From Pseudomonadota bacterium (lineage in GTDB: Bacteria; Pseudomonadota; Alphaproteobacteria; Acetobacterales; Acetobacteraceae): 40,526 nt of DNA. Shown piece after piece: positions 1 through 40,526 of this stretch. The notes beneath the pieces are model-generated. The model saw only the letters and a list, made by a program, of their open reading frames with translations, was not told the origin of the DNA and ran no database searches. The DNA lies in assembly GCA_021808545.1 (NCBI GenBank), contig JAKBBM010000017.1, positions 1 through 40,526 on the forward strand, in the 5' to 3' direction. How positions within the stretch are numbered: position 1 is the stretch's first letter; each line of letters starts with the position of its first letter. A program made the translations under genes and the position numbers.

Positions 1-13
1 TGGACCGGCTCCC

Positions 14-56
14 GTGGGGATTTTTTGAAAAAAGTCCCCACACCCCCAAAAACTTT
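14..56 (+). repeat. Hairpin repeat, copy 1, downstream of metZ
   Basis: An inverted repeat pairs GTGGGGA plus a T tract with an A tract plus TCCCCAC, with one bulged G, followed by a trailer ACCCCCAAAAACTTTC. A second copy with the same layout and almost the same trailer lies at 27631-27676. It begins 12 bases beyond the metZ stop on the minus strand. The position just after a gene end suggests a role in transcript ending or mRNA 3' protection. The T and A tracts lie inside the stem and not after it, so it is not a textbook intrinsic terminator. The function is inferred. Confidence 0.6.
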
Positions 57-68
57 CTCGATCCGTGT

Positions 69-1262
69 TTAGCGCAGCAACGCCTGGGCCAGATCGGCGA
101 TCAGATCCTCGGTATCCTCCAGCCCGACCGAAAGACGGATGCAGCCATCGGTAATGCCCAGCCGCGCGCGCTCCTCGGGGCCGATGCGCATATGGGTCGT
201 CGTCGCCGGATGGGTGGCGAGCGACTTGGTATCGCCCAGATTGTTGGAGATGGTGACGATGCGCAGCGCGTTCAGCATACGGAACGCGGCCTCCTTGCCG
301 CCTTGGACCTCGAACGTGACAAGCGTGCCCCCGCCCGACATCTGGCTCATCGCCAATTCGCGTTGCGGGTGTGAATGCAAGGTGGGGTAAAGCACGCGGG
401 CGATTTCCGGGCTTGTCTCCAGGAAGGTGGCGATCGCCTCGGCCGATTTGGATTGCGCCGTAACGCGCAATTGCAGGGTCTCCAGCCCTTTCAGGATCAC
501 CCAGGCGTTAAAGGGCGAGAGACTCGGGCCGGTATTGCGGAAGAAGGGTTGGAACACCTCCTCGATCCATTGTTTGGAGCCCAGCACGGCACCACCCAGC
601 ACGCGCCCCTGGCCATCCATATGCTTGGTGGCGGAATACACCACCACATCGGCGCCCAGCTCCAGCGGCTTTTGCAAAAGCGGGGTGGCGAACACATTAT
701 CCACCACCACAATCGCCCCGGCCGCATGCGCCAACGCCGAAATCGCGCGCAAATCCAGAATTTCCAGCATCGGGTTCGAGGGCGATTCGAGCAGCACCAG
801 CGCCGTGGGCCGGGCCAGGGCGGCACGCCAGCCTTCCATGTCCGCGCCATCGACAAACACGGTCTCAATGCCAAATTGCGGCAGCAAGGTGGAGACGATC
901 CAGTGGCACGAGCCAAACAGTGCGCGCGAGGCCACCACGCGGTCTCCCGCGCGCAGGCCGCACATCACCGCCGCATGCACGGCGGCCATGCCGGTGGCGG
1001 TGGCGCGGCAGGCTTGCGCGCCTTCAATGCGGGCCAGCCGGTTTTCCAGCATCGCCACCGTGGGGTTGGCGAAACGCGAATATTGGTAATGCTGGATCTG
1101 GTTGGCGAAGACGGCCTCGGCCTGGTCGGCGCTCTCATAGGCAAAGCCGGAGGTGAGAAACAGCGCCTCGGCATTTTCATCCAGGCTGGAGCGGATGCGC
1201 CCGGCATGGATAAGATCGGTGGCAAGGCGGGTTTGGGGCTGTTCGGGGGCAGAATCGGACAT
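69..1262 (-). CDS. metZ: O-succinylhomoserine sulfhydrylase
   Basis: This is a 397-aa PLP enzyme of the Cys/Met metabolism (cystathionine gamma-synthase) family. It would make homocysteine from O-succinylhomoserine and sulfide in the cytoplasm, the direct sulfhydrylation route to methionine. The PLP-binding lysine is in YSATKHMDG (about residue 213), and the substrate-side motif YSRFANPT lies near residue 61. The exact acyl-homoserine substrate is inferred from the resemblance to MetZ; MetY or a cystathionine synthase is less likely. The ATG at 1262 was chosen because homology-like sequence begins there; a GTG at 1298 in the same frame would add 12 residues. The gene stands alone, and a SAM-II riboswitch at 1327-1405 lies upstream, which fits feedback by S-adenosylmethionine. 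Confidence 0.9.
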   Translation of the reverse strand: MSDSAPEQPQTRLATDLIHAGRIRSSLDENAEALFLTSGFAYESADQAEAVFANQIQHYQYSRFANPTVAMLENRLARIEGAQACRATATGMAAVHAAVMCGLRAGDRVVASRALFGSCHWIVSTLLPQFGIETVFVDGADMEGWRAALARPTALVLLESPSNPMLEILDLRAISALAHAAGAIVVVDNVFATPLLQKPLELGADVVVYSATKHMDGQGRVLGGAVLGSKQWIEEVFQPFFRNTGPSLSPFNAWVILKGLETLQLRVTAQSKSAEAIATFLETSPEIARVLYPTLHSHPQRELAMSQMSGGGTLVTFEVQGGKEAAFRMLNALRIVTISNNLGDTKSLATHPATTTHMRIGPEERARLGITDGCIRLSVGLEDTEDLIADLAQALLR

Positions 1263-1278
1263 GTCGTGGCCTAGCGGT

Positions 1279-1314
1279 TCATAATGATGTCCGGCCACGG
1301 GAGACCAGGGGCAT
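1279..1314 (-). other. Possible 11-codon upstream ORF between riboswitch and metZ
   Basis: On the minus strand an ATG at 1314 follows TGAGG with a 7-nt spacing and reads 11 codons to a TGA ending at 1279. It is out of frame with metZ, and its stop lies 16 nt before the metZ ATG at 1262. It could couple ribosome access at the riboswitch to metZ translation. It may equally be chance, because it is very short and there is no comparative evidence. Confidence 0.2.
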
Positions 1315-1326
1315 ATTGGCGCCTCA

Positions 1327-1405
1327 GCCTCTTTAGCGCGCTTATTTATCCAGAACGGTATGGGCCCGCCCGCCTCGCCGCAATCCGGCAGGACAAATCA
1401 CGAGG
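1327..1405 (-). promoter_or_regulatory. SAM-II (metA-type) riboswitch upstream of metZ
   Basis: Reading the minus strand, P1 is CCTCG (1405-1401) paired with CGAGG (1377-1373). The P1 loop starts TGATTTG and carries GGATTGCGG. A downstream segment, GGATAAATAAGCGCGCTAAAG, ends in AGAGGC. These match the conserved SAM-II blocks UGAUUU, UUGC, UAAA and GCUAAA, and the CCU in the loop can pair with AGG in the 3' segment to form the pseudoknot. SAM-II elements are typical of alphaproteobacteria and sit before methionine genes, which agrees with metZ directly downstream. The joining region between P1 and the UAAA block is longer than in minimal examples, about 20 nt. It would control translation in response to SAM. 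Confidence 0.85.
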
Positions 1406-1412
1406 TGCATTT

Positions 1413-1441
1413 GCCGTAATCCCCCCCGCTTGCGCGGTCAA
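1413..1441 (-). promoter_or_regulatory. Candidate metZ promoter
   Basis: On the minus strand a TTGACC box (1441-1436) has at 17 bp a weak -10 (TACGGC) and nearby GATTAC. The expected start of transcription falls at about 1406, exactly where the SAM-II element begins. The -35 match is good and the -10 match is poor. Confidence 0.35.
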
Positions 1442-1469
1442 TGCCGCCGGACTAAGAAGAGGGCATTGG

Positions 1470-1543
1470 GCGGGTATGATGTAATGGTAGCCTGCTAGCT
1501 TCCCAAGCTCGATGCGCGGGTTCGATTCCCGCTACCCGCTCCA
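1470..1543 (+). tRNA. tRNA-Gly (anticodon CCC)
   Basis: A 74-nt cloverleaf ends in encoded CCA. The acceptor stem is GCGGGTA/TACCCGC, with discriminator T. The T arm is GCGGG-TTCGATT-CCCGC. The anticodon loop is TTCCCAA with CCC at 1502-1504, which reads GGG glycine codons. The anticodon stem CTAGC/GCTCG has one T-C mismatch (1496 with 1510). All other stems pair, so the gene is probably functional. Confidence 0.93.
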
Positions 1544-1574
1544 ATTTCCCCATTATCCGCCGCCTGCGCCTGTT

Positions 1575-3476
1575 TCACGCCTCTTGCAGCATGCGGGCGT
1601 CCTGGCTTGAACGCGTGCGCGCGGACATGTTGCGCGCTGGCGTCAGCCGGAATTGCGCCATCAGCTCGGCCAGCCTGTCAGCCTCGCTGGCCAGGTTATG
1701 GCTGGCGGCGGTGGCCTGCTCGACCATGGCGGCATTTTGCTGGGTGATCTGGTCCATCTGGTTCATGGCACTATTCACCTCCGACAGGCCGGTGGCCTGC
1801 TCGCGCGTGGCCTGCGCAATCTCGTGCATAAGCGCGTTCAGCGCCGTCACCTGCGTGGCGATTTGGGTGAGGGCGGCACCGGTCTCGCTCACCATTTTCA
1901 CGCCGTTACCCACTTGCCGGCCCGAGGCGGCGATCAGCGTCTTGATTTCCTTGGACGCCTCGGCCGAACGCTGGGCCAGGGCGCGCACTTCGGTCGCCAC
2001 TACGGCAAAGCCGCGCCCGGCCTCGCCCGCGCGCGCGGCCTCCACCCCGGCATTAAGGGCCAGCAAATTGGTCTGAAAGGCGATATCGTCGATCACGCCA
2101 ATAATATTGCTGATCTGGCGCGAGGACGCCTCAATCCCGTTCATCGCCTCGGTGGTGGCGCTCAGCACATCGCCCGAACGGCCAGCCGTATCCCCCGCGG
2201 CACCCGCCAGCGTCTGGGCCTGGGTCACGCTCTCGGCGGTTTTGCGAACAGAGGCGGTAATCTGGTCCAGGGCGGCGGCGGTCTGCTCCAAAGTCGCGGC
2301 TTGTTGCTCGGTGCGCCGGGAGAGATCGTCAGACGCCTGGTTCAACTCGCCCGCCCCGGCCTGCACGGCCTGGCTATTGGCCGCCACCTTGGCCAGCGTG
2401 CCATCCAGCATGTCCAGCGCCTGGTTCAGGTCGGTCTTGAGCTTTTGCAGGGTCTGCGGCACCTCATCCTCAAAGCGCTGGGCCAGATCGCCCCGCACCA
2501 CCGCACTCAGCGTCTGGCCAATGCCCGCCACCACACGGTCGCGCGCCGCGCCGGCCGCCGTGAACGCCGCCTCGGTGTCCGCCAGCTTTGTCTCCAATGT
2601 GCGCTGAAAGCTGGCGGCTTCTTCCTCAAGCCGCGCGCGTTCGCGCAAATTCTCGGCGAATACTTCCACGCTGCGCGCCATGTCACCAATTTCATCGGGC
2701 CGGGCCACGCCGGGCACGCTGGCGGCAAACTCACCCGCGGCCAGCGCGTGCATCATGTTGGTCAGCGCATAAAGCGGGCCCGTGATCTGCCGGCTGACGG
2801 CAATGTAGGAAAGCAGCACCAGCAACAGCCCAAATGCCGCGCATCCATGGACGATATGGGCCTGCAAGCGCGAATGCGCCAGCGCCACCTGCACCGCATG
2901 ATTGCTGGCGGCGGCGGCGGCATCGATCATCTGTTGCGCCGCCGGCACCAGGATCTGCAACCGGTCCGACAGCGCGTCGGACTGCGGGTCGAACTTGGCC
3001 ATGAGGGCGTTACCGGCCGCCTGTCCCTGGCTGATATAGGCATTGGCCATGGTGATGCCGGTTGCGTCATAACTCTTGAATTGATCCTCGATCCCATCCA
3101 GGGCGGTGAGCGATTTTTGCGCCTCGCCGGTTTCATCGCCGGGCGCGATCCGCCGCAGCAGACCGCGCACGGTGGCCAGCTGCTTATAAAAATCCTGGTT
3201 GTAGGTATCCGCGTCCTTGAAACTTTGCGGATCGAAGGTGGCGGAGGCATCGGTCAGGAATTGCTGCACCTGCACCACATCGAGCTGCATGTCGCGCACA
3301 GCCTTCACCAGCGGCAAATATTGGGTCACGACGGATTGCGTCTTAACCTCGGTACGGGTGAGCTGACGCGCCTGGCCCTGCGCCATAACGGATACGCTGA
3401 CCGCGATGCCGAGCATGGTCGCCCCCAGCACCAGCAGCATGATTCGCAATTTGGACCGGATCGATAAAGTGAACAT
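1575..3476 (-). CDS. Methyl-accepting chemotaxis protein
   Basis: This 633-aa inner-membrane chemoreceptor would sense a ligand outside and pass the signal to CheA/CheW. An N-terminal membrane segment lies at about residues 8-30, followed by a periplasmic helical sensor region of about 150 residues. A second membrane segment ([13 protein letters not shown]) is followed at once by a HAMP domain ([12 protein letters not shown]) and a long coiled-coil signalling domain. The hairpin tip carries the diagnostic [20 protein letters not shown] and [11 protein letters not shown]. No C-terminal CheR/CheB tethering pentapeptide is seen. The ATG at 3476 was chosen because GGGAG lies 6 nt upstream; a longer open frame to 3527 has no support. 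The ligand is unknown and no che genes are nearby. Confidence 0.92.
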
Positions 3477-3563
3477 GCGTGTCTCCCTGGCGCGCGTGCG
3501 GGCAAAGCTGCCCCGGCGTGATCTCACGCAGAAAAAAGTTTCGTTTCGGTTTGTCTGGCGCGA

Positions 3564-5954
3564 TTATATCCAGGGCTGTTCGGGCCAGTCATGCTTGGGA
3601 TAGCGGCCGCGCATGTCGCGCCTGGCATCGGCCCAGCCACCACGCCAGAACCCGGCGAGATCGGCGGTAATCGCAATCGGCCGGCCCGCTGGCGATAACA
3701 GGGCCAGCTGCAAGGCAATCCGCCCACCAGCCAGTTGCGGCGTGCGGTCGGTGCCATAAAAAACCTGCGCGCGGGCGGCGGCCACCGGCACCGGCCCGGC
3801 ATAATCAATCCGCGCCGTGCCGCGCTTCAACGTCAAGTCCACCGGCAGTTCACGGTCAAGCCTTGCGGCACGCTCATGCCCCAGCCAGGCACGCAGCAGG
3901 GCCAGCACATCCACGCTCTTGGCCTCACGGATGTTGCTCATCCCGGCCAGATACGGCGCCAGCCACTCCTGCACCGTTGCCGCCAGCGCGGGGCGTGAGA
4001 GATCCGGATAATCCGGCTCCAGCCCGCGCATCAGCGCCACGCGGGCACAGAAATTTTCCGCTGCACCGCTCCAATCCAGCTGGTCGAGCCGGGTGGCGAG
4101 GGCTTGCGCCAGGGCGGCCTGGATTTCATCCGGGGCGGCTTGGGCGTTACGGTCGGCCAAAATCAACGCGCCCAGCCGCACGCGCTCGCGCACCAAAACG
4201 CCGCCGCTGGCGGGGTCGAACCCGGTTTCGCGCGTCACCTTCGCGCGGGCGCGCAAGGCGGGCGGCAGGGCGTCGGCATCGAGCGGCGCGGCCAGGCGGA
4301 TTTTACCGCCCCGGGCTTCGAGCGAAGCCGCCACCAGAAGCCGCGCGCGGCTCAACGGATCGGCCGGACTCAACTGCCCCGACCCACCGCCAGAGAGGCG
4401 ATAAGAGCCCGCCGCCCCGCGCGCCTGGCCAATCCGGTCGGGAAAGCCGGCGGCAAGCAGCGCCCCCGTCTCGCCGGCGGCCGGCATGTCGGCCCCCACC
4501 CCCAGCCGCTTGCGGTAGAGCTTTGCCGCCTGGCGGATGCGCGCCAGCCCCGCCCGGTCGCCCGCCGCGCGGCCAGCCAGCGCATCCAGCCGCAACTCCA
4601 GCGCAACCGAAGCATCGCGCCCCAGAGGGTCACGCTCTTCCAGCAGAGCGGCGATATCAGCGGCCAGCGCCCGCGCCGATGGCGTTTCGGCCGCGCGCAT
4701 CATGGCGGCCAAGCGCGGGGCGGCGCGCAGCCGCGCCATCTCGCGCCCAAGCGGGGTAATGCGCCCCTGCGCATCCAGCGCGCCCAGCTCAGCCAACAGC
4801 GCATCCGCTGCCTTGAGCGCGCCCGCGGGCGGCGGATCTATAAAGGGCAAGCTAGCTGGTTCCTCGCCCCAGGCGGCGCAGGCCAGCCGCAGGGCTGAAA
4901 GTTCAGCGGCCAGTATTTCCGGCCGGTCGAACAGCGCCAGCCCCCGGTGCAGCGCCGATGTCCACAACCTGATCGCCACACCCGGCGCCAGACGCCCGGC
5001 ACGCCCGGCACGCTGCTCGGCCGCGGCACGGCTGATGCGCTGGGTGGTCAGGCGGGTGAGGCCGGTTGCCGGGTCCAGCACCGGGGCGCGGCGATACCCG
5101 CCATCAATCACGATCCGCACCCCCGGTACGGTGAGCGAGGTTTCGGCAATGGCGGTGGACAGCACCACTCGCCGCCCCTCATGCGCGCGCAGCGCCTTGT
5201 CCTGCGCCTCGCGCGGCAGGTCTCCGTGCAGCGGCAGTACCAGGGCGGGGCAAGAGTCCAAGGCGGCCTGGGTGCGCCGGATCTCGGCCATACCGGGCAG
5301 GAAGACCAGAATATCACCCGCATGCGTGCTCAGCGCCTCGCGCACCACCTTGGCCGCCACCTCGGGCAGCTCACGCGGGGCGGTGAGATCGCGCCTCGCG
5401 TGCACAACCTCCACAGGATGCATACGCCCCTGGCTCTCCAGCACCGGGGCGTTGAGGCGGGCGGCGAATTTCTCCGCCTCGGCGGTGGCGGACATCGCCA
5501 GAATGCGCAATTCCGGCCGCAATGTCCGCTGCAAATCCAAAACCAGAGCCAGGGCGAGATCAGCCTCGAGGGAGCGTTCATGCACCTCGTCGAAAATCAC
5601 CAGATTCACATCCGTCAGTCCCGGATCGGCGAGCAGGCGCGCGGTCAACAGCCCTTCGGTGATGACCTCTATCCGCGTCTCCCCGCTCACCGCGCGCTCC
5701 AGCCGGGTGCGAAACCCCACGCGCTGGCCCACGTCCTCGCCCAACAATTCGGCCATGCGCATCGCCGCCGCACGGGCGGCCAGGCGGCGCGGCTCCAGCA
5801 GCAAAATCCGCCCCAGCCCCGCATCCAACGCCGCCAGCGGCACCAGCGTGGTCTTGCCCGCACCAGGAGGCGCCACCAGCACCGCATTGCCGCCGGGCGG
5901 GGCCAGCACGCGCAGCAGGTCGGGCAGAATGTCGGCAACGGGCAGATCGTTCAT
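3564..5954 (-). CDS. hrpB: ATP-dependent RNA helicase HrpB
   Basis: This 796-aa DEAH/DExH-box superfamily 2 helicase is of the usual HrpB length. Walker A is PPGAGKTT (about residues 29-36), motif II is DEVH (122-125), followed by SAT, and the helicase C domain includes QRAGRAGR (motif VI). Helicase-associated and HrpB C-terminal domains follow. HrpB proteins are cytosolic NTPases acting on RNA, and their exact target in most bacteria is not settled. The gene starts 45 bp from the divergent dsbD-type gene, so the two promoters share that gap. Nothing in the context ties it to its neighbours. Confidence 0.93.
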   Translation of the reverse strand: MNDLPVADILPDLLRVLAPPGGNAVLVAPPGAGKTTLVPLAALDAGLGRILLLEPRRLAARAAAMRMAELLGEDVGQRVGFRTRLERAVSGETRIEVITEGLLTARLLADPGLTDVNLVIFDEVHERSLEADLALALVLDLQRTLRPELRILAMSATAEAEKFAARLNAPVLESQGRMHPVEVVHARRDLTAPRELPEVAAKVVREALSTHAGDILVFLPGMAEIRRTQAALDSCPALVLPLHGDLPREAQDKALRAHEGRRVVLSTAIAETSLTVPGVRIVIDGGYRRAPVLDPATGLTRLTTQRISRAAAEQRAGRAGRLAPGVAIRLWTSALHRGLALFDRPEILAAELSALRLACAAWGEEPASLPFIDPPPAGALKAADALLAELGALDAQGRITPLGREMARLRAAPRLAAMMRAAETPSARALAADIAALLEERDPLGRDASVALELRLDALAGRAAGDRAGLARIRQAAKLYRKRLGVGADMPAAGETGALLAAGFPDRIGQARGAAGSYRLSGGGSGQLSPADPLSRARLLVAASLEARGGKIRLAAPLDADALPPALRARAKVTRETGFDPASGGVLVRERVRLGALILADRNAQAAPDEIQAALAQALATRLDQLDWSGAAENFCARVALMRGLEPDYPDLSRPALAATVQEWLAPYLAGMSNIREAKSVDVLALLRAWLGHERAARLDRELPVDLTLKRGTARIDYAGPVPVAAARAQVFYGTDRTPQLAGGRIALQLALLSPAGRPIAITADLAGFWRGGWADARRDMRGRYPKHDWPEQPWI

Positions 5955-5999
5955 CGCGCCCGGATACCAGAACGCCGCCCTTCATGCGATAGAAGCACC

Positions 6000-7883
6000 A
6001 TGCGCTGGCTGTTCCTGTTCCTGCTGCTGCCGCAGCTCGCTCTCGCCGCGGCAAGCAATGTCTTTACCTCGCCGCATGATACGGCGCGGCTGATCTCGGC
6101 CGCCAATACGGCCTCTGGCGGGCAAATGCGGCTGGCGCTGGAGATATCGCTCAAACCCGGCTGGCATATTTACTGGCGCAATCCGGGGGCGGCGGGGTTT
6201 GCCCCGCAGCTCTCTTCCAGCCCGCCCGTGCAACTTGGCCCGCTGGATTTTCCCGCCCCCACGTACCTGAAGCAGGACGGTATTGCCGCCTATGTGCTCT
6301 CGGGCCATGTGGTGCTGCCCTTCACGGCCATGCATACCGGCAACAAGCTTGGCATTCACGCGCATTGGCTGGTTTGTTCAAATATCTGCATCCCCGAGCA
6401 GGCTTATTTCACCCTCATCCTGCCCGGTGGCGGCCCCTCGGCCGAGGCCGGGCTGTTTCCCAAAACGCCGCGCATCACGCCCTCGCCCTTTGCCACGCAT
6501 CTTGCCCCTGGCGGGCGGCTGATCGTGACCGGCCCCAGTGCCGCGCAAGTGGCCAAAGCGCGGTTTTTTCCAGACCAGCCGGGCGATCTGGATGATGCCG
6601 CCCCGCAGCGCCTCAGCTTCACGGCAAACGGGTTCATGCTGCGGCTGCATTTCACTCAACCGTCCCCCACACCGCTGACCGGGGTGCTGGAAATCACCGA
6701 TCCGTCCGGTGCCAAACAGGCCCTGGCCTTAAGCGCGGCGGCGGGGCCGGCCCCCAACACACCACCTTACTGGGCGCTGGCGCTGCTGGGCGGGCTCATC
6801 CTGAACCTCATGCCCTGCGTGTTCCCGATTCTGGCGATGAAGGCCCTCGCCCTCACACGGATGAGCGGCGCCGCGCACGGCCATATAAGGCGAGAGGCGC
6901 TGGGCTACACGCTGGGTGTTCTGGGCGCGATGCTGGCCCTGGCCGGGATTTTGCTAGGCCTGCGCGCGGCAGGGAACGATATTTTCTGGGGGTTCCAGTT
7001 CCAATCACCTGTATTCGTGGCGCTGGCCGCCTGGGTTGTGTTCGCCGCCGCGCTTAGCCTTGCCGGGCTATATACGCTGAACGCGCCAGGCTTCATCCGC
7101 CGGATCCCTGCCCAGCACAGCGTGGCGACCGGCCTGCTCGCCGTGCTGCTGGCCACACCCTGCACAGCCCCCTTCATGGGCGTGGCCATTGCCGCCGCCC
7201 TGGCGCTGCCAACCCTGCCCGCTCTGGTGATTTTTGTCTGCCTTGGGCTGGGGCTCGCCTTGCCCATTTTGCTCATCGCGCTGGTGCCATCCCTGGCCGC
7301 ACGGCTGCCGCGCCCAGGTGTCTGGATGCGCCGGCTGCAGCACCTTCTCAGCCTGCCCATGTTCGCGAGCTTTATCTGGCTGGCTTGGGTGTTGTTTCGC
7401 CAGGCCGGGCCCGCCGGGCTTGGCCTGCTGCTGGCGGGCGCGGCCATTTTGCTGCTTGGGCTCTGGCGTAAACCGGTTTTGGCGCTTGGGGCCCTGGCCC
7501 TTTTGCCGCTGTTGCACGCGGCACCACGCCCAGCCCTGACCCTGCCCGGCGCGCAAGCCTATACGCAAGCCCGCCTAGCCAGCCTGCGCGCGCAAAACCG
7601 GCCGGTCTTTATCGACCTGACCGCCGCCTGGTGTGTCACCTGCCTGGTGAATGAAACCACCACCCTGGCCACACCCGCCGCGCGGCAATTATTCGCGCGC
7701 CACCATGTCGCCCTGCTGGTGGGCGACTGGACAGATAAAAACCCCGCCATCACCGCCCTGCTGGCGACCAATCACCGCGCCGGTGTGCCGCTTTACCTGT
7801 ATTATCCGCCGCAGGCGGCAGCACCCATCATTCTGCCGCAAATCCTCACCCCCGGCCTGCTGGCCCGGGCGCTGAACCACTAA
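6000..7883 (+). CDS. DsbD/ScsB-type thiol:disulfide interchange protein
   Basis: This 627-aa membrane protein would carry reducing power from cytoplasmic thioredoxin to periplasmic thiol proteins. It has a signal peptide (about residues 1-18, ending ALAAA), then a DsbD-alpha-like domain with the pair CSNIC (C126, C130). Next comes a multi-span CcdA-like core with cysteines in NLMPCVFP (C273) and LLATPCTAPF (C388), and a C-terminal thioredoxin domain with WCVTC (C545, C548). All three cysteine pairs needed for a thiol relay are present. The ATG at 6000 is the start because the signal peptide begins there. Its specific client, such as an isomerase or a c-type cytochrome maturation factor, is not shown. 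Confidence 0.9.
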   Translation: MRWLFLFLLLPQLALAAASNVFTSPHDTARLISAANTASGGQMRLALEISLKPGWHIYWRNPGAAGFAPQLSSSPPVQLGPLDFPAPTYLKQDGIAAYVLSGHVVLPFTAMHTGNKLGIHAHWLVCSNICIPEQAYFTLILPGGGPSAEAGLFPKTPRITPSPFATHLAPGGRLIVTGPSAAQVAKARFFPDQPGDLDDAAPQRLSFTANGFMLRLHFTQPSPTPLTGVLEITDPSGAKQALALSAAAGPAPNTPPYWALALLGGLILNLMPCVFPILAMKALALTRMSGAAHGHIRREALGYTLGVLGAMLALAGILLGLRAAGNDIFWGFQFQSPVFVALAAWVVFAAALSLAGLYTLNAPGFIRRIPAQHSVATGLLAVLLATPCTAPFMGVAIAAALALPTLPALVIFVCLGLGLALPILLIALVPSLAARLPRPGVWMRRLQHLLSLPMFASFIWLAWVLFRQAGPAGLGLLLAGAAILLLGLWRKPVLALGALALLPLLHAAPRPALTLPGAQAYTQARLASLRAQNRPVFIDLTAAWCVTCLVNETTTLATPAARQLFARHHVALLVGDWTDKNPAITALLATNHRAGVPLYLYYPPQAAAPIILPQILTPGLLARALNH

Positions 7884-7895
7884 AGGCCGCGTACC

Positions 7896-8702
7896 ATGGG
7901 CAAGATCGTCTGGCTCGCCTCCTACCCGAAATCCGGCAATACCTGGGTGCGCAGCTTCCTGCATAATTACATCTTGCGGCCCGAAACCCCGCACAGCATC
8001 AACGCGCTGCTCGAATTCTCGGTGGCGGAAAACGCGGCCGCCTTCTTTGGCGCAGACGGTAAGGTGCTGGACCCCGCCCAGGTGCAGCGTCTGCGCCCCG
8101 GCGTGCATGCGCAGCTCACCCAGCTGCATCCCGACCTCGTATTCGTGAAAACGCATAATGCCAATCGCGCGGTCGAGGGGATCGCGCTTTGCACGCCAGA
8201 GCACACGGCGGGCGCCGTTTATATTGTGCGCGACCCGCGCGATGTGGCGCTGTCTTACGCCGCCTATACCGGGCGGCCGGTAGATGAGATTATCGATTTC
8301 ATGGCCCATGACCAGGCTGCCACCGCCAGCGATGAGCGCCAGGTGTTCGAACTGCTCTCCTCCTGGTCGGGGCATGTGCGCTCCTGGGTGGCATCCCCCA
8401 AACGGCTGCTCATGCGCTATGAGGATCTACTGGTCGAACCGGAACGTTATTTCGCCCGGCTGGTGCGATTCCTGGGCACGGGCACGGTGGATGAAGCCCG
8501 GCTTGCCCGCGCGGTCGCATTCAGCAGCTTTGCCACCCTGGCGGCGCAGGAAGCGCGAGACGGCTTTGAATCCGGCGGCCGCCACGGCCCATTTTTCCGA
8601 ACAGGCCAAGCCGGACAATGGAAAACGCGCCTGACCCCCGCCCAGGCCGCGCGCATCGCCGATGCCCATGGCGAGATCATGGGCAAGCTTGGCTATTTAT
8701 AA
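7896..8702 (+). CDS. Sulfotransferase domain protein
   Basis: This 268-aa cytosolic PAPS-dependent sulfotransferase has the N-terminal 5'-phosphosulfate loop YPKSGNTW (residues 10-17) and the 3'-phosphate motif YIVRDPRDVALSYA (about 109-122). These are the two signatures of the Sulfotransfer_1 family, and the length is normal. It would move a sulfate group from PAPS to an alcohol or amine acceptor. The acceptor cannot be told from sequence, and there are no PAPS-synthesis genes in the window. It starts 12 bp after the dsbD-type gene and probably shares its transcript. Its stop overlaps the converging hyfI-like gene by 6 nt. Confidence 0.88.
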   Translation: MGKIVWLASYPKSGNTWVRSFLHNYILRPETPHSINALLEFSVAENAAAFFGADGKVLDPAQVQRLRPGVHAQLTQLHPDLVFVKTHNANRAVEGIALCTPEHTAGAVYIVRDPRDVALSYAAYTGRPVDEIIDFMAHDQAATASDERQVFELLSSWSGHVRSWVASPKRLLMRYEDLLVEPERYFARLVRFLGTGTVDEARLARAVAFSSFATLAAQEARDGFESGGRHGPFFRTGQAGQWKTRLTPAQAARIADAHGEIMGKLGYL

Positions 8703-9209
8703 TCTGGTATCGTGCGCCTCGACCAAGGCGAGCAACCCCTGCACAATTTGCGCGGGGCTTGGCGGGCAACCGGCGATGATGAGATCCACCGGCAAAATCG
8801 CCTCCGCCCCGCCCGCCACGGCGGCGGCCCCCTTGAACACACCGCCATCCACCGCGCAATCGCCCACCGCCACCACCAGCGCGGGCTCTGGCATGGCGGC
8901 ACGGGCCTCGCGCACGGCCGCCACCATGTTGCGCCCGGCGACACCGGTGATCAGCAATATATCCGCATGGCGCGGGCTGGGGGTGAAGCTCAACCCATAT
9001 TGGGTGAGGTCGTAAACAAGGTTTTGTGTTGCCCGTAATTCCAGCTCGCAGCCATTGCAGCTTCCCGCCGGCACATGGCGGATGGCCAGCGACCGCCCCA
9101 ATTTTGAAGCCCCAACACGCTGGCGCAAGGCCCGGGCCAGCGCCGCATCCGCCTGAACAGGTGCGGGCGGGCGGGTGACGACATGGCGTAAAACGGTTTT
9201 CCAGACCAT
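8697..9209 (-). CDS. Ehr complex small subunit (HyfI/NuoB-like, [4Fe-4S])
   Basis: This 170-aa protein is of the NuoB/HycG/HyfI family, the hydrophilic subunit that holds one [4Fe-4S] cluster (N2 in complex I). The four ligand positions are present: SCNGCELE (C51, C54), GDCAVDGG (C118) and GCPPSP (C148). The CxxC spacing is that of membrane-bound hydrogenases, not the CC pair of NuoB. It is the last gene of a six-gene operon and starts 2 nt after the large-subunit stop. Because the large subunit lacks Ni-Fe ligands, hydrogenase activity is not expected. The cluster is the only redox centre visible in this operon. Confidence 0.9.
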   Translation of the reverse strand: MVWKTVLRHVVTRPPAPVQADAALARALRQRVGASKLGRSLAIRHVPAGSCNGCELELRATQNLVYDLTQYGLSFTPSPRHADILLITGVAGRNMVAAVREARAAMPEPALVVAVGDCAVDGGVFKGAAAVAGGAEAILPVDLIIAGCPPSPAQIVQGLLALVEAHDTRL

Positions 9210-9211
9210 GG

Positions 9212-10582
9212 CTACAGATCCACCCCTGAATAGGAGCCGTTGATGGATTTATTGATCAACGGAAAATCGGCTAGAATGGCGGTCGTGGCGGCATGCTCCA
9301 GCAGCGGCCAGTGCAGCGTGCTGGGATCGGCGATGAACACATCCGCGATCATCCCGCTCTCAATCCGCAGCCAGTGCCAAACCGCGCCCCTGAAGCTCTC
9401 GGCCACGCCAAGCCCCATGCCGCTTTCCCCTGGCGGGGCAACGGCCAGCGCGCCCTCGGGCAACAGGCGCAGCAGCTCACGGATCAGGCGGATGCTCTCC
9501 GGAATTTCGGCGAGGCGGACGCGGATCCGCGCCGCGACATCGCCGTCCCGCTCCAGCGGCACGTCGAGCCCCAGATCGGGATAGGGCCCATAGCCGGGGC
9601 TAAGCCTCGCATCGCCCTCCTGGCCCGAGGCGCGGCCCACATAGCCGCCCGCGGCAAAGCGTTCCGCCAGGGATACGGGCACGATGCCGGTGCCGATTAC
9701 CCGGTCCTGCAGGCTGGCATAATCCTCGAACACGCGCTTCAGGCTTGGCAATTCCGCCTCCAGCGCCGCCAGGGCGGCAAGAATCGCAGCCCCCCCCTCC
9801 CCGGCCAGATCGCCCGCAATGCCGCCGGGGATGACCATATCCATCATCAACCTATGGCCAAAGGCGGTGTGCGCGGCCACGCATAGGCACTCGCGCTGCC
9901 AGGCAAAACGTGCATCCAGAAAGGCAAAACCCGCATCCCCGGCCATGGCGCCTATATCGGAGGCGTGGTTGGCCAGGCGCTCCAGCTCGGCCATGATGGC
10001 GCGCAGATGAACGGCGCGCGGCGGCACCTCCACCCCCAGCGCGGCCTCGGCGGCATGGGCGAAGGCCAGGGAATGAGCCACCGTGGCATCGCCCGAGATG
10101 CGGGCCGCGAACCGGGCCGCCAGACGCGGCGATTTACCCCGGATCAGCCCCAACGTGCCCTTATGCGCATAGCCCAGCCGGGCTTCGAGCTTTAACACCT
10201 GCTCGCCCAGCACGGAAAAGCGGAAATGGCCGGGCTCGATAATCCCGGCATGGACCGGCCCCACCGCGACCTGATGCACACCCTCGCCCGGTGCTGCAGT
10301 CAAATCCGGCCAGGGGGCGGTGCCATCCTCGGCGCGGAAATGCTGGATGGCGGGCCGCGTATCCGCCGCCCCCTCGGCCGTATGGGTGTTCAGATCATGC
10401 GCTAAACGTTGAAACCAGCCCGCCCCTGCATGGGGCAATGCCGGATAGGCGCCATTTTCCAGCGCCACCGCCACCAGCTCACCAGGCTGGTAAAGCGCGT
10501 AGGCATGGCTGGAATCGGTCCATAGCGCGATGAATTTGCCCGGATGCGCCCGCCAATCCTGGGGAGAGAGCTGCTTCATCAT
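9212..10582 (-). CDS. Ehr complex large subunit (HyfG/HycE-like) without Ni-Fe ligands
   Basis: This 456-aa protein has a short NuoC-like N-terminal part (about 1-90) and a NuoD/HycE-like part starting at GVHQVAVGPVHAGIIEPGHF (about 101-120). In Ni-Fe hydrogenases the metal is held by RxCxxC and DPCxxC. Here the first site reads RISGDATVAH (161-170) and the second DPSTLH (419-424), so all four cysteines are absent. This matches energy-converting hydrogenase-related (Ehr) proteins and not HycE or HyfG. The ATG at 10582 overlaps the upstream stop as ATGA and has GGGAGG 5 nt before it; a second ATG follows at once. An in-frame extension to 10771 lies inside the upstream gene and is not supported. 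Calling it hydrogenase 4 would be misleading. Confidence 0.9.
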   Translation of the reverse strand: MMKQLSPQDWRAHPGKFIALWTDSSHAYALYQPGELVAVALENGAYPALPHAGAGWFQRLAHDLNTHTAEGAADTRPAIQHFRAEDGTAPWPDLTAAPGEGVHQVAVGPVHAGIIEPGHFRFSVLGEQVLKLEARLGYAHKGTLGLIRGKSPRLAARFAARISGDATVAHSLAFAHAAEAALGVEVPPRAVHLRAIMAELERLANHASDIGAMAGDAGFAFLDARFAWQRECLCVAAHTAFGHRLMMDMVIPGGIAGDLAGEGGAAILAALAALEAELPSLKRVFEDYASLQDRVIGTGIVPVSLAERFAAGGYVGRASGQEGDARLSPGYGPYPDLGLDVPLERDGDVAARIRVRLAEIPESIRLIRELLRLLPEGALAVAPPGESGMGLGVAESFRGAVWHWLRIESGMIADVFIADPSTLHWPLLEHAATTAILADFPLINKSINGSYSGVDL

Positions 10583-12030
10583 TGCAGCCTCCCGGTCAGC
10601 CCCAGCAGCATATGGGCCACCACAGGCGGCATGAAAAAGGCGATGGCCACCATAATGGCCAGATGCAGCGCGACCAGATGCGTGACCATGGGTGTCGCAC
10701 CCGGTTTGGTCCGCGGTGGGGCGGGGCCAAACAGCAGCGGCCCGAACTGGCGCAAAATGGCAATGGCGCACAGCATCAGCCCCAGCCCCAGCGGCAACGA
10801 GGCCCAGGGGGCGCGCTGGATTGTCTGGCTGACGATGATGAACTCGCTTACGAACAGACCCGAGGGCGGCAAGCCGGTGAGCGCGAACATGCAGCCGCCC
10901 AGGCCCCAGGCCACGTATTTATTGGCATGGAAAAGCCCGCGCAGATGCGAAAAACCATAATGGCCGGGCGCGGTGGAGCCGCGCAGCTCGGCGGCGCGGA
11001 TCAGCCCCTGGAACAGAGCCGATTTGATCAGCGTTTGCAGCACCATATGCAGCAGCCCGCCAAAAATTGCCCAAGCGCCGCCAACACCAAAAGCCACCGC
11101 GGTGATGCCGGATTGCTCGATAGAGGAAAAGCCGAAAAAGCGCCGCGCATCGCGCCGCCGGGTCAGCGAAAAGGCGGTGAGCAGGATGGAGGCGAGCCCC
11201 AGCGTGAGCAAAAACGGCCCTGGCGCCATGGCCCCGCCGCCGGCGGTAAAATTGGCCTGCAGCAAATGGCGGAAACGCAATATGGCGATAAGGGCGACAT
11301 TCAGGATCAACCCCGACAACATGGTGGTCAGCGGGACCGGCCCTTCGGCATAGGCATCTGGCAGCCAGCCATGCAGCGGCACGAGTGCCGCCTTGGTGCC
11401 GTACCCGAACAAAATGAAGACAAAGGCGAGGGTGAGCAGCGTGCCATCCATATGTGCGGCATGGGCCGAGAGGGCGCTGAAGCTCATGGCGCCAAAGCCC
11501 GGCCCCAAAGCCGGCTGCGCGGCTAAATACACCAGCATGGTGCCAAACAGCGCCAAGCCAATGCCAACCCCGCCCAGGATGAAATATTTCCACCCCGCCT
11601 CCAGCGCCGATGGTGTGCGCGGCAGGCTGACGCCAAGTGTGGCGGCAATCGTCGCGCCTTCAAGTGCGGCCCAAAGCAGGCCGATATTGTCCGCATACAG
11701 CCCCAGCAGCACCGACCCCAGCACCACCTGGCACATGGCATGATAAACCCGCCAGCGCCGCACACTCAAACGCGGTGCAGCCCCGCGCACATAGGCAATA
11801 TTGGCAAGGGCGGTGGTGAGCCCCACAAACCCTGTGAGCGCGCCGAAGATCAGACCCAGCCGGTCGGCCCGCACAAGTCCCGCCCCCGGCGCCCAGAAGA
11901 CCAGCAAAGTGAGCCCGAACACCAGCGCGGTGAGCCCGGCATTGGCGATCGCCCCCTGGCGTGGCGAACCCAACAGCCCCAGCGGCAGGGCGGCCAGCAG
12001 CGGCAGCAATATGGGCAGCAGAATGATCAT
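10579..12030 (-). CDS. HyfF-like proton-antiporter membrane subunit
   Basis: This 483-aa protein has about 14 membrane helices and belongs to the NuoL/M/N and Mrp antiporter family (proton_antipo_M). The hallmark HGWLPDAYAEGPVPLTTMLSG region is at about residues 225-245, within the lysine/histidine-lined proton path. It sits between hyfE- and hyfG-like genes with ATGA overlaps on both sides, the order of the E. coli hyf operon. Its role would be proton or sodium movement across the inner membrane as part of the Ehr complex. HyfF is the closest label from gene order; HyfD-like is possible. Confidence 0.85.
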   Translation of the reverse strand: MIILLPILLPLLAALPLGLLGSPRQGAIANAGLTALVFGLTLLVFWAPGAGLVRADRLGLIFGALTGFVGLTTALANIAYVRGAAPRLSVRRWRVYHAMCQVVLGSVLLGLYADNIGLLWAALEGATIAATLGVSLPRTPSALEAGWKYFILGGVGIGLALFGTMLVYLAAQPALGPGFGAMSFSALSAHAAHMDGTLLTLAFVFILFGYGTKAALVPLHGWLPDAYAEGPVPLTTMLSGLILNVALIAILRFRHLLQANFTAGGGAMAPGPFLLTLGLASILLTAFSLTRRRDARRFFGFSSIEQSGITAVAFGVGGAWAIFGGLLHMVLQTLIKSALFQGLIRAAELRGSTAPGHYGFSHLRGLFHANKYVAWGLGGCMFALTGLPPSGLFVSEFIIVSQTIQRAPWASLPLGLGLMLCAIAILRQFGPLLFGPAPPRTKPGATPMVTHLVALHLAIMVAIAFFMPPVVAHMLLGLTGRLQ

Positions 12031-12686
12031 CGGCCGCGCCTTTCGATTTCCTCGATCCCGGTGAGATCGAGCGTGTCGAAATGCTCGCGGATGCGAAACA
12101 GGAACACGCCCACGACCAGGAACGCCAGCAGCACCAGCAGCGCCACCGAAAATTCCGCCACAAACGGCATGCCCGGCATGCCAATGGCGGCCAGCACCAG
12201 CCCGTTCTCGGTGCAGAGAAACCCGATAATCTGCGCCAGCGCGCTGCGCCGCACGATCATCACCAGCAGCCCGAGCAGCACGACCGAGAGGGACATGGCC
12301 AGATCCTCCCGCGTGAGCGAGATGGCCCCCGGCGCAATCGGCAGCACCACCAGCACGGCGATGCCGATCAGGGCGAGGCCCAGAATCATCGAGAGGATCA
12401 GCGGCATCGCCGTTTCCACCGCGCGGATCATGTTAAAGCGCAGCACGATCTGGCGCAGGGCAAAGGGCAGCGCCAGCCCCTTAATGCCCAGCGTGATAAG
12501 GCCGGTGAGATAGAGCGAGACCTCGCCCTGCGCATAACCCTGCCAGAAGGCGGCGGCCGAGAGCAGCAGCGCCTGCATCTGGTAGAGCGTAATCATCGCC
12601 GCCAAGCGCCGCTGCGAGAGCATGGAGAAGGCGCACAGCAGGATGATGCCACCCATGAGATGCGCAAGGGAGAAGGTGAGATTCAT
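12027..12686 (-). CDS. HyfE-like membrane subunit
   Basis: This 219-aa very hydrophobic protein has about seven predicted membrane segments and matches HyfE in size (about 216 aa in E. coli); its N-terminal half is NuoK-like. The ATG at 12686 forms an ATGA overlap with the hyfC-like stop, so translation is probably coupled. The longer open frame to 12845 lies within the upstream gene and encodes a cysteine- and arginine-rich stretch unlike a membrane protein. The gene has no redox motifs. Identity rests on operon position plus hydrophobic profile. Confidence 0.82.
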   Translation of the reverse strand: MNLTFSLAHLMGGIILLCAFSMLSQRRLAAMITLYQMQALLLSAAAFWQGYAQGEVSLYLTGLITLGIKGLALPFALRQIVLRFNMIRAVETAMPLILSMILGLALIGIAVLVVLPIAPGAISLTREDLAMSLSVVLLGLLVMIVRRSALAQIIGFLCTENGLVLAAIGMPGMPFVAEFSVALLVLLAFLVVGVFLFRIREHFDTLDLTGIEEIERRGR

Positions 12687-13645
12687 CCGCCGATCCGCGC
12701 CGCGACAAACAGAAACACGCTGGCCAGCATGCCCAAAAGCATGGCCACGCCCAAAAATTCCGGCACCCGGAAGACGCGCATCTTGGCACTCGAAATCTCG
12801 AACACGGCAAGACAGACGGCCATGAGCGCAAGCTTGGCCAGCCACAGCGCCAGCCCCAACGGCCAGGTTAACAGATCATCCGCCCGGGCCATGCCAAAAG
12901 GCAGGAACACTGCGCCAATCAGGTTCATCCAGACCAAGAGCCGCAGCATCGCGGCGTAATCGAACATCAGCAGATAGCGGCCGGAATATTCCAGAATCAT
13001 CGCCTCATGCACCATGGCAAGCTCAAGATGGCCGGACGGGTTGTCGGCGGGGATGCGGCCGGTTTCGGTCAGCGCCACGGCAAGCAGAGCGGCCAAGGCA
13101 AAGCCAAGCGAGACGGAAATGCCGATTTGCCCCGTGGAAAAAGCCACGGAAATGCCGTTTACCGTGGCGCTATGGGCGAGCAGGACAAAGCTGAGCAGGA
13201 CCACGAGCAAGGCCGCCTCGGCGAACACGCCAAACAGCATCTCGCGCTGCGCCCCGGCCCCGCCAAAGCCAAACCCGGTCTCCAGCCCGGCCAGCACCAA
13301 AGCCGCGCGCGCCAGCCCCAACAGACCGATAAGGGTAATGAAATCCCCCGCCGGCGCGGTGAGCATGCCGGTGCAAAACCCAGGCACCAGCAAAGCCGCC
13401 ACACCAAGGGCGAGCAGGCAGACAACCGGCCAGATTCCAAACAGGGGGGTGGCGGTTTCGGGCACCAGGGTGGTTTTGCGCAAGAGCCGGTATAAATGCC
13501 GGTAGGACTGCAAAAATGGTGGCCCCCGGCGGCCCAGGATACGGGCGCGGAATGTGGTAACCACGCCCATCAAGAACGGGGCCGCGGCAAAGGTAAGAGC
13601 CGCATGCAGCAAGGTGGCGAGCAGGGCGAGGAAAAACCCGAGCAT
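12683..13645 (-). CDS. HyfC/HycD-like (NuoH-type) membrane subunit
   Basis: This 320-aa NuoH-family membrane subunit has about eight helices. Family marks are PPFLQSYRHLYRLLRK near residue 42 and the charged loop NPSGHLELAMVHEAMILEYS at about 204-223, which in complex I and hydrogenases joins the membrane arm to the hydrophilic module. In this family the subunit links redox chemistry at the small and large subunits to ion movement. Its ATG at 13645 directly abuts the hyfB-like stop at 13646. The conserved acidic loop is intact, so the coupling element appears functional even though the Ni-Fe site is gone. Confidence 0.88.
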   Translation of the reverse strand: MLGFFLALLATLLHAALTFAAAPFLMGVVTTFRARILGRRGPPFLQSYRHLYRLLRKTTLVPETATPLFGIWPVVCLLALGVAALLVPGFCTGMLTAPAGDFITLIGLLGLARAALVLAGLETGFGFGGAGAQREMLFGVFAEAALLVVLLSFVLLAHSATVNGISVAFSTGQIGISVSLGFALAALLAVALTETGRIPADNPSGHLELAMVHEAMILEYSGRYLLMFDYAAMLRLLVWMNLIGAVFLPFGMARADDLLTWPLGLALWLAKLALMAVCLAVFEISSAKMRVFRVPEFLGVAMLLGMLASVFLFVAARIGG

Positions 13646-15310
13646 CTATCCGCCCTCCCCCAACCCCAGCACGAGCAGCGCCAGAACCAGCCCCATGAAG
13701 ACAAAAGCCAGACGTTCGCGAATAGTGGCGCGGCGGATACGCTCGGCCAGCCGGACGATGCGCAAATATAGCCGCTGCAAGGGCGCCAAAACCCAGGCTT
13801 GTCCTGGATCCATCCCGCCGGGGGCTAACAGCCCGGCGCCAATGGCGCGCGCCACCGGCGCGGCGAAACCGCTGGCGGAGGGCTGGGTCATCGGGTCGCC
13901 AAAAGGCAGCCAGGCGGGCGGGCGGCCAAACCCGCCCATCCAGGCCGGCACCTCACGCGTGCCGCGCACGCCAAACCGGTGCAACACAAACCCCGCCGCC
14001 AGCGCAACCAGCCCGCCCAGCAGCACTAAAATGAGCGGCGCATAGGCCAGCGGCGCTGGGCTGGCCCCTGGCACCAGCAGGCGGATAACCGGGTTCATGC
14101 CCCACAGCACCAGCCCCGGCCACAGCGCGACCGGCACGCATAAGCCAGCCAGCAACGCCATGCCAGCCAGCGGGCCGGGGCGCGCATCCTCGGCCGCGGC
14201 GGCCTGCAAGGTGCGCGGCCGGCCCAAAAATCCAATCCCCACCAGCCGCACCGCAGCCCCCAGGGCCAAGGCCGCGCTCACCCCCAGCACGGCCAGCAGC
14301 GCGGTAAAGGCCAAATGCGCAAGGATGCCCCCGGTGGCCGCCGCCGCGATGACCGCATGCAAAAGCAAAAACTCCGGCGCGAATCCTGGCCCCAGCGGCA
14401 GCGCCGCCATGCCCACCGCCCCCAGCAGCATCAATCCCGAAAGCCTTGGCATGCCGCGCAGCAGCCCACCCAGCCAGTTAAGCCCGCTGGTGCCGGTGGC
14501 GTGCTTAACCTCGCCCGCGCCGATGAACAAAAGCGGCTTGAACAGCGCATGCGCCACCACGCACAGCAAGGCCGCCTGCAGACCAAGGGCCGCCAAAGCC
14601 GGATCGCCCATCGCCTTGGCGCGCAACGCAACACCCAGCCCCACCGCGATCAGCCCCGCATGCTCGACCGTGGAGCAGGCGAGCAGCGTTTTCAGCTCGG
14701 TCTCCAGCATAGCGCGCAACGAACCGATCAGCACCGAGGCCGCCCCCGCCACAATCAGCACCATGCCCCACCAGGGGGCGGCCTTGGCACCGAGTACGAT
14801 GAAGCCGTAGCGGATCAGCACATAGAGCGCGACCTTGATCATCCCGCCCGACATCAGCGCCGACACCCCGGCCGGCGGGGCCGGATGGGCGCGCGGCAGC
14901 CAGGAATGCAGCGGCGCCAGCCCCGCCTTGGCGCCCGTACCCAGCAGAATAAGCATGAAAGCCAAAGCGCCAGCGGGCAGGAACAGCGCAGGGATCAAGC
15001 AGGCGGCGGAAAAAACAGCAATACCCGCATACAGGCTGGCGGGCTTGGCATCGCCGCGCAGCACCAGGAGCCACGAGGCGGCACTCATCAGCTCGAAGCC
15101 AAAAATGAGCGTGAACGCATCCGCCCCCAGCAATGCCACCACCATGCCGGCCACGAACACCCAAAAAGTGAGCGAACCGCGCATGCCGGATAAGGCCGCG
15201 GCGATGGTCTGCGGCAGCAGGATGATGAGAAACAAGGCCGACAGGGCATCGAGGCGCAGATGCATCCCCTGCCCCGGCAACCCGACCATCAGCGGTAAAA
15301 TGTCATTCAC
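13646..15310 (-). CDS. HyfB/HycC-like proton-antiporter membrane subunit
   Basis: This 554-aa multi-helix protein of the proton_antipo_M family is the first gene of the Ehr-like operon. The core signature LAPLHSWLPRAHPAPPAGVS lies at about residues 121-140, with lysines in the surrounding helices. It is shorter than HyfB (about 670 aa) and HycC (about 610 aa), and the C-terminal extension seems reduced. The longest frame starts at GTG 15310; an ATG at 15289 in the same frame is a fair alternative, and neither has a clear ribosome site. With the HyfF-like protein it gives the complex two antiporter-type channels. Confidence 0.85.
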   Translation of the reverse strand: MNDILPLMVGLPGQGMHLRLDALSALFLIILLPQTIAAALSGMRGSLTFWVFVAGMVVALLGADAFTLIFGFELMSAASWLLVLRGDAKPASLYAGIAVFSAACLIPALFLPAGALAFMLILLGTGAKAGLAPLHSWLPRAHPAPPAGVSALMSGGMIKVALYVLIRYGFIVLGAKAAPWWGMVLIVAGAASVLIGSLRAMLETELKTLLACSTVEHAGLIAVGLGVALRAKAMGDPALAALGLQAALLCVVAHALFKPLLFIGAGEVKHATGTSGLNWLGGLLRGMPRLSGLMLLGAVGMAALPLGPGFAPEFLLLHAVIAAAATGGILAHLAFTALLAVLGVSAALALGAAVRLVGIGFLGRPRTLQAAAAEDARPGPLAGMALLAGLCVPVALWPGLVLWGMNPVIRLLVPGASPAPLAYAPLILVLLGGLVALAAGFVLHRFGVRGTREVPAWMGGFGRPPAWLPFGDPMTQPSASGFAAPVARAIGAGLLAPGGMDPGQAWVLAPLQRLYLRIVRLAERIRRATIRERLAFVFMGLVLALLVLGLGEGG

Positions 15311-15332
15311 ACCAATAGTCTAGCAAACCCAT

Positions 15333-15363
15333 CCCCGCGCCGGAAGCGGCAACCGGCGCGGGG
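15333..15363 (-). terminator. Intrinsic-type hairpin after degP
   Basis: A perfect 11-bp stem (CCCCGCGCCGG with CCGGCGCGGGG) and a 9-nt loop lie between the degP stop and the start of the hyfB-like operon. On the minus strand only a weak T run (ATGGGTTTG) follows, so it is a plausible but imperfect terminator that would separate the two units. Confidence 0.5.
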
Positions 15364-15381
15364 GGCATGGATGTTAGCCCC

Positions 15382-16890
15382 TTAGGGTTTGCCGGTATCG
15401 ATGCCGACGAACAAAGCCTGACCCTGGCGGATGATACGCAGCGCCACCGCGCCGGCATTGGCCTTGCGTGCCGCCGCGATGGCGGCCACCGCCTGATCGG
15501 GCGAGGACACATCCACATTGCCGACACCCACGATCAGATCGCCCGGCTCCAGCCCGGCCATATCGGCCGGTGAGTTAGGCTTAACGCTGGCGACCACAGC
15601 GCCACTTACATTATTGGGCACGTTAAGCTGGGCGCGCGATTGCGGGGTGAGCGGCGCCAGCGTCAGGCCCAGCGCGCCATGGCTTTGCGTGGCCTGCGGA
15701 CCGCCATTTTGGAATCCCACATCCGGATTGGCGGGCATGGTGGTCACGGCCACCGACACCGTGGTGGATTTGCCATTGCGCAAATAGGTGATCTTGGCAT
15801 CGTGCTCGGGGTCGATATCGGCGATATCATTGGCAAGGTCGCCCGGGTCGCGCACATTTTTACCGTTGACGCTGGTGATCACGTCTCCTGGCTTGAGCCC
15901 GGCGCGGAAGGCCGGGCTGTCCTTGGCCACGGCGGCGATCAGCGCGCCATCCTTCTCCGGGCGCTCCATCGGCAGGCCCAGCGCCTTGGCCATTTGCGGC
16001 GAGATAACCTGTGCCGCCACCCCAAGATAGCCGCGCACCACCTTGCCATGCGCGATCAACTGATCGACCACGCGGTGGATCATGTCGGAGGGAATGGCAA
16101 AGCCAATCCCCACCGAGCCGCCCGAGGGGGTGAGAATGGCGGTGTTCACGCCGATCACCTGGCCGCTCTGGTTAAAGAGCGGACCGCCGGAATTACCTTC
16201 GTTGATCGGCGCGTCGATCTGGATGAAGCGGTCATACGGACCATCGCCAATATCGCGCCCCAGGGCGGAGACGATCCCCGCCGTCACCGTGTTCTCAAGC
16301 CCGAACGGGTTGCCCATGGCCACCACCCATTCGCCCGGCACAACCTTGGCGGAATCACCCAGCTCGACATAGGGCAGCGGATGGCCGACCGAAATCTTCA
16401 GCACCGCGAGATCGGTCTTGGGATCGGTGCCAATGATCTTGGCGGGATAGGTGTCGCCGTCGGAGAGGGTAACAGTGACCGTCTTCGCATCCTTCACCAC
16501 ATGGTTGTTGGTGACGATGATGCCTGAGGAATTGAGAATAAAGCCCGAGCCCTTGGCCTCAACCACTTGCGGCTGGGCGGGCGCGCCAAAGCTGAACGGA
16601 AAACCGGGCGGAAAGCCGGGCAATTGCGGAAAGCCCGGCGGCGCGCCGGATGAACCGTTATCGCTCTGATCGTCAGCGGTCTTGTCGAGCTTGAGATGGA
16701 CCGTGACCGAGACAACCGCCTTGGACACGCGCTTGACGAGACTGGTGAAGTCTGGAACCGGCTTCACGTCGCGCTGCACGGCGGCGGTCATGTCCATGGA
16801 GGTGTCCGCCGCGTGGGCGGGCGCAATCAGGGCGGTGCCGCACAGCAACGCCAGCGCCAGCGTGGCGCCACGGGTAAGGGTCTGTTGCAT
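15382..16890 (-). CDS. degP: Do/DegP-family periplasmic serine protease
   Basis: This 502-aa HtrA-family protease and chaperone is exported to the periplasm for protein quality control. A signal peptide covers residues 1-27 (cut after APAHA). The trypsin-like domain has the triad H130 (TNNHVV), D160 (KTDLAVL) and S234 (GNSGGPL). Two PDZ domains follow (about 280-370 and 405-500). The length and the two PDZ domains fit DegP/DegQ; which paralogue it is cannot be decided. The gene is alone, with a 184-bp gap before it that holds GTAAC (16971-16975) and GTTAC (17022-17026), possibly regulatory but unproven. A GC hairpin follows it at 15333-15363. Confidence 0.92.
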   Translation of the reverse strand: MQQTLTRGATLALALLCGTALIAPAHAADTSMDMTAAVQRDVKPVPDFTSLVKRVSKAVVSVTVHLKLDKTADDQSDNGSSGAPPGFPQLPGFPPGFPFSFGAPAQPQVVEAKGSGFILNSSGIIVTNNHVVKDAKTVTVTLSDGDTYPAKIIGTDPKTDLAVLKISVGHPLPYVELGDSAKVVPGEWVVAMGNPFGLENTVTAGIVSALGRDIGDGPYDRFIQIDAPINEGNSGGPLFNQSGQVIGVNTAILTPSGGSVGIGFAIPSDMIHRVVDQLIAHGKVVRGYLGVAAQVISPQMAKALGLPMERPEKDGALIAAVAKDSPAFRAGLKPGDVITSVNGKNVRDPGDLANDIADIDPEHDAKITYLRNGKSTTVSVAVTTMPANPDVGFQNGGPQATQSHGALGLTLAPLTPQSRAQLNVPNNVSGAVVASVKPNSPADMAGLEPGDLIVGVGNVDVSSPDQAVAAIAAARKANAGAVALRIIRQGQALFVGIDTGKP

Positions 16891-17074
16891 AATCTCTTTA
16901 TCTCCTGCCGATGGACTGAACTGATCTATGAACTATAGTCTAGGCTGAAAACCGGTTGGTTGGCGCAACTGTAACTTAAATGCCACAGGCAACGCCAATG
17001 CTCAACCAAGGCTCAGGAAAGGTTACAATTCTTCACCGCGCGCAACGTTCATCCGTCGGCGCGCCGTACCCGGC

Positions 17075-17944
17075 TTACCGGTTCATCAAGACCGGCAAGG
17101 TGGCGTTCTCCAGCACGTGGCGGGTAATGCCCCCCAGGATCAGCTGGCGCAACCGCGAGGCGGTGGAATATGCGCCCATCGACATCAGATCCGCCCCAAA
17201 GGATTCGGCCGCGGCAAGCAGCCCCGCCCCCACCGAGCGGTTGCGTGGCTGGAAACGCAGCAAGCCCGCCTCCACCCCATGATGCGCGATATAGGCCACG
17301 ACCTCTTCGCCCGTGGGGCCGTCGCGGAAATAATCGGGGGAAACAAGCACGGCCACCGCCTCGGCCTGGCGCACGAGGGGCATGACCGAAGCCAGCGCTG
17401 ATGCGGCATTGGCAGTGCCATTCCAGGCAATGGCAACGCGTTTGCCAATACGGGGCGGCGGGATAACCGGCGCCAGCATGACGGGCCGGCCGGAATCGAA
17501 CAAAACGGCATGCAACACTTCCACCGAGGCCGCGTCGTCACCCGCTTGCGGGTGCGGCACAATGGTCAAATCCGCCAGCCGCGCCTGATGCGCAACCAGC
17601 GTGTCCTCGGCCCCAACCAGGGTGGTGAAACTGGCACTGGGCTCATCGCGCCCACGCACCGCTTCGCCCATCGGCACATCCGCCTGCGCCGCCGCCGTGG
17701 CAAATAAATCGCGCAATAATTGCACGCGCGCCCCGCCCTCGCGCTCGGTGGCGCTAATCATATCCTCGATCATCGCGCCCGAAAGGCCTTCGCCCGCAAA
17801 AGGGGCAATCTCGCGCGTGTCCGTCTGAACATGCAGCACCTGCAAATGCGCATCCCACATCCGGGCGAGCATCAGCCCGGTCTGCAGGGCAGCCTTGGCC
17901 GAAACCGGACTGCTGACCGGCAGCAGGAATTTGCGGACCGACAT
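17075..17944 (-). CDS. Universal stress protein (UspA family)
   Basis: This 289-aa cytosolic protein is about twice the size of a single UspA domain, so two domains are likely. The second half keeps the nucleotide-binding pattern GAYSTASRLRQLILGGITRH near the C terminus and VAIAWNGTANAASAL at the start of that domain. The first half (VRKFLLPVSSPVSAKAALQTG) looks like a divergent copy. The ATG at 17944 has AGGAGG 7 nt upstream, a strong ribosome site; the longer frame to 18025 is not supported. It lies 84 nt after puuB with a small hairpin between, so it may be transcribed separately. The stress it answers is unknown. Confidence 0.85.
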   Translation of the reverse strand: MSVRKFLLPVSSPVSAKAALQTGLMLARMWDAHLQVLHVQTDTREIAPFAGEGLSGAMIEDMISATEREGGARVQLLRDLFATAAAQADVPMGEAVRGRDEPSASFTTLVGAEDTLVAHQARLADLTIVPHPQAGDDAASVEVLHAVLFDSGRPVMLAPVIPPPRIGKRVAIAWNGTANAASALASVMPLVRQAEAVAVLVSPDYFRDGPTGEEVVAYIAHHGVEAGLLRFQPRNRSVGAGLLAAAESFGADLMSMGAYSTASRLRQLILGGITRHVLENATLPVLMNR

Positions 17945-17994
17945 ATTCTGGCCTCCTGGATCATTCGATTTTCCGTTATTAGCCCATCCCGGCC

Positions 17995-18023
17995 AATAAA
18001 AAGCAATGCGCCGCACGCGCGGC
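17995..18023 (-). terminator. Weak terminator between puuB and usp
   Basis: Five bases after the puuB stop, the minus strand reads GCCGC-GCGT-GCGGC, then GCATTGCTTTTTATT. The stem is only 5 bp, but the T5 run follows 7 nt later. It may partly end the puuAB transcript before the stress-protein gene. Confidence 0.35.
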
Positions 18024-18028
18024 AAAGG

Positions 18029-19294
18029 CTAGAGCCAGTCGCGCAGGCGAAACCAGCTGGTGGCAAGCAAAAGGGCCGGCATACGCAGCCAGCGCCCGCC
18101 GGGGAAACGCGCATGCGGGATTCGCGCGAACAAATCGAACCGTTCCGCCTGGCCCGCGATGGTCTCGGCCGCGAGCTTGCCGGCCAGCCCGGTCAGCGCC
18201 ACGCCATGCCCGGAAAAGCCATGCGCGAACAGGATATTCTGCCCCAACCGGCCAAAATGCGGGGCGCGGTTGACGGTAATGCCAACATGCCCGCCCCATA
18301 GGAACTCCACCCGTGCATCGTGTAATTGCGGGAATACGCGTACCGCGCGGCGCAGCATGGAGGCACCCAGCCCCGGCGGCGGAACCGTGGAATAAGATAC
18401 GCGCCCGCCAAACAGCAGGCGATTGTCCGGGCCGCGGCGGAAATAATCCAGCACGAAATTCAGATCCGCCACCGCCTCGTTGCCGGGAATGAGGTCCGGC
18501 ACATCGGCGCGCGGTTCGGTAGCCATGATATAGGTGCCAACCGGCATGATATAACCCGCCAGCGGGCGCAGCAAATCGCCCAAATACGCCCCGCCGGCCA
18601 CCAGCAGATAAGAGGCGCGCACTCTATGCCCCCCCGCTTGCAGAGTAATTGTCGCACCGGGCTCTACTTGGGTGACCGGCGCGTGAGAGAAGAGCTGCGC
18701 GCCGGCCGCGCGCGCCGCCGCCGCCAGCCCCAGCGTGTAATTATAGGGGTGAACATGGCCGGCAATGCCATCTTCCAGCGCCGCCAGATAACACGGGCTG
18801 TTCAGCCGCGCGCGCAGATCATCGCCTTGCAAAAGCCGCCCCACCGGCGCGCCCAGCGCCGCCAGCTCTTCCTGCTCGGCCCGCAAATCGCGCACATGGC
18901 GGGGTTTGATGGCGGCGTGTAGATAGCCGCGCACCGGGTCCGCCGGAATGGCAAAACGGGCGATCTGATTGTGCAGCAGATCGACCGCCTCGACCGACAT
19001 ATCCCACAGACGCCTGGCCGCCTCTGGCCCCATGAGGGATTTGATTTTGTGCATCGATGCCGCAAAGCCCGGCAGCACCTGGCCGCCATTGCGCCCCGAT
19101 GCGCCCCAGCCAATTTCATGCGCCTCCAGCAGCACGGTATTATACCCCCGCTCTGCCAAATACAGGGCGGCGGAAATGCCCGTGAGCCCGCCGCCAATAA
19201 TGACGACATCAGCGTTGATATCCTGGCGCAAGGGCCTGTTTTGGAACGGCACACGGCACGTGGCATGGTAATAATTATTTTGCGGCATGGACAT
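18029..19294 (-). CDS. puuB: FAD-dependent oxidase, gamma-glutamylputrescine oxidase type
   Basis: This 421-aa DAO-family flavoenzyme has an N-terminal Rossmann motif VVIIGGGLTGISAALYLAER (residues 30-49) and the family block GASGRNGGQVLPGF. PuuB oxidises gamma-glutamylputrescine to an aldehyde, releasing ammonia and hydrogen peroxide. The choice of PuuB over other amine or glycine oxidases comes from the overall pattern and from lying 5 nt after a puuA-like glutamine synthetase homologue. ATGs at 19294 and 19288 are both possible, and neither has a strong ribosome site, consistent with coupling to puuA. The next enzymes of the pathway (puuC, puuE) are not in the window; a puuD-like gene is at 37168. 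Confidence 0.82.
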   Translation of the reverse strand: MSMPQNNYYHATCRVPFQNRPLRQDINADVVIIGGGLTGISAALYLAERGYNTVLLEAHEIGWGASGRNGGQVLPGFAASMHKIKSLMGPEAARRLWDMSVEAVDLLHNQIARFAIPADPVRGYLHAAIKPRHVRDLRAEQEELAALGAPVGRLLQGDDLRARLNSPCYLAALEDGIAGHVHPYNYTLGLAAAARAAGAQLFSHAPVTQVEPGATITLQAGGHRVRASYLLVAGGAYLGDLLRPLAGYIMPVGTYIMATEPRADVPDLIPGNEAVADLNFVLDYFRRGPDNRLLFGGRVSYSTVPPPGLGASMLRRAVRVFPQLHDARVEFLWGGHVGITVNRAPHFGRLGQNILFAHGFSGHGVALTGLAGKLAAETIAGQAERFDLFARIPHARFPGGRWLRMPALLLATSWFRLRDWL

Positions 19295-19299
19295 GGCGG

Positions 19300-20649
19300 C
19301 TACACGTTCAGCAGCAAATGCTCACGCTCCCACGAGGAGATGACACGCAGATAGGTTTCGTATTCCAGCCGCTTGACCGCCACCAGCACATCCACGAGCT
19401 TATCGCCAAGCACCGCGCGCATCGCGGCCGATTTATCCATGAGGTCGAGCGCATGCGAGAGCTCGCGCGGCAGCGTGTAATCGCCCGAATAGGCCGAGCC
19501 GATTTGCGGCGGCGGCGGCTCCAGCCCTTCCACCATGCCCAGATACCCGCAAGCCAGCGTGGCCGCAAACGCCAGATACGGGTTGGCGTCAGCCCCGGGC
19601 ACCCGATTCTCAACCCGCATGGCCGATGGCTCGCCAAACGGCACGCGCAGACCGCAGGTGCGGTTATCATACCCCCATTGCAGATTGATCGGCGCGTTGG
19701 AAAAGCGCGTGAGCCGGCGGTAGGAATTCACATTCGGCGCAAATACCGGCATGACCTGCGGAATATATTTCCGCAGCCCGGCAATATAGTTTCGGAATAA
19801 CGGGCTGGCCTTGCCATCGGCCCCGGCGAACAGATTCTCGCCCGTGCGCGGGTCCACCACGCTCTGATGCACATGCATCGCCGAACCCGGCTCACCACCC
19901 ATCGGCTTGGACATGAAAGTGGCATAGATATTATGGCGCAGCGCCACCTCGCGCACCGTGCGCTTGAACAAAAACACCTGATCAGCCAGATGCAGCGGAT
20001 CTCCATGCAGGAAATTGATTTCGACCTGGGCGGCCCCTTCCTCATGGATCAGCGTGTCCAGATCCATGTCCTGCAAATCGCAGAAATCGTACATTTCCTC
20101 GAAAAGCGGGTCGAATTCGTTCACCGCGTCGATGGAATAGCTTTGCCGGCCCGTCTCTTGCCGGCCCGAGCGCCCAACAGGGGGCACCAGCGGGTAATCG
20201 GGATCGGTATTGCGCGCGACCAGGTAGAATTCCAACTCCGGCGCTAAAACCGGCTTCCACCCCTTCTCCTCATAAAGCTTGAGCACACGCTGCAGCACTT
20301 GGCGCGGTGCCATGGGCACGGGCATGCCATTGGCATATTGGCAATCATGAATGATCTGCGCGGTCGGTTCATGCGCCCAGGGCACGAGGCGGACGGTCTC
20401 GACATCGGGGACCAGCTTGATGTCGATAATCGCGGCATCGGTCAGCTTGTCCTCGGGGTCTTCTGGATATTCGCCGGTGACGGACTGGATGAAAATCGCC
20501 TCGGGCAGGCGCGGCGTGCCGCCGTGCAGGAATTTTTGCGCCGGCATGATCTTGCCGCGCGGAATACCGGTTATGTCGGGAACCAGACATTCGACTTCCG
20601 TGATCCGGTGCTCGTCAAACCATTCATGCAAATCAATTTTTTTGGTCAT
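19300..20649 (-). CDS. puuA: Glutamine synthetase-family gamma-glutamylputrescine synthetase
   Basis: This 449-aa enzyme of the glutamine synthetase superfamily would ligate glutamate to putrescine with ATP, the first step of putrescine use. The N-terminal LHEWFDEHRITEVECLVPD is typical of PuuA. Catalytic-domain marks include ELEFYL, AAQVEINFLHGDP and the ATP-site block MSKPMGGEPGSAMHVHQS. It lacks the standard GlnA N-terminal region and is not the housekeeping glutamine synthetase. It overlaps nothing but lies 10 nt after the unknown membrane-protein gene and 5 nt before puuB. No clear Shine-Dalgarno precedes the ATG at 20649. Substrate could be another amine, so the exact name is a family-level inference. 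Confidence 0.82.
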   Translation of the reverse strand: MTKKIDLHEWFDEHRITEVECLVPDITGIPRGKIMPAQKFLHGGTPRLPEAIFIQSVTGEYPEDPEDKLTDAAIIDIKLVPDVETVRLVPWAHEPTAQIIHDCQYANGMPVPMAPRQVLQRVLKLYEEKGWKPVLAPELEFYLVARNTDPDYPLVPPVGRSGRQETGRQSYSIDAVNEFDPLFEEMYDFCDLQDMDLDTLIHEEGAAQVEINFLHGDPLHLADQVFLFKRTVREVALRHNIYATFMSKPMGGEPGSAMHVHQSVVDPRTGENLFAGADGKASPLFRNYIAGLRKYIPQVMPVFAPNVNSYRRLTRFSNAPINLQWGYDNRTCGLRVPFGEPSAMRVENRVPGADANPYLAFAATLACGYLGMVEGLEPPPPQIGSAYSGDYTLPRELSHALDLMDKSAAMRAVLGDKLVDVLVAVKRLEYETYLRVISSWEREHLLLNV

Positions 20650-20659
20650 GATGCATTAT

Positions 20660-22498
20660 TTATCCATGTGGTTGACGCGTGCGCAGCGCCTCGACCTGCC
20701 CATAATAGGCATTAATTATGACCGGCAATTGACAGGATGAATAGGGATTATCGTGGTCAGTCCCGGCATTGTCATAAGCGGGAACCAGGATTCTGTTGGC
20801 CAGACTCACGGCGGGGGCGGTACTGGGACCAGACAGGCGCACCTCATCGCGGAACAGATTACGGATCGATTGTTGCTCGTTCATATGCAAATAGGTTTCG
20901 CCACCGCAGTGCGGCTCATCAAATGCGCAGACAAAGGAGAAAGTGATATTCTGATACTCGCGCAGCAAGGATTTCATGGTGGCGCAAGCCTGCGCAACCA
21001 GGGCGCGCTTATATTTTAAGTAACTGTTCGGATCGGCGATGTTGCCATGCACGAAGAAGGGCAGAAGATTTTTCCAACGCATGTCCTTGTGCGGATCGTT
21101 TTTATAGTCCGGATCAAGCGGATATAAAGCCCCTCCGGTCCGGGAATCACACACAATGAACATGATCCAGATATAGGCGGAATAATAAGCGCCCGCCTTA
21201 CCATCGCTGGCACCTATTTTTGGTATCCAAGCGCCGCCCGCCTGCGACTCTTCCAGCTGCAACCCCAGCCGCTTGGCCGCGGTCTCTCTTGTATTCTGGC
21301 AAAGCCCCATCATCTGCGCGTGGTTTAGCTCCGCCTTGCGGCTTTGCGGCAGCATCAAGCGCCCCTGCACGGCGGCTTTGCCGGCGGGAGCGGGCACGTC
21401 CTGGCTTCCCCCCCGCAGCAGGCTGTCGAGCTTCTTGCGAAACAGCTCATCTCTTATCTGGCTCGTGAACACAACAAGCGAGTTATTTTCATCGCCAAAG
21501 CCAAACTGCAAGCCGCTTAAATGGCCACGCCACTCACTGCATCCACAAACCGCGATGCTCGGTCCCCAGACAAGCCAGCAATTAAACTGAAACAGCCGGT
21601 AAATCGCCAGATCGTAATATTTTTTCTCCGATCCAGGGAACAAATTCTTGTAAAAAACACTTTGTTTTCCAAGAAAATCTGAAAACTCGTTGATAACGAG
21701 CGTCCAATCCTCTGACGCGGTGACATAAAGCCCCGTCATCAGGAAAAATGGCGCGAGAAAGCCCGTCTTTATTTCCACCGGCACCAAAAATGCGGCCGGC
21801 ACCTTATCATGCTTGGCCAGAACCGTTTCGACATAGGAAAGATATTGTATAATCTTGTCTTGTTGATCGAGCACTGCTTGGCAATTGGACAGGGAGATTT
21901 TGTCTTTGATCCGAATTGCCGCTTTTTCAAAACCAGCCAAATCATGAAATATACTTATCTTTTGGCTGGCCTTGGGCATGGCTGCGAGGCCGGGATTGCT
22001 TTGCATCCGCTCTTCGAGCAGTCCGTCGAACAGCAAGGACATTTCCGTCCAGATCCTTGCTTGCTCAAAGGTGGGCCAACGCAGAGCGCGAAGCCCGAAC
22101 AAACGCAGGCGGTGCTTGCCGACTTTTCTTAAAAGCGCGAATTCCTTGCGGGCAAAGGTGGCGGCATGCATTTCATCTTGAAACAAGCTGTTCTTGAACA
22201 GCGCGAAAACATCACGATGCAGCTTGCGATAGATCCAGCGCGCCCCATGCCAGAGCAAGGCCGTAGCCGCACAAAAGAGCACAAGCGCTTCGGCACCTTC
22301 GATTTGATGATGATAGCGCCTTTCCAATCCCATGATAAAGGGTAGAATCGTATGTGGACCAAGATCCGGATCAATCCAGAATAGAATCGAAAAAACCGCG
22401 ATGGGCGCAGCCAGTATGGCGCCAATTCGTACAATGCGGCTTTCTATATAATCATCGACCCTATTCAGAAAATTTGACACATTCTTCTCCGCAACCAC
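20660..22498 (-). CDS. Unknown 612-aa membrane protein
   Basis: I do not recognise this family. Two probable membrane segments lie near the N terminus (about 22-42 and 70-90), followed by a long hydrophilic region with a lysine- and arginine-rich start. Two weaker hydrophobic patches occur mid-protein (LAPFFLMTGLYVTA and CWLVWGPSIAVCGC). The C-terminal third contains many aromatic, Cys and His residues (FDEPHCGGETYLHM). Base composition is visibly lower in GC than the flanking genes, suggesting transfer. The GTG at 22498 has GGAAGG 5 nt upstream; a GTG at 22480 is also possible. It is packed between a GNAT-like gene (23 nt) and puuA (10 nt), which suggests cotranscription but does not reveal function. 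Confidence 0.75.
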   Translation of the reverse strand: MVAEKNVSNFLNRVDDYIESRIVRIGAILAAPIAVFSILFWIDPDLGPHTILPFIMGLERRYHHQIEGAEALVLFCAATALLWHGARWIYRKLHRDVFALFKNSLFQDEMHAATFARKEFALLRKVGKHRLRLFGLRALRWPTFEQARIWTEMSLLFDGLLEERMQSNPGLAAMPKASQKISIFHDLAGFEKAAIRIKDKISLSNCQAVLDQQDKIIQYLSYVETVLAKHDKVPAAFLVPVEIKTGFLAPFFLMTGLYVTASEDWTLVINEFSDFLGKQSVFYKNLFPGSEKKYYDLAIYRLFQFNCWLVWGPSIAVCGCSEWRGHLSGLQFGFGDENNSLVVFTSQIRDELFRKKLDSLLRGGSQDVPAPAGKAAVQGRLMLPQSRKAELNHAQMMGLCQNTRETAAKRLGLQLEESQAGGAWIPKIGASDGKAGAYYSAYIWIMFIVCDSRTGGALYPLDPDYKNDPHKDMRWKNLLPFFVHGNIADPNSYLKYKRALVAQACATMKSLLREYQNITFSFVCAFDEPHCGGETYLHMNEQQSIRNLFRDEVRLSGPSTAPAVSLANRILVPAYDNAGTDHDNPYSSCQLPVIINAYYGQVEALRTRQPHG

Positions 22499-22521
22499 AA
22501 AAACCTTCCGCCACGCGGCAG

Positions 22522-23337
22522 CTAAAGCCGTTGTCCAATTTCCTTTCTGGATTCACAATATTGTTCCAGATCGGCGATCACATCTTCATCCTGCGTTTCA
22601 TCGCCTTTTAAGACAGACACCAGAAAAAAAGCCCGCAAATGCGCCCGTAGCAGCGCCGATGGCACGGCATGCGTCCCGGCGTAGCAAAACAAATCCAGAT
22701 ACCGCACAGGCGCCGCACCCGCGTTTAATCTTGGCTGCACATAGGGAAAATCCAGTGCAAAACCGCCCGTGCGCCGCCAGAGCTGATAGCGGCGCTGCGG
22801 GCTCACACCTGAGCTCTCCGTATCAAGCGCGATCTGTTCTGCTGTCATTCGGGATGGGTTATTCACCTCGAAGAAAATCGGCGGGGGATGGGCTGTGCTC
22901 TCAAGCGGCGGAAAAATCCTGCCGGCCCATTCGCGCATCTGGGCAAAAAACGCGCTCATCGGCACAAGCCCGCGAAACGCCTGGCGCAGGAATGTGTAAA
23001 TGCCCTGCACCGAGGATGAATAGCCCGCCCGATGATGGCTCTCACTCGTTGTGATCCCAAAAATATGTCCGCCAATCACCGGCCCGCCGGGCCAGGCGCG
23101 GATCATCAGCACCACTTCCCGGTAGGGGCCGTATTTTTGCTGCACATCCAGATTGCTGTTCAAGGCAAAGAGCGCGCCGAACGCCTCGGGCGGCTCACGC
23201 TCATCCTCCAGGGGAAAACATTCTTTATACACGCCGCAAAAATCGGCGAACACATCCGCGCGCGTACTCTCCAGCACCTCGAACGTGACGGTTTTCTTGA
23301 GCATCCGCCGGGGCCAATCAACGCGCGACAAAGACAT
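22522..23337 (-). CDS. GNAT-like N-acyltransferase of unknown substrate
   Basis: This 271-aa protein has features of the GNAT acyl-CoA transferase fold. They are an early ECFPLEDEREPPEAF block (about 39-53) resembling the GNAT start FPxxERxP, a central strand VVLMIRAWPGGPVIGGHIFG with the glycine pair, and a late strand plus helix FFEVNNPSRM. A C-terminal GGFALDFPYVQP block follows. I recall such C-terminal blocks from uncharacterised GNAT proteins, but cannot check this here. The canonical acetyl-CoA loop (Q/RxxGxG/A) is not obvious. The ATG at 23337 has GAGG about 8 nt upstream. The gene follows an acyl-CoA ligase by 22 nt and precedes the unknown membrane protein by 23 nt. Confidence 0.55.
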   Translation of the reverse strand: MSLSRVDWPRRMLKKTVTFEVLESTRADVFADFCGVYKECFPLEDEREPPEAFGALFALNSNLDVQQKYGPYREVVLMIRAWPGGPVIGGHIFGITTSESHHRAGYSSSVQGIYTFLRQAFRGLVPMSAFFAQMREWAGRIFPPLESTAHPPPIFFEVNNPSRMTAEQIALDTESSGVSPQRRYQLWRRTGGFALDFPYVQPRLNAGAAPVRYLDLFCYAGTHAVPSALLRAHLRAFFLVSVLKGDETQDEDVIADLEQYCESRKEIGQRL

Positions 23338-23359
23338 GACAGACCCTCATTTCATCCCG

Positions 23360-25027
23360 CTATGCCCCCGCCGCGCCTAGCCCGCGGCCCGCCGCCTCTT
23401 CCTGCGCCAGCAGCTCCTTCTTGGCCAGCTTGCCAACCGGGGTGCGCGGCAGGCTGGCCCTGATTTCGAGCGCGCGGGGCATCTCAATCCGGTTCAGGCG
23501 CTCTTCCAAAAACGCCATCAGCTCGGCCTCGGTCGCGCGCTCACCCGCGCGCAGGGTCACGAATAGTTTGGGCGACTGGCCGCGATAGGAATCGGCAATG
23601 CCGATCGCGGCCGCATCCTGCACCGCTGGATGCTGACAGGCCGCTTCCTCGATAATGCGCGGATAGACCTTGAAGCCGCCGCAAATAATCACATCCTTGA
23701 TGCGGTCGACGATGAACAGGCAGCCATCCGCGTCGAGATACCCAATATCGCCGGTGCGGAACGCGCCCTCGACAAAAGCTTGCGCAGTCTCCACGGGCTG
23801 GTTGGCATAGCCGTGCATCACTTGCGGCCCACGCACGCAGATCTCGCCATGCGCGCCCGTTGGCAACAGGCGCGCCGGATCGGCTGGATCGCGAATCTCA
23901 ATAACCGTGCCGGGCAGGGCTTGGCCCACACTACCCGGTTTTAGATCCTTAAGCCGGGTCAGCGCCACCACGGGCGCTGTCTCGCTCAGCCCGTAACCTT
24001 CCAAAATCACAGCGCCCGACAAGCGCTCAAAACGCTGCCGCACCTCGGCCGGCAGCGCGGCCCCGCCAGAGACACAAAATTTAAAGCATCTCAGCCATTT
24101 GGCCCGCGCCCCGGCGGCATTGTTAAGGGCAGTCAGCAAGGTGGGCACCGCGGGCAGCACGCTGGGGCGGCGGCGGCGGATGGCGCGCATGAGCTGCTTG
24201 AGGTCGAGCCGGGGCAGCAGCAGCAATTCCGCGCCAATGGACAGGCCGAAATTCATCACCGCCGTCATCGCGAAAACGTGAAAAAACGGCAGAATGGCCA
24301 GGAACCGCTCTTCGCCTTCCACCACGGGCGGCATCACCTGATGCACTTGGCGCAAATTGGTGACGATATTGGCATGCGTCAGCATCGCCGCTTTGGGCGT
24401 GCCCGTGGTGCCGCCGGTAAATTGCAGCAGCGCGATGTCGTGCTCTGGATCGATAGCGACCGGGCCAGGCTGGGCCGGTCCCGAGATTAACCGCGCGAAT
24501 TCAACATAGGGCGCATGCTCTGGCACATGCGCCAGCCCCTTGCGGCCAAACAGACTCAAGGCCAGCCGCTTGCCCGGCGGCAGGGCTGCGCCCAGGCGGC
24601 AGATAATGACACGCTTGAACAGCCCCTGCGCCGCCAGCCGACCGATCTTGGCATGGATCACGGCGGCATCGAGCGAGACCATGATGGCAACCCCGGCATC
24701 GCGGACCATCTCCTCGATTTCGCCCACCGTATAGAGCGGGTTGAAATTCACGACCGTGCCGCCGGCCTTCAGCACGGCAAAATACATGATGACGGAATAA
24801 GGCGTGTTGGGCAGGCAAAGCCCCACGGCAACACCCTTGGTCACACCCAGCTTTTGCAGCCCCGCGGCGGCGCGCGCCACAAGCGCGCCAAGCCCGGCAT
24901 AGCTCGTGCGCTGGCCCAAAAAATCGAGCGCGGGCCGCGCCGCAAAACGCCGCACGGCGGCATCGAGAATCGTATCCACCGGCATGGGCGTAAACGCGCA
25001 CGCCGACGGCGCGGCAGAGTCCTGCAT
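23360..25027 (-). CDS. AMP-dependent acyl-CoA ligase (fatty acid type)
   Basis: This 555-aa ANL-superfamily enzyme would activate a carboxylic acid with ATP and CoA. The P-loop-like motif is LLQFTGGTTGTPKAAMLTH, the A5 motif is GYGLSETAPVVA, the hinge region is YLDADGCLFIVDRIKDVI, and the catalytic lysine is in TPVGKLAKKELL near the end. Size and pattern fit long-chain or dicarboxylate acyl-CoA ligases (FadD, PimA); chain length cannot be decided. The ATG at 25027 has GGGAAG 5 nt before it, better than the longer frame to 25051. It heads a closely spaced minus-strand row ending with puuB, so its product may feed the GNAT-like protein next to it. Confidence 0.85.
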   Translation of the reverse strand: MQDSAAPSACAFTPMPVDTILDAAVRRFAARPALDFLGQRTSYAGLGALVARAAAGLQKLGVTKGVAVGLCLPNTPYSVIMYFAVLKAGGTVVNFNPLYTVGEIEEMVRDAGVAIMVSLDAAVIHAKIGRLAAQGLFKRVIICRLGAALPPGKRLALSLFGRKGLAHVPEHAPYVEFARLISGPAQPGPVAIDPEHDIALLQFTGGTTGTPKAAMLTHANIVTNLRQVHQVMPPVVEGEERFLAILPFFHVFAMTAVMNFGLSIGAELLLLPRLDLKQLMRAIRRRRPSVLPAVPTLLTALNNAAGARAKWLRCFKFCVSGGAALPAEVRQRFERLSGAVILEGYGLSETAPVVALTRLKDLKPGSVGQALPGTVIEIRDPADPARLLPTGAHGEICVRGPQVMHGYANQPVETAQAFVEGAFRTGDIGYLDADGCLFIVDRIKDVIICGGFKVYPRIIEEAACQHPAVQDAAAIGIADSYRGQSPKLFVTLRAGERATEAELMAFLEERLNRIEMPRALEIRASLPRTPVGKLAKKELLAQEEAAGRGLGAAGA

Positions 25028-25139
25028 GATGTCTTCCCAACCTCGCGGCACAGGCTACAGGGGATACGCGGCCCTTACAACAAGGATGGCGGGGCATGGC
25101 CGCGCCCCGTTACCGTAAATCAGATGGTTTATGCCCGAC

Positions 25140-25343
25140 TTAGAGTGGCTTGAGGTTGGTGGCGGCGGCCTTGCCGCGTTCCATCGTCACATCAAAGGTG
25201 AGCTTCTGCCCCTCATTCAGCCCGCGCAAGCCAGCCGACTGCACGGCCGTGATATGCACGAATACGTCCTTGCCGCCATCCTGCGGCACAATGAATCCAT
25301 AGCCTTTCGTGGTATTGAACCATTTAACGGTACCAGTCGCCAT
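25140..25343 (-). CDS. Cold-shock-type RNA-binding protein
   Basis: This 67-aa single cold-shock domain begins MATGTVKWFNTTKGYGFI. RNP1 (KGYGFI) and RNP2 (VFVHI) are both intact, so it should bind single-stranded RNA and DNA as an RNA chaperone. The ATG at 25343 is set by the universal start of the family; an in-frame ATG at 25400 would add 19 odd residues and is not supported. A 5' leader region of up to about 170 nt lies before it, as in many csp genes whose leader folding responds to temperature. Whether it is cold-induced or constitutive is not visible. Confidence 0.93.
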   Translation of the reverse strand: MATGTVKWFNTTKGYGFIVPQDGGKDVFVHITAVQSAGLRGLNEGQKLTFDVTMERGKAAATNLKPL

Positions 25344-25675
25344 AACGCCCTCGTCGCTCCTCAAATAAACATTGGCCCCCGGCCTTGCGGTGGAGGACAA
25401 CCGCGGTCTGGTCGTCTTGTCTTTCGCGTCCGGTCACCGGGTTCGCGGCCTCAAGCCCAAGCCATAATCGATTGCAGGAGAAATCTCGCGCAGAAACATA
25501 AGAGAATGTCAACGATCAGGTTTTCGCCCCCCGATGGCTTCCCCCCGGCTTAATCGCTCTTCATTAAAGCTTAACCGCCTAGCGCGGGTTTGCGCCATAT
25601 CGGATCACCCTTCCGGAACGATCAATTTTTTGGCATAGGGAAGGTGGCGGAAAAAAACCAAATATGGAGGACGAT
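25344..25675. other. Intergenic region between csp and acs
   Basis: These 332 bases separate the divergent csp and acs genes and must hold both promoters. On the minus strand a TTGACA box (25512-25507) with a weak GAGATT -10 could serve csp with a long leader. On the plus strand the acs ribosome site GGAGG (25666-25670) lies 5 nt before the ATG at 25676. No RNA gene, repeat or clear operator was seen. Confidence 0.4.
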
Positions 25676-27613
25676 ATGTCGCATGCCGATGTCATACAGG
25701 TAAAGCCCGAAATTGCCGCGCATGCGCTGCTCAACCGTGCGCAATACGAGCTGATGGCCGCCCGCGCCCAGGCCGAGCCTGACGCATTCTGGGCCGAGCA
25801 GGCCAAGCGCCTCACCTGGATCAAGGCGCCAACCAAGATCAAAAACACTGATTTTCATGGCGATGTCTCGATTAAATGGTTCGAGGACGGCACCCTGAAT
25901 GCGAGCGTCAACTGCCTGGACCGGCATCTGGCCGAGCGCGGCGATCAGGTCGCGATCATCTGGGAGGGGGATGACCCCGCCATGTCCACCAAGGTCACCT
26001 ACCGGGAGCTGCACGAGAAGGTCTGCCGCCTGGCCAACGCGCTCACCGCGCAAGGCATCAAGAAGGGCGATGTCGTCACCATCTATCTGCCCATGGTGGT
26101 CGAAGCCGCCGTGGCCCTGCTGGCCTGCGCGCGCATCGGCGCCGTTCATTCCGTGGTGTTTGGCGGCTTCTCACCCGACAGCCTGGCCAACCGCCTGCAA
26201 GATTGTAACTCCGTCGCCCTGATCACCGCCGATGAGGGCCGCCGCGGCGGCCGCAAGGTGGCGCTGAAGGCCAATGCCGACGAGGCGCTGAAAACCTGCC
26301 CCAGCGTGAAAAGCGTGATCGTCGCCCGCATCACGGGCGGGGATGTCGCCATGCAGCCCGGCCGCGACGTGTGGTACGAGGAAGTCTGCGCCGCCGCCGC
26401 CCCTACCCACCAGGCGGTGGAGATGAACGCGGAGGACTCGCTTTTCATCCTCTACACCTCCGGCTCCACCGGCAAGCCCAAGGGCGTGCTGCACACCACC
26501 GGCGGCTACATGGTGTGGGCGAGCTTCACGCACCAATATGTGTTCGATTACCGCCCCGGCGAAATTTACTGGTGCACGGCGGATGTGGGCTGGGTGACCG
26601 GCCATACCTATATTGTCTACGGCCCGCTCGCCAATGGCGCGACCTCGCTGATGTTCGAGGGCGTGCCCAACTACCCCACCACCTCGCGCTTCTGGGAAGT
26701 GGTGGACAAACACAAGGTCAATATCTTCTATACCGCCCCCACCGCCATCCGCGCCTTGATGCGCGACGGCGAGGCCCCGGTGAAGAAAACCTCGCGCAAG
26801 AGCCTGCGCATCCTGGGCTCGGTGGGTGAACCCATCAACCCCGAGGCCTGGCATTGGTATGACCGTGTGGTGGGCGAGCATCGCTGCCCGATCGTGGATA
26901 CGTGGTGGCAGACGGAGACGGGCGGCATCCTCATCAGCCCCTTGCCGGGGGCGACCGACCTTAAGCCTGGCTCGGCCACGCTGCCGCTGCCCGGCGTGAA
27001 GCCGATGCTGGTGGATGGCGAGGGCAATGAACTGCATGGCGCAACCGAGGGCAATTTGTGCATTGCCGATAGTTGGCCGGGGCAGATGCGCACCGTCTAT
27101 GGCGACCATGCGCGCTTCGTGCAGACCTATTTCTCCACCTTCAAGGGGTTGTATTTCACCGGCGACGGCGCCCGGCGCGACGAGGATGGCTATTACTGGA
27201 TCACCGGGCGGGTGGATGACGTGATCAACGTTTCCGGCCACCGCATGGGCACAGCCGAGGTGGAATCCGCCCTGGTGGCGCATGAGGCTGTGGCCGAGGC
27301 CGCCGTGGTCGGCTACCCGCACGATCTGAAAGGCCAGGGGATTTACGCCTATGTCACCCTGGTGGGCGATGTGGAACCCACCGAGGCCCTGCGCAAGGAG
27401 TTGATCGCCTGGGTGCGCCGCGAAATCGGCCCCATCGCGGCGCCGGATGTGATCCAATGGGCGCCGGGCCTGCCCAAAACCCGCTCGGGCAAGATCATGC
27501 GCCGGATTTTGCGCAAGATCGCGGCCAATGAGACCGACAGCCTTGGCGATACCTCGACCCTCGCCGATCCCGGCGTGGTCAATGATCTGGTGGATAACCG
27601 CCCCAAGGCGTGA
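25676..27613 (+). CDS. acs: Acetyl-CoA synthetase
   Basis: This 645-aa ANL-family enzyme, the normal Acs length, makes acetyl-CoA from acetate, ATP and CoA in the cytoplasm. Marks are [19 protein letters not shown] (nucleotide loop), the acetate-pocket and A5 motif [28 protein letters not shown] (hinge), and the C-terminal [13 protein letters not shown] with the catalytic lysine that is often acetylated by Pat-type enzymes. The ATG at 25676 is chosen because the upstream in-frame ATG (25664) overlaps the GGAGG ribosome site. It is monocistronic, and a hairpin repeat follows at 27631-27676. The annotation is secure at family level. Confidence 0.96.
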
Positions 27614-27630
27614 AGCAAGAGGGGTTTTTC

Positions 27631-27676
27631 GTGGGGGGCTTTTTGTAAAAAGCCCCCACACCCCGCAAAAACTTTC
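27631..27676 (+). repeat. Hairpin repeat, copy 2, between convergent acs and sco
   Basis: GTGGGGGGCTTTTT pairs with AAAAAGCCCCCAC around a GTA loop, with one extra G, followed by ACCCCGCAAAAACTTTC. The arms and trailer match the copy at 14-56. It fills the 64-bp gap between two converging genes, where a bidirectional terminator would be expected. As in copy 1, the T and A tracts are inside the stem. Confidence 0.65.
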
Positions 27677-27677
27677 G

Positions 27678-28274
27678 TTAATTCACATGGTCTAGGTCAC
27701 GCGCAACGCCCTTAAGATCGGGCCTTTGTAACCCCATCCTGGCAATCAGGAATTGCGGCTGGCCTTGCCCGTCGAACACATAAACCGCGGCAGAATGGGT
27801 GACGGAATATACGGGCTTCTTCACCACCGAGAACACCACCCGGTAGCGCCGCGCCAGCTGGTAGAGCTGGTCGGGCGTACCACGCAGCCCCACCACATTG
27901 GGCCCGAACAGAGATGTATATTGTGCGAGCACGTCTGGCGTGTCGCGGTCCGGGTCCACGGTTACGAATAAAATCCGTACCCTGCGCGCGGCCACCGGGC
28001 CCATGAGCTTGAGAACGCGGCCAAGATTATACAGCGTGGTCGGGCAAATATCGGTGCAATTCGTATACCCGAAATAGAGCAGGACAATTTTGCCCTTAAA
28101 ATCCGCCGCCGTGACCAGCTTGCCGGTTTCGGCATCGGTCATGGTAAAAGCAAGCCTGGGCACCACGCTCTTTATGCTAACATCCTGGGCTGAAAGTTTA
28201 TGGTGGCAGGCCGCCAGCGCCAGCAAGGGCAGCGCCAAAACCAGCCTTCCAAAAGCGGCCCTCCCGTATCTCAA
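27678..28274 (-). CDS. SCO/SenC-family copper chaperone lipoprotein
   Basis: This 198-aa membrane-anchored thioredoxin-fold protein would deliver copper to the CuA site of cytochrome oxidase or keep its thiols reduced. The N terminus is a lipoprotein signal (LALAAC, C23). The copper ligands are present: CTDIC (C73, C77) and H162 in VTHSAAVY. The start is a TTG at 28274 which overlaps the rmuC stop TGA by two bases. GGAGG lies 7 nt before it, which supports the rare start and translational coupling to rmuC. No cytochrome oxidase genes are in the window. Confidence 0.88.
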   Translation of the reverse strand: MRYGRAAFGRLVLALPLLALAACHHKLSAQDVSIKSVVPRLAFTMTDAETGKLVTAADFKGKIVLLYFGYTNCTDICPTTLYNLGRVLKLMGPVAARRVRILFVTVDPDRDTPDVLAQYTSLFGPNVVGLRGTPDQLYQLARRYRVVFSVVKKPVYSVTHSAAVYVFDGQGQPQFLIARMGLQRPDLKGVARDLDHVN

Positions 28275-29518
28275 TCCTCATCCTCCGCCAGCCCGAGCAG
28301 GGTTTGCGCGGTGCCGCTCTCCACCATCTCCACCGTGCGCAGCACCCGCCCCACGGCGCGTGTGCGCACCCGCGCCTTCTCGATATTATTGCTCATGGCG
28401 CTGGCATTGGCAGCGAGCTTGGCCAGCACATCGTCCATCTTCACCATCTCCCCCCTGGTCGCGCCCAGGAGCTTGCCAATCTCACCCGCGCGCTTTTCCA
28501 GATCCAGCGTGACATGGCCCAAATGGATGGTCTGCAACATGGCGGGCAGCAGGCTGGGGCCCAGAATAATCACCTTCTCCCGCCCGCGTATATCGTCGAT
28601 CAGCCCGGGAATCCGCGCGACCTCGGCGAATAGCCCGTCCGAGGGCAGATACAGGATGGCGAATTCCACCGTCTCCGGCGGGCAGATATATTTTTCGCGG
28701 ATCTTGCGCGCCTCCTGGCGCACACGCGCAGCCAGCCCCTCGCGCGCGGCGCGCTCGGCCTCGGCATCGGCGGCATCGGCCGCCAGCAGCAGGCGCTCAT
28801 AATCCTCAGTCGGGAATTTCGCATCCATTGGCAGCCAGAGCGTCTCGCGCGAGGGCATGCGCAAGGCAAAATCCACCCGTTCGCGCGCGCCCTCGCGCAG
28901 GGCCGCGTTGCGCTGATAAGCACCCGGCGGCAACACTTGCTCAAGCAGCGCGCCCAGCTGCGCCTCGCCCCAGCCGCCGCGCAGCTTCACATTAGAGAAA
29001 AGCCGCTTCAAATCCCCGATCTGGGCGGCGGCGGACTGTACCTCGCCCATCGCCTGCTGCACCTGGGCAAACTGCTCCAGCACCCGGGTGAAGCTTGCCG
29101 TCATCTGCTGCTCCACCGCCTCATGCAGCTTCTCATTCACCGAATTCTGGATGCTGGTCAGGCGCGTTTCCAAAATCTGCGCGGTCTTTTGCGCATCCTC
29201 GGCCGCCTGGCGGCGCAGCCCATCCACCGTGGCGGCCACATTTTGCGTGGCCGCACTCATCTGCTCATAGGATTTGGACAGCGCATCGGTGGTGCCAGAC
29301 TGAATGGCGGCCAGCAGCCGCCCCTCCACCGCCGCCAGATCCTTGCGTACGAACTCCGCTTCGGCCCGGTTGCCAGCCAACAATTTCTCCAATGTCAGGT
29401 TAAGCTGAAGCGGACCCACGCGCGCCGCGCGCCAAGCCAGCCCCGCGAGAATAAGCGCGCCCAGCGCCAAAAGGGCTGCCAAGCCCGGCAGAATCTCGAT
29501 CATCATGCGGACGATCAT
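28271..29518 (-). CDS. rmuC: DNA recombination protein RmuC
   Basis: This 415-aa protein has an N-terminal membrane anchor (about residues 9-28) and a long coiled-coil region (about 45-170). The RmuC domain carries LFSNVKLRGGWGEAQLGALL and the later LPSDGLFAEVARIPGL block. RmuC limits DNA inversions at short repeats, and a nuclease-like fold is suggested for the family, but its biochemistry is not settled. The start may be the ATG at 29518 or the ATGs at 29506 and 29503, and no strong ribosome site distinguishes them. It is the first gene of a two-gene unit with sco; coupling to a copper chaperone has no obvious functional reason. Confidence 0.92.
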   Translation of the reverse strand: MIVRMMIEILPGLAALLALGALILAGLAWRAARVGPLQLNLTLEKLLAGNRAEAEFVRKDLAAVEGRLLAAIQSGTTDALSKSYEQMSAATQNVAATVDGLRRQAAEDAQKTAQILETRLTSIQNSVNEKLHEAVEQQMTASFTRVLEQFAQVQQAMGEVQSAAAQIGDLKRLFSNVKLRGGWGEAQLGALLEQVLPPGAYQRNAALREGARERVDFALRMPSRETLWLPMDAKFPTEDYERLLLAADAADAEAERAAREGLAARVRQEARKIREKYICPPETVEFAILYLPSDGLFAEVARIPGLIDDIRGREKVIILGPSLLPAMLQTIHLGHVTLDLEKRAGEIGKLLGATRGEMVKMDDVLAKLAANASAMSNNIEKARVRTRAVGRVLRTVEMVESGTAQTLLGLAEDED

Positions 29519-29586
29519 AGCAAAACTTGCGAGTCGCGAACAAAACCCGCTTCTGTTACACTGCCCACATATCGGAGGCTTGAAAC

Positions 29587-30504
29587 ATGAACAGCGCCGT
29601 CACCCTGATCGCCCTTTTCGTCATCCTGGCTGGCATCGCGGTCCTGCATTTCCTCGCCATGCCGCTGGTGGGCGGCGCGCTGATCGTGGTTGGCTTTATT
29701 CTGGGCCTTACCTTACGCACATGTGCGGAATGGGAGCGCGCGGTGGTGCTGTTCCTGGGCCGGTTCGCGGGTGTGCGCGGACCGGGGCTTTATTTTCTTA
29801 TCCCCGCTTTCGAAACTGTTTATGCCGTGGTGGATACGCGCCGGCAAAGCTCGCGCATCTCGGCCGAGGATACGCTGACGGCGGATGCCGTCTCCGTCAC
29901 CATGGATTCCATCATGTTCTGGCGGGTGCAGGATGTGAAGCGCGCGGCCACCGAACTCACCGATTACCGCAACATGATCGCCCAGGTGGCGCAGACCAGC
30001 CTGCGCGAGGTGATCTCGGCCACCACACTGAATGACATTCTCTCCAACCGCGAGGCCATGGATGAAAAGCTGCAAGCACTGATCCGCCGCAAATCCGAGG
30101 GCTGGGGCATTGGCGATATCGCGGTGGAAATCCGCGATGTGAAAATCCCGCCCGAGCTGAACGATGCGATGAGCCGCAACGCCCAGGCGGAGAAAGAGAA
30201 ACAAGCGCGCGTCACGCTGGCCAGCGCCGAAATCGCCATTGCCCAGCAAATTGCCGCGGCGGCCGAGATTTACGCGCACAGTCCGGCAGCCCTGAAAATC
30301 CGGCAGATGGGGCTGATTTACGACATGAATAAAGATCGCGGCGTGACCATTCTGGTGCCGACCGACATGGCCAACGCGCTGGGGGCCTCCATCGCCCTTA
30401 ATGTCTCCAATGCGCCGCCCCCCACGCCATCCCGCCCGTCTGCCCCGCCAACCATGCCGGGCTCGGTGCCGCCCGTGCAAGATAACACACTGAATATGCC
30501 CTAA
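29587..30504 (+). CDS. Slipin (SPFH/stomatin-like membrane protein)
   Basis: This 305-aa protein has two adjacent N-terminal hydrophobic segments (about 5-25 and 27-45), followed by an SPFH/Band-7 domain starting TCAEWERAVVLFLGRFAGVR. A coiled-coil stretch rich in E, A and K and a proline-rich tail (about 278-300) follow. Slipins form oligomers at the inner membrane and are often paired with a NfeD protease; no nfeD is adjacent here. GGAGG lies 8 nt before the ATG. It diverges from rmuC by 68 bp, and its stop overlaps the dnaQ stop by 4 nt on the opposite strand. Confidence 0.88.
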   Translation: MNSAVTLIALFVILAGIAVLHFLAMPLVGGALIVVGFILGLTLRTCAEWERAVVLFLGRFAGVRGPGLYFLIPAFETVYAVVDTRRQSSRISAEDTLTADAVSVTMDSIMFWRVQDVKRAATELTDYRNMIAQVAQTSLREVISATTLNDILSNREAMDEKLQALIRRKSEGWGIGDIAVEIRDVKIPPELNDAMSRNAQAEKEKQARVTLASAEIAIAQQIAAAAEIYAHSPAALKIRQMGLIYDMNKDRGVTILVPTDMANALGASIALNVSNAPPPTPSRPSAPPTMPGSVPPVQDNTLNMP

Positions 30505-31175
30505 TCCTTCAGCCAGAGGGGGGCCTTGAGTTTCGCGATAAACGCCTCATGCGCGGCGCGGGCCTCCTCGCTCACCATAATCGGCCGAGGCGTGCGCTGG
30601 GCGGGCGCCTCATACTGGGCCAGGGGCAATGCCTGCTCGGTCTCCAAGGTCAGGCCGCGCTGGCGCCCGCCGGTCAGCTCCACATACACATCGGCCAGAA
30701 GCTGACAGTCCAGCAGCGCGTTATGGGTGGTGCGGGCGGATAAATCGATATCGAAGCGCCGGCACAGCGCATCCAGGCTGTTGGGCATGCCGGGGAAACG
30801 CTGCTTGGCCAGCACCAGCGTATCCACCATCCGCGCTTTATCCAGGGGCGGACGGCCAACACGCTCCAGCTCGGCGCTGATAAAGCCGAAATCGAACGGC
30901 GCGTTGTGGGCGACCAGCGGGGAATCGGCAAAGAATGCCAGCATTGCCGCGGCCACCTCGGCGAATTTCGGCTTGCCCTCGACATGCGCATTGGTAATCC
31001 CATGCACGCGGGTACTCTCGGCCGGAATGTCGCGCTCGGGGTCCAGCAGCGCGTAAAATTGCTCACCGGTTGGCAGATCGTTGAACAGCTCGATCGCCGC
31101 GATCTCGATCACCCGGTCGCCGGTTAAGGGCTCAAAGCCCGTGGTCTCGGTGTCGAACAGAATAGACCGGCTCAC
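30501..31175 (-). CDS. dnaQ: DNA polymerase III epsilon subunit (3'-5' proofreading exonuclease)
   Basis: This 224-aa DEDDh exonuclease corrects errors during replication. Exo I is FDTETTG (D8, E10), Exo II is HNAPFDFGFI, and Exo III is HNALLDCQLLADVY. The C terminus contains a likely alpha-subunit tether region. It is the last gene of aroE-coaE-dnaQ, with ATGA overlap to coaE. This arrangement is common in alphaproteobacteria, so the holoenzyme epsilon is much more likely than a stand-alone RNase T-like protein. Confidence 0.93.
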   Translation of the reverse strand: MSRSILFDTETTGFEPLTGDRVIEIAAIELFNDLPTGEQFYALLDPERDIPAESTRVHGITNAHVEGKPKFAEVAAAMLAFFADSPLVAHNAPFDFGFISAELERVGRPPLDKARMVDTLVLAKQRFPGMPNSLDALCRRFDIDLSARTTHNALLDCQLLADVYVELTGGRQRGLTLETEQALPLAQYEAPAQRTPRPIMVSEEARAAHEAFIAKLKAPLWLKD

Positions 31176-31756
31176 AGCCCCAGCTCCGCAATCAGCCGCG
31201 CCACCTGCGCTTGGGTGTCCGCCAGCGTGCCGCCTGTCTCGATCACCATATCCGCCAGCTCGCGCTTTCGCGCATCTGGCATTTGCCGGGCGATAATCGC
31301 CTCGATTTGCGCCAGCGGCAGCCCGCGCGCCGCAACACGCGCAATCTGCGTCTCACGCGGGCAGGAAACGGTAATCACCTTGTAAAACCTGTCTCGCGCG
31401 CCGGATTCGAGCAAAAGCGGTATATCCAGCAGCACCGCCGGGCGGCCCTCGGCCCGGGCATGGGCCATGAAATCCGCCTCGGCCGCGCGCACCAGCGGGT
31501 GCATGATGCCCTCCAGCCGCCGCATCTGCGCGGCATCGTCCAAAACCAGGGCGCGCAGGGCGGCACGGTCCAGCACGCCATCGCGCACCGTGCCGGGAAA
31601 TGCCGCCGCCAGGGCGGGAATGGCCGCGCCATCCGGCGCTTGCAGCGCGTGCACCGCTTTATCGGCATTAAAAGCGGGGATGCCGCACGCCTCGAACATC
31701 GCCGCCACGGTGGATTTGCCCATGCCAATCCCGCCGGTTAAACCCAGAACCTTCAT
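31172..31756 (-). CDS. coaE: Dephospho-CoA kinase
   Basis: This 194-aa P-loop kinase performs the last step of coenzyme A synthesis, phosphorylating the ribose 3'-OH of dephospho-CoA. Walker A is GLTGGIGMGKST (residues 5-16), the CoA-domain marks include FNADKAVHAL, and LLDIPLLLESGA is the family signature. The length is normal. Overlaps by 4 nt on both sides (with aroE and dnaQ) show a coupled operon. Confidence 0.95.
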   Translation of the reverse strand: MKVLGLTGGIGMGKSTVAAMFEACGIPAFNADKAVHALQAPDGAAIPALAAAFPGTVRDGVLDRAALRALVLDDAAQMRRLEGIMHPLVRAAEADFMAHARAEGRPAVLLDIPLLLESGARDRFYKVITVSCPRETQIARVAARGLPLAQIEAIIARQMPDARKRELADMVIETGGTLADTQAQVARLIAELGL

Positions 31757-32577
31757 GCCGCGACAATCCGGTATAAGTCGTCATCCACATCGGGGGTTAC
31801 CCCGAACCAGGCGGCAAAACCGGGGACAGCCTGGTGCAGCAACATCCCCAGCCCCTCCACCGCGGCCAAGCCGCGCGCCCGGGCCGCTTCCAGCAGGGGC
31901 GTTTGCAGCGGGGCGTAAACAATGTCGGCCACGGCCAGCCCCGGGGCGGCGCGGTCCAGCGCCATGTCCAGCGGCGGGTTATGCACCATGCCGAGCGAGG
32001 TGGTGTTGACCAGCAGCGCATAATCGCCCAGCGCCGCTTCCCGGCTTTCCCAAGGCAGCACGCGCGCGCCCGGCAGCGCCTGGGCCAAGGCTTTGGCGCG
32101 CTCTGGCGAGCGATTGCAGATTGTCACCGGCGCACCTTCATCCTGCAAGGCGGCGGCAATGGCGCGCGCGGCCCCGCCAGCGCCCAGAATCAGCACCGGG
32201 CCCGCCCCCGGTGCTACGCCCTGCGCGCGCAGATTGGCGGTAAAGCCGTAGCCATCCGTATTGCGGCCCTCAATGCCTTCGGGGGTAAAAAGCAGCGTGT
32301 TCACCGCCCCGGCGCGGCGGGCGAAATCCGCCACCCGGTCGCACACGGCAAATGCCGCCTCTTTATGCGGCAAGGTGACATTAGCGCCGGCAAACCCTGC
32401 CCGGGCCAGGGCGCGCACCACATCGGCAAAATGCTGGGGCGCCACGGGCAGCGGAATATAGGCCCCGTCAATGCCGTGGCGGTTCAGCCAGGTGCCGTGG
32501 ATCCGGGGGGAGCGGGAGTGCGCGACCGGCCAGCCGATGACACCGGCGGACCGGGCGGAGCCGGTAAGGAGTCGCAT
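31753..32577 (-). CDS. aroE: Shikimate dehydrogenase (NADP+)
   Basis: This 274-aa enzyme reduces 3-dehydroshikimate to shikimate in aromatic amino acid synthesis. The substrate site is PVAHSRSPRIHG, the catalytic lysine is in NVTLPHKEAAF, and the NADP-binding turn is ILGAGGAARAIAAAL followed by NRSPERA. The ATG at 32577 was preferred because family similarity begins directly after it; an in-frame ATG at 32601 adds eight residues. The start lies inside the 3' end of the upstream glycosyltransferase frame (94-nt overlap in another frame). Confidence 0.94.
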   Translation of the reverse strand: MRLLTGSARSAGVIGWPVAHSRSPRIHGTWLNRHGIDGAYIPLPVAPQHFADVVRALARAGFAGANVTLPHKEAAFAVCDRVADFARRAGAVNTLLFTPEGIEGRNTDGYGFTANLRAQGVAPGAGPVLILGAGGAARAIAAALQDEGAPVTICNRSPERAKALAQALPGARVLPWESREAALGDYALLVNTTSLGMVHNPPLDMALDRAAPGLAVADIVYAPLQTPLLEAARARGLAAVEGLGMLLHQAVPGFAAWFGVTPDVDDDLYRIVAA

Positions 32578-33698
32578 AAAGGCACACCACCACGGCGCCA
32601 TGCACTTGCCAAGAGCAGCATCAGCACCAGCGGCACGGCATGGGCGAATTGCGGCGTCCAGGGCAGCAGCCCGGGGCCAAACCAGACCAAGAAGAACAAA
32701 ACCGGCTCGCCCGGCGCAAAGCCGGTGGCCAGCCGGTCCTTGATCAGCAAGGCCACCGCCAGGGTCACGCCCAGCAGATCGTAATCATGCAGATACGGAC
32801 AGGCCAGGGCCGAGAGGATGAGCAGCGCCGGCACGGACCGCGTTTTGAGCGCCAGCGTAATCGCGGCCAGGCTCGTCAGGGCCTGGAGGATGAGTGCCGC
32901 CTTAACCCCCAGCGGCCGCGCCAGCGCAAACAGGCTGATCAGCCCGCCTGAGAATTCCGGCGGCTGGCCGGTCAGCAGCACGCGGGTCATCATCGGGCTG
33001 GTGTAATGCATAAACCCCGTCCAGGCGGCCGGGCCAAACGCCCAGAGCGACGCGGCCGCGAGCAGCAAGGCAGCCAGCACGGCATAGGCAAAGGCCAAAG
33101 GCGCGCGGCGCAGCAGCACCAAGGGCAGCACCAGCCCCAATTGCGGTTTGATGGTGGCAAGCCCAATCAGCGTGCCGCCCAGACGCGGGCGGCGCGCCAG
33201 CAACAACAGCCCGCCGCCCAGCAGTGCTGTCATCAGTGCCGCGTTCTGGTGCTCCATCAGGCTTTCCAGGCTGGCCGGCGCCGTGAGCATGGCAAGCACG
33301 AACCACCAGCTTTGCCCGGCGAAGCGCAGCACCAACGCCAGCGCCAGCAGGCTCAGCGCATCGAAGGCGAACACCGCATGCCAAGGCGAGAGCCAGCCAA
33401 ACCCGGCGGCCAGCAGCCCGTAGCTGGGCGGGTAGCTCCACAGATGATAAGGCAGCCTGCCGTACAAGCCTTCCAAAAACGCCTGATAAGCCGTGTGGTT
33501 GAACAAGATGGGTAATTGGTGGTGCAGGAACAAAAAGCCCCCGGCCCAGAAATCTAGCCCGTCGCGCAGCGCCTTGCCCACCATGCCGTGCCGGTCGCCC
33601 CAAAAAATCGCATAGGCTTCGCCCAGCGAGGGCAGCATGCACAAAACGGCCAGCAGAATGAGGCGCAACCGGGGCGGGAATTGACTTTTTTCGGCCAT
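32484..33698 (-). CDS. GT87/DUF2029-type membrane glycosyltransferase
   Basis: This 404-aa polytopic membrane protein has about ten predicted helices and is of the alpha-mannosyltransferase-like GT87 (DUF2029) type. Those enzymes use polyprenyl-phosphate sugars on the outer face of the membrane. Visible marks are the early acidic loop after TM1 (RDGLDFWAGG) and the aromatic PYHLWSYPPSY block. The last roughly 30 residues are a proline- and serine-rich tail encoded inside aroE, which may be non-essential or a late stop. The ATG at 33698 was chosen because the extension to 33764 is basic and lies in the divergent argD promoter. The substrate is unknown. Confidence 0.72.
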   Translation of the reverse strand: MAEKSQFPPRLRLILLAVLCMLPSLGEAYAIFWGDRHGMVGKALRDGLDFWAGGFLFLHHQLPILFNHTAYQAFLEGLYGRLPYHLWSYPPSYGLLAAGFGWLSPWHAVFAFDALSLLALALVLRFAGQSWWFVLAMLTAPASLESLMEHQNAALMTALLGGGLLLLARRPRLGGTLIGLATIKPQLGLVLPLVLLRRAPLAFAYAVLAALLLAAASLWAFGPAAWTGFMHYTSPMMTRVLLTGQPPEFSGGLISLFALARPLGVKAALILQALTSLAAITLALKTRSVPALLILSALACPYLHDYDLLGVTLAVALLIKDRLATGFAPGEPVLFFLVWFGPGLLPWTPQFAHAVPLVLMLLLASAWRRGGVPLCDSLPAPPGPPVSSAGRSRTPAPPGSTAPG

Positions 33699-33741
33699 GT
33701 GGGCTTTATTCCGGGCTTTCCGACGCCTTGAAAGCATATTC

Positions 33742-34935
33742 ATGATCTCCGCGCTAATGCCCAATTATAATCGGGCCGATCTTGCCTTCGACCATGGCCA
33801 GGGGGCCTGGCTGTTCGATATGCGGGGACAACGATATCTCGATTTCGGCGCGGGCATCGCCACCTCCGCGCTCGGCCATGCGCATCCGCATCTGGTGCAG
33901 GCCATTGCCGGGCAGGCGGCCAAGCTCATTCATGTCTCCAATCTCTACCGCATACCCCAGGCCGAACAGCTGGCCGCACGGCTGGTTGCCGCCAGCTTCG
34001 CCGATAGCGTGTTCTTCTGCAATTCCGGGGCCGAGGCAAATGAAGGGCTGGTCAAGGCCATCCGTAAAACCCAGGCCGATGCCGGGCGGCCCGAGCGCTA
34101 CCGGGTGATCTGCTTCACGGGCGCCTTCCATGGCCGCACGCTGGCCATGATCTCGGCCACCGGCAATGCAAAATATCTGGAAGGATTCGGCCCGCCGGTT
34201 GAGGGGTTCGACCATGTGCCCTTCAACGATCTGGCCGCCGCGCGCGCCGCCATCGGACCCGAAACGGCGGGCATATTGGTCGAGCCGGTACAAGGCGAGG
34301 GCGGGGTGCGCCCGGCCGATCCGGCCTTTTTGCGGGGCTTACGCGCGCTGTGCGACGAGCATGGCCTGCTGCTGGGGTTTGACGAGGTGCAAACCGGCAT
34401 GGGCCGCAGCGGCAAGCTCTTCGCGCATGAATGGGCCGGGGTGACGCCGGATGTGATGTCGCTGGCCAAGGGCATTGGCGGCGGCTTTCCGCTGGGTGCC
34501 GTGCTGGCGCGCGAAAACGTGGCCCAGGCGCTCAAGCCCGGCAGCCATGGCACCACGTTTGGCGGCGGGCCGCTGGCCTGTGCTGCGGGCAATGCGGTGC
34601 TCGATGTTATCCTGGCCGACGGATTTTTAGACCAGGTGAATGAAACCGCCGCCTATCTGCGCGCGGGGCTCACGGCGCTGGTGGCGCGCCATCCGCGCAT
34701 CTTCACCGAAGTGCGGGGCGCGGGACTGCTGCTGGGGCTGAAATGCGCCGCGCCCAATGGCGATGTGCAGGCCACCGCCCTGGCCCGCGGGCTGCTCACC
34801 GTGGCGGCGGGCGAGAATGTGCTGCGCCTTGCCCCGCCGCTAATCGTCACCCGCGAGGAATGCGATACCGCCCTCGCCCTGCTGGATAAAACCGCCCAAA
34901 GCCTGACCCAGACAACGGAGATCACCACCCCATGA
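33742..34935 (+). CDS. argD: Acetylornithine aminotransferase
   Basis: This 397-aa class III PLP aminotransferase acts in arginine synthesis; many also act on succinyldiaminopimelate for lysine. Marks are [20 protein letters not shown] at the start, [53 protein letters not shown], and the PLP lysine in [17 protein letters not shown]. The ATG at 33742 ([10 protein letters not shown]) is the family-like start. It overlaps argF by 4 nt (ATGA), so the two enzymes are translated together. An alternative substrate such as a diamine is possible but less likely next to argF. Confidence 0.92.
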
Positions 34936-35867
34936 GCGCGGCCGTGGATTTGCGCGCTGGCGCGCCCAAGCATTTTCTCGACATCAAGGATTTTACGCCA
35001 GCCGAATTGCGCGCCTTGCTGGACTCCGCCGCGCACTATAAGCGCGCCGGCCGCACGGGCAAAAAGCCGCTCACCGGCAAGACGCTGGCCATGATTTTCG
35101 AGAAACCCTCCACCCGCACCCGGGTTTCCTTCGAGGTGGCGGTACGCGCGCTGGGCGGCGATGCCATTGTGCTCTCAGCGCGGGACATGCAGCTTGGCCG
35201 GGGCGAGACCATTGCCGATACCGCCAATGTACTCTCACGCTTTGTCGACGGCATCATGCTGCGCACCAACGCGGCCGAAAAACTGCACGAGCTGGCCCGC
35301 CATGCCAACGTGCCGGTGATCAACGGCCTGACGGACCTGTCCCATCCCTGCCAGATCATGGCCGATATGCTCACGTTTGAGGAACATCGCGGCCCGGTGG
35401 CGGCGCGGAAGATCGCCTGGGTGGGCGATGGCAATAATGTCGCCGCTTCCTTCATTGAGGCGGCGGCGCGCTTTGGCTTTACCCTGCATCTGGCCTGCCC
35501 GCCCGGCTACTGGCCGCGCGCGGAAGTGCTGGAATGGGCGCGCGATGAGGGCGCGGATGTGGAGGTGACGATCGAGCCTGAAGCCGCGGTGGCTGGCGCG
35601 GCTTGTGTCGTCACCGATACCTGGCTCTCAATGTCCGATTCCGTGGACCAGGCAGCGGCGCGCGCGGCGACGTTCGCGCCCTACCAGGTCACCCCGGCTC
35701 TGATGGCGCTGGCGGCGGAGGGGGCGATTTTCCAGCATTGCCTGCCCGCGCACCGGGGCGAGGAAGTGGCCGCCGCGGTGATTGATGGCCCGGCCTCGGT
35801 GGTGTTCGACGAGGCCGAAAACCGCCTGCACGCGCAAAAAGCCATCCTGGCCTGGTGCATGGGCTAA
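34932..35867 (+). CDS. argF: Ornithine carbamoyltransferase
   Basis: This 311-aa cytosolic enzyme makes citrulline from ornithine and carbamoyl phosphate. The carbamoyl phosphate motif is [14 protein letters not shown], followed by [15 protein letters not shown] (the HPCQ pair), [10 protein letters not shown] in place of the usual SMG-type ornithine loop, and [11 protein letters not shown]. The length is as expected. It is coupled to argD by ATGA. The SMSDSVDQ variant is common enough in alphaproteobacterial-type enzymes that I do not treat it as a defect. Confidence 0.95.
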
Positions 35868-35883
35868 AAAAGCCCTGGCAGCC

Positions 35884-36438
35884 TCAGCCCGGCTCGCGCC
35901 ATATTTTCACCCGCGCTTTGCCATGGGCGCGCTCGGCCAAAGGCTCGGGCGTGTCCAGCGCCTCGCTTGGCCCCAGCTCGGCCACGATAATGGCCCCCAA
36001 AGCCAGATATCCGCGCGCGCGCAGCGCCGAAAGCGCCCTTAGCACCAGATTCTGGCCGTAAGGCGGGTCCAGAAAGACCAGATCATGCGGTGTACCCAAA
36101 GGTGGCGCCAACGCATCGCCCGCCACGATCTGGGTGGCATCGCCAGCCCCGCAGGCCGCGATATTGGCGCGCAACGCCGCCAAGGCCGGGGGGGATTGCT
36201 CAACAAACAAAGCCTCATCCGCCCCGCGTGAGAGCGCTTCCAACCCATATGCGCCGGTGCCGGCAAACACGTCCAAAACCTTTGCGCCGCGCAGCGTGCA
36301 CCAGGGCGCATGAGCCAGAATATCGAACACCGCCTGGCGGGCGCGCGAGGACGTGGGGCGTGTGTCCAGCCCTGGCGGCGCCATCAGCCGCCGCCCGCGC
36401 CAGCGCCCCGCAATGATGCGCGGGCCCGTGGCGCTCAT
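35884..36438 (-). CDS. rsmD: 16S rRNA (guanine(966)-N(2))-methyltransferase
   Basis: This 184-aa SAM-dependent methyltransferase modifies G966 of 16S rRNA. It has the opening IIAGRWRGRRLMAPPGLDTRPTSS-type block (about residues 8-31), motif I VLDVFAGTGAYGLEALSRGA and the catalytic FLDPPYGQ. It overlaps the rluB stop by 4 nt, forming an RNA-modification pair that often sits together. Its end lies 16 bp from the convergent argF end. Confidence 0.93.
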   Translation of the reverse strand: MSATGPRIIAGRWRGRRLMAPPGLDTRPTSSRARQAVFDILAHAPWCTLRGAKVLDVFAGTGAYGLEALSRGADEALFVEQSPPALAALRANIAACGAGDATQIVAGDALAPPLGTPHDLVFLDPPYGQNLVLRALSALRARGYLALGAIIVAELGPSEALDTPEPLAERAHGKARVKIWREPG

Positions 36439-37175
36439 TTGCTCAAGCCCGGCACCTGTTCACGCAGCACCTTGCCGTTAATTTCCTCAACCGCCCCGCG
36501 TGGCAAGGTGCCCAGCTGAAACGGCCCGTAAGCCACGCGGATCAGCCTGGTCACCGGCAGACCCAGCGCCTCCATCACGCGGCGGATTTCGCGGTTCTTG
36601 CCCTCATGCAGCGACATTGAAAGCCAGGTATTGGAACGTTGCACGGAATCAATCGCCGCCTCGATCGGCCCGTAACGCACCCCCTCCACCTCAAGCCCCA
36701 GGGCCAGGCGCTTGAGCTTATCGGGGGAGACACCGCCATGCACCCGCACGCGGTAGCGGCGCAACCAGCCCGTTGCCGGCAGTTCCAGCTTACGCGCAAG
36801 CCCGCCATCATTGGTCAGCAGCAGCAGCCCTTCGGAGGTCAGATCGAGCCGCCCCACCGAGATGACGCGTGGCAAACCCGGCGGCAATTTCTCGAACACG
36901 GTGGGCCGGCCTTCAGGGTCCTTATGCGTGGTCACCAGCCCTTCGGGCTTATGGTAGCGCCATAGCCGGGTGCGGTCGGGCGCGCCCACCGGCTTGCCAT
37001 CCACCGTCACCAGATCGTCGGGCTTTATGAACACGGCCGGATGCGTCACCGCCTCGTTATTCAGCCGCACGCGCCCGGCCTCGATCATCGCTTCCGCGTC
37101 GCGCCGGCTGGCGATACCGGCACGCGAGAGGAATTTGGCGATGCGCTCGCCGCGCGGAGTTTCGGCTTCACTCAT
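36435..37175 (-). CDS. rluB: 23S rRNA pseudouridine synthase, RluB type
   Basis: This 246-aa RsuA-family synthase begins with an S4 RNA-binding domain (ERIAKFLSRAGIASRRDAEA, about 9-28). The catalytic aspartate is in SVGRLDLTSEGLLLLTNDG, followed by EGKNREIRRVMEALGLPV. RluB makes pseudouridine 2605 in 23S rRNA; RluE or RluF cannot be ruled out by eye, but the S4 domain and length favour RluB. The ATG at 37175 is used because the S4 domain begins soon after. It overlaps the puuD-like stop by 8 nt, so coupling is likely. Confidence 0.88.
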   Translation of the reverse strand: MSEAETPRGERIAKFLSRAGIASRRDAEAMIEAGRVRLNNEAVTHPAVFIKPDDLVTVDGKPVGAPDRTRLWRYHKPEGLVTTHKDPEGRPTVFEKLPPGLPRVISVGRLDLTSEGLLLLTNDGGLARKLELPATGWLRRYRVRVHGGVSPDKLKRLALGLEVEGVRYGPIEAAIDSVQRSNTWLSMSLHEGKNREIRRVMEALGLPVTRLIRVAYGPFQLGTLPRGAVEEINGKVLREQVPGLSK

Positions 37176-37878
37176 GGCAGGCTCCGATGAAGGCGGAAAA
37201 CAGCGCCTTGTCCCCGGCATCGACCAGATATTCCGGATGCCATTGCACCCCGATGCAAAACCGCTGTGCCGGGTCCTCCACCCCCTCGATCACGCCATCG
37301 GGGGCCAGCGCGTTGACCACGCTGCGCCCCGCATCGCGCACCGCCTGATGGTGCGAGCTGTTCACCCGCATCAAGGGCCCCACAATCGCGTGCAGCTTCG
37401 TGCCCGGCAGAATCCGCGCCTCGTGGGCGGGCTCGTAATGGCTGGTTTTCTGCTCATGCTCCAAGGCGCCGGGCACCGCATCCGGAATATGCTGGTGCAG
37501 GCTGCCGCCCAGCGCCACCGCCAGCAATTGCTGGCCGCCGCAAATGCCCAGCACCGGCATGCCGCGCGCCAGCGCCCCGCGCAACAAGGCCAGCTCGGCC
37601 TGTGTGCGCCCTTCCTTCAGCACCACCGTCTCATGCCGCCCGGCCTCGCCATATAAGCCTGGGTCCACATCGAACGCGCCGCCGGTCACGATCAACCCAT
37701 CCAGCCGGTCCAAATAGGCCTGCGCCAGCCCGGCCTCGTGCGGCAGCGCCACGGCCAGCCCGCCTTGGGCGTTCACCGCCTCGCTGTAATTCTGGCGCAG
37801 CGCGTACCACGGATATTTGGACCAGCCGCCAGCCGGTTCGGCATCGAGCGTCAAGCCGATGAGGGGACGATTTTTCAT
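37168..37878 (-). CDS. puuD: Gamma-glutamyl-gamma-aminobutyrate hydrolase-like class I glutamine amidotransferase
   Basis: This 236-aa peptidase C26 family protein has the nucleophile in VLGICGGQQLLAVALGG, the histidine and glutamate in GVQWHPEYL, and the opening RPLIGLTLD. PuuD releases GABA from gamma-glutamyl-GABA, a late step of the putrescine route begun by PuuA and PuuB at 18-20 kb. The pathway link is inferred, since the genes are 17 kb apart. Related C26 hydrolases act on other gamma-glutamyl amides. The ATG at 37878 with AGG 8 nt before it is preferred to the GTG at 37887. Confidence 0.8.
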   Translation of the reverse strand: MKNRPLIGLTLDAEPAGGWSKYPWYALRQNYSEAVNAQGGLAVALPHEAGLAQAYLDRLDGLIVTGGAFDVDPGLYGEAGRHETVVLKEGRTQAELALLRGALARGMPVLGICGGQQLLAVALGGSLHQHIPDAVPGALEHEQKTSHYEPAHEARILPGTKLHAIVGPLMRVNSSHHQAVRDAGRSVVNALAPDGVIEGVEDPAQRFCIGVQWHPEYLVDAGDKALFSAFIGACHE

Positions 37879-37925
37879 GCGCAGCACCTAGACCCGCCAC
37901 CGCGCGCAATGCAAATGCTGATGGT

Positions 37926-38375
37926 ATGGACACACCGATGGAGCTGGCCCTGGCGCAGGCTCGCCTTGCCGCCGCCGGCGGCGAGGTGCCGGTTGGCGCC
38001 ATCATCACCGATGGCGCGGGCCAGGTGCTGGCCGCCGCGCATAACAGCGTGGAGGCGATGCGCGACCCCACCGCGCATGCGGAATTTTTGGCGCTTGCCG
38101 CCGCCCGGGCGGCCAGGGGCGAGAAATATCTGGCCGATTGCACGCTCACCGTAACCTTGGAGCCCTGCGTGTTCTGCGCCGGGGCGATTGCCGCCTTGCG
38201 GCTGCGCCGGGTGGTTTTTGGCGCTTACGATCCCAAAACCGGCGGGGTGGAGCATGGGCCGCGCGTGTTTGCCCATGCCACCACGCACCATAAGCCCGAA
38301 CTCATCGGCGGCGTGCGCGAGGGCGAGTGCGCGGCCCTGCTGAAGGATTTTTTCGCCGGGTTCCGCCATGCCTGA
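37926..38375 (+). CDS. tadA: tRNA adenosine(34) deaminase
   Basis: This 149-aa zinc deaminase converts A34 to inosine in tRNA-Arg(ACG). The zinc site is complete: HAE (H51, with catalytic E53) and PCVFC (C81, C84). TadA proteins more often have PCxMC, so the Phe is a mild departure; the substrate-side [12 protein letters not shown] fits TadA better than guanine deaminase. It starts 47 bp from the divergent puuD-like gene and overlaps rnhB by 8 nt. Confidence 0.9.
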
Positions 38376-38961
38376 CCTCGCGCATGAAACGCGGCTGGGC
38401 GGGCTGGTCGCGGGTGTGGATGAGGTCGGGCGCGGCCCGCTGGCGGGCCCGGTGCTGGCGGCGGCCGTGATTCTGCCGCCCTCCTTGCCCCAGACGCTTG
38501 CCGCGCTGCTGGATGATTCCAAGAAGCTGACACAAGCGCGCCGCGCCCGGGCGCTGGCGGGCTTACGCGAAAGCGGGGCATGGATGGCGCTGGGTGCGGC
38601 CTCGGTGCCCGAGATTGAGCGGCTGAATATTCTGCATGCCGCGATGCTGGCGATGCGCCGCGCCATTGCCCGCCTGCCCATCCGCCCCCAGCATGTGCTG
38701 GTGGATGGCAACCGCGCCCCCGATTGCGGCGTGGCCTGCACCACGCTCGTCGGCGGCGATGGCATTTCGCTCTCCATCGCCGCAGCCTCGATTCTGGCCA
38801 AGGAAACGCGCGATTTACTGATGCGCCGGCTGGATGCGCGCTACCCCGCCTATGGCTGGGCGCGCAATGCGGGCTATGCCGCCGCCATCCATCGCGCCGC
38901 CATCATCGAACACGGGCCAAGCCCGCATCACCGCCGGGGGTTTGGGCCGCTGCTGCGCTAA
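38368..38961 (+). CDS. rnhB: Ribonuclease HII
   Basis: This 197-aa nuclease cuts RNA in RNA-DNA hybrids and removes misincorporated ribonucleotides. The first acidic pair is in [13 protein letters not shown] (D18, E19), followed by [12 protein letters not shown] and VLVDGNRAP. The C-terminal [10 protein letters not shown] and HHRRGFGPL end the domain normally. It overlaps tadA by 8 nt upstream and the convergent fdhD stop by 4 nt. Confidence 0.95.
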
Positions 38962-39812
38962 ATGCCGCGCGGGCGGGCGGATTCGTCCTGCGTAATCCGC
39001 TCCGGGTGGGTAAAAATCTCAAACCCATCATCCCGGGCGACGGCAATGAGCGTAATGCCTGCCTGATCAGCCGCGCGCACGGCCAGCGCCGTGGGCACGG
39101 AAATGGCAATAAGCACCGGCGCGCCCAGCCGCGCGGTTTTCTCGATCAGCTCTATGGACACACGGCTGGTCAGCAGCACAGCCCCCGTATCGGCGCGCAC
39201 GCCCAGCCGCGCCAGCCCGCCCACCAGCTTATCCAGCGCGTTATGGCGGCCCACATCCTCGCGCAGCAATACCGGCGCGGCCTGACCTGGCTGAAAAAAC
39301 GCCGCCGCATGCACGGCCCTGGTTTGGCGGTTGAGCACTTGCCCCGGCGCCATATGCGCGAGCATGGCGGCGACCTCGCCCGCCGCCAAGCGCAAAGGCG
39401 CGGTTACGGGCGGCAAGGGGCGCAGCGCCTGGCGCAGATGCTCCAGCCCGCACAAGCCGCACCCCACGGGGCCCGCGAATTGGCGGCGCCGTTCATCGAG
39501 CGCGGCGCGCGCCTGCGCGCGCAGGGCCATGCGGCATTCCACCCCTTGGTCCAGCGCCACCAATTCCAGCCTGGTTATTTCGTCCGGCGTGGCGATAATG
39601 CCTTCCGAGAGCGAAAACCCGACCGCGAAATCCTCCAGATCCGTTGGGGTGGCCATCATCACGGCGAAACTCGCACGGTCATAGCTCATCGCCACGGGGG
39701 TTTCCTCGGGCAGGGCGCGGTGGGAGGGGGTGAGCGCGCCGCCGCGCCACATCGCCGCGCCCACGCGCTGCAACGGCGCGGGGACAGCGGGGCTGGACGC
39801 GTCATCCTTCAT
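38958..39812 (-). CDS. fdhD: Formate dehydrogenase accessory sulfurtransferase FdhD
   Basis: This 284-aa cytosolic protein moves sulfur from a cysteine desulfurase to the molybdenum cofactor of formate dehydrogenases. The reactive pair is in [12 protein letters not shown] (C118, C121). ACILTSRV-like and [16 protein letters not shown] blocks, the latter typical of the family, are seen toward the C terminus. No formate dehydrogenase gene lies in this window, so its client is elsewhere. An upstream TTGACA box at 39905-39900 may be its promoter. Confidence 0.93.
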
Positions 39813-39990
39813 TATGTCGGCCGCTCAGCATTGTTTTGCTCCCGGGTTTTGGCATGTGGTGCGCCCCATGCGTGCAAAAATTTGCGCGCGCAGGGGGGAT
39901 GTCAAGTCATCTTGCGCCAATGGACGGAAGCGAGCCAAGCAGGACGCATGCCCCGCCTTCAATAAAGCTCAATAGCCGTGATTACCGACC

Positions 39991-40041
39991 GTCGCGGATT
40001 TTTGTCGCAAGAAATCGTATCAAGCGACCAAAATGTGCGAC
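39991..40041. promoter_or_regulatory. 51-bp nested palindrome with GTCGC/GCGAC half-sites
   Basis: GTCGC occurs at 39991-39995 and 40004-40008, and GCGAC at 40024-40028 and 40037-40041. The four sites are exactly symmetric about position 40016, and 17 of 22 flanking positions match between the arms. Such a nested dyad suggests cooperative binding of a dimeric protein, either a repressor or a recombinase. The binding protein is unknown. Confidence 0.5.
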
Positions 40042-40075
40042 ACGAGAACACCATATGCCTCCAAAAGGCTGTGAT

Positions 40076-40103
40076 TGTCGCGTAATTTACAAGTTATGCG
40101 ACA
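40076..40103. promoter_or_regulatory. 28-bp dyad TGTCGC...GCGACA, resolvase site-like
   Basis: Two 13-nt arms (TGTCGCGTAATTT and the reverse of TGTCGCATAACTT) flank a 2-nt centre and agree at 11 of 13 positions. The 28-bp length, TGTC/GACA ends and 2-bp centre resemble site I of serine resolvase res regions, and the half-site is shared with the palindrome at 39991-40041. An operator is an equally fair reading. Confidence 0.45.
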
Positions 40104-40130
40104 GACAGTGACCGGGTAGGGGGGAAAGCT

Positions 40131-40195
40131 GCCGGTCTGCTTCTAGAGAGTATTTTTGAACATCGGACGCTAGGGTTACCGCCAGAAGCAGCGGC
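40131..40195 (-). terminator. Long hairpin after the partial gene
   Basis: GCCGGTCTGCTTCT (40131-40144) pairs with AGAAGCAGCGGC (40184-40195) as 12 bp with a 2-nt bulge, around a 39-nt loop. It starts 2 nt beyond the stop of the HEPN-like gene. No T run follows on the minus strand, so its role as a terminator is uncertain. Confidence 0.3.
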
Positions 40196-40197
40196 AT

Positions 40198-40526
40198 TCA
40201 TAGACGGCCATCCAACCACCACTCAGAGGGCCGCTTCGCTGAGATTTTAGAAGTATCATCATTCGTCAATTCTCCCCATCTTTCGTAGATCCCGGAAAAT
40301 GTTCTCTGAACGCAATTTCTCGTGTACTCATATGGCAAACAGAGACGAATTTCCTGTTGCCCTTTCAGATCATACCAATTAGTATAATATGGCTCTGGAT
40401 CTATAATAATTCCAGGCCTTGCAAGCCGGCCTTTAATTGCATGTTCATGCACTAAGCCGCACCGCAAATCCTTATACATTATATGTGCATACGAATAACT
40501 TCGGACTATTTTTCTTACTGTATTGC
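40198..40526 (-). CDS. HEPN-like protein, 3' part only
   Basis: The reading frame is open from the stop at 40198 to the window edge, so an ATG at 40479 is probably internal and the N terminus lies outside the window. The visible 108 residues include YKDLRCGLVHEH, in which R-CGLV-H fits the RX4-6H motif of HEPN-domain RNases and toxins. This motif is short and can occur by chance. The rest (NWYDLKGQQEIRLCLPYEY) is not recognised. GC content is clearly lower than in the core genes, suggesting accessory DNA. Function is not assigned. Confidence 0.5.
   Translation of the reverse strand, partial: NTVRKIVRSYSYAHIMYKDLRCGLVHEHAIKGRLARPGIIIDPEPYYTNWYDLKGQQEIRLCLPYEYTRNCVQRTFSGIYERWGELTNDDTSKISAKRPSEWWLDGRL

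Follow-up and report, generated by a model that had tools for sequence, protein, structure and literature searches.

A six-gene operon from an acid-loving bacterium of the genus Acidocella, located on a stretch of 40,526 nucleotides (assembly GCA_021808545.1, contig JAKBBM010000017.1; the whole stretch is referred to as the window), may well encode an Ehr-type oxidoreductase that translocates ions, a Hyq variant that would be proton-coupled, carry a single cluster, and hold its substrate in an emptied Ni-Fe pocket. As judged from sequence, the large subunit is homologous to those of hydrogenase and complex I, and its Ni-Fe cage has been replaced. According to our best reading, the complex is neither a Ni-Fe hydrogenase nor tied to nitrogen fixation. 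This reading is supported because the cage-replacing motif, the relay residues, and the cluster cysteines are nearly invariant, because dN/dS is low for the G and I genes, because the Fe-S subunit is kept even where its gene is unlinked, and because HypD is absent from most Hyq-bearing genomes.

Operon organization and closest relatives

The operon is intact and runs from position 15310 to 8697 on the minus strand in the order B-C-E-F-G-I (open reading frames of the window), with adjoining genes that overlap or abut. Gene calls and Pfam family matches agree with the six-gene layout proposed in an earlier note on this DNA, and the family matches are far better than expected by chance. The first gene encodes a HyqB/HyfB-like antiporter subunit (554 amino acids, GTG start; 13646..15310, minus strand) that is shorter than most of its relatives. 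It is followed by a HyqC/HyfC-like, NuoH-type membrane anchor (320 amino acids; 12683..13645, minus strand; PF00146, 3.7e-26) with conserved Glu and Asp residues, and by a HyqE/HyfE-like membrane subunit (219 amino acids; 12027..12686, minus strand), which had no match in the Pfam search and scored 3.3e-14 against the NCBIfam model for the hydrogenase 4 membrane subunit, short of the cut-off. The HyqF/HyfF-like antiporter subunit (483 amino acids; 10579..12030, minus strand) matched the hydrogenase 4 subunit F model at 1.8e-123, which is still below cut-off; it holds the stronger of the PF00361 matches in the operon (3.3e-37 and 1.8e-34). Charged residues of the antiporter-type and membrane subunits are retained in the family alignment, and together with the PF00361 and PF00146 matches this bears out the membrane subunit signatures described earlier.

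No HyfA or HyfH/NuoI-like gene lies between B and I, as already noted, and no HyfD gene occurs within this gene order. When HyfH and HyfA of E. coli served as BLAST queries against the fetched loci (E ≤ 1e-6), they matched only L052, L061, L062 and the E. coli loci L076–L078, which are real group 4 or complex I loci; none of the fetched Hyq loci had a match in this E range.

Ehr complexes have been defined as group 4 hydrogenase homologues without Ni-Fe ligands (PMC6349859). The operon shares the ligand-free large subunit and the antiporter-like membrane subunits of this kind, to which it belongs, and its closest known relative in sequence is Hyq (hyqRBCEFGI) of Azorhizobium. The earlier assignment to Ehr complexes known by sequence thus holds for the Ehr type, but the nearest relative is a system with published genetics (PMC2650096, PMC2930871, PMC3357923). 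Hyq was described as an ‘endo-hydrogenase’ of nitrogen fixers, and the lack of Ni-Fe ligands in HyqG has been in print since 2012 (PMC3357923). Hyq and the window operon have in common six structural genes in the same order without HyfA, HyfD, or HyfH, a HyqG without either CxxC pair, and a HyqI with four cysteines, the conserved ones of A. caulinodans being printed as 55, 58, 112, and 152 (PMC3357923). Between the window HyqG and the compared forms from rhizobia, azospirilla, and roseomonads, identity is 43–60%. In the one annotated record examined, the parts are named as hydrogenase 4 or NADH-quinone oxidoreductase subunits.

Loss of the Ni-Fe ligands in the large subunit

The HyqG/HyfG-like large subunit (456 amino acids; 9212..10582, minus strand; PF00346, 8.5e-28) lacks the Ni-Fe ligands. 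Where HycE has RVCGIC, the alignment places RISGDA (residues 161–166; 10085..10102, minus strand), so that Cys241 and Cys244 of HycE are replaced by Ser163 and Ala166, in agreement with the earlier reading of this site against RxCxxC. The second site had been sought at DPSTLH (residues 419–424; 9311..9328, minus strand). This was ruled out by phmmer, by a profile built on 48 rows, and by an alignment of 138 rows, all of which place HycE DPCYSC (529–534) on N448-G-S-Y-S-G453 at the extreme C-terminus; D419 and S421 of DPSTLH are family-conserved and separate from the ligand site. In the aligned segment NGSYSGVDL (residues 448–456; 9215..9241, minus strand), the equivalent of HycE DPCYSCTDR, Cys531 and Cys534 are replaced by Ser450 and Gly453. 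Despite the misplaced second motif, the claim that every Ni-Fe ligand is lost was therefore correct, and no displaced cysteines were found, as Cys232 and Cys234 are the only cysteines of the window HyqG. Its final residue pairs with HycE Arg537, behind which HycE is cleaved. The C-terminal tail for a maturation protease, which comprises 32 residues in HycE, HyfG, and L052, is absent. We dropped the tail as a criterion for hydrogenases, since L061 has all four Ni-Fe ligands yet no tail.

A conserved pocket and proton relay

Residue counts refer to 129 Hyq rows, in which three sequences are present twice and from which shorter copies of re-fetched loci as well as L052, L053, L054, and L061 were excluded. 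The cage-replacing motif is nearly invariant (S163 in 128/129 rows; D165, G453, and D455 each in 129/129), and E116, H206, E359, R317, and R398 each occur in all 129 rows. Proton-relay roles were assigned to Arg398, His206, Glu359, and Arg317 after PMC9474812. In the β1–β2 loop HAGIIE (residues 111–116; 10235..10252, minus strand), HycE Glu193 is retained as Glu116 next to the old Ni-Fe site. The predicted HyqG fold matched HycE best (7z0s_E, TM 0.85), with low model confidence at the pocket loops (pLDDT <50 at 109–121 and 450–456). E. coli hydrogenases 3 and 4 (HycE, HyfG) are the best fold match and the best or near-best sequence match, and share the proton-relay residues, but the window complex lacks their four ligand cysteines, canopy Asp, and C-terminal tail, and has no HyfA, HyfD, or HyfH.

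Homology of the subunits and shared relay residues also link the complex to the core of complex I (NuoB-C-D-H-L-M). A minimal complex I with quinone reduction or oxidation in a HyqG/HyqC cavity, as put forward for Hyq in PMC3357923, would fit the homologous fold, the relay, and the presence of the cavity-forming subunits G, I, and C. We nevertheless consider quinone chemistry of this type unlikely, as the headgroup ligands of complex I are replaced: Ile115 stands for the His of complex I and for HycE Asp192 (Ile in 127/129 rows, His in 0/129), and the Tyr position is occupied by Gly164 (128/129 rows, Ala in one). The canopy Asp position is Asn448 in 128/129 rows. Furthermore, complex I NuoB (L171–L173) contains the adjacent CC pair of cluster N2 where the window HyqI has C51-x-x-C54, and an NADH or ferredoxin module is missing. 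Because the relay His, Glu, and Arg are conserved in NuoCD too, the relay residues do not single out a substrate.

Both HyqG and HyqI are under purifying selection. The dN/dS ratio of G was 0.07–0.16 in 7/7 pairs, and that of I was 0.08–0.16 in 5/7 pairs, which are those having I. For B, C, and E, L073/L074 was the only valid pair; B values from loci without B derived from F paralogues and were dropped.

The small subunit and its Fe-S cluster

The HyqI/HyfI-like small subunit (170 amino acids; 8697..9209, minus strand; PF01058, 5.9e-30) contains Cys51-x-x-Cys54, Cys118, and Cys148, the motif for one [4Fe-4S] cluster with hydrogenase spacing, and thus all four cysteines attributed to it in the earlier note. 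Its nearest solved chain is HycG (7z0s_G). The four cysteines occur in 122, 122, 121, and 120 of 122 aligned rows, the remainder being gaps. These rows include five whose gene has left the operon, and the cysteines are retained there too. In one distant relative (L170), one cluster cysteine appears by eye to be lost.

A loss of the small subunit was first suspected in an Acidocella subclade. This was overturned when the gene was located elsewhere in 7/9 genomes (75–78% identity), and a trpS-like gene precedes it in each of the five genomes in which the entire gene was called. The other two genomes (G008 and G026), both about 80% complete, yielded no copy.

Catalysis directly on the HyqI cluster has a model in the archaeal sulfane reductase MBS, a relative of solved structure that shares the lost Ni-Fe site and the antiporter-like subunits and is still redox active (PMC7684303). 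However, MBS keeps two of the four cysteines in MbsL, has a three-Cys cluster in a motif three residues shorter, and contains the ferredoxin-linked MbsN (PMC7684303). The window complex has neither the MbsL cysteine pair nor MbsN, and an MBS-like three-Cys cluster is excluded by the four cysteines with hydrogenase spacing across the 122 rows apart from gaps. Catalysis on the cluster hence seems improbable.

The earlier note left the choice between a redox and a conformational step. The cysteines kept in 122 rows disfavor a purely conformational step. They also bear on whether the complex is a redox-dead relic retained for a structural or antiporter role. Acetobacteraceae have been reported to carry deranged bc1 and COX1 genes (PMC10715153), and no partner gene is widely conserved across the 80 named loci, both of which would suit a relic of this kind. 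Against this stand the low dN/dS, the invariant pocket and relay residues, and the cluster cysteines retained even with the gene unlinked, so that we regard a relic as rather improbable.

Distribution, HypD, and nitrogen fixation

Hyq-type complexes are widespread, and at least 580 relatives were confirmed in one scan. HypD was absent in 38 of 53 Hyq-bearing relatives, hand-picked from matches across 100 genomes, and in 22/31 of those that are ≥95% complete; in metagenome-assembled genomes, absences of HypD and NifH may partly reflect gaps. With a second set added (45/80 named loci, hand-chosen and leaning to cultured strains; A. aquatica, present in both sets, was counted once), HypD was absent in 62/97 Hyq-bearing genomes. 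NifH above cut-off was found in 4/53 relatives and in 25/97 genomes overall, leaving 72/97 without. Matches to the nifH model of about 200 bits, which we take to be chlorophyll-synthesis relatives, fell below the cut-off and were scored absent. Within the Acidocella clade, nifH above cut-off was absent in 34/37 genomes and HypD was present in only 12/37; Acidocella genome G010 had no match in the set from which the Hyq-bearing relatives came. As the FastTree tree gave a long-branch-join warning, only the well supported Acidocella clade and its nine-row subclade were used.

In the source genome, where the maturation-gene search covered hypD alone, a HypD gene is located on contig 52. The earlier note had held that maturation genes nearby and a paired NuoI-like subunit would speak for a normal hydrogenase; HypD is present in the genome, but a NuoI-like partner is absent from the operon. 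The HypD gene can be accounted for by a separate pair on contig 41 that resembles Ni-Fe hydrogenase and comes nearest to sulfhydrogenase models, below their cut-offs. Although HypD and this pair could be taken as signs of a normal group 4 Ni-Fe hydrogenase whose ligands had been misread, the ligand columns are clear in three alignments and most Hyq genomes examined lack HypD, which makes a misreading very improbable.

Another alternative is the one proposed for Azorhizobium Hyq, namely a genuine hydrogenase that works in both directions (H2:quinone oxidoreductase) at a site other than Ni-Fe, perhaps using three other conserved cysteines. In A. caulinodans, hyq is under NifA control, and its deletion increased H2 release about 15-fold at 20 µM O2 and decreased it under microaerobic conditions (PMC2650096, PMC3357923). 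For Rhodocista centenaria, which has hyq but lacks hup/hyp, complete recycling of H2 has been stated, with data not presented there (PMC2930871). The A. caulinodans HyqG cysteines 258, 491, and 497 were called completely conserved (PMC3357923). Matched by spacing to these printed numbers, they correspond to Ala214, Ile443, and Gly449 in the window HyqG; all three are present in 77/129 rows, but all are absent in 32/32 Acidocella-clade rows. Unlike for hyq, no hyqR-type gene was found for the window operon: a Rhizobium-type HyqR query gave no clear match either in the window, where the best E was 0.33, or in 11 of the long loci from Acidocella. Simple exact-pattern scans found no NifA-type or sigma54-type pattern by the operon start, where the gap between the upstream gene and B is 71 bases; three chance-level matches to TGT-N10-ACA lie elsewhere in the window. 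The source genome (93% complete) had no nifH match above cut-off. Considering these differences, the four missing Ni-Fe ligands, and the rarity of NifH among the relatives, a hydrogenase with another type of site appears unlikely for the Acidocella complex.

Neighboring genes

The widest recurring neighbor, found in 17/80 named loci and mostly next to B, is a small gene of the helix-turn-helix type, which is a candidate hyqR. As no other non-subunit neighbor reaches further, a conserved partner gene was dropped, and no ferredoxin gene recurred beside the operon in the 80 named loci. Six neighbor clusters were looked up in Pfam; where identified, the other neighbors recurring in at least 4/80 loci were transporter parts, a methyltransferase-like protein, a short-chain dehydrogenase, and Tex. 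Formate dehydrogenase has been suggested as a partner of Ehr (PMC6349859), whereas the neighbors identified through these Pfam look-ups are the proteins just named. Several of the recurring neighbor clusters consist of open frames on the opposite strand of the operon.

Proposed function

In the preferred reading as an ion-translocating, proton-coupled oxidoreductase, the single HyqI cluster would pass electrons between a soluble low-potential carrier, which may dock on the face of the small subunit occupied by HycF or NuoI in related complexes, and a small substrate in the vacated Ni-Fe pocket of HyqG. This substrate may gain or lose protons via the retained relay, and that step would drive, or be driven by, the passage of ions through subunits C, E, F, and B. 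The substrate would be neither H2 at a Ni-Fe center nor quinone held as in complex I. The large H2 phenotypes of the A. caulinodans deletion mutants are unexplained by this reading, and a nifK hupSL double mutant still released much H2 (PMC3357923, Table 2).

Compared to the 2012 description, the alignments add an Acidocella clade without the three ‘completely conserved’ HyqG cysteines, and show that relay and antiporter residues are kept while the canopy Asp and both quinone ligands are gone. The HypD and NifH absence counts, and the persistence of the Fe-S subunit cysteines in genomes with an unlinked gene, are also new. We tentatively propose for the Acidocella complex the role of a redox-driven ion pump of the complex I superfamily with a metal- and Cys-free substrate site, whose reaction would be neither H2 nor quinone chemistry and would be unrelated to nitrogen fixation; the ‘endo-hydrogenase’ role would therefore be at most a derived use in diazotrophs. 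The very high H2 turnover claimed in print is ascribed to a protein that has no Ni ligands. In the Acidocella clade the variables come apart, as its members mostly lack nifH and HypD and have no residual cysteines while the complex is still conserved, which makes the function of Hyq-type complexes directly testable.

Operon organization

All six genes overlap or abut on the minus strand of the window, which is contig 1 of a 2.4-Mb genome (129 contigs, 93% complete). Strong Pfam matches were obtained for B (13646-15310), C (12683-13645), F (10579-12030), G (9212-10582) and I (8697-9209), and for E (12027-12686) the sole fit was to the model of the hydrogenase 4 membrane subunit, below its cut-off (3.3e-14). 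Charged residues are conserved in B (99 rows), F (121), C (98) and E (100). The Acidocella HyfB is shorter (554 aa versus about 616-672 in the relatives compared) and lacks several stretches, including 18-20 residues after position 114. The operon is immediately preceded, on its own strand, by an HtrA/DegP-type protease gene (15382-16890), behind which comes a perfect 11-base GC-rich inverted repeat (15333-15363), so the operon may have a promoter of its own. A plus-strand sulfotransferase gene (7896-8702) overlaps the end of hyqI tail-to-tail by 6 bases.

The same six genes form Hyq of Azorhizobium caulinodans, in which, according to passages of the published accounts, deletion of hyq slowed diazotrophic growth and altered H2 release (PMC2650096, PMC3357923, PMC2930871). 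Ehr complexes in general are treated in parts of PMC6349859. We found no publication on Hyq in Acidocella in the open literature checked, including sections of PMC10715153.

Large subunit

Among solved structures, HyqG matched MbhL (2.8e-35), HycE (3e-35) and Nqo4 (6e-28) in phmmer searches. In an alignment of 138 rows, which included E. coli HycE, HyfG and NuoCD and was numbered on HycE, all four Ni-Fe ligands are replaced in the window (Cys241 by Ser163, Cys244 by Ala166, Cys531 by Ser450 and Cys534 by Gly453), which bears out the earlier note's claim of complete ligand loss. That note had also located the first site correctly, at RISGDA (residues 161-166), but its second site, DPSTLH (residues 419-424), was misplaced: DPCYSCTDR of HycE aligns with N448-G-S-Y-S-G-V-D-L456, the final nine residues of HyqG, and a 48-row profile gave the identical placement. 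The replacing motif is nearly invariant among Hyq rows (S163 and G164, 128/129 each; D165, G453 and D455, 129/129 each). The HyqG rows of a congener (G009) and of Acidocella aquatica NBRC 112502 are identical, which assigns the window to the genus Acidocella.

HyqG ends at the counterpart of HycE Arg537, behind which we take HycE to be cut. No residues follow this position in 132 of 133 rows; the exception, a real hydrogenase (L052), has a 32-residue tail, as do HycE and HyfG. Since another locus (L061) has all four ligands yet no tail, absence of the tail alone is not decisive on hydrogenase status. The portion of HycE described as homologous to hydrogenase large subunits is 182-537, and the same source names its beta1-beta2 loop, canopy and proton-path residues (PMC9474812). 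Glu193, His284, Glu437, Arg395 and Arg478 are retained as E116, H206, E359, R317 and R398 in all 129 Hyq rows; canopy Asp529 is Asn448 in 128/129 and Asp192 is Ile115 in 127/129. The positions of Nqo4 H38 and Y87, given as complex I quinone ligands in a passage of PMC7684303, are occupied by Ile115 and Gly164 in the window.

An AlphaFold2 model of HyqG (48 rows; mean pLDDT 84.7, pTM 0.87; low confidence at 81-104, 109-121, 135-140 and 450-456) had HycE (7z0s_E, TM 0.85) as its top Foldseek match, followed by E. coli NuoCD. The dN/dS of G was 0.07-0.16 in seven pairs.

Judging from the aligned rows, the three HyqG cysteines published as 'completely conserved' are not so, which is new here. Equivalents of C214, C443 and C449 are cysteine in 88/129, 89/129 and 84/129 rows, respectively, with all three in 77/129, and every one of the three has been lost in the 32 rows that make up the Acidocella clade (support 100). 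The complete trio did not follow nifH in the 45 named genomes (20 complete trios with nifH, 21 without). A second hyq operon in another Acidocella genome (L045 in G003) encodes a HyqG 49% identical to that of the window; in the tree this protein groups on the rhizobial side, and two of its three positions are cysteine.

Small subunit

Cysteine occupies the four cluster positions in 122, 122, 121 and 120 of 122 rows, the remainder being gaps. The CxxC spacing resembles HycG and MbhJ, in contrast to the adjacent cysteine pair of complex I NuoB. In a newly found nine-row Acidocella subclade (support 99), the small subunit gene lies outside the operon; it was located elsewhere in 7/9 genomes (75-78% identity), in one of them on the operon's own contig at a distance of about 132 kb. 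In five loci (L079, L080, L081, L083 and L084) the gene, called whole and with all four cysteines, stands directly behind a W/Y class I tRNA synthetase family gene (PF00579 match in L079), presumably trpS; in L082 and L085 such a gene adjoins the match site. That the complex is a redox-dead module is therefore improbable, as the cluster cysteines were retained after relocation.

In three other genomes of the family (G059, G038 and G045), a highly divergent HyqG-like gene lies close to frames for membrane proteins. The small subunit was absent from these fetched stretches (L053, L054 and L059), and each genome has an unlinked second NuoB-like gene (L168, L169, L170). By eye, that of G038 (L170) has lost one cluster cysteine and retains three, as in MBS.

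Distribution, HypD and NifH

A scan of bacterial genomes confirmed at least 580 relatives. The best 80 were mostly from Alphaproteobacteria; a few bear the label Beta- or Gammaproteobacteria, and one is from a Terriglobia MAG. In these 80 loci HyfH and HyfA had no match, and the small subunit was found in 76; for the remaining four, no more than about 100 bases separate G from the contig end.

HypD occurred in 15/53 Hyq-bearing relatives (9/31 of those with at least 95% completeness) and 20/45 named genomes, or 35/97 overall. NifH exceeded the cut-off in 25/97 (4/53 relatives and 21/45 named genomes) and in 3/37 Acidocella genomes; both proteins were missing in 57/97, and five had NifH without HypD. 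These counts run counter to a statement in one passage of a 2010 paper that hyq is generally absent from non-diazotrophs (PMC2930871). The window's own genome encodes HypD on contig 52, which may serve a Ni-Fe hydrogenase-like pair on contig 41 (L064:4196-6263; closest to sulfhydrogenase models, below their cut-offs). The L052 operon of another Acidocella genome (G004) is formate hydrogenlyase-like: it has every Ni-Fe ligand as well as HyfH and a HyfA-like frame.

Functional assignment

On its sequence, the complex is filed under Ehr, as a Hyq-like variant and not plain Hyq, because the HyqG feature called completely conserved by its authors is missing. None of three alternatives, namely a Ni-Fe hydrogenase, a complex I-type quinone site or an MBS-type open cluster, agrees with all the features tested. 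Together with the cysteines retained after relocation, this leads us to give about even chances to a single-cluster, proton-coupled ion pump. Its main weakness is that it leaves the H2 phenotypes of A. caulinodans unexplained. The electron carrier, substrate and direction of such a pump are matters of inference.
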